Shown: in pieces, positions 1 through 64,000 of the stretch
Position numbering within the stretch: the first letter of the stretch is position 1
How the letters are laid out: each line of letters starts with the position of its first letter
Source: Bryobacterales bacterium
GTDB taxonomy: Bacteria > Acidobacteriota > Terriglobia > Bryobacterales > UBA6623
Direction of reading: 5' to 3'
NCBI GenBank assembly: GCA_026713545.1
Contig: JAPOOG010000083.1
Span: 1 to 64,000, forward strand
DNA length: 64,000 nt
Made by a program: the position numbers and the translations under genes
Notes under the pieces: model-generated
Told to the model about the DNA's origin: nothing
The model's input: the letters and a program-made list of their open reading frames with translations, nothing else
The model's database searches: none

Positions 1-321
1 GGGGGCGGCGTCGACGCCAACTACGCTTCGCCTGAGGTTTTGCGGGCGGCGGGCCTAGGGCCGGGCGCCATCGCTTCGCTGTTGGAAATACGTGAGTTGC
101 GGCCTTTACGCTCCCAAGATCTGGAACCGAACCTGATGGCGGATCAAAGCGGCTTGATACCTGTCACTGCGGGTAGCGGTGGGGCGTACTATACCCTCTG
201 GAGCAGAGCTTCGCTTCATGGCGGCCGTGCTCGGCGGAGTGTCGGCGCGCTTGTCGCGCGCACCCGGCCGCGTTCCGGACACCCGATACGTGTCGTGCGG
301 TGGTACGACGCGGAGTTCTAG
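1..321 (+). CDS. gspK: Type II secretion minor pseudopilin GspK, C-terminal part (5' end outside window)
   Basis: The frame is open from the first base, so this is the last 106 residues of a longer protein. It begins with VDANYASPEVLRAAG, which matches the 'N-A-P-x-E-V-L' turn and following helix-hairpin-like segment that GspK proteins carry in their periplasmic domain. It ends with a beta-rich tail (AYYTLWSRASLHGGRARRSVGALVAR) like the end of that domain. GspK caps the tip of the type II secretion pseudopilus. The stop is 3 bases before the start of the GspL-like gene, so the two are in one operon, and gspK-gspL-gspM is the usual family order. The call rests on motif plus context; the N-terminal prepilin signal cannot be seen. 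Confidence 0.72.
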   Translation, partial: GGGVDANYASPEVLRAAGLGPGAIASLLEIRELRPLRSQDLEPNLMADQSGLIPVTAGSGGAYYTLWSRASLHGGRARRSVGALVARTRPRSGHPIRVVRWYDAEF

Positions 322-324
322 CAG

Positions 325-1929
325 ATGAATCTCAGAAAATTGTTCCGAGTCGGAACCGGCTGTGGCATCGAAGTCCGCGGGGATGACCTGCTGGTGGTCG
401 CCGCCAAGTCGCGCCCGAAAGGTGTGAGCGTTCTGGGCAGGCAGGTACTCGCCCGCTTTCGAGAGAGGCCGCCTCACGAGTGGGGCACGGAATACGCCGA
501 GTTCGTGAAGGATCTGGGGCTTTCCCATTTGGCCGCAACCGTCTCCATCCCGCGCAACGATGTCATTGTCCGCCAAATCCAGCTACCGCCCGTCAAGGGG
601 AAGGATCTCGCTGCGGCCGTGCATTATCAGATCGATACCCTGCACCCCTTCGGCGAAGACGAGGTCTACCATGCCTATGCGCCGCTCCGGGGCATCGAGA
701 AGGAAGGTGGCGACTTGCCGGTCGGCATCGTTATCGCCGAGAAGCAGAAGATCGACCAATACGCGGACCTGTTCGAGACTGCCGGCATCCCGGTCAGCAG
801 TTTCAGCGTAACGGCGGCGGCTTTCTTCACCGGCGTTCGGGTTCGCTGGGACAATCCGCCTGTACCGTTCCTGATCACCGACTTTCAGGATCAACAGCTT
901 GAGATCTACGGCGAAGGAAACAACCGTCCGCTCTTCAGCGCCGCGTTCGATCTTTCAGTTCTGCCGCCAACACGGGCGCTTCACTTGGCGGGGTCGGATC
1001 TGCGGCTGGAGGGAGAAGAGTCCGCCGTTTTGGCCGTTTGCGGCGAAAGTTCCGGCTCGAGCGGGGGAGTCGAGGGCATCGATTCCGCTTCGGCCGATCA
1101 CCTTGCACTCGAAGCCGACGGGACTTTCGAACAGCGTTCCATCAGCGAGATCCTGCCGTCTCCGACCGCCGCGCCGATCGACTTTGAAGTACGCCGTGAC
1201 GCGGCGGCTATGGCCGTGGCCTTGGAGGCCGCCTGTCCGCGGCTGGGATGGCGCGCCAACCTCTTGCCGCTCGAACGCCGCAAGTCGGGCTCACGTTGGA
1301 TATACGCGCCTTCGCTCGTGCTGGGCTCGCTGCTCATCCTCATCCTGCTCGGCCACCTGTTGCGCGGGACGATTCAGGATCGTGCCTATGTCCAAGCGCT
1401 TCGGACGGAGCAGGAGCGACTGGCCGAATCCGTGAGCAAGGCGCAGTCGAGCCGAGATTCGATTGCGGATGCCAGGCGGCGGATCGGCCGGCTGCAGTTC
1501 CTGGCGAAGCGGACGGAGTTGGATATGGGTGTGCTTGCGGAACTATCGGAGTTGATTCCCGACACCGCTTGGTTGAAGACACTCACGCTCGAGGACGAAG
1601 GGATTGTGATCACCGGCGAGGCCGAATCGGCGGCGCCGTTGCTTGGCCGGTTGAATGACGCACGCTACCTGACCGAGGCGGCCTTCAGTACGTCGCTGCG
1701 GGAGATCGAGGGAGGCCAAAGCTTCCGGATCGCAGCGATTCGACAAGATCCCGGGGTTTTCTACTCCGACGAGCCGTCACGGCAATCCGTTCTTACGGTG
1801 CAAACAGCCGGCGAGCCTCAGGAATCACCTGATGCGCCGGCGACGCTGACGACCGTCGGCGAGCAGGACGGCTCGGCGGATGCGGAACAAGAGCCGCGGG
1901 AAGGCGCCTTCGAGGAGGTTCTTCGCTGA
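325..1929 (+). CDS. gspL: GspL-like inner-membrane platform protein (PilM-PilN fusion)
   Basis: A 534-residue protein. Residues 1 to about 210 have the actin-like PilM/GspL cytoplasmic fold pattern (SIPRNDVIVRQIQLPP, then HYQIDTLHPFGEDEVYHAY). A single transmembrane helix lies at about residues 325-348 (WIYAPSLVLGSLLILILLGH). It is followed by a coiled coil and a PilN-like periplasmic domain (LAELSELIPDTAWLKTLTLE). Type IV pilus systems split these into PilM and PilN; a fused form is what GspL of type II secretion looks like. It would link the cytoplasmic ATPase to the periplasmic assembly platform. It starts 3 bases after gspK and overlaps gspM by one base (TGATG), so translation is probably coupled. 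The acidic 60-residue tail (ends EQEPREGAFEEVLR) is not typical of the family. Confidence 0.85.
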   Translation: MNLRKLFRVGTGCGIEVRGDDLLVVAAKSRPKGVSVLGRQVLARFRERPPHEWGTEYAEFVKDLGLSHLAATVSIPRNDVIVRQIQLPPVKGKDLAAAVHYQIDTLHPFGEDEVYHAYAPLRGIEKEGGDLPVGIVIAEKQKIDQYADLFETAGIPVSSFSVTAAAFFTGVRVRWDNPPVPFLITDFQDQQLEIYGEGNNRPLFSAAFDLSVLPPTRALHLAGSDLRLEGEESAVLAVCGESSGSSGGVEGIDSASADHLALEADGTFEQRSISEILPSPTAAPIDFEVRRDAAAMAVALEAACPRLGWRANLLPLERRKSGSRWIYAPSLVLGSLLILILLGHLLRGTIQDRAYVQALRTEQERLAESVSKAQSSRDSIADARRRIGRLQFLAKRTELDMGVLAELSELIPDTAWLKTLTLEDEGIVITGEAESAAPLLGRLNDARYLTEAAFSTSLREIEGGQSFRIAAIRQDPGVFYSDEPSRQSVLTVQTAGEPQESPDAPATLTTVGEQDGSADAEQEPREGAFEEVLR

Positions 1930-2522
1930 TGCCCGTCTCCGATCGAGACCGCCGGGCTCTGCTCTTGCTCGGGGTTGGCTTCGTGCTGTTTCTGCTGCTC
2001 CAGACGGACTGGATCCTGCCCGCGCCGGGCGCCTCCGCATCGGACTTGGGGAGCGTTGAAGCCGAACAGAACAAGCTGCTGCTGGCCCAGACGCAAGTGC
2101 GCCAGGAGCCCCTGCTCAGCGCCGAGTACCGCTCATTGAAGTCGCTTGAAGAATCGCTCGAAGATCGTCTTCTCGAGTCGGAGACGGCCGCTCTTGCGCA
2201 GGCGGAGATGCGCGAGCGGGTCGGCGAGTTGCTTGAGGGCGCCGGCATCAGCATGCGGGCCTCTCGCTTCACGAACGTCAAAGCCGAGGGAGAAGACTTC
2301 GCGCAGGTGCCCCTGATCGTCGACTTTACCTGCGACGTCACTCGCTTTGTCAACCTGCTGGCCGACATTGCCAACGCCCAGGAAATACTGTCTACGCGTG
2401 AAGTCAAAGTGTCATCGGCCAGTCCCAAGACCAAGGCCGTCCGGGTGGAGCTCACCATCAGCGGCTACTTGCCGATTACGAGCACGCCGGAGCTCATCAA
2501 GAAACCGCAGAACAGGAGTTAG
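1929..2522 (+). CDS. gspM: GspM/PilO-like secretion platform protein
   Basis: A 197-residue protein with a short cytoplasmic N-terminus, one transmembrane helix (about residues 9-29, RALLLLGVGFVLFLLLQTDW), a coiled-coil stretch (residues 40-100) and a ferredoxin-like periplasmic domain with the PilO/GspM pattern (GISMRASRF, then VDFTCDVTRFVNLLADIANA). Such proteins partner GspL/PilN in the inner membrane. The start codon overlaps the GspL stop (TGATG), and the next gene follows after 3 bases. The family is poorly conserved in sequence, so the name rests on topology, size and its place in the operon. Confidence 0.75.
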   Translation: MPVSDRDRRALLLLGVGFVLFLLLQTDWILPAPGASASDLGSVEAEQNKLLLAQTQVRQEPLLSAEYRSLKSLEESLEDRLLESETAALAQAEMRERVGELLEGAGISMRASRFTNVKAEGEDFAQVPLIVDFTCDVTRFVNLLADIANAQEILSTREVKVSSASPKTKAVRVELTISGYLPITSTPELIKKPQNRS

Positions 2523-2525
2523 TCG

Positions 2526-3338
2526 ATGGTCAAGAACAAGAAGCTTCTCGCGCTGAACGTGGTGCTGGCGGTCCTCGTGGCGGCAGCCGCCGCAGGCTTG
2601 TATGCGAGGATCGTGGCCGCCAATGAGCGCTACTCCATCTTGACGCCGCAGGGACCGGCGACGGACGTGCCGGACTATCCCGCGCCTGAACCCGCCCGCC
2701 GCGTCCGGGCGGGCGACTACCTCCCGATCGTGGACAGAATGCTCTTCTCGAGTGATCGTAATCCGATTATCGAAGTCGCCGAGCTTCTCCATCCGACTTC
2801 CGGACCGCGGCCGCCTCTGCCCCGCCTGGCCGGCATCATGGAACTCGGCGAAGGTCCGGTTGCTCTGATGTCGCCCGACCTCGGCTCTCCGGCCACTCCG
2901 ATTGAAGTGGGAGAGAGGGTCGGCGCTTATACGTTCCTGGGAACGCAAGGGGAGAAGGTTCTTCTCCAGTGGGGGAACGAGAAGATTGCCGCCATGCCGT
3001 CCGAACTGCGGGGATCTCCTGCTAATGACGGCCGCAGGCGGGCGGGTTCGAGGTCAGCAGGCGGCTCCGAGCGTACGCGGAGACCGCCGATAGAGAGGAA
3101 GGCGCCGTCGCGGGCGTCGGCGGCGCGAGCGGAGAGCGTGCAGGTGAAGAATCCCACTCGCAAGCAAGCGGATGTGGTCGGGGGCAAGTACAACATCGGC
3201 CCTCACACAGGCTCCGGACGGTATAGCGCGGACCACAACGACAAATCCCCGGCGGGGACGCGACACAAGGGCTTTATCAAGCGCGAGCAGAAAACGCCGT
3301 TCGGGACCAGATACTGGTGGGAGAAGGAGAACCAATGA
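2526..3338 (+). CDS. GspC-like inner-membrane protein (PulC homology-region domain)
   Basis: A 270-residue protein with an N-terminal transmembrane helix (residues 7-28) and a Pro-rich linker. Residues about 95-160 resemble the GspC/PulC homology region: LAGIMELGEGPVALMSP, then IEVGERVGAYTFLGTQGEKVLLQWG. GspC normally bridges the inner-membrane platform and the secretin GspD. The last 100 residues are basic and low-complexity (RRRAGSRSAGGSERTRRPP) and end in a Trp/Tyr-containing tail; no PDZ domain is seen, unlike classical GspC. It sits between gspM and the secretin gene, which fits the role. Its stop overlaps the next start (ATGA). Confidence 0.6.
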   Translation: MVKNKKLLALNVVLAVLVAAAAAGLYARIVAANERYSILTPQGPATDVPDYPAPEPARRVRAGDYLPIVDRMLFSSDRNPIIEVAELLHPTSGPRPPLPRLAGIMELGEGPVALMSPDLGSPATPIEVGERVGAYTFLGTQGEKVLLQWGNEKIAAMPSELRGSPANDGRRRAGSRSAGGSERTRRPPIERKAPSRASAARAESVQVKNPTRKQADVVGGKYNIGPHTGSGRYSADHNDKSPAGTRHKGFIKREQKTPFGTRYWWEKENQ

Positions 3339-3994
3339 CAGTCTTGAAGTATGGCGGGAAACTGGGATTGATCCTGTTGGCCGGTCTGTTGAGCACACCG
3401 CCGGTGACTGCGCAGCAGCGCGAGCACCCCCCCGCGAACACGTCAGAGTCCTCATCGCAAAGCGGGAAGCAATCATCCGAGGCGAAGGAATCGTCGTCCC
3501 GGACAGTGAAGCGCGCTTCGGACGAACGGTCGCAATCGTCAGCCCTGAGTAGTGTCCTGAAACTCCTCAAGGAAGCAGAACGCGATCCGGGGCCTGCTAT
3601 CCAGATCGAGGAAAGAGGAGACACGATCATCTTCAAACGTCCTACGCCCTTCGGACTCATGACATGGACGAAGAAGCGTTCCGAGTTGACGCCCAAGGAG
3701 CAGGAAATACTGCGCGCGCACCAGGTCCGGCAAGCTCAGGACGAGCCGGATGAACAGCAGGAGTCTTCGGCCGAAGCCGTTGCGGCTCCCGTGGAGGCGC
3801 GGCAAGGCGGGCAAGCTCAGGACGAGCCGGATGAACAGCAGGAGCCTTCGGCCGAAACCGCTGCGGCTCCCGTGGAGGCGCAACAAGGCGGGCAAGCTCA
3901 GGACGAGCCGGATGAACAGCAGGAGCCTTCGGAGGAAGCCGCTGCGGCTCCCGTGGAAGAGCGACAGACTGACGCGAACGACGACCAGCGATAG
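3335..3994 (+). CDS. Exported protein of unknown function with three 27-residue repeats
   Basis: A 219-residue product is read from the ATG that overlaps the preceding stop (ATGA); a longer frame from 3317 is less likely. A signal peptide covers residues 1-28 (KLGLILLAGLLSTPPVTAQQ). A Ser-rich linker is followed by a short conserved-looking segment at about residues 75-125 (SVLKLLKEAERDPGPAIQIE, then GLMTWTKKRSELTPKEQ). The C-terminal third is an acidic tandem repeat of 27 residues containing QAQDEPDEQQEPSAE and AAAPVEA. I do not recognise the family. Lying between the GspC-like gene and the secretin suggests a periplasmic accessory of the secretion system, but that is context only. Confidence 0.6.
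   Translation: MTVLKYGGKLGLILLAGLLSTPPVTAQQREHPPANTSESSSQSGKQSSEAKESSSRTVKRASDERSQSSALSSVLKLLKEAERDPGPAIQIEERGDTIIFKRPTPFGLMTWTKKRSELTPKEQEILRAHQVRQAQDEPDEQQESSAEAVAAPVEARQGGQAQDEPDEQQEPSAETAAAPVEAQQGGQAQDEPDEQQEPSEEAAAAPVEERQTDANDDQR
3731..3973 (+). repeat. Three tandem 81-bp coding repeats
   Basis: Units starting CAAGCTCAGGACGAGCCGGA begin at 3731, 3812 and 3893, an exact 81-base period. The reading frame is preserved, giving the 27-residue repeat of the exported protein. The third copy diverges towards its end. Such near-identical units can change in number by slippage or recombination. Confidence 0.9.
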
Positions 3995-4021
3995 CCATCG
4001 TGTATCGGACCAGAGAACATC

Positions 4022-6415
4022 ATGCATAAAGCCGTCTTTTCCATTCTGTTGATCCCGCTGCTGCTGTTGGGTCAGCAGCCTCGGCCCGCGACTCCAGCGG
4101 CCCAAGAGGCAGACGCAGCGGCGCCGCAACAGGCACCGGCCGAGGCCGACCGGGAGCCGGCTCGACCGCGGGCTCGATCCGCCGGTCCGCAGGCTCCGTC
4201 TCAGCAACAGCCCGCTCCGGCGGATCGGCCGCCGCCCCGGTTGCAGTCCGACGGGGCCTCGGCGGTTCGCTTCAGCAATCTGCGCCAAGCCGACCTGTTG
4301 GAAGTAGTCGACCTCATTGCTCGTCGGCTCGACATGAACTACATCCTCGATCCGGGCCTGGAGAGCGGAGTCGTTTCGATCAACACCTACGGCGAACTCA
4401 CTACCGACGACCTGTTGCCCCTGCTCGAAACGATCCTTCGGATGAATGGAGCGTCCGCGGTGAAGGTCGGCAAGTTCTACAGGATCTCCCCGTCGGGTGA
4501 GATTCCGCGGCTGCCGATTTCGCCTCAAACCGATCCCGACGCGGAGATCTCTGACGACGAACGGATGATCCTGAATGTCATCCGCCTGCGCTACACGACG
4601 GCGTCGGACATTGCCGTCGTACTCGAGCCGTTCCTCGGGCCGGGCGCGCTCGTTCAAGTCGTCGAGCAGGGCAACCTGCTGCTCATCCTGGACAACAGCC
4701 GTAACATGGGCCGCACCATGGAACTGATCGCATTGTTCGATGCCGAAGAGATGACCTCGCAGCGGATGCGGCTCTTCCCCGTCGAGAACAGCCTGGCGTC
4801 AACGATAGCGAGCGATCTGTCGCGGATCTTCGATGCCTTGTTGTTTGCGGAAACGCAGCCCGGCATCCAATTCCTGCCGATCGAACGGATCAGCTCCGTG
4901 CTGGTCGTATCGGGCAATCCCTCGGTGTTTGACAAAGTCGAAGAGTGGATCGAGAAGCTCGATCAGCCAATGGCGGCAGGAGGCGTCCAGACGTTTGTCT
5001 ATCGCGTTCAATACGGTCTTGCCGGCCAACTGGCGCAGACCCTGTTGATGCTCTACAGCCCTGCCTTCGGCTTCGCCGGCGGCTACGGCGGTTACGGTGG
5101 CTATGGTGGTTACGGCGGCGGCTATGGTGGCTACGGCGGCGGCTATGGTGGCTACGGCGGCGGCTACGGCGGCTATGGTGTTGGCGGTTACGGTGGCTAT
5201 GGTGGTTACGGCGGCGGCTATGGCGGGGGGGGGCTCGGACTCGGAGGTCGCGGCTACGGTGGCTACCCGGGAGCGAGCGGTCGAGGTGCAGGCGCGATGG
5301 GCGGCCTCGGTCCCGGCGGGTTCGGAGGTCGCGGCTACGGCGGTTACGGCGGCTACGGTCGCGGCATGGGCGGCGGTTTTATTCAACTCCCGACCGGCAT
5401 GGCGCCCGGCGGGCCCGCTGCGCTGGGTGTCCCGCAACCGCAGCCGGGCGCCACCGATCAAACCGGCGAGATCTTGAGGGCTCCCACCGCCGATCCACTG
5501 TCGCAAGCCTACGCGGACGCCATTCGGATCGTCCCGGACGAAGTGAATAATCTGATCCTCGTGCAGGCGACGAAGCAGGAGTGGGAGATTATCCACAAGA
5601 CTCTCCAACAATTGGATTTCCCGCCTCGCCAAGTCTTGATCGACGCGAAGATCTACGAGGTGGCGATGGAGGGCGCCTTCTCGAGCGGTGTCTCCGCAAT
5701 GCTGCGCAACAAGGGCAATACCGACCTCTCGACACGCAAGCTCAGCGGTGGTTTTGACTCCGCCGGGCAACTCAATCTCACTCTCGGGGCGCTTGTCGGA
5801 AACACGCGGGAGCTGGCGGCGATTCTCAATGCGACTCAAACGGATGGACGCAGCCGCATCATCTCCGCCCCGTCAGTCATCGCCACCGACAACATCCCGG
5901 CTTCGATTACCGTGGGCGCATCGATCCCGACCCTGTCCTCGCAAGCCCTGGCGTCCGGGGCGCAACAGGATGGCTCTTCTCTATTCACGAACACCGTGAC
6001 CAACGTGCAAACCGGCGTTACTCTTTCGATCACGCCTCGCGTAAACGCCTCGGGAATCGTGACGCTGATGATCAACCAGGAAGTGAGCGTGCCGCTGCCG
6101 GTCAGCGGAGCCATCGCCTCGCCCAGCATCGAACGTCGCAACGTCAGCACGCAAATCACGATGGCCGATGGCGACACGGTGGCCATTGGAGGCATCATGT
6201 CGGAAACCGACCTCTACTCCCGGAGCCGGGTGCCGCTGCTCGGAAAAGTCCCCATTCTGGGCGGTCTCTTCGGATCCACGAGTTCTTCGAAGAAAAAGAC
6301 GGAACTCATCATCCTGATCACGCCCCGAGTCATCTACGACGAGAACGAGTTCGTCACGATGAGCAACGAGCTCAAAAGCCGCCTGCGGTCCGTACGGCGT
6401 GTGATGCGGGAATAG
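4022..6415 (+). CDS. gspD: Outer-membrane secretin (GspD/PilQ family) with a Gly/Tyr-rich insertion
   Basis: A 797-residue protein: signal peptide (residues 1 to about 20), Pro/Ala/Gln-rich linker, then N0 and N1-type domains starting VRFSNLRQADLLEVVDLIAR. A 100-residue GGY-repeat insertion spans residues 353-452. It interrupts an N-domain: YGLAGQLAQTLLMLY lies before it and ADAIRIVPDEVNNLILVQATKQEWEIIHKTLQQLD after it. The C-terminal secretin domain has the family signatures TDGRSRIISAPSVIATDN, SLSITPRVNASGIVTLMINQEV and SRSRVPLLGKVPILGGLFGS. It forms the multimeric gate through which folded substrates, or a pilus, leave the cell. It closes the operon starting with gspK, 27 bases after the preceding gene. 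Whether the system is strictly type II or a pilus-like hybrid is unclear, because the PilM-PilN fusion and missing PDZ blur the distinction. Confidence 0.93.
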   Translation: MHKAVFSILLIPLLLLGQQPRPATPAAQEADAAAPQQAPAEADREPARPRARSAGPQAPSQQQPAPADRPPPRLQSDGASAVRFSNLRQADLLEVVDLIARRLDMNYILDPGLESGVVSINTYGELTTDDLLPLLETILRMNGASAVKVGKFYRISPSGEIPRLPISPQTDPDAEISDDERMILNVIRLRYTTASDIAVVLEPFLGPGALVQVVEQGNLLLILDNSRNMGRTMELIALFDAEEMTSQRMRLFPVENSLASTIASDLSRIFDALLFAETQPGIQFLPIERISSVLVVSGNPSVFDKVEEWIEKLDQPMAAGGVQTFVYRVQYGLAGQLAQTLLMLYSPAFGFAGGYGGYGGYGGYGGGYGGYGGGYGGYGGGYGGYGVGGYGGYGGYGGGYGGGGLGLGGRGYGGYPGASGRGAGAMGGLGPGGFGGRGYGGYGGYGRGMGGGFIQLPTGMAPGGPAALGVPQPQPGATDQTGEILRAPTADPLSQAYADAIRIVPDEVNNLILVQATKQEWEIIHKTLQQLDFPPRQVLIDAKIYEVAMEGAFSSGVSAMLRNKGNTDLSTRKLSGGFDSAGQLNLTLGALVGNTRELAAILNATQTDGRSRIISAPSVIATDNIPASITVGASIPTLSSQALASGAQQDGSSLFTNTVTNVQTGVTLSITPRVNASGIVTLMINQEVSVPLPVSGAIASPSIERRNVSTQITMADGDTVAIGGIMSETDLYSRSRVPLLGKVPILGGLFGSTSSSKKKTELIILITPRVIYDENEFVTMSNELKSRLRSVRRVMRE
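5078..5377 (+). repeat. GGY/GYG low-complexity repeat inside the secretin gene
   Basis: About 300 bases of GGCTATGGTGGCTACGGCGGC-like units encode a Gly/Tyr-rich stretch of 100 residues. The units are imperfect, with period 9, 12 or 21 bases, and end with a GRG-containing part. The opposite-strand and out-of-phase open frames here are by-products of the repeat. Confidence 0.9.
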
Positions 6416-6489
6416 GCGCGGCGGGTTGATGGGAAAAGAGGCGCAGGTACTCCGTCCGGGGGCGCTCGGAGCACTTTGAACGGCCTGGG

Positions 6490-7332
6490 CTAGCTGTGGC
6501 GCAGCAGCACGGCGCCCGCAGCGACAATGCAAGCCGCTACCGTCCGGCGGGGCCCGAAGCGCTCCTTGAGCACGACCGACGCCAGGACAGCCGCGAAAAT
6601 GACACCAACCTCTCGAAGCGCCGCCACCGGGGCCAGATCGCCGATACTCAGCGCCCAGACAATCATCCAGTAGCCGACAACCGACATCGCCCCGCCCGCC
6701 GTCCCTCGGACCCAATGGTTTTGAATCCAGTCGAGGGCGTCACGTCCGCGCAGCCCCAACGTGATAATGCTGATGGGGAAGCCGTCGAGCACGAACAGCC
6801 AAAAGATGTAGCTGTGCGGCGATTCAGCGAGGCGGACCCCCAATCCGTCCGTCGTCGTATAAGCTGCGATGAACAATGCCGCCCCAAGGGCGTATAGCAC
6901 CGGACGGGGATTATCGTGGAGCGTCGCCGCACCGGAAAACGCCAGGCTCGCGACGCCGCCGGCAATCAGAAGAACTCCGGTGAGCGCCGTCGTCGTCAAC
7001 GTTTCGCCGGCAACGAACGGCGCGGCCCCCGCGACGATCAGCGGAGCAACTCCCCGCGCGATCGGATAGACCTGACCCAGGTCACCATGTCGATAACCGG
7101 CATACAGGAAGAGGTTATACATCGTGTGGAGCGCCATCGAAACAAGCAGGTAGGACCAAACCCCTGCGGACGGGAAGGGCAGAAACAGCACGGCCGGCAG
7201 CGACAGCAAGGTCGCCGAGCCGGCGACCGAGGCCAACATCACCAGCGGGTCACCCTTCTGCTTGACCAGCGCGTTCCAGCCCGAATGCAGTAGCGCGGAG
7301 AGCAGGATGAGCGCGATGACAAACGGTTCCAC
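6490..7332 (-). CDS. EamA/DMT-family membrane transporter
   Basis: A 280-residue, very hydrophobic protein with about ten predicted membrane segments arranged as two EamA repeats of five. It begins with FVIALILLSALLHSGWNALVK, and the second repeat starts near ALGAALFIAAYTTTDGLG. Drug/metabolite transporter family members usually export amino acids, nucleosides or related small metabolites from the cytoplasm; the substrate cannot be told from sequence. It is transcribed towards the secretin operon, with its stop 74 bases from the secretin stop. No operon partner is evident. Confidence 0.88.
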   Translation of the reverse strand: MEPFVIALILLSALLHSGWNALVKQKGDPLVMLASVAGSATLLSLPAVLFLPFPSAGVWSYLLVSMALHTMYNLFLYAGYRHGDLGQVYPIARGVAPLIVAGAAPFVAGETLTTTALTGVLLIAGGVASLAFSGAATLHDNPRPVLYALGAALFIAAYTTTDGLGVRLAESPHSYIFWLFVLDGFPISIITLGLRGRDALDWIQNHWVRGTAGGAMSVVGYWMIVWALSIGDLAPVAALREVGVIFAAVLASVVLKERFGPRRTVAACIVAAGAVLLRHS

Positions 7333-7435
7333 GAGAGAAGCGGACCAGCGTAGCAGAGCACGTCCGGATCGTCACGTGCGGGCACGGAGCACGTGCCTTG
7401 TCGGATCTCCGTCTCTGAGACCCGAGACCGGCTTG

Positions 7436-8869
7436 TCAGGAGAGAATATCGTGAACCACGTTGCCGTGAACATCCGTCAGACGGAAGTTCCGCCCGGCAT
7501 AGCGGTACGTGAGCCGTGTGTGGTTCAATCCCAGGATGTGCAGGATCGTTGCGTGAAGATCGTGAAAGTGCACCTTCGGCTCCACCGAGTAGTAGCCGTA
7601 GTCGTCTGTCGCGCCGTAGCTGGACCCGGGTTTCACGCCCGCCCCAGCCATCCACATCGTGAATGCTTCCGGATTGTGGTCGCGGCCGTCGGAGCCTTGC
7701 GCGGTCGGCGTACGCCCGAACTCCCCACCCCACAGAACTAGCGTGTCAGAGAGCAATCCGCGCGCCTTCAGATCCTTCAATAGCCCGGCGATCGGGCGAT
7801 CGACCTCACGGGCGTTCTGCTCATGATCACGGCGAAGCCGGGCGTGCTGGTCCCACTTGTAGCTGTGGCTGACCTGCACGAACCGCACACCTGCTTCGGC
7901 GAAACGCCGAGCCATCAGGCACTGTCTTCCGAAGTCTTCCGTCATCGGATCGTCGATGCCATACAGGCTCAACGTCGTGGGCGATTCACCGGTCAGGTTC
8001 TGTAACTCCGGTGCTTCGGTCTGCATCCGGAACGCCAGCTCGAACGACTCGATGCGGCCTTCAAGCGCGGCATCGGGTCCCGACCGTTCGAGATGGTCTT
8101 CATTCATCTCACGGATGAAATCCAACTCCATCCGCTGGATTTCGCGTGGCGTCTTCGCCGTGATGAACGGGATCTTCGCATCACGCGAGGGCGTACCGAC
8201 GGCGCCCACGGCAGTCCCCGCATAAGGCGCCGGCAGAAACGCCGACCCGTAATTGTTCGCGCCTCCGTGGCTCTGCGTCGGGCTCACCGTGATGAAGCCC
8301 GGCATATTCTGATTCTCCGAGCCAAGACCATAGGTGATCCACGAACCCATGCTGGGACGCACGAAGGTATCGCTTCCCGTATGCAACTCCAGCAGCGCCC
8401 CGCCGTGCCGCGAGTTCGAGCCGTGCATCGACTTGATGAAGCACACGTCGTCGACGCGCTGAGCGAACTCGGGGAACAGTTCGCTCACCCAGGCGCCGCT
8501 TTCACCATATTGCTTGAACTCCCAGGGGGACTTCAAGAGATTGAACGTTTCGCTGGAAACGACTTTCGGGCGCTGGAAAGGCAGCGGCTTGCCGTGATCG
8601 CGTTGGAGCAGCGGCTTGTAATCAAACGTGTCAACCTGCGAGGGTCCGCCGTGCATAAAGAGAAAGATGACTCTCTTGGCGCGCGGCGTGAAGTGCGGCT
8701 GCTTCGGGGCGAGCGGGTGTTCGCGGTCTGTGCGCGAGACCTTGGCGGCCGCGAGAGCCTCCTGCCCCAGAAGCCCGGTCAACGCCAGATGGCCGAAGCC
8801 CGCGCTGCTCAATCGCAGCAGGTCGCGCCGAGATAGGGATTCGCGGTGAGGATGCCAATGCCAGTTCAT
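7436..8869 (-). CDS. DUF1501 (sulfatase-like fold) protein, Tat-exported
   Basis: A 477-residue protein with a twin-arginine signal (SRRDLLRLSSAGFGHLALTG, residues 13-32). The DUF1501 signatures follow: FLFMHGGPSQVDTFDYKP, NMPGFITVSP, and LWGGEFGRTPTAQGSDGRDHNP near the end. The family has an alkaline phosphatase/sulfatase-type core, is common in Planctomycetota, Verrucomicrobiota and Acidobacteriota, and usually sits next to a PSD1 cytochrome gene; its activity is not established. Here it stands alone, without a PSD1 partner, unlike the second copy at 48982-50457. Confidence 0.9.
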   Translation of the reverse strand: MNWHWHPHRESLSRRDLLRLSSAGFGHLALTGLLGQEALAAAKVSRTDREHPLAPKQPHFTPRAKRVIFLFMHGGPSQVDTFDYKPLLQRDHGKPLPFQRPKVVSSETFNLLKSPWEFKQYGESGAWVSELFPEFAQRVDDVCFIKSMHGSNSRHGGALLELHTGSDTFVRPSMGSWITYGLGSENQNMPGFITVSPTQSHGGANNYGSAFLPAPYAGTAVGAVGTPSRDAKIPFITAKTPREIQRMELDFIREMNEDHLERSGPDAALEGRIESFELAFRMQTEAPELQNLTGESPTTLSLYGIDDPMTEDFGRQCLMARRFAEAGVRFVQVSHSYKWDQHARLRRDHEQNAREVDRPIAGLLKDLKARGLLSDTLVLWGGEFGRTPTAQGSDGRDHNPEAFTMWMAGAGVKPGSSYGATDDYGYYSVEPKVHFHDLHATILHILGLNHTRLTYRYAGRNFRLTDVHGNVVHDILS

Positions 8870-8930
8870 CGCTCAGTCCTTGTCGCCGACATTGTAACCC
8901 TGGATGGACGCCAAACGGCCTGACCGGAAT

Positions 8931-9401
8931 CTAGAACGGCACGTCGTCGTCGGTGATGCCTTGACCTCCTAAGTCGTCTCCGCCTGCTCCGCTCGCGGCG
9001 GCGGGCCGCCCTTGAGCCGCTGGTCGGTTTCCGCTGCCGGAAGGAGCTTCACCTGTCCCGTCCCGTCCACTTAGCAGGATCACGCCAAAGGGATCGGCGA
9101 TCACTTCGGTGCGGTAGCGCTTGTTGCCGCTTTGGTCCTCCCAACTGCGCGTCTGGAGACGACCCTCGACGTACACCTGCTTCCCTTTCTGCAGGTATGT
9201 CGCCAGGTTCTCGGCTCTCCAGAGGACAATGTCGTGCCACTCGGTGTCCTCCTGCCACTCGCCCGTCTGCTGGTTCTTGTACCGCCGGCTGGTCGCGAGA
9301 GTGAAACTGGTGACTGACGTACCGCTCTGGGTATAGCGCGTCTCGGCATCTTTGCCAAGATGCCCGATCAGCATAACTTTGTTGAGACTGCGGGATGCCA
9401 T
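8931..9401 (-). CDS. ssb: Single-stranded DNA-binding protein
   Basis: A 156-residue protein from the ATG at 9401; an upstream in-frame start at 9416 would only add MYLDS. It has an OB-fold domain, residues 1 to about 110 (SLNKVMLIGHLGKDAETRYT, EWHDIVLWRAENLATYLQKG, VYVEGRLQTRSWEDQSGNKR), then a Gly/Ala/Pro-rich linker and the acidic C-terminal tip DDDVPF that recruits replication and repair partners. The length and tip are those of ordinary bacterial SSB. It is divergent from the SelA-like gene at 9547, leaving about 145 bases for both promoters. Confidence 0.97.
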   Translation of the reverse strand: MASRSLNKVMLIGHLGKDAETRYTQSGTSVTSFTLATSRRYKNQQTGEWQEDTEWHDIVLWRAENLATYLQKGKQVYVEGRLQTRSWEDQSGNKRYRTEVIADPFGVILLSGRDGTGEAPSGSGNRPAAQGRPAAASGAGGDDLGGQGITDDDVPF

Positions 9402-9546
9402 GGAATCAAGGTACAATCAAACGCCGCTGCGATCAAGGAATCCGGCTCATTTTGGCCAGGATTGCAGACTTTCCGGCTTTTTTTGCATGCCCGATGGACC
9501 CCTGCGGACGGGCAGTAGCGAAAGCCCTACCCCACGAGATGCAAAC

Positions 9547-10758
9547 ATGACCCCATCATCCACACGTAGAAACTTTCTGCACAACACCGCGGCGGCTGCC
9601 GCTCTCACCACCTCCGCTGGCGCAATGGGATGCGGTGCTCAGGAGCAGTCGGCCGGCGGCGCAGCGGCGACCATCACTTACGAAGACTTGGGCGTCCGCC
9701 GCGTGATCAACGGCCGAGGCACGGTCACGGTCCTGGGTGGTTCCATAATGCCCCCGGAAGTCGTCGCCGCCATGGTCGACGCGGCCAGTAGCCATGTGAG
9801 CTTGCCGGACCTCCAACGAAAAGCCGGCGCGAAGATTGCCGAGATGATCGGCGTACCCGCCGCGATGATTGCTTGCGGGGCGGCGTCGGCCATCACTTGC
9901 GGCACCGCGGCATGCTTGCACCGCGGCGATCGCAAGAAGGCCTATCAACTTCCCGAAGTCACCGGCGTTGCGAACGAGATCATTTCGCAGGAAGCGCACC
10001 GCTGCGGCTACGAAGCGCAGATGTGGCTCACCGGCGCGCGGACGACTTGGGTCGAGACCCGCGAGGAACTCGAAAACGCCATCAGCGACAAGACCGCCAT
10101 GATGTTCTTTCTCAACAAGGCGGACCCCGACGGCCAAATCAAGCGTGCCGAGTGGATCGAGGTCGCCCGGAAGCACGGCGTCCCCACGCTCAATGACGCT
10201 GCGGCCGATGTTCCTCCCATGGAACGCCTCAAGGACTATGTCGACGAAGGTTTCGACCTGGTCGTTTTCTCCGGGGGCAAGGGACTGATCGGGCCGCAGG
10301 CCAGCGGACTGCTGTTGGGGCGGGAGGATCTCATCGATGCCGCCTGGATGTCGATCAGCCCTCGCGGGGGCATCGGGCGCGGCATGAAAGTCGGCAAGGA
10401 GGAGATCATGGGCCTCGTCGCGGCGGTGGAGCGCTACCTGCGCATCGATCACAATGCCGAGCGCAAGGAACTCGATCGCCGTGCGGCGCACATTATCGAT
10501 ACGGTCAAGGTCATCAGCACGGTTGCCTGCGAAATCGACATCCCACCCATTGCCAACCGCATCCCGCACGTTACCGTGCGTTGGGATGAGGGCTCTGTCG
10601 GCAAATCACCCCGGCAAGTCATCGACGAGATGCTTAATGGCGAGCCCGCCATCGCCATCTCCGGCGGAGGCGACAACGGAGTTCGCATCTCCGTATGGCA
10701 AATGCAGGCCGGGGAAGCCGAGACCGTCGCCGCGCGCCTGTACGAGGTCTTGAGTTGA
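9547..10758 (+). CDS. SelA-like PLP-dependent enzyme, exported (Tat signal)
   Basis: A 403-residue protein read from the ATG at 9547, the first start that gives a Tat signal (STRRNFLHNTAAAAALTTSA) rather than an extension running into the ssb promoter region. The mature part is a fold-type I PLP enzyme of the SelA / D-glucosaminate-6-phosphate ammonia-lyase (DgaE) family: GRGTVTVLGGSIMPPEVVAAM, ACGAASAITCGTAACL, TLNDAAADVPP, and the PLP-lysine motif VFSGGKGLIGPQASG with Lys245. No selenocysteine system is nearby, so a selenium role is unlikely. A beta-elimination or lyase role on a sugar-acid or amino-acid substrate is inferred. A second, longer homologue is at 40402-41937. Confidence 0.85.
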   Translation: MTPSSTRRNFLHNTAAAAALTTSAGAMGCGAQEQSAGGAAATITYEDLGVRRVINGRGTVTVLGGSIMPPEVVAAMVDAASSHVSLPDLQRKAGAKIAEMIGVPAAMIACGAASAITCGTAACLHRGDRKKAYQLPEVTGVANEIISQEAHRCGYEAQMWLTGARTTWVETREELENAISDKTAMMFFLNKADPDGQIKRAEWIEVARKHGVPTLNDAAADVPPMERLKDYVDEGFDLVVFSGGKGLIGPQASGLLLGREDLIDAAWMSISPRGGIGRGMKVGKEEIMGLVAAVERYLRIDHNAERKELDRRAAHIIDTVKVISTVACEIDIPPIANRIPHVTVRWDEGSVGKSPRQVIDEMLNGEPAIAISGGGDNGVRISVWQMQAGEAETVAARLYEVLS

Positions 10759-10902
10759 CATGCAGGCTGGCCTTCCATCCGCCGCTGCGTGTGGCCAAGG
10801 ACCTGTTGTATATTGTTGAAATTCGTCGAGCCCTGAAACCCTTGGCAATCCCCAAGAATGGTCCCATTCGGAGGCTCTGAATCCCCATTGGAGATCCACT
10901 GA

Positions 10903-12840
<1,938 letters not shown>

Positions 12841-12950
12841 GCTGCGGAGAAGCTCCGCCTCGCCGAGCTGCGCTCTCGCGGGAATCAGGATCGTGTACGG
12901 CGCGTGCCCTCATATCAGGGAGATAGCAACACCGCTGATAAAATGGACCT

Positions 12951-13970
12951 TTGACGTTCGCGAGTCCATTCTCGATTGGCACGGTGCCCATCAAGCCCGC
13001 CGTCGTGCTGGCGCCTATGGCCGGCGTGACCGATACCGTCTTCCGCCGATTCATCCGCGGCTTGGGGGGCTGCGGTCTCATCATGACCGAGTTCACGAGC
13101 TCGAACGGGCTCCTCGCCGTCCGCAAACGCGAGCACCGTCAGTCACGCAATTTCAACTACCTCTATTACGAGCCCGATGAGCATCCGATCGCCGCGCAAC
13201 TTTTCGGATCCGATCCGCAGGTTCTCGCCGACGCAGCCCGCATCGTCGAGGATCTCGGTTTCGACGCGGTCGACCTCAACTTCGGCTGTCCGGTCAAGAA
13301 AGTCGTCAAATGCAATGGCGGATCCGGACTGCTCCGAGACCTGCCCCTGATCGAAGACATTCTGAGCACTGTGAGAGCGGCGGTGAAAATCCCCTTTACC
13401 TGCAAGTTCCGGTCCGGATGGGATGACAAGTTCATCGTTGCGGTGCAGGTGGCGCGTATCGCCGAGGACTGCGGGCTGCAAGCCGTCGCGATCCACGGAC
13501 GTACACGCGCGCAAGGCTACGCCGGCAGGTCCAATTGGGCGCTGATCGGCGAGGTCAAGCAAGCCGTCAAGATTCCCGTCATCGGCAACGGCGACGTTTT
13601 CTCGCCGGAGGATGCGGTTCGCATGTATGAGCAAACCGGCTGCGACGGAGTGATGATCGGCCGTGCGGCTTCGACGAATCCCTGGATCTTCCGCCAAATC
13701 CTGCAATACGTAGAATCCGGCGGCTACGACCAGCCCACAGAGCGCGAGCGCTACCTCATGCTTCGAGACTACTATCGACTCCTGGTCGAGAAGAGCGACA
13801 AGATCTCCGGGGCGGTCGTCGGCAAGATGAAGCAGTTTGCCTCGCGTTTTACGCACGGCGTCCGAAACGGCTCTCGCCTTCGCAAAGCGATTTATCGCTG
13901 CAGCGGTATTGACGAGATCCTGGCGACCGTCGACGAGTTCTTCGAGAAAAGTCTTGCGGAAGCGGCATGA
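12951..13970 (+). CDS. dusB: tRNA-dihydrouridine synthase B-type
   Basis: A 339-residue FMN-dependent enzyme that reduces uridine to dihydrouridine in tRNA. The TIM-barrel motifs are complete: [50 protein letters not shown] with the catalytic Cys in [16 protein letters not shown], and [15 protein letters not shown], followed by [19 protein letters not shown]. It starts with TTG (no in-frame ATG lies between the preceding stop and the first motif). Its end overlaps the rnhA start by 4 bases (ATGA), making a dusB-rnhA-cysS unit. Confidence 0.95.
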
Positions 13971-14401
13971 AATCCGTCACGTTGATTACGGACGGGTCGT
14001 GCCTCGGCAACCCGGGGCCCGGCGGCTGGGCCGCCCTCCTGCGTTACGGCGAACACTCGCGCGAACTCTCCGGAGCCGATCCCGAGACAACGAACAACCG
14101 CATGGAAATGACCGCGGTGCTCGAAGGCCTCTCCACCTTGCGAGAGCCCTGCCGGGTTACCATCGAGGTTGATTCCGAATACGTCAAGAAAGGCATTACC
14201 GAGTGGATGGCCGGCTGGAAGCGCCGCAGCTGGAAAACCGTTACCAAACAGCCCGTCAAGAACCAGGACCTGTGGCGGAGGTTAGACGAAGCCGTTGCTC
14301 GTCACGATGTCAAATGGCGCTGGGTCAAGGCTCACGCCGGCCATGCCGACAACAATCGCTGCGACGAACTGGCGCGCGAGGCCGCCATGGCCGCCCTCTA
14401 A
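13967..14401 (+). CDS. rnhA: Ribonuclease HI
   Basis: A 144-residue enzyme that cuts RNA in RNA-DNA hybrids. The catalytic set is complete: Asp9 ([16 protein letters not shown]), Glu47 ([13 protein letters not shown]), Asp69 (IEVDSEYV) and Asp133 ([10 protein letters not shown]), with His123 in the flexible loop (VKAHAGH). The basic handle region ([20 protein letters not shown]) is present, as in the E. coli enzyme. It overlaps dusB by 4 bases and is followed 34 bases later by cysS. Confidence 0.97.
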
Positions 14402-14435
14402 TCTTGTTGCACGACCTGTTGTCTTCGAAGTCCCC

Positions 14436-15839
14436 ATGGCCTTGCATTTCTACAATACGCTGACCCACCGTCTCGAACCTTTCGCGCCGCTCGACAATAA
14501 CAAGGTGCGCATGTATTCGTGCGGTCCGACGGTCTATAACTACGTCCACATCGGCAATCTCCGCAGCTTTACTTTCCAGGACATTCTGAGACGCTATCTG
14601 CGATGGAGCGGCTACGAGGTCTATCACGTCATGAATGTCACCGACGTGGACGACAAGATCATCCGCGACTCGATCGAGGCAGGCCAATCGATCGGTGAAT
14701 ATACGGCCCAATACCGAACCTCATTCGAGGAAGACGCCGCCGCGCTGCGTCTCGAATCGCCGGAGAGGGTAACGCCGGCCACCGAGCACATCGACGAAAT
14801 GATCGAGTTGATCCGCCGCCTCGATGAAAAGGGGCACACCTACGAAAGCAAGGGATCGACCTATTTTCGCATCGGAAGCTTTCCGGAATACGGCAAGCTT
14901 TCGAGACTCGACGCCTCAGGGATCCAGTCTGGCGCGCGCGTCGAGCAGGATGAATACGAAAAAGACGAGTTGCGCGACTTCGCCCTTTGGAAAGCCTCCA
15001 AGCCCGGCGAACCCGTCTGGGACAGCCCTTTCGGCCTTGGCCGCCCCGGCTGGCACATCGAATGTTCCGCAATGGCGATGAAGTATCTGGGCGAGAGCTT
15101 CGACATCCATACCGGCGGCGTCGACCTGGTGTTCCCCCACCACGAAAACGAAATTGCGCAATCCGAGGCCGCTACGAGAAAACCCTTCGTGCGCTTCTGG
15201 CTGCATGCCGAACACCTTCTGGTCGACAACCGCAAGATGTCGAAATCCGCCGGGAATTTTTATACGCTCCGGGACTTGTTGGACAAGGGTTTCAGCGCCG
15301 AAGCCATCCGCTATCTTCTGGCCTCCGTGCCCTACCGCAAGCAGATCAACTTCACCCTTGAGGGCCTCAATGCCTCCCAAACAGCCATTGAGCGCCTGCG
15401 CAACTTCCAGCGGCGTCTCGAAGAAGGCGGTTTCCCCGGCGGCCGCAATTCCGTCGTTACCGAGTTGGCCGACGCTGCCTGCCAGAGCTTCATCGCCGGC
15501 ATGGACGACGACCTCAACACCGCCCTGGCGCTCGCCGCCGTCTTCGAGTTCATCCGCGACGTCAACACCAGGATGGACGCCGGTGAGTTTCAGGCTGACA
15601 ATGTCGTCGATGCCCACCGCGTTCTCGAACTCTTCGATACTGTCTTCGATGTCCTCGAGACCGAGGAGTCCGTGCAGGTTCCCGCCGAAGAGATCGAAGC
15701 CCTCATCGCCGAACGCATCGCCGCCCGCAAAGCCCGTGACTTCATCCGTTCCGACGCCATTCGCGACGGCCTCAAAGCCCGCGGCGTCCTCCTGGAAGAC
15801 ACCTCCCAAGGCACACGCTGGAAATACGGCTCGGCGTAG
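14436..15839 (+). CDS. cysS: Cysteinyl-tRNA synthetase
   Basis: A 467-residue class I synthetase from the ATG at 14436 (MALHFYNTLTH); a longer frame from 14295 overlaps rnhA and lacks family character. Motifs: zinc/HIGH region YSCGPTVYNYVHIGNLRSF, WHIECSAMAMKYLG and VFPHHENEIAQSEA for cysteine and zinc binding, and KMSKSAGNF. It charges tRNA-Cys. It ends about 200 bases before the convergent ileS stop. Confidence 0.97.
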   Translation: MALHFYNTLTHRLEPFAPLDNNKVRMYSCGPTVYNYVHIGNLRSFTFQDILRRYLRWSGYEVYHVMNVTDVDDKIIRDSIEAGQSIGEYTAQYRTSFEEDAAALRLESPERVTPATEHIDEMIELIRRLDEKGHTYESKGSTYFRIGSFPEYGKLSRLDASGIQSGARVEQDEYEKDELRDFALWKASKPGEPVWDSPFGLGRPGWHIECSAMAMKYLGESFDIHTGGVDLVFPHHENEIAQSEAATRKPFVRFWLHAEHLLVDNRKMSKSAGNFYTLRDLLDKGFSAEAIRYLLASVPYRKQINFTLEGLNASQTAIERLRNFQRRLEEGGFPGGRNSVVTELADAACQSFIAGMDDDLNTALALAAVFEFIRDVNTRMDAGEFQADNVVDAHRVLELFDTVFDVLETEESVQVPAEEIEALIAERIAARKARDFIRSDAIRDGLKARGVLLEDTSQGTRWKYGSA

Positions 15840-16045
15840 GGAGAGGTCATGACCACCGCGCCCCTGATCAGCCCGATCCCGGCGGAACAGATCCTACAAC
15901 GCAAGGTCGACGGTTTCCCATGTGAACTCGACGTAGGTCGGTTTGTCAGCATGCCCCTGGTGGAAGACGAACACGGGAAGCAGTTTCATTGCTTCAAGCG
16001 TCGTGGTGTCTGAGGCTCCCTGGGAGGGGCCTGCCTTTCATCCTC
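15840..16045. other. Convergent intergenic stretch between cysS and ileS
   Basis: Both genes end here. On the minus strand after the ileS stop a 31-codon frame (15894-15989) reads KLLPVFVFHQGHADKPTYVE and could be a remnant or a tiny gene, but it has no recognisable family or clear ribosome site. No strong terminator hairpin with a T-run was found. Confidence 0.3.
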
Positions 16046-19000
16046 CTACGCTTGAGCGATCAGAATGGCGGTCTGCTCGCCTTCGATCGTCATCTCGCGC
16101 GTTTCGGCGGAAGACCAATCAGGTTGGTCGTGGCGGAGCTCGGTGCAAAGGACTTCGCCTTTGAAGTGGTCTTCATTGGCCGCGATGATGCGCCGCAGCC
16201 GCTCCGAACCTAGCACTGACAAACGGATTCGTTGGGTGTATTCGACGTCGAGTTCCTTACGTAGGTTCTGGATGCGATGGAGCAGCTCGCGGTACAAGCC
16301 CTCTTCGCGAAGCTTGTCGTCAAGGTCGGTGCTGAGGACGACGACAGTCGTCTGATCTCCAGCTGCGGCAAAATACTCGGCGGCTTCGACCAGGACTTCG
16401 ACATCGTCAGAACCGAGTTTCAGAACTTCGCCGTCGACTTGAATCTCGGCGGAGCCGGTGTTGAGTAATTGGCCGCGGAGCATACCGCCGTCGACATCTT
16501 GGAACGCCTTCTTTGCAAGCGGCATCTTCTTGCCGAGGCGGGGTCCGAGCCGGCGGAAGTTCGGTCGGACGGAGTAGCTGACGTGTCCTTCGTCACCGTG
16601 CACGAAGGCTGCTTCGTGCACGTTGAGCTCTTCTTCGATCAAGTGCTTGTATTGCTCGAGACGCGTTCGCAGGCCGTCGTCAGGCAGCACGATCTCGGCT
16701 TTCGAGAGCGGCTGGCGAACCTTGAGCTTATTCTCCGTGCGCACTCGCAGGCCGAGCGACACCAAGTTTCGAACTGCCGCCATCTCCTGAGACAAGGCGC
16801 GGTCGACGTTTGCCGGTTTGGGCGAGGGGCATTTGCACAAGTGGATGCTTTCCGTCGCAGCCTCGTTCTGGCGTCGGACGATGTTCTGGTAGATCTCTTC
16901 CGTCGTGAAGGGGATGAAAGGTGCGGCGAGAGTAATGACACAGGTAAGGCACTCGTAGAGAGTGGCGTAGGCGTCTTCCTTGTCGGCGTCGAACTCGCTC
17001 TTCCAATAGCGTTCACGGCTACGGCGCAGGTACCAGTTCGAGAGCCCGTCGACGAAGCGCGAGAGTTCACCGGCCGCTTCGTAGGCCCTGTAGTCATTCA
17101 TGAACTGCGGGATGCTATCCGCAATGATCGCGAGCTCGGAGAGGATCCAGCGATCGAGCAGCGAGCGCTCGGCGACGGGCCGGCCCTTCATTGTGACGGG
17201 GTCAAAGCCGTCGATGTTGGCGTAGATCGTGAAGAAGGAATAGACGTTCCGCAGCTTGAGAGGGAACTCCTTCTGGATGGTCCGCACGTTGGCAAGTGAA
17301 TGCCGGGTCGACGACCACGGCGGATTGCCGGCCAGAAAGAACCAGCGGAAGGCATCGGCGCCAGGCGCGGTGGCAGTCGGACTTTCGATCGTCACGCGCT
17401 CTCGGCTGGTCAGGAATCGGATGTCATTGGGCTTGGTTTTGATCCCGGCCTCGCAGGGACACAGACCCAACGCGTCGCGGTCCTCCTTGGCGAGCGCGAT
17501 CAGCCGGCGCGGCAGCTTCATCCCCGGCTGCATCCTCACCGTAACGGTAACCTCCGTCTTATCCGAGCGATAGACCTTCATAGCGTCGCCGGGAAGCACA
17601 TCAAGAGCTTGCAGATCGGCGCGAGCGATGACTGCGCCGCCGGGCTCGACGGCAACGCCCTCGGCCTCGGAATCGATGACCGCGAACTCCTGAGAGATCT
17701 TGTCGAAGATCACCTCGGGAGGCGTGTAGTTGCCCTTGGACTTCGATTCCTTCTTCCCCTCGGGATCGGTCACATGCCCCAGTACGATGCACGTCTTGAA
17801 CGGATGTGGGTAAGGCCGTGGTTTGAGACCGAGTTCCTTCTGCGTCTCTTCACTGAACAGCAGCGTCGAGATCATGAGCTGCGAATAGAACCAGCCCCGG
17901 GTTTGATCAATCGCCTCGGTGATGTAGTCGGCTGGAAACGCGTTCGCAAACTTGTCTTGGTTCTGGTGCGGATAGCCCCATTGCGCGAAAGGCATGCACC
18001 CGGAATCGAACCAACAGTCGATCACTTCGGGGACGCGCCGGTACACTCCGGGCTCGCCCGGCTCGGTGAACGTTACCTCGTCAACCCACGGCTTGTGGAC
18101 CATCAGGTGGTCGGAAAGCTCGGGGTCCTTTTCGCGGTCGCTGTGGAAATGGTCGAACGCATTGGGGTTCTTCGCAAGAATTTCGTTGACCGAGGCCGGC
18201 GCCTGCATCTTCCCGGTCTCGTCGTTGCACCAGATGTTCAGTGGTGTGCCCCAATAGCGCTCGCGCGACAGCGCCCAATCCACGTTGTTCTTCAGGAAGT
18301 CGCCGAAGCGGCCGGTGCCGATCTGAGGAGGCAGCCAGTTGGCGGCGTCGCTGTTTGCAATCGCGTTACTGACCTTCGCCGTCGTACGGATAAACCACGC
18401 CGGCCGCGCGTATTGGATCAGCGGATCGTCATCTGCGCGCCAGCAGAAGGGATAGTCGTGCCGGTACGTTTCGCGGTGCAGCAGGATGCCCTTGTCGCGC
18501 ATCGTCCGGATAATCTGCTTGTCAGCCTCTTTGACCCATTGGCCTTGAATGTCGGGCGTCTCTTCATTGAAGGTACCGTCGGGCTTGACGGGACACAGCA
18601 GAGGGATCTCCGACGGGTTTTTGAAGCGCTCGGCGTGCTTGCGAAGCAGGTCGTAGTCAACTTCGCCAAAGGCGGGGGATTCGTGAACGAGACCAGTGCC
18701 CTGGTCGAGTTCGACGAAGTCTGCGGCGAGAACGCGCCAGAGTAGATGCTCACTGCCACCGTCCTTGAGTTGGGCCCTCTTGTCCCAATATTGATCCAAG
18801 TAGTAGTCAAGAGGAGGGTGGTAGCGCTTCCCGAGCAGTGCTTCGCCCTTGAACCCGCGCTCGACGAGCAGGCTGCGTCCCAACTTCTGCTCCAACGTCA
18901 CGCGCAAGGCGGCGGCGACGATCAGCTTGTGATCGCCGTCAATGACCTGCACATAGTCGTAGTCAGGCCGGACGGCGACGTATTGATTCGACGGTAGTGT

Positions 19001-19696
19001 CCAGGGTGTCGTCGTCCAGATGACGAGGTGCGAGCCAGGTTCGTCGACAAGTTCGAGCGCGACGTAGACGGCCGGGTCATCAACCGTTTTGTAGCCGAGG
19101 CCGACTTCGCCCGACGATAACGCCGTGCCCCCCTGCGGCCACCACCATACGATTTTGTGGCCCTGGTAGAGCAGATCTTGTTTGAACAGTTCCGAGAGCG
19201 CCCACCAGACGCTTTCGACGTAGCTCTTGTGGTAGGTGACGTAGGCCTCGTCGAGGTCAACCCAGAAGCCGACGCGGTTCGTCATTCGCTCCCACTCGGC
19301 GGTGTAGCGGAAGACCGACTGCATGCAGCGAAAGATGAAGCGCTTGACTCCGTATTCCTCGATCGCCTCCTTGCCATGGATGCCGAGTTCCTTTTCGACC
19401 TCGACTTCGACGGGGAGGCCGTGAGTGTCCCAACCGCCTTTCCGCAGCACTTGGCAGCCCGTCATCGAGCGGTACCGTAGAAACACGTCCTTGAAAACGC
19501 GTGTCAGGACATGCCCGTTGTGCGGCAGGCCGTTGGCCGTCGGTGGGCCTTCATAGAAGGTGAAGCTCGGCCCGCCCAGGTGGCTCTCGATCGTCTTCTC
19601 GAAGATGCGGTTGTCCTGCCAGAACTTCTGGATCGAGGATTCGACCTCCGCGAAATTGACGATCGGCTGCGCTTTCTGAAACTTCGGATCGCTCAT
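16046..19696 (-). CDS. ileS: Isoleucyl-tRNA synthetase, eukaryote-like type, with about 105-residue insertion
   Basis: A 1216-residue class I synthetase from the ATG at 19696 (MSDPKFQKAQPIVNFAEVES); the frame is open further upstream only because it runs into a toxin-like remnant. Motifs: FYEGPPTANGLPHNGHVLTR with HNGH (residues 59-62) in place of HIGH, a CP1 editing domain (TTPWTLPSNQYVAV), DQTRGWFYSQLMIS and KESKSKGNY (about residue 648) in place of KMSKS. After PPEVIFDKISQEF an insertion of roughly 105 residues separates the KMSKS loop from GADAFRWFFLAGNPPW (about residue 779). The C-terminal zinc finger of the bacterial type is absent, as in the mupirocin-tolerant eukaryote-like type; that property is inference. 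Confidence 0.95.
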   Translation of the reverse strand: MSDPKFQKAQPIVNFAEVESSIQKFWQDNRIFEKTIESHLGGPSFTFYEGPPTANGLPHNGHVLTRVFKDVFLRYRSMTGCQVLRKGGWDTHGLPVEVEVEKELGIHGKEAIEEYGVKRFIFRCMQSVFRYTAEWERMTNRVGFWVDLDEAYVTYHKSYVESVWWALSELFKQDLLYQGHKIVWWWPQGGTALSSGEVGLGYKTVDDPAVYVALELVDEPGSHLVIWTTTPWTLPSNQYVAVRPDYDYVQVIDGDHKLIVAAALRVTLEQKLGRSLLVERGFKGEALLGKRYHPPLDYYLDQYWDKRAQLKDGGSEHLLWRVLAADFVELDQGTGLVHESPAFGEVDYDLLRKHAERFKNPSEIPLLCPVKPDGTFNEETPDIQGQWVKEADKQIIRTMRDKGILLHRETYRHDYPFCWRADDDPLIQYARPAWFIRTTAKVSNAIANSDAANWLPPQIGTGRFGDFLKNNVDWALSRERYWGTPLNIWCNDETGKMQAPASVNEILAKNPNAFDHFHSDREKDPELSDHLMVHKPWVDEVTFTEPGEPGVYRRVPEVIDCWFDSGCMPFAQWGYPHQNQDKFANAFPADYITEAIDQTRGWFYSQLMISTLLFSEETQKELGLKPRPYPHPFKTCIVLGHVTDPEGKKESKSKGNYTPPEVIFDKISQEFAVIDSEAEGVAVEPGGAVIARADLQALDVLPGDAMKVYRSDKTEVTVTVRMQPGMKLPRRLIALAKEDRDALGLCPCEAGIKTKPNDIRFLTSRERVTIESPTATAPGADAFRWFFLAGNPPWSSTRHSLANVRTIQKEFPLKLRNVYSFFTIYANIDGFDPVTMKGRPVAERSLLDRWILSELAIIADSIPQFMNDYRAYEAAGELSRFVDGLSNWYLRRSRERYWKSEFDADKEDAYATLYECLTCVITLAAPFIPFTTEEIYQNIVRRQNEAATESIHLCKCPSPKPANVDRALSQEMAAVRNLVSLGLRVRTENKLKVRQPLSKAEIVLPDDGLRTRLEQYKHLIEEELNVHEAAFVHGDEGHVSYSVRPNFRRLGPRLGKKMPLAKKAFQDVDGGMLRGQLLNTGSAEIQVDGEVLKLGSDDVEVLVEAAEYFAAAGDQTTVVVLSTDLDDKLREEGLYRELLHRIQNLRKELDVEYTQRIRLSVLGSERLRRIIAANEDHFKGEVLCTELRHDQPDWSSAETREMTIEGEQTAILIAQA

Positions 19697-19759
19697 GAGA
19701 GTGTCAGTAAAGGACTTAGTGTAGCGACTTGACGGTAAGCGTCCGGCTCGGGACGGTCG

Positions 19760-19981
19760 GACGATCTTGTCGCTGTCGGAGTGCGAACCGCTGCTGAACC
19801 AAGTGGTTCGATCGCCGTCAAAGATGTCGAGTTCGCGATAGCCGATGCTGTTTCGGTCGCTATCATCGACACGCTTGAAGTGCAGACTCGCATGAAACGG
19901 GTCTTCCCGAAACCATTGGAAGGCGAAGCGGGCTTGCACATGAACGTCGATACGCAGCAGTTTCCAGGGTTTTCGAAAACA
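19760..19981 (-). pseudogene. Remnant of a RelE/ParE-like toxin gene
   Basis: The frame upstream of ileS reads FRKPWKLLRIDVHVQARFAF, then QWFREDPFHASLHFKRV, then DGDRTTWFSSGSHSDSDKIV. This follows the RelE/ParE plasmid-stabilisation pattern (F-W-K-L-L ... DPFHPSLHFK ... GD-x-x-x-WFWIGSHADYDKL), but with an upstream stop (TAA at 19982-19984), no good start codon, and changes in the usually conserved WFWIGSH box. The frame happens to continue without a stop into ileS. No antitoxin gene is seen next to it. It is probably a decayed chromosomal gene; a divergent functional form is possible but less likely. Confidence 0.45.
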
Positions 19982-20105
19982 TTACGATGTCAATCCGGAC
20001 ACAATGCAACAACTTCAGTCTGCTCATGGGATACGACCTCATCGCGGGGCTGGGTTCCGCTACAATCAGTCCTGATCTGCGGCGGGCTTTGCGCTACATC
20101 CACCT

Positions 20106-20954
20106 TTGAGCTCCGCGATACTCGTGCGACACGTCCTTTCGAGCTATCTCTTTGTGGAACAACGTGTCACGGTGGCTCTGCTCCACCGTATTCTGCAAAG
20201 TGGGATCGATGAGATTGAACTGTTCTGCGCACGGCAACATCTGGATTACCGCAACAAGAGCCAAATCGAAGAGTTGGGTCACTGGCTGCGAGACTCGGAG
20301 ATGACGGTTCACTCGCTCCACTCGCCTTTGTTCAGTGACGACGCGTGGGGACGAAGCGGGCCTCACGCCGTGGTGTCGATTACCGAGACGTCCAAGGTGC
20401 GGCGCATCAAGGCCACCGACGAGATCAAGCGGGCCATCGAGATCGCCGACACCATCCCCTTCCGTTATCTGGTGCAGCACATCGGCATGGCGGATGAAGA
20501 GTATGATCTGGCCAAGCTGGATGCCGTCTTCAACTGCTTGGATGAATTGAACATTTTCAGCAAGCAGCTCGGGGTCGAGATTCTCGTTGAGAACACGGCC
20601 AACGAGTTCTCGTCCGCACGGCAGCTCCTGCATTTGATCGAGTTGACCCATCTACCCCTCTCGTTCTGTTTCGACATCGGACATGCGCACTTGCAGGAGG
20701 GAGTCGATCACGAGTTTCGGCTGATGAAAGACCGAATCCGCTCGACGAATGTCCATGACAATGACGGCGAGCGGGACATGCATCTCTTTCCGTTGCATTC
20801 GGACATCGGCTCGGTGCCATGGGCATCGACGATGAAGTTGCTGCGTTCTCTCCCAGAGGACGTGCCGATGGTGATGGAATTGCGGGACGATGCGTCCATG
20901 GCGGACCCGCTCGTGGAGGCACGCCATACGCTGAACCGACTGGTGGAGTTGTAG
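20106..20954 (+). CDS. Sugar phosphate isomerase/epimerase-like TIM barrel protein
   Basis: A 282-residue protein of the AP-endonuclease-2 / xylose isomerase-like family. Metal-ligand motifs fit: VEILVENTANEF (Glu), LSFCFDIGHAHLQEG (Asp, His), and NVHDNDGERDMHLFPLHSDIGSVPW (His, Asp). Members isomerise or epimerise sugars or act on related compounds; the substrate is unknown. The start is uncertain: a TTG at 20106 gives the full barrel and no ATG lies close. It ends directly before the ATG of asnS, so the two are co-transcribed. Confidence 0.8.
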   Translation: MSSAILVRHVLSSYLFVEQRVTVALLHRILQSGIDEIELFCARQHLDYRNKSQIEELGHWLRDSEMTVHSLHSPLFSDDAWGRSGPHAVVSITETSKVRRIKATDEIKRAIEIADTIPFRYLVQHIGMADEEYDLAKLDAVFNCLDELNIFSKQLGVEILVENTANEFSSARQLLHLIELTHLPLSFCFDIGHAHLQEGVDHEFRLMKDRIRSTNVHDNDGERDMHLFPLHSDIGSVPWASTMKLLRSLPEDVPMVMELRDDASMADPLVEARHTLNRLVEL

Positions 20955-22271
20955 ATGGCGGATGCTCCTCCGCTGATCCGCATCGACAGAGCCTCCGGAT
21001 TCGACGGTCAAACGGTTCGGCTTCGCGGTTGGCTGCACAACCTGCGCCGCTCGGGCAAGATCCTTTTTCCCACGTTTCGCGACGGGACAGGCTTCATGCA
21101 GGGTGTCGTTGTCAAAGCCGCGGTGGCGCCCGAGACTTTCGAAAGCTGCCGGCACCTGACACACGAATCGTCGGTTGAGGTGACAGGCGAACTCCGTAAA
21201 GAAGATCGGGCTCCGGGTGGGTTCGAGATGGAGGTCAACGATATCCGTATCCTCCAGCAAGTATCGGCGGAAGACCCGTTCCCGATTACACCTAAAGAGC
21301 ACGGCGTTGATTTCTTGATGAACCAGCGGCACCTGTGGCTCCGCAGCCGGCGGCAGCACGCAATCCTGCGGGTGCGTCATGAGTTGATTCGGGCGGTTCG
21401 GGATTACTTCGACAACAACGGCTTTACTCTTGTGGATACTCCGATTCTGACGCCTGCCGCATGCGAGGGAACCACAACTCTGTTCGAAATCCCCTATTTC
21501 GACTATGGCAGTGCGTACCTGACACAGTCGGGTCAACTCTATAACGAAGCGACGGCAGCGGCTCTCGGAAAGACCTATTGCTTTGGCCCGACGTTCCGCG
21601 CCGAAAAGTCGAAAACCAGGCGGCATCTCACGGAGTTCTGGATGGTCGAGCCGGAAATGGCGTACGCCACGATCGACGACGTAATGGACTTGGCAGAGGA
21701 CTTTCTGGTCTCTGTGATCCAGCGCGTCCTCCAGGAAAGGGCTTCTGAACTGAAGACATTGGAGCGGGATACCTCACAGCTCGAGAAGGTTGTGAAACCG
21801 TTTCCGCGAATCAGTTATGACGACGCCGTCGAGAGGCTCAAGGAAAAAGGCGTCGCCTTCGAGTGGGGTGGAGATTTCGGTGGAACGGACGAGACTCTCT
21901 TGAGTGAGGACTTCGACCAGCCGGTGATAGTGCACCGCTTTCCGATGGCGATCAAGGCTTTCTACATGCAGCCGGACGAGGAGCGCCCTGAGCTGGCGTT
22001 AGGTGTGGACGTGCTCGCGCCGGAGGGTTACGGCGAAGTGATCGGTGGCGGTCAACGCATTCATGACTACGAATTGCTGGTAAAAAGACTGGAAGAACAT
22101 CACCTGCCGCGAGAAGCGTTCGAGTGGTATTTGGACTTGAGAAAGTATGGCAGCGTGCCGCACAGCGGTTTTGGGCTCGGGATCGAACGCTGCGTTGGAT
22201 GGATCTGCGGTCTGGAGCATGTCCGTGAGACGATTGCCTTCCCGCGAATGCTCTATCGGATGCATCCTTAG
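20955..22271 (+). CDS. asnS: Asparaginyl-tRNA synthetase
   Basis: A 438-residue class IIb synthetase: N-terminal OB-fold anticodon domain ([20 protein letters not shown]), motif 2 [20 protein letters not shown], motif 3 [16 protein letters not shown]. The [11 protein letters not shown] signature separates AsnRS from AspRS. It ends with [10 protein letters not shown], closer to the archaeal-type ending than to the E. coli ending FPRYPGRAEF, a minor variation. ATG 20955 follows the upstream stop directly, so translation is probably coupled. AspRS-type alternatives are less likely given the motif. Confidence 0.92.
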
Positions 22272-22298
22272 CCTGCTTGGATTGCTCTCATCCCTGTC

Positions 22299-23354
22299 AT
22301 GAGAAAGATTCGCATCGCCGTCCTGTTTGGCGGCCGTTCCGGTGAGCACGACGTGTCGATCCGGTCGGCTGCTTCGGTATTGCAAGTACTCGACCGGGAG
22401 AAATATGCCGTCATCCCCGTCGCGATCACGCGGGAGGGGCGCTGGCTGAGACCGGGTGAATCGGCACGGCTCTTGCCTGCCGGAGCTCGGGAATCGTTGT
22501 CGATCGAGACGGCGGCGGTGTTGTCGAAAGAGCCCGGCGTGACTTCCGGAGTTGAAGTTGTCTTCCCCGTTCTGCACGGTTCGTTCGGCGAGGATGGGAC
22601 CATCCAGGGACTTCTTGAACTCGCGGACGTGGCCTACGTGGGCGCCGGAGTCTTATCGTCAGCGGTGGGGATGGACAAGGACGTGATGAAGCGTCTCTTC
22701 CGCGAACGCGGCCTGGCGGCCATTGATCATCTGGCCGTCTTGCGATCCAAGCGCGCCGCGTCGATTCCGGAGATGGAAGGGCGCTTCGGTTACCCGATGT
22801 TCGTGAAGCCTGCGAACCTCGGTTCGTCCGTGGGAATCTCCAAGGTGAACGACCGCGATGGCCTTCGCAAAGCCCTCGACTTGGCGGCCGAGTTCGATCG
22901 CAAGCTGATCGTCGAACCCGCAATCCGAGGCCGTGAAATCGAGTGTTCCGTGCTCGGCAACGACGATCCGCAAGCTTCGGTTCCCGGTGAGATCAAGCCC
23001 GGCTCCGAATTCTACAACTACGAAGCCAAGTATATCGATGACTCCTCCGAACTGCTGATTCCGGCGCCTCTTACTGGACAGCAGGTGGCGGAAGTGCAGC
23101 GCATGTCGGTAGGAGCCTTCCAGGCCATCGACGGTTCGGGGCTGGCGCGTGTCGACTTCTTCCTTGAAGACGGAACCGGGCGCATTCTTCTCAACGAGAT
23201 CAACACCATGCCCGGCTTTACGTCAATCAGCATGTATTCGAAACTCTGGGAGGCCAGCGGGGTTGGGTACGCGGAACTGGTTGATCGTTTGATTCAGCTC
23301 GCATTTGAGCGGAACGGAGAGAAACGACAAACGAGATTTTCTCGCAATGACTGA
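22299..23354 (+). CDS. ddl: D-alanine--D-alanine ligase
   Basis: A 351-residue ATP-grasp ligase making the D-Ala-D-Ala end of the peptidoglycan stem. Motifs: [17 protein letters not shown] at the N-terminus, [56 protein letters not shown], and [16 protein letters not shown] with the Mg-binding Glu/Asn. Length and order match the family. It lies 27 bases after asnS, probably in the same transcript. Confidence 0.97.
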
Positions 23355-23434
23355 CCATCGAACCTGTTTTTTGCTTCCGCCCGTTAGCGGGTATTCCGGT
23401 TATTCCAAGGCATCCCTGAAGACGACGTCAATGG

Positions 23435-23866
23435 CTATCGGGGATAGGGGTGATGATGAAGAATCGTGAACGCCCGGTAGATCTGTTCGGTGAGAACGAC
23501 GCGGGCAAGATCGTGTGGCAAGGTCATTTTTGATAGCGAGAGAAGCTGATCGGCTTGCGCCCGAAACGAATCGGTGAATCCGTCAGCGCCGCCGATGGAG
23601 AAGTGGATTTCACCGCTATTTGCTTTGATCAGGTCGGCAAGTTCTTGGGAAGTGATCGCCTGTCCGCCTGGATCAAGCACGACCTTGAAAGCCTTTGGAG
23701 CGGGAACGATCGCCTTCTCGCTCTTCGCCGAAATCATTTCAAAGCGGCAGAAACGAGAGATACGCTTTGCGTATTCTTCTGCCAGCAGGTCTGCTTCTCG
23801 GCTGCGGGGCTTGCCGATGTAATATAAGCGGATTTTCAAGGCGAGAAGATCGTGGCGCCGGCGCAC
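23435..23866 (-). CDS. rlmH: 23S rRNA (pseudouridine1915-N3) methyltransferase RlmH
   Basis: A SPOUT-class methyltransferase that modifies helix 69 of 23S rRNA. Motifs: KIRLYYIGKPR, KVVLDPGGQAITSQELADLI, HFSIGGADGFTDSF for SAM binding, and LTEQIYRAFTILHHHPY at the end. The start is a GTG at 23866 (143 residues); a TTG at 23839 would start directly at LKIRLYYIGK, nearer the usual family start, and I cannot choose between them. It follows rsfS by 12 bases, a common pairing. Confidence 0.94.
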   Translation of the reverse strand: MRRRHDLLALKIRLYYIGKPRSREADLLAEEYAKRISRFCRFEMISAKSEKAIVPAPKAFKVVLDPGGQAITSQELADLIKANSGEIHFSIGGADGFTDSFRAQADQLLSLSKMTLPHDLARVVLTEQIYRAFTILHHHPYPR

Positions 23867-23878
23867 CGCGAAACGCGG

Positions 23879-24226
23879 TTATACCAACGCTGACTCGGGG
23901 ATTTCGACGCGCGGCGCATTCTTCCAAAGCCGTTCGAGCGAGTAGAACTCGCGGGCCGCTGGCGAGAAGATGTGTACAACGAAGTCGCCGTAGTCCATCA
24001 GAATCCATTCGGCGTTAGCATAACCTTCGACGCCGAGCGGACGAGTGTTACCGTCTTTCAGACTTTGCCCGATAGCTTCTGAGATAGCCTGCACCTGTCG
24101 CGAGTTGGCGCCGGTACAGAGAATGAATTTGTCCGTGAACGAACTGACGACCGCAATATCAAGAACGAGGAGATCTTGCGCTTTGCGTGACCGCGCCGCA
24201 TGAACCGCGGCCTCCCAATCGAACAT
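23879..24226 (-). CDS. rsfS: Ribosomal silencing factor RsfS
   Basis: A 115-residue protein from the ATG at 24226 (MFDWEAAVHAARSRKAQDLL); a TTG at 24271 would add an atypical 15-residue extension. RsfS/Iojap binds L14 and blocks 30S-50S joining in starvation. Motifs: DLLVLDIAVVSSFTDKFILC, GANSRQVQAISEAI, EGYANAEWILMDYGDFVVHIF and FYSLERLWKNAP. It is divergent from the gene at 24284, with only 57 bases between start codons, so the two promoters must overlap closely. Confidence 0.95.
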   Translation of the reverse strand: MFDWEAAVHAARSRKAQDLLVLDIAVVSSFTDKFILCTGANSRQVQAISEAIGQSLKDGNTRPLGVEGYANAEWILMDYGDFVVHIFSPAAREFYSLERLWKNAPRVEIPESALV

Positions 24227-24283
24227 AAAAATAGTGGTTCCCCGTTGCCCTATCTTACTCCTAACGAACAATCAGCGGGTAGA

Positions 24284-25102
24284 ATGGAGTCGCTTTTTCG
24301 GGTGTTTCGATTGCGGCTGCATTACACCATCGCGGTGCTGGGGTTTTGTGCGTCGATTCTGTGCGCCAACGATCCGCCCCCTGTGAGTCCGGAGGAGGAT
24401 CGCCTTAACGCGCTGGTGGAGCAGGGCGTTCTGCCTCGTAACGCCCTCAAACAGGCGGCGCATGAACGCGAGCGCGCCCGACTCGAGGGCATAGTCCGTG
24501 ACACTCTGGTGGATCGTGACCTCACGGTAGGCCAGATTCCCGAGATGATGAGAGCAGTGACGCATCTGCGCGATCTGGCCCGCGCGGACTTGGCCCGCGC
24601 TCGCAGGCTTGCCGAGGCGGGTGTTCTGCCCCTGCAGCAACTCGAGAAGACGAAGGAAGCGGCGGAGGTCGCCGAGCGGCGGTTCGAACTCGCCGAGAAG
24701 CGGGCGCAACTCATTCGTGAACTGGCCGTGATGGCCCGAGCCGAGGGGCGCGTGGATGCACTGAAGGAAGAAGAGCTGGCATTCGCCTACGTGAGTGAAA
24801 GCGAAGAGTGGCGGGAGCAAATTCTTTCTGTTGATGAGGCCTTCTACTCTGAGTTCGGACACGGCTTACCGATCAGTGCGGATGGAGCCACGGCGCTTCA
24901 TCGCTCGATGGGCTACGACCACACAGACCGCGTCGACGTGGCGCTGCACCCCGACGACCCGGAAGGCATGTTTGTTATCGACCTGCTTTACGAGTGGGAC
25001 ATCCCGTTCATTGCTTTTCGCAGCAGCGTGCCTGGGCAGTCGACCGGGCCACACATCCATATTGGGCCGCGGAGCGAGCACATTCCGCCCAAAGAGGAAT
25101 AG
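24284..25102 (+). CDS. Exported coiled-coil protein with a D,D-peptidase-like C-terminal domain, function unknown
   Basis: A 272-residue product read from ATG 24284; the frame from 24200 overlaps rsfS. A hydrophobic signal (RLHYTIAVLGFCASILCAND) is followed by a long charged helical region of about residues 35-170, with two short look-alike boxes, ALVEQGVLPRNALKQA and RLAEAGVLPLQQLEKTKE, reminiscent of hairpin proteins such as efflux-adaptor coiled coils. The C-terminus, residues about 190-265, has GATALHRSMGYDHTDRVDVA, then HPDDPEG, then GPHIHIGPRS: His, Asp and His spaced as in M15-type peptidoglycan peptidases (H-x6-D ... H-x-H). The metallopeptidase reading is inference. The family name is not known to me. 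Confidence 0.6.
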   Translation: MESLFRVFRLRLHYTIAVLGFCASILCANDPPPVSPEEDRLNALVEQGVLPRNALKQAAHERERARLEGIVRDTLVDRDLTVGQIPEMMRAVTHLRDLARADLARARRLAEAGVLPLQQLEKTKEAAEVAERRFELAEKRAQLIRELAVMARAEGRVDALKEEELAFAYVSESEEWREQILSVDEAFYSEFGHGLPISADGATALHRSMGYDHTDRVDVALHPDDPEGMFVIDLLYEWDIPFIAFRSSVPGQSTGPHIHIGPRSEHIPPKEE

Positions 25103-25155
25103 GGCGGCCCAGCGCCAGGCACGAAATGTCGGCTCGTAGCTGTTTCAGATAGTGA

Positions 25156-25190
25156 GGTAGTGCACACAAGTGCAATATGGGGACACTACC
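25156..25190. promoter_or_regulatory. Inverted repeat upstream of the TPR gene
   Basis: GGTAGTG (25156-25162) and CACTACC (25184-25190) form perfect 7-bp arms, with a nested TGCA...TGCA pair inside. It is 90 bases before the TTG start at 25280 in an otherwise featureless 177-base gap. It could be an operator or a transcript hairpin. Confidence 0.3.
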
Positions 25191-25279
25191 ATGGTGCATA
25201 GCCAACGACGAGGCACAGCTATGGCTATACTTTATTCTGAACGTCTGTACACTGTTATCCGGCAATCAGAGGAATACTC

Positions 25280-27340
25280 TTGACGACTACTCCCCAGGAT
25301 CTCGCGAGGGGTGCGTTACTCGCCCTGTTGACGATTCTCTTCCTTCCCGATGGACTCGGAGCAGCTAACGAGGAAGAAACGTCGGCGAAGTCGGATCGAG
25401 CCAAGGCCTACTACCACTACGCTTTGGCTCACCTGAACATGGAGCGTGCCGGCCAGTATGGCCGCCGTGAATACTGGGACAAGGCCCTTGAGGAATACAA
25501 GGCAGCCATTGCTGCCGATCCGGACTCGGAGTTTCTGCGCATCGAGCTGATTCGCTTTTATGGACGCACGGACCGGCTCGACAAAGCTGTTGCCGAAGCC
25601 GAGTCGGCTCTTGCGAAGAATCCTGACAGCATCGAAGTGCGCCGTACGTTAGGACGCTTTCTCGCCGCCTATGCGACTAATGGCCGCCGCGCCGGAGTCG
25701 ATCGGGACTTGTTGGACCGTGCCGTCAATCAGCACGAGAAGATTCTCGAGATTGAGCCAAACGATACGGACTCCCTACTGAAGCTCTCCGGGTTCTATCA
25801 AGCCTTGGAGCAGCCGGACAAAGCCGAGGGGGTCTTGAAGAGGTTGCTGGAGATCGACCCCGGTTCCACCGAAGGCTTGGCGAATTTGGCGCGATTGTAC
25901 CTTTCTCAAGGCAAGACGGAAGAGGCCGTCGAGGCGCTCGAGAAAGTCCGTGACTCCGGCGAGGCGAGTCCTCAGGACTTGGCGACTCTGGCCGACCTGT
26001 ACGAGCGGATGGGCCGCAATAGCGAGGCCGCCGACCTCTACGAACGCGTCAGGGAAATGGGCGCGAGCAACGCTGCCTTGAGTGCCTCGCTTGCCCGCAA
26101 TTGGGCTTTGTCCGGAGAGTACGAAAAGGCCCTGAACGAATACAAGGCGCTGAGTCGCGAAGAACCCAACAACCCCGAATACCAGCTTCGCCTTTCACAG
26201 CTCTATCGTCAGAAGCGGCGCTTCAAGGATGCTTGGAAGCATCTTGATCAGGCCGCCGAACTGGCCCCAGACTCGATGGAGGTGAAATACAACACCGTTC
26301 TGCTGTATGAGGCCGAAGGCAAAACGCCCAGAGCGATCGAGGAGCTCGTAACGCTGTTGGAGCAAACCCGTAAGGATGGCTACACACAGCGCGAGAGGAG
26401 GAACCGCGGACTTTTTCTCGAGCAACTCGGCATGTTGTACCGGGATGAAGGGAACGTCCAACGCGCCGTTGACACGTTTCGGGAGCTGGGACAAGTCGAC
26501 CCGGTCTCCAAGCCTCGAGTGATCTCTTACTTGGTGGATACCTATCGATTTCACCGGGACTATGAGAGCGCTATGCGAGTCGCTGACGAAGGCTCCGAGG
26601 AGTTTCCTGAGAACCGGTCGCTGATCATGCAGCGCTCAGGTCTTCTTGCTGAGACTGGCGACTGGCGGGAGGGTAGCCGGTTGCTGAAGGAGATCCTCAG
26701 GAGTGAACCGGACAATCGCCGCGCCCTGCTCGCGCTTGCGCACGTGTACGAAAAGGGCAAGCGCTACGACGATGCGGTCGCGACAGTCGAGAAGGCCGCC
26801 GACTTGGCTGAGACCGATGAGCAAAGGCTTTCGACGCTGTTCACCTTCGGCGCGGTCCTTGAGCGCGCCAAGCGCTATGACGAAGCGGAGAAGAAATTCC
26901 GCGAGCTTCTCGAGAAGGACCCCGACAACTCTTCGGCGCTCAACTACCTCGGTTACATGTTGGCCGATATCAACAAGAAGCTCGACGAGGCCCACGACAT
27001 GATTCAGCGTGCGCTGGACCTCGATCCGGAAAACGGCGCCTATCTCGACTCACTGGGCTGGGTGTACTATCGCCAAAAAAAGTTCGGCTTGGCCGAGCGT
27101 TACTTGGTGCGTTCTCTCGAGAAAGTCAAACGGGACCCGATCGTTCACTCTCACTTGGGCGACGTTTATTTCGAGCAGGGCAAGGTCGAGCAAGCACGGA
27201 AGCACTGGGAACTGTCGATCGAAGAATGGAATAGTGGTCCCGCGGCAGACCGCGATCCCAAAGAGATCGCCAAGCTGGAGGGCAAACTCTCGAAAATCGG
27301 CGTCAAGCTTTCCTCACGCGCACAGGACAAAGATCAATAG
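25280..27340 (+). CDS. Exported TPR-repeat protein
   Basis: A 686-residue protein with an N-terminal signal peptide (ARGALLALLTILFLPDGLGA) and then about a dozen tetratricopeptide repeats covering almost the full length (for example AVAEAESALAKNPDSIEVRR and AEKKFRELLEKDPDNSSALNY). TPR arrays bind partner proteins; the periplasmic or outer-membrane location is inferred from the signal. A TTG start at 25280 is supported by an AGAGGA-like site 8 bases upstream. The C-terminal repeats (YLDSLGWVYYRQKKFGLAER) resemble outer-membrane assembly lipoprotein-type TPR proteins. No partner gene identifies its role. Confidence 0.85.
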   Translation: MTTTPQDLARGALLALLTILFLPDGLGAANEEETSAKSDRAKAYYHYALAHLNMERAGQYGRREYWDKALEEYKAAIAADPDSEFLRIELIRFYGRTDRLDKAVAEAESALAKNPDSIEVRRTLGRFLAAYATNGRRAGVDRDLLDRAVNQHEKILEIEPNDTDSLLKLSGFYQALEQPDKAEGVLKRLLEIDPGSTEGLANLARLYLSQGKTEEAVEALEKVRDSGEASPQDLATLADLYERMGRNSEAADLYERVREMGASNAALSASLARNWALSGEYEKALNEYKALSREEPNNPEYQLRLSQLYRQKRRFKDAWKHLDQAAELAPDSMEVKYNTVLLYEAEGKTPRAIEELVTLLEQTRKDGYTQRERRNRGLFLEQLGMLYRDEGNVQRAVDTFRELGQVDPVSKPRVISYLVDTYRFHRDYESAMRVADEGSEEFPENRSLIMQRSGLLAETGDWREGSRLLKEILRSEPDNRRALLALAHVYEKGKRYDDAVATVEKAADLAETDEQRLSTLFTFGAVLERAKRYDEAEKKFRELLEKDPDNSSALNYLGYMLADINKKLDEAHDMIQRALDLDPENGAYLDSLGWVYYRQKKFGLAERYLVRSLEKVKRDPIVHSHLGDVYFEQGKVEQARKHWELSIEEWNSGPAADRDPKEIAKLEGKLSKIGVKLSSRAQDKDQ

Positions 27341-27429
27341 AACGGACTCGGCCCTGGCGTCCGCTACGCGACCGGTGCGGTGACTCTTCGCGCCTCCGGT
27401 TTCCCCAACGCGGGTAAGTGTGATCCACT

Positions 27430-28410
27430 ATGAGCATGCGAATTCAGGCTTGTCTTCTTGCGCTTATTCTTCTGTTGGCCTGCTCGCCTGCCGGACAGGT
27501 GAAATTCACCGAGGGAGATGGCGAGATCGGAGTCCACATCGACGGAAAGCCGTTTACGACGCTCTACTACGGTGACGGAGCTCCGAAGCCCTATCTACAC
27601 CCACTCCGTGCTGCCAGCGGCACCATCGTCACACGGCACTATCCGATGGAGGACATCGAGGGAGAGCGGCAGGACCACCCGCACCACCGCGGGCTGTGGT
27701 TTAGCCACGGCGAAGTGAACGGAGCCGATTTCTGGGCGAACGAACCAGACCGTGATTTTCCCCGCAAGGGGACGATGTCACCCGGCGAAGTGCGCACCGA
27801 AGGTGACAGCATCGTCGGCAGCTTTGTCTGGAAGGACCACAACGGCAAGTCGATCGTTCGAGAGGATCGCAGGATTCGCTTTCATGCCGGTGGTCCGAAT
27901 CGTGTAATTGACTTCGATCTTCGGCTGACGGCGCTGGGCGGCGAAGTGCATTTCGGTGACACCAAGGAAGGCACCTTCGCCATACGCGTCGCTACACCGC
28001 TCGAAGAGCAGCATGCGCGTGCTACCGGTGTTACGCGTACGGGTGTTCTCACCGCCGCCAACGGCAAATCCGGCGAGAAGGCCGTGTGGGGGAAGCGCTC
28101 ACCGTGGATGGACTACAGCGGCGAGATCGACGGTGAGAAACTCGGCATCGCGATCTTCGACCACCCGTCGAACCCAAAGCATCCTACGTACTGGCACGTG
28201 CGCAGCTACGGGCTTTTCGCAGCGAACATTTTTGGCGAGCACCATTTCTACGCGGATGATTCGAAGGACGGCAGCATCACTCTGCAGTCGGGCGAGTCGC
28301 TACGGTTTCAGTACCGCGTTGTGATCCATCCGGGTGACGTGAAGTCGGCCGACGTGGCAGGGTTGTACGCGAAATATAAGAGCGAGCCGAGTTCGAGTCA
28401 GATAAAATAG
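27430..28410 (+). CDS. DUF6807 (PmoA-like) lipoprotein
   Basis: A 326-residue protein with a lipoprotein signal (LLALILLLACSPAG; lipobox Leu-Ala-Cys), so probably membrane-anchored in the periplasm or outer membrane. The rest follows the DUF6807/'PmoA family' pattern: PYLHPLRAASGTIVTRHYPM, DHPHHRGLWFSHGEVNGADFW, GVLTAANGKSGEKAVWGKRSPW. This jelly-roll-like family is frequent in Acidobacteriota, Bacteroidota and Planctomycetota, usually near carbohydrate genes; its reaction is unknown, and the 'methane oxygenase' label is a naming accident. It stands alone, about 90 bases after the TPR gene. Confidence 0.85.
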   Translation: MSMRIQACLLALILLLACSPAGQVKFTEGDGEIGVHIDGKPFTTLYYGDGAPKPYLHPLRAASGTIVTRHYPMEDIEGERQDHPHHRGLWFSHGEVNGADFWANEPDRDFPRKGTMSPGEVRTEGDSIVGSFVWKDHNGKSIVREDRRIRFHAGGPNRVIDFDLRLTALGGEVHFGDTKEGTFAIRVATPLEEQHARATGVTRTGVLTAANGKSGEKAVWGKRSPWMDYSGEIDGEKLGIAIFDHPSNPKHPTYWHVRSYGLFAANIFGEHHFYADDSKDGSITLQSGESLRFQYRVVIHPGDVKSADVAGLYAKYKSEPSSSQIK

Positions 28411-28426
28411 CCCGGCCCTGCGAGCT

Positions 28427-29653
28427 TTACTCATACCGCAGGACTTCGGCGGGAGCGATGCGAATGGCCGATCCTGATGGGTAGATCGTCGTCAGATAGC
28501 TCATCAGCAATGCAGCAACCCCTACCAGAACCGCATCAATCAGACGCGGTGCGAAGGGGACATAGCTCAGACCGTAGATTTCCGCTTCGAGCGGGATGAG
28601 CTTATAGGCGTTGCAAATCCAGGCGGCGACATGTCCGAGCACGAGTCCGGCGGCAGTGCCGGTGGCGCCGATAACGATCCCCTGCAGGATAAATATTTTT
28701 CGGACTTGTGTCCGTGAGGCGCCAAGCGATTTGAGGATCGCGATGTCCTTTCGCTTTTCCATGACCATCATCACGAGCGACGTGAGAATGTTGAGTCCGG
28801 CGACAAGCATGATGAGCCCGATGGTGATGGCGGTGACAAGCTTCTCGACTTCCAGAGCCCGGAAGATGTGGGCGTTTTGTTCCTTCCAGTTGGTTGCGCT
28901 GAAATCGCTGCCGGCGACGGCTTCGAGCCGTCCTCCTACGGCTTCAACCTGGTCCAAGTCGTCGATCTTGAACTCGACGGCATTGATGACATCGGGCTGA
29001 TTGAGCGCCTGCTGGGTGTACTTGAGTGTTGTGAGCGCCCAGGCTTTGTCGTAGAGGTAGAAGCCGGACTCCATGATGCCGGCGACGCGGAAGCGCTTCT
29101 CGCTGGGTATCGGGCCCCACGGGGTCATCTCGCCTTGGGGGTTCATCACCGTCACGAAGTGGTTCATGCCGACCCCGACGTGCTCGGCGAGATCGCTGCC
29201 CAGGATGATGCCGGGAAAGTCGTCCGCCCGTACGAGGTCATCGACGGAGCCCTCTTTGAGGTCGGCGAGCATACCGGCGACATCGAGTTCGCGATCAGGT
29301 TCGATACCCTTCAGATTGGCGAAGCCGCTACGCAGTAGGCCGACGATCATCACTTCGCCATAAAGGGCGGGTGCGGTCGCGGCAACGTTGGTGATGTCGT
29401 CGAATTCCTTGATGAACTCGCGCCAGTTGGTGATGCCCTGGCGGGATTTTTCGAGGAGCTGGACGTGGGCCGTCGCCCCGAGCAGGTAGCGGCGGAGATC
29501 CTGCTCGACGCCGTTGTTGATCGCCATTGCGATCACCAGCGCAGCGACGCCGGTGGCAACGCCAACGACAGAGAGAGCGGTGACGAGCGAGATGAAACGC
29601 TCGCGGCGCTTGGCCCGCAGGTAGCGGCGGGCAACGAACATCTCGAGCGACAT
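28427..29653 (-). CDS. lolE: Lipoprotein-release ABC transporter permease (LolC/LolE family)
   Basis: A 408-residue protein with the MacB-like N-terminal membrane helix (FISLVTALSVVGVATGVAAL), a long periplasmic domain (residues about 45-260), then three membrane helices with the FtsX signature (LNILTSLVMMVMEKRKDIAI, ALLMSYLTTIYPSGSAIRIAP, then PAEVLRYE at the end). LolCDE moves outer-membrane lipoproteins from the inner membrane to LolA. It lies 5 bases downstream of lysS on the same strand, a common arrangement; the ATPase LolD is not in the window. LolC and LolE cannot be told apart here, as a single permease is seen. Confidence 0.9.
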   Translation of the reverse strand: MSLEMFVARRYLRAKRRERFISLVTALSVVGVATGVAALVIAMAINNGVEQDLRRYLLGATAHVQLLEKSRQGITNWREFIKEFDDITNVAATAPALYGEVMIVGLLRSGFANLKGIEPDRELDVAGMLADLKEGSVDDLVRADDFPGIILGSDLAEHVGVGMNHFVTVMNPQGEMTPWGPIPSEKRFRVAGIMESGFYLYDKAWALTTLKYTQQALNQPDVINAVEFKIDDLDQVEAVGGRLEAVAGSDFSATNWKEQNAHIFRALEVEKLVTAITIGLIMLVAGLNILTSLVMMVMEKRKDIAILKSLGASRTQVRKIFILQGIVIGATGTAAGLVLGHVAAWICNAYKLIPLEAEIYGLSYVPFAPRLIDAVLVGVAALLMSYLTTIYPSGSAIRIAPAEVLRYE

Positions 29654-29658
29654 GGGAG

Positions 29659-31242
<1,584 letters not shown>

Positions 31243-31599
31243 ACAAGGACTCCGAGCGTAAGCCGGAAGGCGGACAGGATGGAAGATTCATTATAGCCAG
31301 GGGCGGGCACCTCGATTTCCGTTCAGGCGGCGTCCTGGTGCGCCGCCGATGCCGCCCTCCTGTGCCCATCGTTCAATGATCGTCGTCGCTTGTGCCATCG
31401 CGAATCCTCACTGCCGAGTTGAGGGGTGGATCAATTCGCCAGTTTGAAGAACGCCGGATACTGGTGAAAGTTTCGGACAAGACCGGAATTCCACAGTTCA
31501 GTTCGATTGTGCACGATGGTGGCCAAAGCTGATGTACTAGGAGAACGTGCTTTCCGCATCACCTCGGATTCGATTCCAAGTGACGGCGGCGTTCGACCC
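31243..31599. other. Divergent intergenic region upstream of lysS and the TPR gene at 31600
   Basis: A 357-base stretch separates two divergent starts. It contains a 35-codon minus-strand frame ending at 31291 (MAQATTIIERWAQEGGIGG) with no known family, and nothing else convincing. No T-box leader for lysS (no AGGGTGG-type antiterminator) was found. Confidence 0.3.
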
Positions 31600-32382
31600 G
31601 TGACTCGAAGAATTGTACTTCTCGCTATGGCTTTTGCCCTGACGGCCGCGGCGAGCGGTCCCGACGAGGACGATTGGAAGAAGGGAATCCGGCACTTCTC
31701 TGCAGAGGACTTCCGCGCGGCTCAGGATGCATTCCAACGAGCCGTCGAGCAAAACCCTGAGAACTCGACCTACTCCCTTTGGCTGGCCCTGGCCATGGGA
31801 CGGCGCGCCGAGAGGATGACCGGATTTCGCAAGCTTGCAGCAGCGCCTCTCGTGCGCCGGATGCGCCGGGTATTGGAACGCTCCATCGAGTTGGACGAAT
31901 CCAACCTGGACGCGCATGACGCGCTCCAGGCATTTCACCTTCAAGCACCTTCGATTGTCGGAGGCAAAAAGGCCGAAGCCAAGGAGATCGCGAGCCGGAT
32001 TCAGGCTATCAATGCAGCGCGCGGAGCAGAAGCTTTCGGAACCTACTACGAGGCTGTGGGCGAGTTCGACAGGGCCGACGTGCAGTTCGGCGAGGCGAGG
32101 AAACTCAATCCAGAGGGAATGAGGCCACTGCTGAAATACGCCGGCTTCCTGGCCAGGCGCGGGAGACATGCGGAGAGTGACGACTTGTTCGACCTGGCGT
32201 TCGCTCGCGACTCGGAGGACCCCAAAGTCTGGCGGGCAGCCGCTATGGCATGGGTCCTCGCGAAGCGAAAATCCAGATACCCGGAAGCGCGTGAACTCAT
32301 TGAACGTTATCTTCAAGCCCCGGACCGAGAGCCCAACCCGGACCCGAAGTCCGAGGTTAGGGACTTGCTCAAGAAACTCTGA
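31600..32382 (+). CDS. Exported TPR-containing protein
   Basis: A 260-residue product from a GTG at 31600 that directly precedes a signal peptide (TRRIVLLAMAFALTAAASG). The longer frame from 31507 adds 31 residues of no character. The mature part has three or four TPR-like helix pairs (DFRAAQDAFQRAVEQNPENS, LERSIELDESNLDAHDALQ, DLFDLAFARDSEDPKVWRAA). It probably acts as a periplasmic protein-binding scaffold; the partner is unknown. Divergent from lysS. Confidence 0.7.
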   Translation: MTRRIVLLAMAFALTAAASGPDEDDWKKGIRHFSAEDFRAAQDAFQRAVEQNPENSTYSLWLALAMGRRAERMTGFRKLAAAPLVRRMRRVLERSIELDESNLDAHDALQAFHLQAPSIVGGKKAEAKEIASRIQAINAARGAEAFGTYYEAVGEFDRADVQFGEARKLNPEGMRPLLKYAGFLARRGRHAESDDLFDLAFARDSEDPKVWRAAAMAWVLAKRKSRYPEARELIERYLQAPDREPNPDPKSEVRDLLKKL

Positions 32383-32742
32383 CTGCCAAGCTGCTTTTGG
32401 CATGAGGAGCTGTGGAGTCGCTACGATTCACCCCGAGCTTCTGTTCCGGCACAGCTTTTGCAGTGATCAATCGTCGCGCGACTCTACAGACGCGCCGGGA
32501 TTGACTTCGAGCGCAACCCTGGGAACCTCGAACATCGCGCTCTGATCAAATCTGATAGCTGCAGTTACTGTAAACACCGGTGAAGAGACTCCTGAACCCA
32601 CTTGCCTCCGGGGTGGAGGAGCACTGATCTTGGCCTTGGGAGCATAGCAGTGGGACCAGCAAGCAGTAGAATCAAATACTGTGTATCCACATCGCTCCCA
32701 GGAGCGTCCTATGACTGTGGATCCTGAGGTTTGTTGAACGCC
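32383..32742. other. Intergenic gap, no clear feature
   Basis: A 360-base stretch between the TPR gene and the membrane-anchored protein at 32743. Neither strand gives a credible gene; the open frames are short and lack family motifs. It ends just before ATG 32743, which has no strong Shine-Dalgarno site. Confidence 0.4.
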
Positions 32743-33540
32743 ATGAATCAATCCCCCGCGCCACCGGATGAGAGTTCCGGCGAATTCGCTTTTACCAAGC
32801 AGGCCAAAAAACCAAGCGCGAAGTCGATTCTCAAGCAGCCTGTGATGATCGCGGCCATTCTGTTGTTCATCGGCGTAGTCGTCTTGGTGCTGTATCTGGA
32901 AACCGGCGGCATCATCAGCAGCCTTCCTGAAATCGAAGTGACCTATACGCTGCTGCCGAATGAGGGCAAGACCGACGGCGTTCCGATCGCCATCAAGCTG
33001 AACGAGATCGCTGTTTTCGTGATCAACGATCCACTGGAAGGTGGAGGCGGAGCAGCTCGCGCCCGGAGTATCGTGGACAGTCTTCAGGAATCAATCACGA
33101 TCCTGAAGGAAGAGCCTGGCAAGATCATTACTCTGGACGAAGACGACAAGTTTCCCGCCATCGTACAGCAGGCCAAGGACGGCACCCAGCGCCGGCTCCT
33201 GATCAAGCTGACGCAGGAAGACCTGACTCTGGCCGGAGAAACCAATCCGAAGCGTCTGGCGAGGGTCTGGGCCGAGCGTCTGACGGATGCCGTGAAACTG
33301 ATCGCGTTCGGCGAGGCTCCCGAATACAGCACCGGAACCGAATTCGGCGATGCCATCAACGCCCTCTATGCGGCGGCGCGGGCAACGGGCGGCTCGGTGT
33401 CGGAGGGCTCGCTCGAAGAGGCCTTCGGGATCCTGAGCGACAGTCAAAAACTCGTGCTGGAGACCGTACCCGCCCTGCAGGCGGTTGCGGAATCCGAACC
33501 GTCCGACGGCGCAGTCGAGTCCGGAATGAGGTTCAAGTAG
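32743..33540 (+). CDS. Membrane-anchored protein of unknown function
   Basis: A 265-residue product from ATG 32743 (MNQSPAPPDESSGEF); the frame could begin at TTG 32731, adding four residues. A cytoplasmic N-terminus is followed by one membrane helix at about 37-56 (IAAILLFIGVVVLVLYLETG), then an extracytoplasmic domain. Parts of the latter (AARARSIVDSLQESI, TNPKRLARVWAERLTDAVKL) resemble the N-terminal periplasmic domain of some MscS-type channels, where a 'LA-x-x-W' box is common. No channel domain follows, so this is a hint only. Downstream, after 104 bases, lies the M48 protease gene. Confidence 0.6.
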   Translation: MNQSPAPPDESSGEFAFTKQAKKPSAKSILKQPVMIAAILLFIGVVVLVLYLETGGIISSLPEIEVTYTLLPNEGKTDGVPIAIKLNEIAVFVINDPLEGGGGAARARSIVDSLQESITILKEEPGKIITLDEDDKFPAIVQQAKDGTQRRLLIKLTQEDLTLAGETNPKRLARVWAERLTDAVKLIAFGEAPEYSTGTEFGDAINALYAAARATGGSVSEGSLEEAFGILSDSQKLVLETVPALQAVAESEPSDGAVESGMRFK

Positions 33541-33582
33541 GAACGTTCTATATTGCACAAACAGGGGAACTTTCTATATTGC
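33541..33582 (+). repeat. Two direct 16-bp repeats in the M48 upstream region
   Basis: GAACGTTCTATATTGC (33541-33556) and GAACTTTCTATATTGC (33567-33582) differ at one base and are 26 bases apart, about 2.5 helical turns. The second ends in the candidate -35 box of the M48 promoter, so a regulator binding both copies would touch the promoter. Confidence 0.5.
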
Positions 33583-33606
33583 GACGACATTACGCGGCGC
33601 TATACT
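33579..33606 (+). promoter_or_regulatory. Candidate sigma-70 promoter for the M48 protease gene
   Basis: TTGCGA (33579-33584) and TATACT (33601-33606) are separated by 16 bases, near consensus in both boxes. It would start transcription about 30 bases before the ATG at 33645. Confidence 0.5.
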
Positions 33607-33644
33607 GAGGGGCAGTTCGTAAAGACCGGTATGGAGGCGGTGTG

Positions 33645-34670
33645 ATGAGAATCTGGAGAAGTTCCCTGATGCTCGCAGTCGCATTGGCCCTTCCGCTCTC
33701 ACTTGGCGCCGAACCCAAGACCGACCCAAAGGGCAAGCGCGATCCCAAGAACAAAAAAGAAGACGTCGAAGCGATCGGTGACCGCGAGGTTGGCGGGGGG
33801 ATGAACTTCTATTCCCTTGAACGGGAGATCGGCCTCGGTAAGCGTCTCGCGCAGGATATCGAACGCCATGCCAAGATCGTTGACGACCCGGTGGTCTCCG
33901 AATATGTCAATCGAGTGGGACAAAACCTGGTCCGCAACTCCGACGCCAAGGTTCCGTTCACGATCAAACTGATCGATAGTCAGGAAGTCAACGCCTTCGC
34001 GCTGCCGGGCGGCTTCTTCTATGTGAACGCGGGGTTGTTCCTACGGGCCGAGAGCGAGGCCGAGCTAGCCGGAGTGATGGCGCATGAGATCGCCCACGTT
34101 GCCGCGCGCCACGGCACGAAACAGGCCACCAAGGGCCAAGTGATGCAATTGGCCACGATTCCGCTGATCTTCATGGGCGGCTGGACCGGCTATGGCATCT
34201 ATCAGGCCGCGGGCTTCGCCATCCCGATCACCTTCCTGCGGTTCAGCCGGCAAGCCGAGACGGAAGCGGATTTCCTCGGTCTGCAATACCTCTACAAGTC
34301 CGGCTACGACCCGACGGCTTTTGTCGACTTCTTCGAGAAGATGAAGGCCGACGAGAAGCGCAAGCCGGGCACGATGTCGAAGCTCTTCCGGAGCCATCCG
34401 CCCCATGGCAAGCGCATCGTCAAGGTTCAGAAGACCATCGACAGCTTGCTGCCCAACAAACCTGAGTACGTCGTGAGTACGTCGGAGTTTCTCGATATCA
34501 AACGCCAGTTGTCGGCGTCCGTCACTCGCGGCGCGCGCAAGAAGGCCGAGGAAGACCCCGACCGGCCTACCTTGCGCCGCGCGCCCTCGGGAGATCCGAC
34601 GATCCCGGCTGATGACGAAGGTCTGGGGACGGAAGAGGAAGAGGACCGCCCGACCCTGAAGCGCCGCTGA
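33645..34670 (+). CDS. M48-family metalloprotease (BepA-like)
   Basis: A 341-residue exported protease from ATG 33645; the GTG three bases earlier is an alternative, and GGAGG lies 7 bases upstream. A signal peptide (SSLMLAVALALPLSLGAEPK) precedes a Lys-rich linker. The zinc site is VMAHEIAHVAARHG, with His147 and His151, and the distal Glu is in ETEADFLGLQYLY. Periplasmic M48 proteases such as BepA degrade misfolded outer-membrane proteins. The C-terminal 60 residues are charged and low-complexity. The stop at 34670 is 4 bases before element A. Confidence 0.9.
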   Translation: MRIWRSSLMLAVALALPLSLGAEPKTDPKGKRDPKNKKEDVEAIGDREVGGGMNFYSLEREIGLGKRLAQDIERHAKIVDDPVVSEYVNRVGQNLVRNSDAKVPFTIKLIDSQEVNAFALPGGFFYVNAGLFLRAESEAELAGVMAHEIAHVAARHGTKQATKGQVMQLATIPLIFMGGWTGYGIYQAAGFAIPITFLRFSRQAETEADFLGLQYLYKSGYDPTAFVDFFEKMKADEKRKPGTMSKLFRSHPPHGKRIVKVQKTIDSLLPNKPEYVVSTSEFLDIKRQLSASVTRGARKKAEEDPDRPTLRRAPSGDPTIPADDEGLGTEEEEDRPTLKRR

Positions 34671-34674
34671 ACGT

Positions 34675-34858
34675 CTAGCCTGCTTTTCTCACCACCCGAC
34701 GGTCGAAGCACGCGATACGACCGCCATGACTTCGTTGCTCTTGCTTGCCGTGCTCGACGTACTGTCAAGTACGCCTGCGCGCGCCAAGCAGCGCGCGCCT
34801 CGTCCTGACGGTCCTCTCACGCACTTCACCTCGCCGCGTGGTGAGAAAGGCAGGCTAG
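34675..34858. mobile_element. Element A: 184-bp TIR element (MITE/REP-like)
   Basis: It lies between CCTGCTTTTCTCACCAC (34679-34695) and GTGGTGAGAAAGGCAGG (34838-34854), which are inverted repeats with one mismatch, flanked by CTAG on both sides. Inside, CGTAC/GTACG (34758-34773) and a GC-rich hairpin around 34775-34799 are present. There is no coding capacity for a transposase. It fills the gap between the convergent M48 and dehydrogenase genes, and its last CTAG contains the stop codon of the latter. Confidence 0.8.
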
Positions 34859-35826
34859 ATAGCGACGTTGTTCTGGGTATGACCTTCCAGAAAAGCGATT
34901 ACGTTCTCGACCACGCCAACATTGAGCAGCTCCACGCCTTCTAAGGTCATATCGGCGCAGTGGGGTGTGAGAATCACCTGTTCGCAGGCAAACAGCGGGT
35001 GATCGGGCGGAGGCGGTTCCTGTTCAAAGACATCGACTGCGGCTCCTCCCAGGTGGCCCGCATTCAACGCCTCCACCAGTACGGGAGTATCGACGATGGC
35101 TCCGCGCGCTCCGTTGACCAGTAGCGCGCCTTCCTTCATCAAGTCGAGTTCACGCTTGCCGATCATGCCGCGTGTCTTGTCCGACACGGCGACGTGCAAG
35201 CTGACGACGTCGGAGGTCTTGAGCAGCTCGTCGAGCTCGACATAGCGCAAGCCCAGCTTCTCGGCGCGTTCCGGAGAAGGGTTGAATGTCCAGGCGATAA
35301 CGTTCATGCCGACAGCCCGTGCCAATCGCGCCATGGTGGCGCCGATGTTTCCTGTTCCGATGATTCCCAGGGTCTTGCCTTGGAGCATGACGTTGTTCAT
35401 GCGGGGCCATTGCCCAGCTTTCATCTGCTCGGTCAAGAAGGCCGTGCGTTTGGCCAACCCGAACATCATGCCGAAAATATGCTCGGCGACGACGGGCGCA
35501 GTGCGGCCGGGCAGGTTGCAGACCGCGATACCGTGATCCCGTGCCGCGTTAAGGTCGATCATATCGGTCCCGATCGAGCACAGCGAGATGATCTTGAGGT
35601 CCGGCAGCCGGTGGAACTCCTCTTCACCCCACTTCACTGCGCCGCGGGTGTTCATGATGACCTCCGCCCCCTTGGCCCGCTTTACTTTTTCATGAGACGA
35701 CGCCGGGCGGTCGGTGTAGATGGTGACATCGCCGTATGGCTTGAGTTTGTCCAATTCCGGCGATCCTTGAATCTGAACAGGGTCATCACCCGGAACAACA
35801 ATCTTGACTCGGCCTTCGAACGCCAT
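34855..35826 (-). CDS. D-isomer-specific 2-hydroxyacid dehydrogenase
   Basis: A 323-residue NAD-dependent dehydrogenase. Cofactor motif: LGIIGTGNIGATMARLARAV; catalytic Arg in LLVNGARGAIVDTPVL, catalytic His in LTPHCADMTLEG, with the Glu in FEQEPPPPDHPLF. It converts 2-hydroxyacids and 2-oxoacids. The SerA-type regulatory ACT domain is absent, so the substrate (phosphoglycerate or another) is open. Starting MAFEGRVKIVVPGDD at ATG 35826. The stop is inside element A, so part of the 3' end may have been set by the insertion. Confidence 0.88.
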   Translation of the reverse strand: MAFEGRVKIVVPGDDPVQIQGSPELDKLKPYGDVTIYTDRPASSHEKVKRAKGAEVIMNTRGAVKWGEEEFHRLPDLKIISLCSIGTDMIDLNAARDHGIAVCNLPGRTAPVVAEHIFGMMFGLAKRTAFLTEQMKAGQWPRMNNVMLQGKTLGIIGTGNIGATMARLARAVGMNVIAWTFNPSPERAEKLGLRYVELDELLKTSDVVSLHVAVSDKTRGMIGKRELDLMKEGALLVNGARGAIVDTPVLVEALNAGHLGGAAVDVFEQEPPPPDHPLFACEQVILTPHCADMTLEGVELLNVGVVENVIAFLEGHTQNNVAI

Positions 35827-36095
35827 GTTTCCGTCTCCTCCTACGTGTGCCCGCCTTCATTAGCCTACTGGAAGTGAAACGAAGTTCGCACGAGGCCGCC
35901 GATTTCCGAACACTTCCCGCCCGGGACTCAGACTACCAGCACGCAACGTACCGCGGCGTCGAAGAAGTCCGAACCTCGATGGAAAGAGTTGGGGATGGGG
36001 AGCGCGACCGTCTCGAGGCTCTGTGTGGCACTTGGCTGGTGGGAACGCCCGTGCAGTGATTCAGGAGACCCTCAGGTGCAGACGATAATTTCAGA

Positions 36096-36386
36096 TCAGA
36101 ACATCCGCCTCATACGATTTTTTACATTCCTGGCCAGATCTTCGATGCGCTCCGCCTTCCGCAGGGTACGGATATCGATAATATGTTCTTTATTCTTATC
36201 GAGTTCTTCCTCAAGCAGCTTGGCTAGCGTGAGAATCTCGGCCACGTCCTTGAGCGACTTCTCATGATCCTCTTTGAGGATGGCATTCCGTTGTTGCTGG
36301 CGGGTCTTCAGCCCAGGACCCTGCGGAACAGGGGCCAGTGAGGTCAGAGGAGACAGAAGAATAAGAACGAGCACCCAATAAGCCAT
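36096..36386 (-). CDS. Small exported protein of unknown function
   Basis: A 96-residue protein with a signal peptide (AYWVLVLILLSPLTSLAPVP) and a charged helical remainder (KSLKDVAEILTLAKLLEEEL, then DLARNVKNRMRRMF), probably an alpha-helical periplasmic protein. ATG 36386 is preceded by AAAGGAG, a good ribosome site, and a TATGAT-like -10 box lies further upstream. No family is recognised. Confidence 0.65.
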   Translation of the reverse strand: MAYWVLVLILLSPLTSLAPVPQGPGLKTRQQQRNAILKEDHEKSLKDVAEILTLAKLLEEELDKNKEHIIDIRTLRKAERIEDLARNVKNRMRRMF

Positions 36387-36425
36387 TGACGGCTCCTTTT
36401 TCTAGATCATACGCCGAGCGCGCCT

Positions 36426-36448
36426 GACTGCGGAAGGCAACCGCAGTC
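36426..36448. other. Hairpin in the gap before tRNA-Ala
   Basis: GACTGCGG and CCGCAGTC form a perfect 8-bp stem around a 7-base loop. It lacks a T-run, so it is not a clear rho-independent terminator. It is between the divergent small exported gene and the tRNA. Confidence 0.4.
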
Positions 36449-36522
36449 GGCAGCGGATCAACACCGCGGGCTGAGGGTCGGCCCGTGGTGTCGTGCTATG
36501 CTGAACATGATCCTACCGAGAC

Positions 36523-36598
36523 GGGCCTGTGGCGCAGTTGGGAGCGCGCTTCCATGGCATGGAAGAGGTCGAGGGTTCGAATCCCTCCAGGTCCACCA
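36523..36598 (+). tRNA. tRNA-Ala (GGC anticodon)
   Basis: A 76-base cloverleaf: acceptor stem GGGCCTG/CAGGTCC (one G-U), D-arm GCGC/GCGC, anticodon stem CTTCC/GGAAG with loop ATGGCAT (GGC, reading GCC), T-arm with GGTTCGAATCC, then encoded ACCA. The arrangement is canonical and isolated, with no neighbouring tRNA genes. The out-of-phase open frames over it are artefacts. Confidence 0.95.
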
Positions 36599-37369
36599 AC
36601 GATTGCATTGTTTTTTCGTGATAGGCGTCTTGATCAACCTGAGTTCAGGATCGGGTAGATCGGTGACGGGTGTTCTTCCCATAAAGGCACGCCCAGGAGA
36701 AGGATCATCAAGGGTGTAAGGGTCTTCATTTGATTGATTTCACATTGGCGGACCGGCAGACCTTGCGAGGTTCTTTTGAGTGGCGCATCGTCGACGACCC
36801 TGTCATCCCACACGTCCCGGGTCACCGCGGTTGACAGCAAGCAGACGACACTCTGCACGACACCTGCCGGAACCGCGACAAACCTCAGCCGAAGCTTCTC
36901 CCAAGTCAGGAAGAGTTCAACGAGTCCTGCGGGCAACTCGACAGCCAGTCTTTGTGATCGCCGGAATTTCACAAATATAGGGAATGCGGTTTACGATGCT
37001 CCCGCGCGGTATATTCGAAGCATCTCAGTGGCACTTGGCCCGCAGAAAGTTCTTCCGCGCAAGGTCCTCGATCAGCTTCTGTAGAGCGAAAAGACTCTCT
37101 TGGGGCCATAACCGGAACTGCATTCCTTGAGGGCGCGCGACGACGCACGTATGGGCGGTTCTCTCCGGTTTGTGGGGGGCTCAAGGATCGAGCATCTAGA
37201 CGTTCGGGTTGCTGGAGGTTAGCCGTAGTTGGCGAATCACCAAGTTGCTCAGGCGAGACGGGTCATCCAATCAGAGCTACAACACGAGCACAGATTGGCC
37301 GAGCAGTCGTATTCGACCCTTTCCACCAACTAACCGGGACGATCGAACCGGGAGCGGCGCTAAGCTGGA
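36599..37369. other. 771-base gap with degenerate remnants
   Basis: No confident gene. A minus-strand 31-codon frame (start 36728) begins MKTLTPLMILLLGVPL, like a signal peptide, but is then lost. On the plus strand, 36734-37084 contains RRNFTNIGNAVYDAPARYIR after NLSRSFS, which resembles the C-terminal end of Oar-like TonB-dependent receptors of Acidobacteriota; frames are broken upstream. This looks like decayed DNA. Confidence 0.35.
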
Positions 37370-38062
37370 GTGCTGGCCACAGCGGAACATAGACGGAGAA
37401 CGGCAGGTACCGCGATCTCCCAGTGTACGTTGGTGTTTTCCGTGTTTCTGTTCCTGCTTCCCTGCGGAGTGTTTGCCTCTCAGTCGGAGCCTGAACGGAT
37501 CAAAGGACGGGAGGAGCCAGCGGTTCTCGCACTGGAAGGACTCTCGGGGGATCGCCAAAACCTGGAACAATATCGGGGCCGAATCGTCATCCTGAACTTT
37601 TGGGCTACCTGGTGCGTGCCATGCCGGGAAGAAATACCGATCTTGGTCCGGGTGCGCAAGGCTTATCAATCGAGAGGTGTGGAGATCATCGGCGCGTCGG
37701 CGGACGATGCGAGCACGAGGGATCAAGTCGAACCGTTCATTGAAGAGCATGACATCAATTTCCCGATCTGGCTCGGCGCCACGATCAAGGATATGGAGCG
37801 GCTTGGGCTGGGCACTACCTTGCCCGCGACTGCTCTGATCGACCGTGACGGACGCGTAGCAATGAGGATCCTGGGGCTTATCGAGGAACACGAGCTGATC
37901 GAACGCATTGACTGGCTGCTTGGGGATAGAACTTCCCATCCGCCGCCTCGGCTCGTGGATCGTCAACAGCCACGGAACGACGAACACAGCCACCACGATA
38001 GAGAGGAAGAGCATCAGCATGCAGTGGTAGCTATGGAGAGCGCCTCCCTGGTGCCCAGTTGA
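37370..38062 (+). CDS. TlpA/ResA-like thioredoxin-fold protein with His-rich tail
   Basis: A 230-residue exported protein read from GTG 37370; TTG 37430 and GTG 37433 are alternatives but leave no basic n-region. Signal: RRRTAGTAISQCTLVFSVFL and onward. The redoxin domain has ILNFWATWCVPCREEIP (active-site Cys-Val-Pro-Cys), EIIGASADDAS and TTLPATALIDRDGRVAMRIL with the cis-Pro before the Thr/Ala. TlpA-like proteins reduce disulfides, for example in cytochrome maturation. After the domain an unusual tail of about 35 residues is His-rich (DEHSHHDREEEHQHAVV). Start and export are probable. Confidence 0.8.
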   Translation: MLATAEHRRRTAGTAISQCTLVFSVFLFLLPCGVFASQSEPERIKGREEPAVLALEGLSGDRQNLEQYRGRIVILNFWATWCVPCREEIPILVRVRKAYQSRGVEIIGASADDASTRDQVEPFIEEHDINFPIWLGATIKDMERLGLGTTLPATALIDRDGRVAMRILGLIEEHELIERIDWLLGDRTSHPPPRLVDRQQPRNDEHSHHDREEEHQHAVVAMESASLVPS

Positions 38063-38170
38063 CCGACTTGACCGGGAGAAGGCCGCGCGGTCAGCGGGGC
38101 GGGACACGAACTTGGAAAACGCTGGACATTCGGAGCTCGTTGGGTAGCGAATCAGATCGACCGCGCCAGC

Positions 38171-38617
38171 GTGAGGACGACTCTGACCTATTGGCTCACT
38201 TCGCGATTCTCCGCAGGAGTGGAATACAATCCGCGGGCCGGCAGAGTAAGCCCACTTGCGAATCTCCTTGCAATTCGGGAGACGGGCAATCGTCCGGCGC
38301 TGGTTGTGGGCACCAGTTCAGACCGCATCGGTACGCCGTCCGGACAAGCCTTCTACGCCACCCTCAGCAAAAATCTGAAACGCGAGACCGGTCTTCCGAT
38401 CGCCCCCTATGGTGGCGTTGTATACGGGACCTACGAGGGTAAAGTGCGTCCGATCGGCGGACTCAACGTCGGCTTCTCCGAGAGCGTTACGTCACTCCTG
38501 ATCTTCGATGGAGTTCATGTTCATCCGACGTTCAACGTCTCGCTCAAGAGCCACAACATTTCCTTCCTCCTGATCCGAGGCAGGGACCCCGGTCTGAGTT
38601 ACAGCGTTGTCTTCTGA
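38171..38617 (+). CDS. Conserved-looking beta-rich protein of unknown function, start uncertain
   Basis: The frame continues upstream to 38072 without a stop and without a start (upstream residues include KRWTFGARWVANQIDRA), so the GTG at 38171 may not be the true start and the gene may be truncated. The visible 148 residues alternate short beta-strand patterns (FSAGVEYNP, APYGGVVYGTYEGKVRPIGG, SLLIFDGVHVHPTFNVSLKS), ending LSYSVVF with a terminal Phe, as in outer-membrane barrels. It would be a barrel fragment. No family name is known to me. Confidence 0.4.
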   Translation: MRTTLTYWLTSRFSAGVEYNPRAGRVSPLANLLAIRETGNRPALVVGTSSDRIGTPSGQAFYATLSKNLKRETGLPIAPYGGVVYGTYEGKVRPIGGLNVGFSESVTSLLIFDGVHVHPTFNVSLKSHNISFLLIRGRDPGLSYSVVF

Positions 38618-38854
38618 AGACAATTGATCGCATGTAACTTCTTCTCCAAAGGTCTTGCCCGTGGTCCGACATCTTTCTATCGAGCGAAGCTTGCGAGGGA
38701 CTGCTGCAGGCTGATCATTGGCTGGTGTCGAAGAAAGCGACTCCCGAGCAGTTGCCTGAGCCTTGTGGAGCCTTGTCCTGCTAGGCTTGCGGTGGGGCTC
38801 GGACGGGCTTCCGGGCCGACGTCAAGAAGACGGATAGATGTTGGAGGAAACGAG

Positions 38855-40183
38855 ATGAGGAACAAATTTGCTTCGTGGGATCGGCGGTATTTTCTGAGAA
38901 CCCTGGCCACGGGTCTCTTTGGCGCCGCGGGCTCCACAGCGTCCAGGGCCGCCCAAGGGAACGCCAGCGCTTCATCCCAATACGGAGATGCTCCGAAGAT
39001 TACCGGGATCAAAACCTACAAGTTCAACGTGGCGACGGGACAGGCGATCCGTGACCCCAGCAATCGCCAAGCGGTATCGAGTCCGTTCAAGACCTGGTTG
39101 TTTCTCAAAGTCGAGACGGATCAAGGGATCGACGGCTGGGGTGAGGGGAGTATCGAGTGGCTGTCACCCGTCATCGAGGCCACCCTGCACGAATGGAAGC
39201 CGCTGCTTCTGGGCCGCTCTGCGTTGGATGTCGTCACCATCTGCAACGACATCACGAACCGTTTGCCGTGGAAAGGCGGACCGGTCATCGGCACTGCCAT
39301 CGCAGCCGTCAACATGGCGCTGTATGACATCGCCGGCAAGGTCTGGGGTGTTCCTGTTTATCAAATCCTGGGCGGCAAGCAGCGGGACCGCATCAAGATC
39401 TACAACGGAGGCATCAATTTCGAATCCGTGGAGCTGGCTCGCCGCGGCGCACGTGAAGCCGTCGACAGGGGCGCTCGCGGGTTGAAGGGCAATCCTCTGG
39501 AATCGCGGACATGGCCGATGGACTACGAGGCCCTCAAGCACTCCGTGGCGATTGTGAAAGCGGTTCGCGAAGAGGTCGGTCCCGATGTCGAGCTGATGCT
39601 CGACACCCACGGAAGCCCGAGTCCGGAGTTCAGCATCGCCTTCGCAGAGATGGTTGCGCCTTACCGCCCCCTGTTTTTGGAAGAGCCTGTCAAGGTGGGC
39701 TCCGTAAATGTGCTCAAGGAGGTCTCATCCAAGAGTCCTGTTCCTATTGCGACCGGCGAGAAGCTGTTTGCTTATCGAGAGTTCAAAGAGGTCGTGGATG
39801 CTCGCGCGTGCGCTTTTCTCCAGCCTGACGTGAGCCATAGCTTCGGTATCACCAACTTCGTTCACATCGCGCGCCTGGCCGAGGAGGCCCAAATGCTCAT
39901 GGCTCCTCATAATGCGGGGGGGCCGATTCATTTCGCCGCCATGCTGCAGGCGGACGCCGTCGTCAGCAATTTCCTGATCCAGGAGGTTTCGGGATACTGG
40001 ATGCAGCGTTTTGGCGAATACGTGGATCACGACTTCGAGTTCAAGAACGGTTTCATTGAACTCAACGACCGGCCGGGATTGGGAGTCGGTGTCAAGGAAG
40101 AGCACATAGCCCAACTTCCCTATGACGAAAGCATGTCGTATCGCCAGTACCGAAATGCGGATGGCAGTTGGAAGGGATGGTGA
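38855..40183 (+). CDS. Enolase-superfamily (mandelate racemase/muconate lactonizing) dehydratase-like enzyme, Tat-exported
   Basis: A 442-residue protein from ATG 38855, preceded by GGAGG 9 bases upstream; the longer frame from 38624 has no signal. Tat signal: RRYFLRTLATGLFGAAGST. Enolase-superfamily metal ligands are ELMLDTHGSP (Asp), FLEEPVKVG (Glu) and IATGEKLFAYREF (Glu), with PDVSHSFG and APHNAGGPIHFAA in the catalytic region. Members such as galactonate dehydratase remove water from sugar acids; a periplasmic location for this fold is uncommon. Substrate unknown. Confidence 0.85.
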   Translation: MRNKFASWDRRYFLRTLATGLFGAAGSTASRAAQGNASASSQYGDAPKITGIKTYKFNVATGQAIRDPSNRQAVSSPFKTWLFLKVETDQGIDGWGEGSIEWLSPVIEATLHEWKPLLLGRSALDVVTICNDITNRLPWKGGPVIGTAIAAVNMALYDIAGKVWGVPVYQILGGKQRDRIKIYNGGINFESVELARRGAREAVDRGARGLKGNPLESRTWPMDYEALKHSVAIVKAVREEVGPDVELMLDTHGSPSPEFSIAFAEMVAPYRPLFLEEPVKVGSVNVLKEVSSKSPVPIATGEKLFAYREFKEVVDARACAFLQPDVSHSFGITNFVHIARLAEEAQMLMAPHNAGGPIHFAAMLQADAVVSNFLIQEVSGYWMQRFGEYVDHDFEFKNGFIELNDRPGLGVGVKEEHIAQLPYDESMSYRQYRNADGSWKGW

Positions 40184-40401
40184 CGAGCAGAGTTTAACGA
40201 GGCTGGCGGCACCCAACGCTTGGCAACCGGTTTGGGTCAAGCGGCGTCTGGCTGCTTTCGATCACGGCTTTCATCAGCTCCTCATGGGACTCACATCGTC
40301 CGAGGCGGGGAAGATGCCGAACCATCCGCTAGCGGGAACGCCAAGCCGCGAGCAATGAAAAATCAGTCTCTCGGCGGGTCTGCGTGGAATAACAGCAATA
40401 A

Positions 40402-41937
40402 TCAGGAGCTTACTCGATGCGCCTCCCAGCTTCCCGTTCCGTACTCACCGAGATCAACTTCACCGGACATGTGCTCACCCGAAGCGCGTCCGCTAAAGCG
40501 GTACCGCAGTGATGTTCCCTCGTAGCGGGCCGAGCTCGTGAAATCGAACTCATGACCGCTCACTCGGCCTCGGATCGGGCCGCTGGCGATGCGGCCTGTG
40601 TGTTCGCCGTTCAGTTGACTCTGTTCCATCGCCAGGAAAAACTTGTGGCGAGTGGAACCGACCGAGTACTCGATCCGCACATCCCAGTGACCCGACACGT
40701 CGATCGAAGCCGGAGGTTTTTCCGGTGGGGGCGGTTTTGGCCCTGGCGCGTGGCTGAAGATTTCGTACAGCCTTTCGGCGACAAGCTTCTCATCGCCCGG
40801 ATAGAGCGCGGCCGCACGAATTCCGAGCGAATGCCCTTGACCGCCCGCGTGCGCCCGGATGCGCGGCTTGCCGCTCAAGAGCAACTCTCCAACCTCGCCC
40901 GAAGTCATCCCGATCAACTTCGGGTCCCAGTCGATCCTCATCCGAACGTAGTTGCCTTCAACCTTACCTTCCGTTATCCGGCCCGTCACACCCCGGACCT
41001 GCGACACGCTGTTGATGATGTAGCGATACCAGGTCCGCCACAACTCATCCTCCTCGGAACGGTCGGGCTTGCTCGCCAGTGCTTCCACCGCCGCGAGCAG
41101 CCCCATGATCTCTTCCTTGCTGACCTTCATGGCACGCGCGAAGGTGTGGTGCGGAGCGCTGTTAGTGAATGCCGCTGCGATCAAGTCCTTGCGCCCCAGC
41201 AAAAGCCCCGCTGTCTGGGGACCTCTTACGATCTTGCCGCCGCTGTAAGCGACAAGATCTACTCCGCGCCGCAGAAAGGGGTTCGGGCGATGCGGCGTAC
41301 CGTCGGCCGCATCGATCAGCACAGGGACGGCATTCCTGTGAGCCGCCGCGACATATTCCTCCAGCGAGAACGGGTTGCCCATCTCGCCCATGTGAATCAA
41401 CCCGGCAGCCATGGCCGTTTTTGGCCCGAAAGCCTTCTTGAGATCCTCGGCGGTCGTCACTTCAACGATGCGTGCTCCCACCGAGCGGATCGCCTGGTCA
41501 TAGACGATGCGAGACCAACTGGGAATCACCACTTCGTTCTTCAGGCCCCGCGTATCGGGCACTTGTTGGATCTTCTCGGGGTCACCGCCCGCAATGCAGG
41601 CAAGTGTCGCGCAGGTAACCGAACCGGCCGCACCGGAGCTGACATGAGCGGCTTCAGCATCGAGCAGTTCGGCGATCCGGGGGGCCACGGCCGCCATGAG
41701 TTCGTCGAGGTTCACGTGATAGTAGGACGCTTGGCGGATCGCTTCGATGACTTCGGGCCGCTGAGCCGAACCGCCATGGATGGTGGTTATCGCCGTACAG
41801 TTGATGTACGGTCGGCCGCCGACCCGCGTATAGACCTCCGGGCCTCTGCCTCGCATCGGCAGCCCCGTTTCGGGATGAACAGCCGGAGCCGCCCCCGGCG
41901 CGAATCCTAATAACTCACGGCGTGCTCGTCTTTGCAT
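40402..41937 (-). CDS. SelA-like PLP-dependent enzyme with C-terminal lipocalin-like domain
   Basis: A 511-residue protein from ATG 41937. Residues about 30-395 are a SelA/DgaE-like fold-type I PLP enzyme (INCTAITTIHGGSAQRPEVI, SSGAAGSVTCATLACI, LIDAADGTPHRP, and VAYSGGKIVRGPQTAGLLLG with Lys235 as the PLP lysine). After a Pro-rich linker (PKPPPPEKPPAS) an extra region of about 100 residues reads IDVSGHWDVRIEYSVGS, FLAMEQSQLNGEHTG, then GHEFDFTSSARYEG, a lipocalin-like beta pattern absent from the 403-residue homologue at 9547. No Tat signal is seen, unlike that homologue. Its start is 28 bases from element B. Confidence 0.85.
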   Translation of the reverse strand: MQRRARRELLGFAPGAAPAVHPETGLPMRGRGPEVYTRVGGRPYINCTAITTIHGGSAQRPEVIEAIRQASYYHVNLDELMAAVAPRIAELLDAEAAHVSSGAAGSVTCATLACIAGGDPEKIQQVPDTRGLKNEVVIPSWSRIVYDQAIRSVGARIVEVTTAEDLKKAFGPKTAMAAGLIHMGEMGNPFSLEEYVAAAHRNAVPVLIDAADGTPHRPNPFLRRGVDLVAYSGGKIVRGPQTAGLLLGRKDLIAAAFTNSAPHHTFARAMKVSKEEIMGLLAAVEALASKPDRSEEDELWRTWYRYIINSVSQVRGVTGRITEGKVEGNYVRMRIDWDPKLIGMTSGEVGELLLSGKPRIRAHAGGQGHSLGIRAAALYPGDEKLVAERLYEIFSHAPGPKPPPPEKPPASIDVSGHWDVRIEYSVGSTRHKFFLAMEQSQLNGEHTGRIASGPIRGRVSGHEFDFTSSARYEGTSLRYRFSGRASGEHMSGEVDLGEYGTGSWEAHRVSS

Positions 41938-41964
41938 GCAGATAAGGTAGCAGACCCGACCAGG

Positions 41965-42140
41965 CCTGCATTTCTCACCACCCGACGGCCGAAGCACGCA
42001 ATACGACCGCCATGACTTCGTTGCGCTTGCTTGCCGTGCTCGATGTACTGTGAAGTACGCCTGCGCGCGCCAAGCGGCGCAAGCCTCGTACTGACGGCCC
42101 TCTCACGCACTTCGCCTCGCCGCGTGGTGAGAAATACAGG
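41965..42140. mobile_element. Element B: 176-bp TIR element
   Basis: CCTGCATTTCTCACCAC (41965-41981) and GTGGTGAGAAATACAGG (42124-42140) are near-perfect inverted repeats. The interior matches element A over nearly all its length, with the hairpin GTAC...GTAC and the GC-rich hairpin. It lies in the divergent gap between the SelA-like gene (start 41937) and hyuA (start 42260), so it may carry or alter their promoters. Confidence 0.8.
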
Positions 42141-42259
42141 CTGGGCTGGCGGGACCGAATCCGAGCCCGGCCCAGGCACATGAATGATAGAATCCTCGGC
42201 GAGGATGATCCGCCGGTACCTGTAACACTGTTTGCCGGGCCGTCTGCTTGCTCTTGGAA

Positions 42260-44311
42260 ATGATTGGCGGCTTCGATATCGGCGGGACCTACACGGACAT
42301 CGTCATACTCGATCCGGCAAGCAAGATACTGCGGACCGGGAAAGTCGGTTCAACTCCAGGAGATCCCTCCGAGGGCTTCCTGGAAGGTTTGATGTCTCTC
42401 GCGGTCGACCCCGCTGATCTTCAACTCGTCATACATGGAACCACGGTCGCGACGAACGCCATTCTCGAGCGAAACGGCTGCAAGTGCGGCCTGATTGCCA
42501 CCAAAGGGTTCCGCGACATCCTGGAGCTTCGACGCCGCGACCGTCCTCATCTCTATGGCCTTACGGGGGACTATCGCCCGCTCATCCCCCGCTATCAGCG
42601 GCTCGAAGTCACCGAGCGGATATCCGCCGAGGGAGAGGTCGTCACGCCTCTCGATGAGGATGAGCTTATCTCGGCCGCAGAGAACCTGGTCGCGGAAGGG
42701 GTGGAAGCGGTCGTTGTGAGTTTTCTCAACTCCTATGCCAACCCGGCCCACGAACAGCATGCACGACAACTTCTTCAACAACGTTGGACGGACCTCTTTG
42801 TAGTGGCCTCGTCGGAGGTGCTTCCTCTCTTTCGTGAGTTTGAGCGAACCTCGACCGCCGTTGTCAACGCCTACGTGCAGCCGGTCATGAGCCGCTATCT
42901 CACGCGTCTGCACGGGTACTTGAGCGAGAAAGGCTACGAGAGGGACCTTCTCGTCATGCAGTCGAACGGGGGCACGGTCGGGGCCGTTTCGGCCTGCGAG
43001 AGGCCCGTCAACACCGTTCTCTCGGGACCGGCCGCAGGTGTCATCGCCGCCGCCGAAATAGCCATGGAGAGTGGTTTCCACAACCTGATCAACTACGACA
43101 TGGGAGGGACAAGCCTCGACGTGTCACTCGTCGTCGAGGGCAAGCCTGTTTTTTCAAGTGGGCGAGAGATCGAATTCGGCATACCGGTGATGCTCTCGAT
43201 GATCGATATTCAGACCGTCGGAGCAGGAGGAGGCAGTATCGCCCGGATCGACGAAGGCGGTATTTTGCAAGTCGGACCCAAGAGCGCGGGTGCGGAGCCC
43301 GGGCCGATTTGCTACGGACGCGGCGGCGAGGATCCGACCGTGACCGACGCCCAGGCAGTGCTTGGCCGGATCAATCCGTATTACCGCATCGCGGGAGGAT
43401 CGCTCGATGTGGAGCGCGCAATCCAGGGAATCGCAAAAGTCCTCGGCGAACCGCTTGGGCTATCGACGGAAGCCGCTGCCGAAGCTGTCCTGGCGGTCGC
43501 AGCGAATCGCACGATCGGCAGCATCCGCCGCATCTCAATCGACCGCGGTTACGATCCCCGCGACTTCGCTCTTTTTTCATTCGGCGGAGCGGGTCCCCTC
43601 TTCATCAGCCATCTCTTGCGCGAGACAGGAGCTCAGATCGGGTTGGTGCCCTACTACCCGGGCGTTCTTTCCGCTTGGGGTTGCGCGATCGCAAACTTGC
43701 AGCGGGACTATGTCGCGATGGTGAACCGGCGGTTGACGGATCTTACAAGCGATGAAGTGACCGCGCAACTGGAGGCGCAGCAGGCCGAGGGGGAGCACTT
43801 TCTCAACCAAGAGAAGGTCGCTCTTTCCCGAATCCATGTGCTGCGCGAAGCTGAACTCTCTTACGAAGGCCAAACCCACCAGCTCCGCATCGGGCTGCCG
43901 GCCGGCGACCTGTCACTCCCGGGGATTCGAGCCGCGTTTCGCGATGCCTATCTGGAGCGCTTCGGGGCCTCCCGCGACCAGTTTTGCGGTTTGGACACAC
44001 TGCTCGAGGAACTGCCGGTCCGCTTGATGAATCTGCGAACAACCGTCATCGGCATCCGGGCGGAGTATGCGATGAAAGATCTGATGCCGAGCTGTCAGAA
44101 TCCTCCGGCCTCAGCCCTCAAGGGCATGCGGCGGGTCTGGTCGGCCGGCGAGTGGATCGAATGCCCGACCTACGAGCGCGCCGCCCTGTCCCGAGGGGCG
44201 GAACTGGAAGGCCCTGCGGTGATCGAGCAACATGACACGACGGTTTGGCTGGATGACTCAACACAAGCCCAGGTGGACGGCACCGGCAATCTCGTAGTGA
44301 GGCTGCTTTAA
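42260..44311 (+). CDS. hyuA: Hydantoinase/oxoprolinase subunit A
   Basis: A 683-residue protein from ATG 42260; an in-frame TTG at 42248 would add four residues. Hydantoinase A / 5-oxoprolinase / acetone carboxylase beta family. Motifs: FDIGGTYTDIVILDP (ASKHA phosphate loop), VIHGTTVATNAILERNG, INYDMGGTSLDVSLVVEG and SRDQFCGLDTLL near the end. The enzyme opens a cyclic amide ring using ATP. It forms an operon with hyuB (one base between stop and start). The natural ring substrate cannot be told. Divergent from the SelA-like enzyme across element B. Confidence 0.93.
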   Translation: MIGGFDIGGTYTDIVILDPASKILRTGKVGSTPGDPSEGFLEGLMSLAVDPADLQLVIHGTTVATNAILERNGCKCGLIATKGFRDILELRRRDRPHLYGLTGDYRPLIPRYQRLEVTERISAEGEVVTPLDEDELISAAENLVAEGVEAVVVSFLNSYANPAHEQHARQLLQQRWTDLFVVASSEVLPLFREFERTSTAVVNAYVQPVMSRYLTRLHGYLSEKGYERDLLVMQSNGGTVGAVSACERPVNTVLSGPAAGVIAAAEIAMESGFHNLINYDMGGTSLDVSLVVEGKPVFSSGREIEFGIPVMLSMIDIQTVGAGGGSIARIDEGGILQVGPKSAGAEPGPICYGRGGEDPTVTDAQAVLGRINPYYRIAGGSLDVERAIQGIAKVLGEPLGLSTEAAAEAVLAVAANRTIGSIRRISIDRGYDPRDFALFSFGGAGPLFISHLLRETGAQIGLVPYYPGVLSAWGCAIANLQRDYVAMVNRRLTDLTSDEVTAQLEAQQAEGEHFLNQEKVALSRIHVLREAELSYEGQTHQLRIGLPAGDLSLPGIRAAFRDAYLERFGASRDQFCGLDTLLEELPVRLMNLRTTVIGIRAEYAMKDLMPSCQNPPASALKGMRRVWSAGEWIECPTYERAALSRGAELEGPAVIEQHDTTVWLDDSTQAQVDGTGNLVVRLL

Positions 44312-44312
44312 G

Positions 44313-46016
44313 ATGGCGGACCGTATCGATCCGCTGACGTTGGCGGTCATCCGAGGAAGCTTGGAACAGGTCGCCGACGAGATGGACGCCACGCTCGAAA
44401 GGATGGCCTTCTCTCCGGTGATCTCCGACGGCTTCGACCGCGCCAGCGGCATCTACGACAAAGAGAATGGAGAGGTGATCATCCAGGGGCCTCGCGGGCT
44501 GCCGAACTTCATCTACGTGATGGAGCATACGGTGCGCTCTGTGATCGGCCGCATCACCGACATCGCCCCCGGCGATGTCTACATCGTCAACGATCCATAC
44601 CTCGGCGGCACGCACCTGATGGATGTCAAGATGGTCAAGCCATACTTCCATCGCGGCGAGTTGACCGCATTTTTGGCCAACAGCGGTCATTGGCCCGATA
44701 TCGGCGGCAGAGTTCCCGGGGGCTTTTCCACCCACGCGACCGAGATCTACCAGGAGGGGCTGCGGCTGCCTCCGTTGGCCCTGTTCAAACGCGGCACATT
44801 GAATCAGGAAGTGCTCGATATCATCCTCCACAACGTGCGCGTGCCGCGCGAGCGCCAAGGGGACATCATTGCTCAGGTCACCTCGCTGCATGCGGGGGCC
44901 GAGAAGCTGACTCAACTCATCGACCGCCACGGACGGGAAACGCTCTTCACGGCGATCGATGAGTTGAGCGATCGCTCCGAGCGGCTGATGCGGGCGCACA
45001 TCGAGGCTATTCCCGACGGCACGTATACGTTTCAGGAACACATCGACAGCGATGGCGTCGATTGGGCGGCCTTGACCATTGATCTACGGCTCACCATCGA
45101 CGGCAGTTCCGTGCACGTCGATCTTTCCAGCAGCAGTCCGCCGTGCCGAGGGCCGCTCAACAGTGTGCTGAGCACAACGATGGCCGGGGTGTTCATCGGT
45201 TTCAAGCACGTATTTCCTGATGTGCCGATCAACGCCGGCTGTTTCCGACCCTTCACGTTCGACATTCCGACGACGACTTTCCTCAACGCGCAGGAACCGC
45301 GTCCCGTATCCGGGTGCGCCGCGGAGGTATGCCAGCGCATGATCGACGTCATTCTCGGAGCGCTCGGACAGGCGCTCCCCGAAAAGGCCTACGCAGGTCC
45401 GATGGGCACGGTGACGAACCTCGCCGTCGGTGGCAGCGACCCGCAGCGCGGCTACTATGTCTTCTACTCGTTCATCGGCGGTGGATACGGTGGAAACTAC
45501 CTGACCGACGGCCTCATCAATGGAAATCCAACGCTCGCCGTCGCTCGTACACAAGCACTGGAGATTTTCGAATCACACTATCCGGTTCTCTTCCGGCAGT
45601 ACGCAATCCGCGAAGGCTCGGGAGGAGCCGGACTCCGCCGAGGCGGCCTGGGCGTCGTGTTCGAGTTCGAGCTTCGACGAGGCGACGCCTCGGCATCTCT
45701 GCTGGGCGACCGGGGACGTTTTCAACCCTTCGGCGTGTTCGGCGGCAAGCCCGCGCGGCCGGCGCGTCATACGTTCGTGCTCGGTGGCCGCGAGTACACC
45801 CCGGAACACCTGACCAAGGACGAAGGGGTCAGCATGTCCGCCGGTGACGCGCTTCGTTTGGAGACACCCGGCGGCGGTGGTTTCGGGGACCCCCGTAAAC
45901 GGTCGCCCGACCTGGTCGCCGAAGACCTCAAGCTCGGCTATTACCATCGACAGACGGCCGAGGAGGAATACGGCGTTGTCCCATCCGACGGGAATTCGAA
46001 ACCCGGCAGCGACTGA
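44313..46016 (+). CDS. hyuB: Hydantoinase/oxoprolinase subunit B
   Basis: A 567-residue HyuB-family subunit: YIVNDPYLGGTHLMDVKMVK, FLANSGHWPDIGGRVPGGFS, VFIGFKHVFPDVPINAGCFR, FGVFGGKPARPARHTFVLGG, LETPGGGGFGDPRKRSPDL. It is the partner subunit to HyuA in an ATP-dependent ring-opening enzyme. The ATG follows the hyuA stop by one base, indicating coupled translation. It ends 15 bases before the convergent PSD1 gene. Confidence 0.94.
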   Translation: MADRIDPLTLAVIRGSLEQVADEMDATLERMAFSPVISDGFDRASGIYDKENGEVIIQGPRGLPNFIYVMEHTVRSVIGRITDIAPGDVYIVNDPYLGGTHLMDVKMVKPYFHRGELTAFLANSGHWPDIGGRVPGGFSTHATEIYQEGLRLPPLALFKRGTLNQEVLDIILHNVRVPRERQGDIIAQVTSLHAGAEKLTQLIDRHGRETLFTAIDELSDRSERLMRAHIEAIPDGTYTFQEHIDSDGVDWAALTIDLRLTIDGSSVHVDLSSSSPPCRGPLNSVLSTTMAGVFIGFKHVFPDVPINAGCFRPFTFDIPTTTFLNAQEPRPVSGCAAEVCQRMIDVILGALGQALPEKAYAGPMGTVTNLAVGGSDPQRGYYVFYSFIGGGYGGNYLTDGLINGNPTLAVARTQALEIFESHYPVLFRQYAIREGSGGAGLRRGGLGVVFEFELRRGDASASLLGDRGRFQPFGVFGGKPARPARHTFVLGGREYTPEHLTKDEGVSMSAGDALRLETPGGGGFGDPRKRSPDLVAEDLKLGYYHRQTAEEEYGVVPSDGNSKPGSD

Positions 46017-46031
46017 ACCAACTGACGGCAA

Positions 46032-48971
46032 CTATTCCACGTACAGGAACTCGTTGCTCGCGAGAAGCATCTGGCACAGGCTCGCCAGCGCCTTTCCAGA
46101 TGCCTTCTCGCCGGCGAAGTTCGATTTCCGATAAAGGTCCCGCTGCTTCGTGAGGTGATCCCGCGAGATCGCCATTTCCATGGCATTCGGTTTTCTCGCC
46201 AGGGCAAGGCGGTAGGCGCTTTCGATTTTCCTCTCGATCGACGCGGTCCCGGACAGATCGTTCACGCGGTTTTTGATGTGCTCGGCGTGCTGCAACACGA
46301 ACTCGTCGTTCATCAGCGTCAACGACTGCAGAGGCGTCGCTGAGTTGATGCGCCGGTTGCAGTTGGTCTGCATCAGCGGATAATCGAACACTTCCAGGAA
46401 ATTCAGCGGATAGTTGCGTCTCGCCAGCACATACAAGCTTCGACGCCGATCGGCGTTCGGAGTGGGGTCGTTGCGGTCGACCGACTGCAGTCCCCTCGCG
46501 TCGTGCTCGATCAGGATGGCGGGCCCGCCGACTGTCGGGTCCAGCCTTCCGCTGACGGCGATCACGGAGTCTCGCACCGCTTCGGCCTCGAGCCGCCGCA
46601 TGTTCATACGCCACAGCAGCTTATTCAGCGGATCACGTGCTTTCGCGGCGGCATGAGCCTCGTCCGTCTGGCGTGAGGACTGACGATACACCGTCGAAGT
46701 CATGATCAGCCGGTGCAATCGCTTCATTTTCCAGCCGTTTTGCATGAAGTCGACGGCCAGCCAATCCAGCAGCTTCGGGTGGGTCGGTTGCGCCCCCAGC
46801 TTTCCAAAATTCTCGGGAGTGGCGACGATACCGGCTCCGAAATGATGTTGCCAGACACGGTTCACGGCCACGCGCGCCGTGAGCGGATGGTCCGGGCTTG
46901 TCAGCCATTGAGCCAGAGCGAGGCGATAGCCGCTTGTCTCACCCTTTGCTTGAGCCGGTCGATCGGCATCGGATTCACCGAGTTTCGACAATACTTCCAA
47001 AAATCCGGGCTTCACTTTCGGACCCGGGGACTCCACCGCGCCCCGTTGCAGCAAACGCGTTGCCGGCGGCGGACCCACGTCCCAGAGCGCCTGGATCTTT
47101 CCGTAGCTGCGCCGGTAGCCCTCGAGCGTGGCGATGCGGCGCTTGATTCTTTCTTGCTCAGCTCGGTGCGGCTCGTTCTTCTCGAGAAGCGCGGTCACTT
47201 CCTCCGGCGTTACTTCCAGCTTCTCGCCGAATTTTTCAAGAAGGTACTTCTGAACGTCGGTGAGCTTCTCTTCGTCCGCTCGCACCGCCTCCTTCGCATC
47301 CGCGCGGATTTCCTCCGGGAGAGCCTCGAGCCTTTTGTCGAGAAGCAAGTCCTCGTAGGGCATTCGCAGATCGGCAAGCTCTTCTTCGAGCTTATCGAGG
47401 GGCTTCTGGATTTCAGCGTTGTGACGATCGATCTCTTCCCGCTCGGGCTTGGCAACGTCGGGCAGGTAGCGGAACTTCGGCTGCTTCCAATCCATCGGGT
47501 TGTAGGCCGGCGTGAACAACGCGAAGAAGCGGTAATAGTCACGCTGCGGAATCGGATCGTAGCGATGGCTGTGGCAACGCGCACAGCCGAGCGTCAAACC
47601 CATCAGGCTTGTCGATACCTTTTCCATCAAGCCGAACAAAACGTCGTGGCGTTCCTTGAACAAGTTCGTGATGTCGGGGTCCGTTCGATCGAAGGGCGTC
47701 CGCAAGTAACCGGTTGCGACGAGCGCCTCCACCGTCTCATCCGAATAGGTCCCGGCATTGCGCCAGTCGACGAGCTCATCGCCGGCAATCTGCTCGGTGA
47801 CGAAGCGGTCATAGGGCTTGTCGTCGTTCAGAGCCTTGACGACATAGTCGCGGTATCGCCACATGCCTTCGAATACATTGATCGTCGGAATGTCGTTGTC
47901 GAAGCCACTCGTGTCGATGTAGCCCGCCGCGTCCAGCCAATACCTCCCCCAACGTTCGCCGTAGTGGGGCGAGTCCAGCAGGCGGCCGATCAGCCGCTCG
48001 TACGCTCCGGGCGCCGTATCCGACATGAATGCGTCGATCTCTTCGGGGCTCGGGGGCAGCCCGATCAAGTCGAAGAACGCCCGACGCAGCAAGACCTCCC
48101 TGGGAGCGTCGGGAGAAAAGCCGAGGCCTTCCGACTCCAGCCGCGCCAATGCGAACGCGTCGATCGGCGTGCGCAGGCGCTTCCTTTCGCGGACCGCCGG
48201 CTCCGGATGCTTCCGGGGTTTGCGAAAGGCCCAGTAACGCCGATCCTCATCGGTGATCGGCGGCGCCTCTTTCTCCGTGAACGTCTCGCGCTCCGCACCC
48301 GCCTTGTCAGCGCGCAACGCGAAAGTCGACGTGTCCACCCAGTGGCGCAGCCGATCCAAATCCTTCTTGTCAACGCGGGGTCCCATGCCGGGAGGAGGCA
48401 TCGCACCCGCCGAAACTTTGCGAATCAGGATACTGGCGTCCGCTGATCCTTCCACGATCACCGGACCGTTCTGGCTCCCTCTCAGCAATGAGGCGAGCGA
48501 GCGCAGATCCAGCCCGCCCATCGGCTCCCCGCCGCCGTGACAGCCGACACAATGAGTTTTCAGAACCGGCAGCGCCTCGTGATTGAACTTCTCGATCTCC
48601 TGCTCGGAAAGAATGATCTCCTCACGGGCGTCCGACAGCGCACCCCCTTCGATCCACGACCGGATCGTTTCGATCTCAGCCTCCGTCAACGGTCGGTTGA
48701 AGGCTTCCGGAGGCATCATCCGGCTAGAGATTTTTTTATAGAGAAGACTTTCTTCGGGTGAACCTTTGACCAATACCGGGCCGTTGTGGCTGCCCTTGAA
48801 CAGCGAGGCCGCCGTCCTCAGGTCCAGCCCGACCATCGAATTGCCGCCATGGCAGCTCAGACACTTGGCGGTGACGATCGGCAAGACGTCACGTTCGAAG
48901 CGAGGCGCCTGAGCGGCGGCGGCGGTGGCAAAACAACTCAGTATGACGACGAGTTTTCGGAACTCTCGCAT
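46032..48971 (-). CDS. PSD1 (planctomycete-type cytochrome / DUF1549 / DUF1553) protein
   Basis: A 979-residue exported protein. A signal peptide (residues 1-20) is followed by two PSCyt1-like modules, each with a haem-type CxxCH: CLSCHGGNSMVGLDLRTAAS and CVGCHGGGEPMGGLDLRSLA, then DUF1549 (PIDAFALARLESEGLGFSPD) and DUF1553 (TARVAVNRVWQHHFGAGIVA) domains. The two cytochrome modules look like an internal duplication, as each carries the S-HNGPV-x-V-KGSPE-like strand. Such proteins pair with DUF1501 proteins; the reaction is unknown. The start is 10 bases after the DUF1501 gene stop, same strand, so the two form a unit. Confidence 0.92.
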   Translation of the reverse strand: MREFRKLVVILSCFATAAAAQAPRFERDVLPIVTAKCLSCHGGNSMVGLDLRTAASLFKGSHNGPVLVKGSPEESLLYKKISSRMMPPEAFNRPLTEAEIETIRSWIEGGALSDAREEIILSEQEIEKFNHEALPVLKTHCVGCHGGGEPMGGLDLRSLASLLRGSQNGPVIVEGSADASILIRKVSAGAMPPPGMGPRVDKKDLDRLRHWVDTSTFALRADKAGAERETFTEKEAPPITDEDRRYWAFRKPRKHPEPAVRERKRLRTPIDAFALARLESEGLGFSPDAPREVLLRRAFFDLIGLPPSPEEIDAFMSDTAPGAYERLIGRLLDSPHYGERWGRYWLDAAGYIDTSGFDNDIPTINVFEGMWRYRDYVVKALNDDKPYDRFVTEQIAGDELVDWRNAGTYSDETVEALVATGYLRTPFDRTDPDITNLFKERHDVLFGLMEKVSTSLMGLTLGCARCHSHRYDPIPQRDYYRFFALFTPAYNPMDWKQPKFRYLPDVAKPEREEIDRHNAEIQKPLDKLEEELADLRMPYEDLLLDKRLEALPEEIRADAKEAVRADEEKLTDVQKYLLEKFGEKLEVTPEEVTALLEKNEPHRAEQERIKRRIATLEGYRRSYGKIQALWDVGPPPATRLLQRGAVESPGPKVKPGFLEVLSKLGESDADRPAQAKGETSGYRLALAQWLTSPDHPLTARVAVNRVWQHHFGAGIVATPENFGKLGAQPTHPKLLDWLAVDFMQNGWKMKRLHRLIMTSTVYRQSSRQTDEAHAAAKARDPLNKLLWRMNMRRLEAEAVRDSVIAVSGRLDPTVGGPAILIEHDARGLQSVDRNDPTPNADRRRSLYVLARRNYPLNFLEVFDYPLMQTNCNRRINSATPLQSLTLMNDEFVLQHAEHIKNRVNDLSGTASIERKIESAYRLALARKPNAMEMAISRDHLTKQRDLYRKSNFAGEKASGKALASLCQMLLASNEFLYVE

Positions 48972-48981
48972 GAAAGGGATC

Positions 48982-50457
48982 TCAGGCGGTTGCTTCCGCC
49001 GGCGAGTTGTAAACCGGGTTGTCGATCAAGTCGGGCACGACTTCGCCACCGGTCACCGTTGCGTCGGTCGGCGTTTGCTCACGGCCTTCGTGAAGGTATG
49101 TCAATTTCTTGTGATCAATGCCCAACTGATGAAAGATCGTCGCTTGCAGGCTCGGGACGCTCACCCGATTGGCTGTCGACTTGTAGCCGAATTCATCGGT
49201 CTCCCCGTAGGTGAGTCCTTTTTTGAACCCTCCGCCCGCGAGCCACAAGCTGAACGCATGCCGGTTGTGGTCGCGGCCGTCCGAGTTCTGCGTCGTCGGG
49301 AGGCGCCCGAATTCCCCGGCCCACATGATGATCGTGCTGTCGAGCAGTCCGCGGGACTTGAGATCCTTGAGCAGAGCGACGGTGGGTTTGTCGGTTCGTG
49401 CGCAGACCTTCGGCAATCGAGTAGCCAGCTCACCGTGGTGGTCCCAAATCTGTCCCTGGCCCGGGAAGATCTGCACGAACCGAACGCCGGCCTCGACCAG
49501 TCTGCGGGCCATCAAACAGCGGGTTCCGTAGCTTGCGGTGATGTCATCGTCGAGGCCGTAAGCCTTGCGGGTGGCCTCCGACTCTTTCGAGAGGTCCAAC
49601 ACCTCCGTGGCCGCCAACTGCATCCCGGCGGCCATCTCGTAGTTCTGGATGCGCGCTTCCAGCTCAGACTCTCCCGGATGGTTGCGGAGATGTTCGGCGT
49701 TCAGCTTCGACAGGAAATCCAAGCTCTCCCGCTGCACACCCGGAGGTCTTGGATCTACCGGGCTCAGGTGATGCACCGGGGTTCCGGTCGAGCTGAATTC
49801 CACCCCTTGATACAGAGCCGGCAGAAAACCGCTCGACCAAACGAGCTTACCGCTGGTGCTGTAGCCTTCCGGATCGCGCAGAACGACATAAGCCGGCAGG
49901 TTCTGGTTCTCGCTGCCCAGGGCGTAGGTGATCCAGGCGCCCATGACCGGCCGGCCCGGGAAGATGTTGCACGTCTGGAGCATGTGCAACCCTTCCGGGT
50001 GATTGTTGTGCTCGGTATACATCGAGCGGATGAGGCACATCTCATCCACCTGGGTGGCCTGGTGGGGCAGGATATCCGCCAGCGTCATTCCCGATTCGCC
50101 GTGCTGGCGGAAGTCGAACGGGCTCGGCATCAAGACGTTATCGTTGTTCGGCTGATGGATCTCGACGCCGTCCGGATGCGGTTGACCGGCGCGCCGGTCA
50201 AGCTCGGGTTTGGGATCGAACAGATCCATCTGGCTCGGCCCGCCGTTCTGGCAGAACTGAATGACGGCCTTCGCCCGAGCCGGGAAGTGCCCCTTGCGCG
50301 GTTCGAGATCGTTGTAGACAGGAGTCGCCGCCCGCAACGATTCCGTTTCCACGAGCCCGGCCAGCGCCAGGCTGCCGAAGCCCAGACCGGTCATCTCGAG
50401 CAGTCTGCGCCGTGAGAGCGTCGGTCCCGTTCCAGCGAGCAATGTGCGGTTCGGCAT
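48982..50457 (-). CDS. DUF1501 protein, Tat-exported, partner of the PSD1 gene
   Basis: A 491-residue protein from ATG 50457 (MPNRTLLAGTGPTLSRRRLL); a TTG at 50475 would add six residues. The Tat motif SRRRLLEMTGLGFGSLALAG precedes DUF1501 signatures: QFCQNGGPSQMDLFDPKPEL, TSGKLVWSSGFLPALYQGVE, MWAGEFGRLPTTQNSDGRDHN. Similar to the protein at 7436-8869, but clearly diverged. It lies upstream of PSD1 in the same transcript, the usual pairing in Acidobacteriota and Planctomycetota. Confidence 0.92.
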   Translation of the reverse strand: MPNRTLLAGTGPTLSRRRLLEMTGLGFGSLALAGLVETESLRAATPVYNDLEPRKGHFPARAKAVIQFCQNGGPSQMDLFDPKPELDRRAGQPHPDGVEIHQPNNDNVLMPSPFDFRQHGESGMTLADILPHQATQVDEMCLIRSMYTEHNNHPEGLHMLQTCNIFPGRPVMGAWITYALGSENQNLPAYVVLRDPEGYSTSGKLVWSSGFLPALYQGVEFSSTGTPVHHLSPVDPRPPGVQRESLDFLSKLNAEHLRNHPGESELEARIQNYEMAAGMQLAATEVLDLSKESEATRKAYGLDDDITASYGTRCLMARRLVEAGVRFVQIFPGQGQIWDHHGELATRLPKVCARTDKPTVALLKDLKSRGLLDSTIIMWAGEFGRLPTTQNSDGRDHNRHAFSLWLAGGGFKKGLTYGETDEFGYKSTANRVSVPSLQATIFHQLGIDHKKLTYLHEGREQTPTDATVTGGEVVPDLIDNPVYNSPAEATA

Positions 50458-50759
50458 GAAAACCTTCTCAGACAAGTCTATTGTCGACTAGTGCGCCGGG
50501 TTTGCAACTCTCCGGATACGACTCGATTATACGCACGTACCAGCGCGGTGAAAAGCAGTCGACACTGTTTGTCAACACAATAGAGAACGTACCCCTTTCG
50601 CGGCATGGATTCACTTGGCGTTCGCCGCAGCGGAAGCAGCCCGGAGGGCGACGGGAACTGCGCGGCGAAAGGCGCTTGTCGTGAGGCCCAACGAGAACGG
50701 CTGACGGGGCGCTGACATTGACTCAGAGGCAATATTTCTTACCGAGCAATTCCGGGCAA

Positions 50760-51840
50760 TCGTGAGCAGGGAAGCAGTGGCGTGGCGGCAAGAAAGCCGC
50801 GCCATGCAGCGCGAAGGGGGGGCAGACAAGCCGTAACTGGGCGGCGGGTGTGTCGGTCCTGGCGGCGTTTTTTTGTGGTGCGACCCTTTCGCACCCACGG
50901 TGAACCGAACGGACATAAAGTCCGTGATTCGTGTCTCGTGAAAACCCAACAGGCCGTGTTGCTGGTGCGGACGGTGCGCGGACAGCGGCTCGGGGCGCCT
51001 CCCCCAAAAAAATACTGAACAATAGCGAACAATGGCGAACAATAGTGAACAGGGCAGCAATGACCGGGCAATAAGATTGCCAGGCGACCGGACGCAGGGA
51101 AACAGTGACCGGGCGGTGGTTTTTCGAGATGCGACCCTTTCGTTCCCATGGCGACCCGAAGGGCCATAAAAGCCGTGATTCGTGTTTCGTGTTTCGTGTC
51201 TCGTGAAAACCATGGGCGCGGCCTGGTTCGCTCCAGAAAGATAATGTCCGACGGCCGGTGAACCGCAAAGGCCGTGAATCGTGTTTCGTGCAAAACCTTA
51301 CCGGCCGAGTTGCCGGCGCGGGCGGCTCGCGGCTCGTCCCGCCGGACCTCTCCCGCACTTCGCATCGCCACTTGATGAGACGTTCGGGTCAGGATTCCGG
51401 CCTTTCTGTCCTCATGCTACGCAGGCCGCGGCGGAAAAAAAAGACTGAAGGGCTTCAGTACCCCAGTGCAACGATTCGACAAAAACATAAAAGCCGTGAT
51501 TCGTGTCTCGTGATTCGTGATTCGTGAAAAACCGTTGGCCGCGGCTTGCGGTTGCTCTACCAGGAAACGCCGGCGGGCTGGTGAACATTCCTTTCGTTGG
51601 CGCCACGGATCAGGCATCACGGGACATGAGAAACAGCTCTTCACTCCTGATGCCATGCCGGCCGGGGCGGAAAAAAAGACTGAAGGGCTTCAGTACCCAA
51701 ATGCAGCGATTCGTATCTCGTGTTTCGTGACTCGTGATTCGCGAAAAACCTTGCAGGCGGTAATGCCGGCGCGGGCGGCTCGCGCCTCGCCCTGACGGCC
51801 CCCTCACGCACTTCGTCTTGCCACGTGGTGAGATATGCAG
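50760..51840. repeat. Cluster E: array of period-7 (TTTCGTG) repeats and TIR-element modules
   Basis: The 1.6-kb gap between the DUF1501 and SDR genes is mostly repeat. Tracts with unit (A/T)TTCGTG, for example at 50924-50940, 51175-51207, 51274-51290, 51496-51526 and 51708-51746, each end in GAAAACC-like sequence. Long direct repeats recur: CGACCCTTTCG at 50881 and 51132 (251 bases apart), and GACTGAAGGGCTTCAGTACC near 51443 and 51677. The right end, GTGGTGAGATATGCAG (51825-51840), is that of elements A-D. A GAACAATAGC-like period-10 tract lies at 51018-51051. Long open frames (ETRNTKHE-type peptides) here are artefacts. Confidence 0.8.
51443..51690. repeat. Duplicated hairpin segment CTGAAGGGCTTCAG within cluster E
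   Basis: A segment containing the perfect hairpin CTGAAG/CTTCAG, preceded by GGCGGAAAAAAA, occurs at about 51434-51480 and again at about 51667-51713, with about 90% identity by eye over some 45 bases. It is one of the shared modules of the array. Confidence 0.6.
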
Positions 51841-52069
51841 TCTGGTTTTCCTCCGCCGTGCGCGGGTCATTCAAGCTGAATACATCCGGGCCGGTATCAA
51901 CGCCGCTTGATCCGGGAGATGTTTCAGGTCAGCCGAAGGGAGACGTTCCGCCTAGCTCACCAGACTTCCGCCATTACGCCGACACGCGGCGCAACTCTGC
52001 TGCGTTAGCAGGGCGCCGCTTGCTAGCATGAACCTCTTTTTGCGTAGACCGGTTGATCGGGAGGGAGCT

Positions 52070-52849
52070 TTGACTTTGGAATCGATGTTCTCGCTCATGG
52101 GGAAGAAGGCGCTGATTGCCGGCGCCAGCCGGGGGATCGGGCTGGCGATCGCCAAGGCCACGGCGGGCGCGGGGGCGAATACAGTTCTCGCGGCGCGTTC
52201 GCTGGAGGCGCTCGAAAGGGAGGCGGCCGCACTGCGGGATCAGGGCTATCAGGCCGACACGGCGCCACTCGACATCACCTCGCACGAGTCGATCGATTCG
52301 CTGGCCGCGGATCACGGCGATGCGGACATCCTGGTGAACGTCGCGGGCACCAATATCCGCAAGCCGTTCGAACAGTACACGCAGGACGATTACAACCACA
52401 TCATGGAAACGAACCTGCACGGCATCGTCCGCTTGACGCAGAAAGCAGGCGGCCTGATGATCGAGCGCGGTCGAGGCGGCAAAGTCGTCCACATCGGAAG
52501 TCTGATGTCAGTGCTGGGACTACCGTATCTTTCGGTCTACGCGATGACGAAGAGCGCGCTGGCCGGGCTGACGCGGGTGCTGGCGGCGGAGTGGGCGAAG
52601 TTCGACATTCAGGTCAATTGCATTGCGCCGGGGTTCATCCTGACGGACCTCAACCGGCACATGTGGCAACCTCCCGAAATGGCCGAGTGGCTCAAGGGAG
52701 CGCAGCCGAACCGTCGCTTGGGTACGCCGGAGGACATCGCCGGCCTGTCGGTTTTTCTGGCGAGCCCGGCGGCGAACTACATCACCGGCCAGGTGATCGC
52801 GTCGGACGGAGGGTACACGACCACGGCGAATTGGCCCTTCCAGCCTTGA
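52070..52849 (+). CDS. Short-chain dehydrogenase/reductase (KduD/gluconate dehydrogenase-like)
   Basis: A 259-residue NAD(P)-dependent oxidoreductase. Motifs: ALIAGASRGIGLAIAKATAG (cofactor), VNVAGTNIRKPF, YLSVYAMTKSALAGLTRVLA (Tyr-x3-Lys) and DGGYTTTANWPF at the end. The start is a choice: TTG 52070 has GGGAGGGAG just upstream; ATG 52085 or 52097 are also possible; ATG 52028 would add 14 unneeded residues. The family oxidises or reduces sugar acids and sugar alcohols. Its stop lies in the left terminal repeat of element F. Confidence 0.88.
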   Translation: MTLESMFSLMGKKALIAGASRGIGLAIAKATAGAGANTVLAARSLEALEREAAALRDQGYQADTAPLDITSHESIDSLAADHGDADILVNVAGTNIRKPFEQYTQDDYNHIMETNLHGIVRLTQKAGGLMIERGRGGKVVHIGSLMSVLGLPYLSVYAMTKSALAGLTRVLAAEWAKFDIQVNCIAPGFILTDLNRHMWQPPEMAEWLKGAQPNRRLGTPEDIAGLSVFLASPAANYITGQVIASDGGYTTTANWPFQP

Positions 52850-53194
52850 CAGCCCGTGGTGAAAGTCACGCGGGCGGCGTTACGCGCCTTGGGGTCGATT
52901 GCGTAACGTGTGGCTGCTCCAGTAACGCAGCAGCGCGCTCTCCGCGCAGCCGGCGCGGGCGGCGCGTAACCCGTTGGGCGACGGACATTTTTTTGTTCCA
53001 ACGGCGGCTCCGAGCTTGCTGCCTTGCGTGACCACGGAGGAGACCGCCTAAGGTCGCCGGCTTTGTCGTTCGCTTTTTCCTTCGCGAGGAGGAGATCACC
53101 CGGATCGCCATCCTCCTCACTCCGCGCCGAGCCACCGCAGGAGCCCGCCGCGCTCTTTCCTTCGTGCCACGGGACTTTCACCACGGACTGTTAA
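52846..53194. mobile_element. Element F: 349-bp element with 22-bp terminal inverted repeats
   Basis: Left end 52846-52867 and right end 53173-53194 are inverted copies with 20 of 22 matching bases, sharing CCGTGGTGAAAGTC. The interior has inverted GCGTTACGCGCC / GGCGCGTAAC segments and a CCGGCGCGGGCGGC module also found in cluster E, but its ends differ from elements A-D. It spans exactly the gap between the convergent SDR and GarR-like genes; the left end overlaps the SDR stop, the right end is 1 base from the other stop codon. No transposase frame. Confidence 0.65.
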
Positions 53195-53195
53195 C

Positions 53196-54056
53196 TCAAG
53201 CTTCCCACAGCTTGTAGAGGCCCTGATTGCCTTGCTCGCCGAGACCCTGTTGCAGCGCCTCGGTAAAACGTTCATGGCTGAGGGCGGTGCCGGGCATGTC
53301 GATTCCCAGGTCCCGCGCGAACTCCACGGCCAGGCGGAGGTCTTTCTGATGGAGCCGAATCATGAAGCCGGGAGCGAAGTCGCGCCGGACGACGCGAGGT
53401 CCGAGGTGGGTCCACATCCACGATCCGGCTGCTCCAGCTCCCACCGCGTCGAGGGTCCTTTGCGGGTCGAGACCCGCTTGCTCGGCCATCCGCAGTCCCT
53501 CGATCATCGCCAGAAGGTTCAGCGAGCCGACAACCTGGTTCACGAGCTTGGTCTTCTGGCCGTTGCCGCTGGGCCCGGTGTAGACGATGTTCTTGCCCAT
53601 CGCTTCGAACAGTGGCAGGCAACGGTTGAATGCTTCCTGCCCGCCTCCCACCATGATCGATAGCGTTCCTGCGATTGCCCCCTTGTCGCCGCCGCTTACC
53701 GGGGCGTCAAGCATCTCGACCTGCCGGTCCGCGAGACGCGCGGCGAACTCGACGGTTCTCGTCGGCGAGATCGTGCTCATGTCGATCACGACCGAGCCCG
53801 GATCGAGACCCTCGGCGAGCCCGTTCTCGCCGAACAGTACGGCTTCGACATCGGGCGTATCGGAGACGATCGTTACCACGACTTCCGATGCGGACGCCAG
53901 CCCGGCTGGCGTCGGATAAGCCCTTGCCCCCAATTGCTCGAGAGCTTCGCACTTGCCCGGCGTGCGGTTGTAAACATTCAACGAGAATCCGGCTCCGATC
54001 AGGTTGGCCGCCATCGGCGCTCCCATGATCCCCAAGCCTACGAATCCGACTTTCAT
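53196..54056 (-). CDS. Beta-hydroxyacid dehydrogenase (tartronate semialdehyde reductase / 3-hydroxyisobutyrate dehydrogenase family)
   Basis: A 286-residue protein from ATG 54056, with GAGGAG about 7 bases upstream; ATG 54062 is alternative. Motifs: VGFVGLGIMGAPMAANLIGA (NADP/NAD loop), VEMLDAPVSGGDKGAIAGTL, and GPSGNGQKTKLVNQVVGSL with the catalytic Lys. It reduces semialdehydes such as tartronate semialdehyde (GarR) or oxidises 3-hydroxyisobutyrate (MmsB); the substrate is not assignable. Divergent from the Tat hydrolase-like gene at 54190. Confidence 0.9.
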   Translation of the reverse strand: MKVGFVGLGIMGAPMAANLIGAGFSLNVYNRTPGKCEALEQLGARAYPTPAGLASASEVVVTIVSDTPDVEAVLFGENGLAEGLDPGSVVIDMSTISPTRTVEFAARLADRQVEMLDAPVSGGDKGAIAGTLSIMVGGGQEAFNRCLPLFEAMGKNIVYTGPSGNGQKTKLVNQVVGSLNLLAMIEGLRMAEQAGLDPQRTLDAVGAGAAGSWMWTHLGPRVVRRDFAPGFMIRLHQKDLRLAVEFARDLGIDMPGTALSHERFTEALQQGLGEQGNQGLYKLWEA

Positions 54057-54189
54057 GGTCATCTCCTCTCGCGGCGACCACGCCGCTGAACCACAGTATC
54101 CGAAAGACAACGACTGGAATCCAGACGGCTTGCCGCCAAGGCTGCTGAAGCATGAGCGTCAGGACGGCGGCAAGAGAGATAATGCCCGC

Positions 54190-55818
54190 ATGGATACGAG
54201 CAGAAGGGATTTGTTGCGCGGCGTGGCCGCCCTCCCGGCTTTACCGTACGCCGCCCCGGCTTCTCCGGCCGGTCGTAGCGGCCCGCCTGCCTATCGAATC
54301 ATCTACAACTGGGACGGAGCGCCGCACGACTACTCGGAGTTTCCGCAATCGCTCGAGCAATTCCTCGAGAAGACCTACGCGCCCATGAAGGACACGCAGG
54401 TCGACGCCCACTTCTGGTGCATCGGCGAGCACGAGGCCAAGTGGCGGTCCGAACACATGGAGATGGCCGGCGACAGCGAAAACCGCGTCTACGGCTCGGC
54501 CCGCTCGATGCGGCACAACGAGGGCATTCGGGCGATGCTCGACCGCGGCGAGGACCCATACGCGGGTCTCGTCAAGCGCGGCCGGGAGTTGGGTATCTCG
54601 CCGTGGGCGTCGGTTCGCATGAACGACAATCACTTCAACGGTCTCCAGGTGGAAGACATGGCGGGGGCCGTGATGCCCGGCCTGACGCGGCTGCGGAAAG
54701 AGCATCCGGAGTGGTGCCTGGGCCGAGAGAACGCCCCGCAGTGGTTCGCCGCCAGTTGGAACTTCGCTCACCTGCCGGTCCGCGAACACCGGCTGCAGCA
54801 CATCACCGAAGTCGCCCGTCTGGCGGACTGGGACGGCATCGAACTCGACTGGCAACGGCATGCGTTTCACTTGCCGCTCGACGACGCCTACCGCTTGCGC
54901 TACACCCTCACCGACCTGCAACGCGCCGTGCGGGAACTGACGAACCGCATCGGGCGTGAGCGCGGGCGTCCCTTGCACCTGGCAGTGCGCGTGGCGACGA
55001 CGCTGGAATCCTGCCGCCGCATCGGTTACGACCTGCCGGTCTGGGTGAAAGAGGGGCTCTGCGACATCGTGATTGCGGGCGGCGGAGCACTCACCGATCC
55101 AGGCGTCGAAGTGGAGAAGTTCCGTGAGCTTCTGAACGGGACGAGCATCCGTTTCTACCCGGGGTTCGACAGCGGCTTCTGGGGAGAGCACGAGGGCCTG
55201 ATGCCGCGAGAAGCATGGAATGCCGCCTGGGTGCGGGCGCTCGCCGAAGGTTACTGGGCGCGGGGCGCCGACGGCATGTATGTCTTCAACTGGCACGCCA
55301 ACGAACGGAGGCGGCGGCCTCTGCTGACCACGATCGGCTCGCCCGCGACTTTACGCCGAACCAACAAGGTCCATGCAGCGCTGCACCGGCACATCAGGGA
55401 GGACGCCGTCCCATGGACCGGCGCCGATCTGCACGACCGTATCCATGGAGAGACACCGGTCGAGTTGCATCCGACCTTGTCCGGCGACGGACCGCGATTC
55501 CGCGTGCCGGTCCATGACGCTCCGGCCCATGCGCGGACCGTGGAACTGCACATCGAAATCGACCACTACACGGCGCTCGACAAGGTCCGCGTCACCTTCG
55601 ACGGGAACCAGCTCGGCCCGCCGGCGGTCCGCAGCGCCTCACGCGAACTCAACGACGACCCGGCCGACTTCGGCGAATCGAGTTGGCTCGTTTGGCCGCT
55701 CGCTCCACAAAGCGCCGGCGTCGGATCGCACGAGATTCAGACGGTTCTCCTCGAACGCAATCGCCGCGTCCGGCCGCCTCTGGTGGTGAAGCACGTCGAG
55801 ATTCACGTGCGGTATTGA
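54190..55818 (+). CDS. Tat-exported glycoside-hydrolase-like protein
   Basis: A 542-residue protein from ATG 54190; the frame is open further upstream but overlaps the divergent gene. Tat signal: SRRDLLRGVAALPALPYAAP. The middle shows TIM-barrel-like patterns seen in hydrolases of the GH-like 'glycosyl hydrolase' group: ISPWASVRMNDNHFNGL, LADWDGIELDWQRHAFHL with Glu and Asp near the barrel end, and RFYPGFDSGFWGEHEGLMP. The C-terminal 110 residues are a beta-rich domain. The exact family is not recognised. The substrate is probably a carbohydrate, by inference. Confidence 0.7.
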   Translation: MDTSRRDLLRGVAALPALPYAAPASPAGRSGPPAYRIIYNWDGAPHDYSEFPQSLEQFLEKTYAPMKDTQVDAHFWCIGEHEAKWRSEHMEMAGDSENRVYGSARSMRHNEGIRAMLDRGEDPYAGLVKRGRELGISPWASVRMNDNHFNGLQVEDMAGAVMPGLTRLRKEHPEWCLGRENAPQWFAASWNFAHLPVREHRLQHITEVARLADWDGIELDWQRHAFHLPLDDAYRLRYTLTDLQRAVRELTNRIGRERGRPLHLAVRVATTLESCRRIGYDLPVWVKEGLCDIVIAGGGALTDPGVEVEKFRELLNGTSIRFYPGFDSGFWGEHEGLMPREAWNAAWVRALAEGYWARGADGMYVFNWHANERRRRPLLTTIGSPATLRRTNKVHAALHRHIREDAVPWTGADLHDRIHGETPVELHPTLSGDGPRFRVPVHDAPAHARTVELHIEIDHYTALDKVRVTFDGNQLGPPAVRSASRELNDDPADFGESSWLVWPLAPQSAGVGSHEIQTVLLERNRRVRPPLVVKHVEIHVRY

Positions 55819-56012
55819 GGCGCGCCCGCGAAGGGTATTACCCCGTGTGAGAACCGCATGCGGGTCTGACCTTGGCTCTGCGCGATGACAGCGGGTAGGG
55901 AAGCGACGGCGCCGCTCTCTGCGTGTTTCCTGTGGTCACGGTTCCGCGCATTCAACTGGCGCTGGCGTGAGAAGGCGCTCTATGCCACCCACCTGTCGAG
56001 ACCCGGACCTGG
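55819..56012. other. Intergenic stretch before element C
   Basis: Just after the hydrolase-like stop a GGGTATTACCC hairpin occurs. No T-run or gene follows. It leads directly into element C. Confidence 0.35.
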
Positions 56013-56199
56013 CCTGCATTTCTCACCACCCGACGGCCGAAGCACGCAATATGGCCGCCATGACTTCGCTTTTCCTTCGCAACGCTTGCTTGCCGTGCTC
56101 GATGTACCTTCAAGTACACCTGCGCGCGCCAAGCGGCGCGCGCCTCGTCCTGACGGTCCTCTCACGCACTTCGCCTCGCCACGTGCTGAGAAATGCAGG
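56013..56199. mobile_element. Element C: 187-bp TIR element
   Basis: CCTGCATTTCTCACCAC (56013-56029) and GTGCTGAGAAATGCAGG (56183-56199) are near-perfect inverted repeats. Inside are TGTAC/GTACA (56103-56118) and a hairpin CGCGCGCC-AAGC-GGCGCGCG (56123-56142). Against element A the first stem changed from CGTAC/GTACG, a compensatory pair. It lies between the convergent hydrolase-like and NtrC genes. Confidence 0.8.
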
Positions 56200-56517
56200 C
56201 AAGTGAAGAGCACTTGAGGGCTTTGAGGATGTTGATGTCCAACGGCGAGGGATGGCTGACAATCTCGTTCCATAGCGTCCGCATGTTTGGTCAGGCGTGG
56301 CGTTTGCTCGGTTGCCGGGCGCTTTTTACCATGCCGCCATAGGGTGCGCCGCGGCGCTGATCCTGGTCATGGGAAACGCTTTGGAACTGCTCAAGCCGCA
56401 GGTGATTGGGGAAAGGATTGAAACGTGAGCGTCCCGCAGCCTCGTTGGCAAGGCCGTCTTTTCGAATGAGCGAGGGTGTCCGTCAAGCCGCCGCGCTTCG
56501 GCAATCCGCACGCAGAC
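56200..56517. other. Gap of 318 bases with a possible membrane-protein fragment
   Basis: On the plus strand, 56283-56428 reads RLPGAFYHAAIGCAAALILV and ends GNALELLKPQVIGERIET, hydrophobic and similar in spirit to the tail of VanZ-like membrane proteins. No start or upstream part exists, so it is at most a fragment. Confidence 0.25.
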
Positions 56518-57996
56518 TTACGGGAGCAAGTGATCGCCCGGTCGGTCTCGTTTTTTCTTGATGTCGATATTGAGGCGTTGGATTTTCTGATTCAGCGTCG
56601 ACAGGGCGACGCGCAGACGGCGGGCGCACTCGGTCTGGTTCCAGCCGGACTTCTCCAGTTGCTGGGTAATGAGCCGACGCTCGAATTCTTCAACGATTTC
56701 CGGCAGGCTGGCTCCTTCCACCGGCTTGATGTCCGTCGGGATATGCAGCCTCCGGATACCGTTGGCCTCCAGCAGCGATTGGGGCAGCATTTCCACGGGG
56801 ACCTCGGGTCCGGTGGCGAGGACTACGGCCCGCTCGACCACGTTCTCGAGCTCACGGACGTTACCCGGCCATTTGTGGTTCAGCAGAATTTGCATGGCAT
56901 CGGACGCGAAACGGAGCTCCGACTGTTTGCGGTTGTTCAGGAAGCACTCATTTTCCAGGCAGTACTTCATGAAGAAGTGGTCGATCAGCAGCGGGATGTC
57001 TTCCCGCCGCTCGCGCAGTGGCGGAAGGTCGATCTGAATGACATTGAGCCGGTAATAGAGGTCTTCGCGGAACTCTCCTTGGGCCACCAACTCGGTCAGG
57101 TCGACGTTGGCGGCGGCCACGATGCGAACATCGACTTGAACCATGTTCGTCGAGCCAAGCGGCATGAACTCCCGCTCTTGAATGACACGCAGCAGTTTGG
57201 CTTGCGTCTCCAGCCCGAGAGTGCCGACTTCGTCCAGGAAAAGCGTACCGCCGTTGGCGCGGTCAAAGCAGCCCTTTTGAGTTTGTGTGGCGCCGGTGAA
57301 GGCGCCGCGAACGTGTCCGAACAACCGGGATTCCAGCAAGTCGACGGGGATGGCGCCTGTGTTGACGGCGACGAATGGACCGTCGGCGCGCGGCGAATGA
57401 GAGTGGATGGCGTGCGAGATGAGCTCTTTGCCGGTTCCGCTTTCGCCGTGCACAAGGATGGTCGCGCGACTCTTGGCGACCTGAGTGACCAGCTCGAAGA
57501 CACGCCGCATTTCCTCGGATTTACCGATCAGGTTTCCGAAGCTGTAGCGTGTACGCAGGGCCTCACGAAGGGCCGTGTTTTCCCGCTCGAGGCGGTTTTG
57601 CCTGATCGCCTGCTCGATCTCGAGCAGCAGCTTGACGTTATTCCAGGGCTTGGTGAGGAAATCGTTCGCGCCTCGCTTGATCGCTTGGACGGCATTTTCG
57701 ACGGACCCGTAGGCCGTAAGCATCAGGATGGGAATTTCCGCATTAGTACGGCGGACTTCCTCGACGACTTCCAGACCACTGCGGTCGGGGAGCATCAGGT
57801 CGAGCAGGACCAGATCAAAAAACTCATCCTTGAGCGCGGTGATGCCCTCACCGCCAGACTCGGCCATGGCGGTCGAATAGCCTTCGAGTTGGAGGAGAGT
57901 GTCGAGGCTCTCACGGATCGCCTCTTCGTCATCGACAATCAAGATGCGGCCTTTTGTCGTGACCGCTGCCTCGGCAACAGCTACCCGGCTAGGCAT
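56518..57996 (-). CDS. NtrC-family sigma-54-dependent response regulator
   Basis: A 492-residue protein from ATG 57996: receiver domain with the phospho-acceptor Asp66 (FFDLVLLDLMLP), AAA+ sigma-54 activation domain with Walker A (VHGESGTGKELIS), the GAFTGA loop that contacts sigma-54, and Walker B (GGTLFLDEVGTL), then a Fis-type HTH (SGWNQTECARRLRVALSTLN). It activates sigma-54 promoters after phosphorylation by a partner kinase. Its start overlaps the end of the kinase gene by 8 bases, so the two form a two-component pair. Confidence 0.96.
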   Translation of the reverse strand: MPSRVAVAEAAVTTKGRILIVDDEEAIRESLDTLLQLEGYSTAMAESGGEGITALKDEFFDLVLLDLMLPDRSGLEVVEEVRRTNAEIPILMLTAYGSVENAVQAIKRGANDFLTKPWNNVKLLLEIEQAIRQNRLERENTALREALRTRYSFGNLIGKSEEMRRVFELVTQVAKSRATILVHGESGTGKELISHAIHSHSPRADGPFVAVNTGAIPVDLLESRLFGHVRGAFTGATQTQKGCFDRANGGTLFLDEVGTLGLETQAKLLRVIQEREFMPLGSTNMVQVDVRIVAAANVDLTELVAQGEFREDLYYRLNVIQIDLPPLRERREDIPLLIDHFFMKYCLENECFLNNRKQSELRFASDAMQILLNHKWPGNVRELENVVERAVVLATGPEVPVEMLPQSLLEANGIRRLHIPTDIKPVEGASLPEIVEEFERRLITQQLEKSGWNQTECARRLRVALSTLNQKIQRLNIDIKKKRDRPGDHLLP

Positions 57997-60892
57997 GAAT
58001 CGGCTTGGCCGCCACCGGAATCTCCACGATGAAAGTGGAGCCTTCACCGGGGCGGCTGTCCACCGTTATGGTACCGGAATGTTCCTGAATGATTCCGTAG
58101 CTGACCGCCAAACCCAAGCCGGTCCCGCGCTTGGGACCCTTGGTTGTGAAGAAAGGATCGAAGACATGCCGTGTCTGGTCGGCGGTCATGCCTGAGCCCG
58201 TGTCCCGGATCGAAACGCAGGCCATGCCGCCCCGCTCGATCGTGCCGACGATCAGCCGTCCGCCGTCCGGCATGGCATCGCGCGCATTGAGGATGAGATT
58301 GAGGAAGACCTGCTGCAGTTGTCCCGCGTTGCCGAGCACGCCGGATGCTTCGGGCAATAGATTTTTCTCGACCGAGATATGCCCCTGGCGAAGCTGTGGT
58401 GCGACCATCTCCAGTGTTTCGTTGATGGCGCGCGATAGATCAAGCGTCGTCTTCTCGCTGCCCGAGGTCCTTGAAAAGTTGAGCAGCGAGTTCACGATCT
58501 CGCTGGCACGGAAGGTTTGCGAGGTGATTTTGTCAAGGATCTCGGCTGTCCTGGGAGTTTCGGAAACTTGGCGGGCCAAGATTTGGGCATAACTGGAGAT
58601 GACCGCCAGCGGCGTATTGACTTCATGTGCTACGCCGGCTGCGAGCAGTCCGATCGAGCTTAGCTTCTCGGCCTGGATCAGTTGATTCTCAAGAACCGAG
58701 TGTTCGGTGACATCGTCGAAGATGATCAAGCGGCCGATGCGATCGAACGTCTTCGTGACAAGAGGGGTCACGACAATGTTCAGCACGCGCTCTTCGTCGT
58801 CGTGGCCGGAATCAGGCCGAAACTCGACGGGGAAGTCGCTTGCGCGGATACGGAACTTGTACAAGTTCCTGAGGCCGGTATCCTCGCGGATCTTATTCAA
58901 CTCGTTGGCCAGCCTGGCGGGAAGCAACTCGTTCAGCCGCCGCCCCGACGCCTGTTGGCGAGAGATGCCGAACATCAGCTCCAGGGGGGTGTTCCAACTT
59001 CCCACACGGTCGTCAAGATCCGTTGCGGAGATGCCCACGCTCAGAGACTCGACAATGTTCTCGCTGTAGTCCTTGAGGCGCTCATATTGACGCGCCTTGC
59101 GGTCGAGGGATTCATGAAGCCGTGCATTCTCGATGGCGATCGCCAGGTAGCCTGACAACGCTCGAACCAAAGCAACGTCTTCCGAGTTCAGAAACTGCCC
59201 GTTGCGAGTTCGGCCCATCCCCAGATAAGCAATCGTCCGGCCCTTGACGCGGCAGGGGACATAGTCACTGAGGTCGAGGTCGACGAGGGCCGACCGATAC
59301 GGCGCCAAGGCGGAGGGGAGTTGCCCGGCATCTTCGATGTGCAAGTGAGTAGCGGCGTCGTTCGACGCTAGAGCGTGGGCCGTAAGAAACCGCGTGTTCG
59401 CGGCCTCGGCCACCCGCTCAAGCCCAACGGCCTTGACGAGCCGGAAGCTGCGGTCTCCGGGGGGGCCCTTCGCGTGGTCAGTCACAAAGACGGCGACTTT
59501 CTTCAGCCGCAGGGTCTTGAGGAGGCGGTCCGTGACCGAATCCAACATCTTGGCCAGATCGGTCTCGGTGGTGAGCGCTGCGGCGAAGTCGGAGAGCGTC
59601 CGGCGCGAATCGAAGCGATCGCGGTAATGGCGCCGGTCCATGCGGGTCTGGATCCATGACCGCAAAGGTTGGAAGGCCAAGGCGCCGGCAAGAACGGAGA
59701 CGACCCAGACCGCCGGGCCGAAACCTTCGGCGCTCAAAATCGTCCCGCTCCATGCGAAGAGCAAACCATAGGCGGCGGCCAGCAACCCCGATGCAGCCAG
59801 TGAAGCAGCCGTCACACGGCGCGCAAAAAGCTCGACGTCCATCAATCGGTATCGAACGATGGCGTAAGCGAACGTGAGCGGAATCAGTCCCAGAGAGAAG
59901 ACGGACAGCGTCTGGCTCGGGCTCGGAACTTGGCCGGCGACATACGGCGCAAGGTAGAAAACGGCGAAGGGCAGGGTGCCCCAAAGAGCGCCCATGGCCA
60001 GCCACCTTCGTTGTTGACGCAGAATCGGTTCTTCGGTGCGGCCGGTCTGCCTTCGCAGGATCAATGCTCCGACGATGAAGTAAACGCCGTACAGGCCGAA
60101 GGCGATGCGATCCAACAGGAAACGCACTTCGACCAGCGGCAATGTGAACTCTACTGCGCCGAGCGCGACAAGATGCTGCACGACACCCAAACCCAATACC
60201 GGCAGGTAGAGCGCGCCTGAGGCCCAGCGGCGCCGGCGGGACGTTTTCCCGGCGGCCGGGAAGGTCAGACAGAAATGAAGGAACAGCGAGGGCGCCAGCA
60301 GCGTTGCCCAGACATCGGCCCAGTAAACAAGACGGTCCAGGCCGTCGAGGCGAGTTGTGTAGCTGAAGCAATGGAGAACAAACGAGACCAGGGTAAAGAG
60401 GAAAAAATGATGGACCATCGGCCCGGCTACGCGGGACAAAAGGACGATCAGCCCAATAGCCAGGTAGGCCAGGCCGACGATCCATTGAAAGGAGGAGGCA
60501 ACCCCACCCTCAGACGCGGCTCCGACGATGACGCGGGTCTCGAATCGAGTACCCGCACGCTCGATGACATACGCCGCCTGCCTCCAGACCCCAACCCGGG
60601 CAAGCGTACGCGTCACATCCAGCGCTTCATCGATGGCGGAAGAGTCGATCCGTACGAGCCGGTCGCCTGCACGAATGCCTGCCTGCGCGCCCGGACCCTC
60701 AAGCTCGACACGCAGTGACTCGACCCCTTCGGGCCGGTCGATCCAAGTGACGCCGTCGTGCGGCAACTGGAAATCACTACGGTCGGCGAGGTTCAGCAAG
60801 GCGATCAACACGCAGGCCGCCGTGGCCAGCAGAAGCAGGCCGGTGACCGCTCGGGATGTCGTGCTCTTACTCACCTTCGTCTTCGAATCCAT
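57989..60892 (-). CDS. Membrane histidine kinase with PDZ, seven-helix, GAF and PAS domains
   Basis: A 967-residue kinase: membrane helix (VTGLLLLATAACVLIALLNL), a PDZ-like periplasmic segment (VELEGPGAQAGIRAGDRLVR), a block of about eight membrane helices (residues about 135-400), a GAF-like domain (about 430-600), a PAS domain (about 620-730), HisKA with His756 (LAAGVAHEVNTPLAVISSYA), and HATPase with N, G1 and G2 boxes (FLNLILNARDAMPDGGRL, RDTGSGMT, GTGLGLAVSYGI). It senses an unknown envelope signal and phosphorylates the NtrC-type regulator encoded after it. The promoter is probably in the gap with element D. Confidence 0.94.
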   Translation of the reverse strand: MDSKTKVSKSTTSRAVTGLLLLATAACVLIALLNLADRSDFQLPHDGVTWIDRPEGVESLRVELEGPGAQAGIRAGDRLVRIDSSAIDEALDVTRTLARVGVWRQAAYVIERAGTRFETRVIVGAASEGGVASSFQWIVGLAYLAIGLIVLLSRVAGPMVHHFFLFTLVSFVLHCFSYTTRLDGLDRLVYWADVWATLLAPSLFLHFCLTFPAAGKTSRRRRWASGALYLPVLGLGVVQHLVALGAVEFTLPLVEVRFLLDRIAFGLYGVYFIVGALILRRQTGRTEEPILRQQRRWLAMGALWGTLPFAVFYLAPYVAGQVPSPSQTLSVFSLGLIPLTFAYAIVRYRLMDVELFARRVTAASLAASGLLAAAYGLLFAWSGTILSAEGFGPAVWVVSVLAGALAFQPLRSWIQTRMDRRHYRDRFDSRRTLSDFAAALTTETDLAKMLDSVTDRLLKTLRLKKVAVFVTDHAKGPPGDRSFRLVKAVGLERVAEAANTRFLTAHALASNDAATHLHIEDAGQLPSALAPYRSALVDLDLSDYVPCRVKGRTIAYLGMGRTRNGQFLNSEDVALVRALSGYLAIAIENARLHESLDRKARQYERLKDYSENIVESLSVGISATDLDDRVGSWNTPLELMFGISRQQASGRRLNELLPARLANELNKIREDTGLRNLYKFRIRASDFPVEFRPDSGHDDEERVLNIVVTPLVTKTFDRIGRLIIFDDVTEHSVLENQLIQAEKLSSIGLLAAGVAHEVNTPLAVISSYAQILARQVSETPRTAEILDKITSQTFRASEIVNSLLNFSRTSGSEKTTLDLSRAINETLEMVAPQLRQGHISVEKNLLPEASGVLGNAGQLQQVFLNLILNARDAMPDGGRLIVGTIERGGMACVSIRDTGSGMTADQTRHVFDPFFTTKGPKRGTGLGLAVSYGIIQEHSGTITVDSRPGEGSTFIVEIPVAAKPIHA

Positions 60893-61299
60893 GGCCGGAG
60901 CCGCGCGGAGACATAACCAACCCCAAAACGCAGACCATGGAGGTCATTTTGTGTCTCGCACGTTCGCTGCCAAACGCGGTCTATCGCGGAGGGCGTGTAA
61001 ATGCTTGAAAAACAATAGTGTATCGGTATTTCTCGAAGCTGCCGAAAGAGTTCCAGGTACAGGAATCCCGTTTCTGGAAGCCGGGCCTGTGAATCCTGGG
61101 ATAATTTGGCATGGCATGCACCTGCCGTTCGGGTCGTGCACGGAGCATCCTCATCATCGACAGCGGAGAACGTTGATCGAGTCTTGTTCGGGCAGGCACG
61201 GAATCATCCCTGACCCGATTCTGTCGCAAGGCTCGGTTCAAACGAGCGGCCGCACTCGCGGCCGGTCTCCCTGAAGCGTGCGCAAAGCGCAGAAACTGA
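60893..61299. other. Intergenic region upstream of the kinase gene
   Basis: About 400 bases of divergent leader. No gene is supported; the open frames have no family character. The region carries the kinase promoter by position only and abuts element D. Confidence 0.35.
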
Positions 61300-61568
61300 C
61301 CTGCATTTCTCACCAACTGACGGTCGCAGCACGCGATGAAAAGGCCGTATTTCGTGTTTCGTGTCTCGTGATTCGTGAAAACCAAGGGCGGGAGCCTGGT
61401 TCGCTCCAGAAGAAATGTCTGACGGCCGGTGAACCGGAAAGGCCGTATTTCGTGAGCCGAGGGGTGAAGGAGGCGATATAGCCGTTCGACCTGCGCGCGC
61501 CAGGCGGCTCGCGCCTCGTCCTGACGGCCCTCCCAACACTTCGCCTCGCCACGTGGTGAGAAATGCAG
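61300..61568. mobile_element. Element D: 269-bp TIR element carrying a period-7 tract
   Basis: CCTGCATTTCTCACCAA (61300-61316) and GTGGTGAGAAATGCAG (61553-61568) are the ends of elements A-C. The interior differs: it carries a TTTCGTG-type tract (61348-61378) and a module at 61387-61455 (GCCTGGTTCGCTCCAGAA, GACGGCCGGTGAACCG) matching cluster E at 51214-51280. It links the two repeat types. Located between the divergent kinase and GWxTD genes. Confidence 0.8.
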
Positions 61569-61644
61569 ACTATCGGACGACTCAGCCATACCAGCCCTTG
61601 CAGGGCAGGTGAGGCAGAGTGTGCTTTTGTTCACCAAGATTAAC

Positions 61645-61673
61645 TTGACGCCCCCTGGTAAGGTAGTTAGAAT
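61645..61673 (+). promoter_or_regulatory. Strong candidate sigma-70 promoter of the GWxTD gene
   Basis: TTGACG (61645-61650), 17-base spacer, TAGAAT (61668-61673): both near consensus with optimal spacing. Transcription would begin about 61680, leaving about 68 untranslated bases before ATG 61748. Confidence 0.7.
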
Positions 61674-61747
61674 CGAGGCTAGGATATTGCGGTAGAAATC
61701 CGTCCGGTCGAAGCGCCGGCCCGAACACGGTCAGTTTAGAGGTGGCT

Positions 61748-63403
61748 ATGCGGCAAATGCTCCTTGTTGGTTGGCTTGTTGTTTTTATCGCTCTCGGTTT
61801 CACTCCCTCGTTGGTTGAAGGAGCCGAGGGGGAGGAGCCGCGGCAACTCTCGAAGAAGGAAGAGAAGAAACGCCTGAAGCAGCTTCAAGACGAGTTGCGC
61901 GGACCCTTCAGGAAGTGGATGCGTGAAGATGTCCGCTACATCCTGAACGCGGAAGAAAGGAAGGCTTTTGTTCGCCTGACGACGGACGAGGAGCGCGAGA
62001 ACTTCATCGAGCAGTTCTGGCTGCGTCGAGACCCCACTCCCGACACGCAAGAGAACGAATACCGGGAAGAGCACTACCGGCGGATCGCCTGGTCCAACGA
62101 GCGGTACGCATCAGGCATCCCCGGCTGGAAGACCGACCGCGGCCGCATCTACATCACCTTCGGTCCTCCCGACGAGATCGAATCGCACCCCTCCGGAGGC
62201 ATGTACCAGAGACCGTATGAAGAAGGCGGCGGAATGACCTCGACCTACCCCTTCGAGATCTGGCGCTATCGCTGGATCGAGGGTGTCGGCCAGGACGTAT
62301 TGATTGAATTCGTAGATCCTACGATGACGGGCGAGTACCGCATGACGTTGGATCCCTCTGAAAAGGACGCCCTCCTCTACGTACCGGGAGCCGGTCTCAC
62401 GCTCGCCGAGCAGATGGGGCTCTCGGAAAAACGCGACCGCTTCATGCGTACCGACGGCACCCGCATGGGCACTCCGATCGGCGGAGCGGTGTCGATGCGT
62501 TACAACCAGTTCGAAAGACTGCAACGATGGGCCGCTCTGCAGAAACCGCCTGAGATCAAGTTCAAGGATCTCGAGGCGGTCGTGGACTCCAGCATTGAAT
62601 ACAACACCTTGCCGGTTCGGGTCGAGGTGCAATATACGCGGATCACGAACGAGAATATTCTGGCCGGAGTATCGATTCAGTTGGATAACAGAGACCTGGT
62701 CTTCCGCGAAGAAGACGGACGGCACAAGGCGATCGTCAACATCTACGGACGCGTGACGACGATGACCCGTCGTGTCGCGGCGATCTTCGAAGACGTGGTC
62801 ACAGTGGATACCACCACGGAACGGCTTCCGTACGAGTCGGAACGATCAGCGCTCTACCAGAAACCATTGATTCTGGTGCCGGGGATGTATCGCCTGGAAG
62901 TCGTCTCGAAAGACGTGGTCGGCGAGACCATGAGCACCTATCGCACGGCGCTCGAGGTTCCGCGGTACGACGACGAGCGACTGGCGTCGAGCACCTTGAT
63001 TCTGGCGGACCGCATCGAGCGTGTCCCGATGCGGTCACTCGGTCTGGGCCAGTTCGTGATCGGCAGCTCGAAAGTGCGCCCGCGTATCAACGAGGAGTTC
63101 AAGCAGAATGAGCGTTTGGGCATCTACCTGCAGGTTTACAACCTGGGCGAGGACGACTCGAGTTCGGAACCCAAAGGCAGCGTGACCTACCAAGTCGCAC
63201 GCCTCGATCAGCCGAATGAATTACTGTTGGACTTCACCGAGCCGATCAGTCAGATTCGCGGCGCCACTTCGAAGCAGATGATCGTGGAGAAGTTGTTGCC
63301 GCTCAAGACGTTGGATCCGGGAGAATACCGGCTTAGCCTGAGAGTGAACGATTCCGTCAGGAACGAAACTCTAACACCATCGACAACGTTTCGGGTAAGG
63401 TAG
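61748..63403 (+). CDS. GWxTD domain-containing exported protein
   Basis: A 551-residue protein from ATG 61748 (MRQMLLVGWLVVFIALGF), preceded by AGAGG 6 bases upstream; GTG 61742 is an alternative. A signal peptide ends near VEGAEGEEP. The GWxTD module, residues about 60-200, includes VRLTTDEERENFIEQFWLRR, GIPGWKTDRGRIYITFGPPD and EIWRYRWI, the defining box being GWKTD. The C-terminal two thirds are beta-sheet-like repeats (VRVEVQYTRITNENILAG). The family is common in Acidobacteriota, with unknown function. It is followed 34 bases later by a carboxypeptidase-regulatory-like protein, probably in one transcript. Confidence 0.92.
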   Translation: MRQMLLVGWLVVFIALGFTPSLVEGAEGEEPRQLSKKEEKKRLKQLQDELRGPFRKWMREDVRYILNAEERKAFVRLTTDEERENFIEQFWLRRDPTPDTQENEYREEHYRRIAWSNERYASGIPGWKTDRGRIYITFGPPDEIESHPSGGMYQRPYEEGGGMTSTYPFEIWRYRWIEGVGQDVLIEFVDPTMTGEYRMTLDPSEKDALLYVPGAGLTLAEQMGLSEKRDRFMRTDGTRMGTPIGGAVSMRYNQFERLQRWAALQKPPEIKFKDLEAVVDSSIEYNTLPVRVEVQYTRITNENILAGVSIQLDNRDLVFREEDGRHKAIVNIYGRVTTMTRRVAAIFEDVVTVDTTTERLPYESERSALYQKPLILVPGMYRLEVVSKDVVGETMSTYRTALEVPRYDDERLASSTLILADRIERVPMRSLGLGQFVIGSSKVRPRINEEFKQNERLGIYLQVYNLGEDDSSSEPKGSVTYQVARLDQPNELLLDFTEPISQIRGATSKQMIVEKLLPLKTLDPGEYRLSLRVNDSVRNETLTPSTTFRVR

Positions 63404-63437
63404 GCGGTCACCAGAACGAACAGCACAGCCCAACCCC

Positions 63438-64000
63438 ATGGCAAACCCAAGACATCGAGTCAAACGGAGCAGCGGCGGCGGGGCTTGCTTGTTGCCGTTG
63501 CTGGTTCTGCTGTTTGCGCCGGCTCTCGATGCCTCCATTTTCGGGTCTATCCGAGGGTTCGTACATGACCGACAGGGAGCACCCCAGATAGGCGTCCTGG
63601 TGACACTGCTGACGCCGGAAGGCAAAGAGTCGCGCCAGGTTCGTACCGATTTCGACGGTGTATTCTCGGTGGATCATGTCCTGCCGGGGCAATACTCCCT
63701 GCGAGTAGCCGTGGACCGGTTCCTGCCCGTCACGCGGGACGGAATCCAGGTGAAGGCCGGATTGAACACGCTCTTGGATGTCAGCCTGCGGGGCGTGTTC
63801 GCCACTCTCCAACTGGCCTACCCCGCGGATGGAAAGATCCGCGACATGAGCGACGACTGGAAATGGGCATTGCGCACATCCCTGTCGACTCGTCCCGTCC
63901 TGAGGTTTCGGCGTATCGAAAGTAAAGAAACCAAGAGCGTGATGCGCAAGTTGGCGGGCCGCTTCAGCGACACCAAGGGCTACGCGCAGTTGAGCGGCGG
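63438..64000 (+). CDS. Exported protein with carboxypeptidase-regulatory-like domain (3' end outside window)
   Basis: The 187 visible residues from ATG 63438 have no stop before the window ends. A signal peptide (LLPLLVLLFAPALDASIFG) is followed by a CarboxypepD_reg-like beta-sandwich (SIRGFVHDRQGAPQIGVLVT, TDFDGVFSVDHVLPGQYSLR). A second region, from about residue 130 (SDDWKWALRTSLSTRPVLRF), leads on to a larger domain. In Acidobacteriota such proteins usually continue as outer-membrane beta barrels. The gene follows the GWxTD gene by 34 bases, suggesting co-transcription. Confidence 0.75.
   Translation, partial: MANPRHRVKRSSGGGACLLPLLVLLFAPALDASIFGSIRGFVHDRQGAPQIGVLVTLLTPEGKESRQVRTDFDGVFSVDHVLPGQYSLRVAVDRFLPVTRDGIQVKAGLNTLLDVSLRGVFATLQLAYPADGKIRDMSDDWKWALRTSLSTRPVLRFRRIESKETKSVMRKLAGRFSDTKGYAQLSG

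Follow-up and report, generated by a model that had tools for sequence, protein, structure and literature searches.

Heptanucleotide tracts as internal cassettes of a probably IS1380-related MITE family in Bryobacterales

The heptanucleotide tracts of a repeat array in a Bryobacterales genome are internal cassettes of a MITE family, here called F1. Two congeners differ in which orthologous sites hold an F1 copy, heptad-bearing copies among them. The array is an accumulation of such MITEs, not a new type of genetic system. In all probability it is a composite of decayed, nested small mobile elements with a WYTCGTG cassette core, F1 being a non-autonomous MITE moved by an IS1380 transposase.

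The window, the whole stretch of 64,000 nucleotides analysed here, is G000:C102:1-64000, from an assembly (G000) of 5.6 Mb in 170 contigs. It was compared with the same-genus MAG Bryobacterales bacterium RHO3_bin_12 (G001; Acidobacteriota; its contig C18 is identical to JAPPLB010000099.1), to which it aligns at ~90-96% identity, as well as with a third congener (G002) and three family-level relatives (G008, G009, and G013). Elements and tracts were surveyed in 1.24 Mb of G000 and 1.33 Mb of G001, taken as stretches, and genes for the placement counts came from a simple coding-score gene model. An Rfam search at gathering thresholds returned a tRNA as the sole match.

The copy-depth profile is repetitive from ~50570 to 51932 and single-copy beyond, which replaces the 1.1 kb (50760-51840) that the earlier note had allotted to the array. 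This repetitive block lies between two divergent genes and is composed as follows (the flanking ORFs are from the ORF list and the coding-score model).

48982-50475, minus strand: left flanking ORF, transcribed away from the array
50570-51932, plus strand: composite repeat array, delimited by copy depth, that holds heptad cassettes, a decamer run, remains of F1, and the ends of other repeats
50920-50940, plus strand: heptad tract 1, GTCCGTG ATTCGTG TCTCGTG, then AAAACCC
50929-51012, plus strand: 84 bp that match the terminus of G000 contig C11 without a difference, a recombination or mis-join point
51171-51205, plus strand: heptad tract 2, five units, then AAAACCAT
51277-51290, plus strand: heptad tract 3, two units, then CAAAACCT
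51492-51526, plus strand: heptad tract 4, five units, then AAAAACCG
51709-51743, plus strand: heptad tract 5, five units (some altered), then AAAAACCT
51825-51840, minus strand: F1 terminal inverted repeat, right end, GTGGTGAGATATGCAG, one mismatch
51863-51932, plus strand: third repeat type, ~70 bp, ending GATGTTTCAGGTCAG
52028-52849, plus strand: right flanking ORF, short-chain dehydrogenase-like by eye only

Several tracts of heptamers had been described in the array, and five are indeed present within 50920-51743; a sixth tract of the window lies at 61350-61377. Matches to WTTCGTGWTTCGTG with at most two mismatches number 18 in the window, against 1.8 ± 1.4 in shuffled sequence. The unit had been given as (A/T)TTCGTG. 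Its heptameric nature stands, while unit counts favour the spelling WYTCGTG: almost every unit in tracts of three or more is ATTCGTG, TTTCGTG, TCTCGTG, or ACTCGTG. An A run and then CC come after each of the six window tracts. The GAAAACC-like ending attributed to every tract takes the form AAAACC, AAAAACC, or CAAAACC after all five tracts of the array, and AAAA follows the tract in 52 of 69 and 50 of 72 tracts in the wider survey. The whole G000 genome contains 193 two-unit heptad matches and none of the reversed pattern, and 131 tracts of two to six units occur in the 1.24 Mb surveyed. A frequent tract form is AAAGGCCGTG-ATTCGTG-TTTCGTG-TCTCGTG-ATTCGTG-AAAACC. With 7-bp units arranged head to tail in variable number, the tracts are heptanucleotide simple-sequence repeats. 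Furthermore, three of the four alignable orthologous tracts in shared F1 copies differ between genomes by complete units, two of them by one heptad and the third by two, the pattern expected of slippage, though from four tracts.

Between the tracts the array is irregular. Modules spaced at 251 bases had been proposed; one 83-nt pair (50858/51109, 81% identical) has this spacing, but other module pairs are spaced 235, 236, and 453 and there is no regular 251-bp period. Element ends were likewise said to be mixed into the array, and one F1 end is recognisable, that at 51825-51840. The ~70-bp repeat has a consensus hairpin, GAAACATCC/GGATGTTTC, and its end motif GATGTTTCAGGTCAG, matched 54 times in the G000 and G001 stretches, is often found beside F1 elements. 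A decamer tandem run, GAACAATAGC, occupies 51017-51051 with 3.5 copies.

F1 is a high-copy family with 17-bp inverted ends, CCTGCATTTCTCACCAC, of which the ends recognised earlier, CTGCATTTCTCACCAC, are a part, and with a YYRR tetramer outside the ends. The commonest form is ~175 bp long and free of heptads; heptad-bearing forms span ~150-590 bp. Adjacent pairs of F1 ends, 81 in 1.24 Mb, are mainly 150-320 bp apart and enclose non-coding DNA, the structure of a MITE. Four F1 elements of the window, outside the array, illustrate both forms.

34679-34854, plus strand: short F1 element without heptads
41965-42140, plus strand: short heptad-free F1 element; unoccupied in G001, where the site reads TTAG
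56013-56199, plus strand: short F1 element without heptads; the orthologous G001 stretch is much shorter, with no F1 end visible
61300-61568, plus strand: heptad-bearing F1 element ("element D"); decayed form in G001
61350-61377, plus strand: four-unit heptad tract inside element D, then AAAACC

Element D was reported to hold a heptad tract within intact ends, and its four-unit tract is where that description places it. Such an arrangement is general. A correctly oriented F1 end lies near 50 of the 69 G000 tracts with at least three units, as compared with 7 of 69 random positions, and near 54 of 72 such tracts in G001, as compared with 15 random positions. Thus, the tracts of G000 are not a class that is never flanked by these ends, the finding that would have spoken against the earlier reading. 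Most end-bearing copies have their first heptad 48-50 bp in from the left F1 end. This fixed position, and the presence or absence of heptad-bearing elements as whole units, support the proposal that the tract is cargo or a variant core of the family.

The placement of F1 is strongly intergenic, with 4 of 98 copies inside genes versus 75% of random positions (coding-score gene model). Tandem, convergent, and divergent gaps are occupied about in proportion to their frequency, which makes it less likely that the copies are placed there to act as terminators or promoters. The short F1 consensus can be folded into a single long hairpin (-97.5 kcal/mol); a test for selection on the hairpin was weakly positive for a single strand, with 12 double changes against 3.1 ± 1.6 in shuffles, a count that ignores relatedness among copies and is given no weight here.

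Evidence of movement comes from 23 filled/empty orthologous sites between G000 and G001, in both directions (22 + 1, read by hand). The polymorphic copies include heptad-bearing ones (e.g., 125, 238, 251, 264, 265, and 56), and a 225-bp G001 element with four heptads is missing at window position 54178. The 4-bp target at these sites is of the CTAG/YTRR type: the empty site has one YYRR-like tetramer and the filled site two. A flank equals the empty-site tetramer at 12 of the 23 sites, whereas shuffles give 4.5 ± 1.6 and none of 5,000 reaches 12. Both flanks agree with the empty site in four cases and one flank in eight more, the rest being different; the two flanking tetramers are equal to each other at five of the 23 sites. 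A 4-bp target duplication at F1 sites is therefore likely, with many copies lacking a clean one, since a clean duplication is seen for the IS copies described below and at four MITE sites only. An arrangement in which two bases are carried per end with no duplication was weighed against a plain 4-bp duplication, and neither fits every site. At ~30% of positions the flank tetramers are unlike the empty site, a divergence far higher than that of the surrounding DNA. The two tetramers of a copy likewise diverge from each other more than their surroundings do, and most of the changes are transitions that keep YYRR.

A candidate for the moving enzyme emerged from a search with DDE_Tnp_1: G001 carries a 1.72-kb IS in two intact copies. 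The encoded protein belongs to the IS1380 transposase family, scoring 385 bits with NF033539, whose curated cut-off is 180, and matching PF13701 as well. Both copies have perfect 4-bp duplications, CTAG|CCTGCATTTCTCACCAG...|CTAG and CTAA|CCCGCATTTCTCACCAG...|CTAA. This intact IS1380-family element possesses the outer 16 bp of F1 and the same target: of the 17 bp of the F1 end, its left end agrees at 16 and its right end at 13, with no significant similarity further in. Common ends and unlike interiors are what would be expected for a MITE and its parent IS. From the ends and target common to the two, we infer that an IS1380 transposase probably moves F1 in trans. Relatives of the IS in G008, G009, and G013 resemble it at their ends (CTCACCA, CTCACGA, or ATCACCA) and are flanked by duplicated CTAG or TTAG, and the F1 copies of G002 mostly end in CCCGCATTTCTCACCAC-like sequence, nearer to the IS1380 ends. 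In G000 the search for an intact IS1380 found broken pieces only, and an ORF search between distant F1 or F2 ends in the G000 and G001 stretches (F2 is a second family, described below) gave chance pairs only. One G001 IS1380 copy is inserted at CTAG in an F1 body, beside heptad cassettes. This is the one direct case of the self-targeting proposed in the earlier note; the accompanying idea that the array marks an insertion hot spot finds no support in the array itself, F1 filling intergenic space generally and the layout being confounded by a possible recombination or mis-join. The single-contig family-level relative G008:C1 carries more than 20 largely intact IS1380 copies but lacks any exact F1 end, so that IS1380 has expanded there with no accompanying burst of F1 MITEs.

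In this context, we put forward the following course of events. An IS1380 transposase would recognise F1 ends in trans, by DDE transposition, and F1 would insert between genes at a 4-bp CTAG/YTRR target. Replication slippage inside the tract, to judge by four tracts, may then change the number of heptads, while insertion of element into element together with recombination could build arrays such as that at 50570-51932. No cellular function of the heptads would be needed.

The order of parts within this particular array is a separate matter. In G001 the left array flank (C24) leads on to other genes than in the window, and the right flank (C153) is bordered on its left by other DNA; in G000 these partners sit at the end of C11 and at the start of C168, each within such arrays. 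The identity of C11 to the window starts inside a heptad tract, giving a candidate switch point at 50929-50940. The layout reflects either an exchange of partners by recombination in heptad-bearing DNA or an assembly mis-join. We give even chances to the array as a unit being an assembly artefact, two arrays joined at a common repeat. The differing partners in G001 and the terminal 84 bp of C11 are in its favour; nevertheless, a homopolymer difference just past those 84 bp leaves no exact k-mer overlap, and a true exchange between two arrays would be expected to look similar. Since exchange and mis-join are not separable, the internal order of this array is provisional. The conclusions on the family rest on many other sites, and an artefact here would leave untouched an element family with hundreds of them.

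Other explanations concern the elements themselves. The hairpin fold of F1, its numerous intergenic copies, and the Y1_Tnp genes of the congener G002 would suit repeats of the REP/REPIN type, moved via single-stranded hairpins by a RAYT or other Y1 (HUH) transposase. However, Y1_Tnp has no match in G000 and G001, the two genomes with the expansion, the target tetramer is found on either side of the oriented element, unlike the one-sided insertion of IS200/IS605, and an IS1380 element that is flanked by a 4-bp duplication has ends matching those of F1. The IS200/605 or RAYT reading was dropped on the first two of these grounds, and we consider it very improbable. Somewhat less improbable, but still unlikely, is that the tract is a functional array of protein- or RNA-binding sites under selection, for instance in the regulation of neighbouring genes, with F1 as a mere vehicle. 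The conservation of unit types and of the AAAA(A)CC tail in many copies could be so explained, heptads recur outside F1 in G002 and, among the matches listed, in many unrelated bacteria, and a regulatory role has been proposed for TAACTGA heptamers (PMC4679880). Yet the copies have no preference for divergent, tandem, or convergent gaps, tract length differs between orthologues, the tail is not common to other bacteria, and common ancestry of the copies by itself accounts for a conserved order of units. As for an integron attC-like or CRISPR-like array, the imperfect palindromes with CTAAC...GTTAG outer bases in some F1 copies might recall one, but the outer bases vary freely as YYRR (CTAG, CTGA, CCAG), without the invariant GTT of attC. 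The attC reading was rejected on this point, the defining GTT/AAC core of R'/R'' being missing. Moreover, the modules between tracts are unequal rather than unique spacers of constant size, and the copies are scattered through the genome rather than gathered in one array. We regard this origin as extremely remote, and an IS1380-moved MITE with a heptad cassette as the preferred account.

The expansion of F1 and of its heptads is restricted to the genus. Of the 61 relatives searched, only G000 and G001 are rich in F1 ends and heptads, with 277 and 670 exact F1 ends and 193 and 281 heptad pairs, respectively. G002 has seven heptad pairs and no exact F1 end, its F1 copies being 74-81% identical. 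No F1 end lies within 500 bp of five of the six tracts checked there, and the sixth has one marginal match with five mismatches. Beyond the genus, the pattern GTG(WYTCGTG)3 was found in at least 106 stretches from many phyla in 84,980 species genomes, against 0.12 expected in random sequence. An A-rich tail follows 3 of 104 stretches from other bacteria among the matches listed, and the flanks are unlike too. As flanks and tail are not common outside the genus, an independent origin of the heptads there is likely; and because heptads also exist without F1, the link to F1 is not the origin of the heptad. It is conceivable, if rather doubtful, that WYTCGTG-type tracts are an independent unit, recurring widely and generated in many bacteria by a single 7-bp copying process, and that the transposon captured such a tract in this genus, spreads a slippage-prone repeat, and seeds recombination hot spots. 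The tracts outside F1, in G002 and in unrelated bacteria, often stand beside other 7-bp units (GATTGGT, GATTCGG, AAGCGTG).

The closest precedent for a tandem repeat within a MITE is BrickBuilt of Porphyromonas gingivalis (PMC4596501), which, like F1, is small, non-coding, and intergenic, with IS-like inverted ends and a variable internal tandem repeat. The BrickBuilt unit is 23 bp long and the element has 19 copies (PMC4596501), whereas the F1 unit is 7 bp and the copies are in the hundreds; the ends of BrickBuilt are nearest to ISPg1/ISPg9, those of F1 to an IS1380. Unlike BrickBuilt, F1 has its movement shown by filled/empty sites. F1 agrees with the G001 element of the IS1380 family itself (NF033539) in 16 of the 17 outermost bp at one end and in a 4-bp target, CTAG/CTAA/TTAG; it differs in having no transposase ORF and in its unrelated interior. 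REPs, REPINs, and BIMEs resemble F1 as high-copy, intergenic, palindromic mosaics. In contrast to these, F1 has hosts without a Y1/RAYT gene, and its ends and 4-bp target are common to a DDE-type IS.

In the literature, heptanucleotides are reported to outnumber other long simple repeats in most bacteria, with polymerase slippage as the suggested mechanism (PMC4679880, PMC4692102). The bacterial heptanucleotide repeats described previously (TAACTGA in Beggiatoaceae, PMC4679880; GGGAATC/GGGGAYT in Xanthomonas and Nostoc, PMC4692102) are, like the F1 heptads, intergenic, variable in number, and found in scattered phyla. The heptamers of PMC4692102 are reported to have, in general, no association with mobile elements, whereas most tracts here lie inside or beside a MITE and are copied along with it. 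Two usually separate things are thereby linked, heptanucleotide repeats, which have no agreed origin, riding on a MITE, the ordinary type of small mobile element. The system offers a same-genus genome pair, many filled/empty sites, an intact candidate transposase, and orthologous tracts in which slippage can be measured. F1 also breaks assemblies, and gene order in MAGs across such arrays needs caution.

A second MITE family, F2, with ends CAGTCCGTGGTGAAAGTC and the same kind of 4-bp YYRR target, is represented in the window directly after the right flanking ORF.

52850-53190, plus strand: F2 element with CAGTCCGTGGTGAAAGTC-like ends; absent in G001 (target TTGA; flanks TTGA/TTAA)

Composite F1-F2 elements also occur, and no transposase for F2 came to light. 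Elsewhere in the window, tandem repeats are found in a coding-looking region at 3729-3957 and 5069-5215 (81-bp unit, 2.8 copies; Gly/Tyr-type GGCTAC units).
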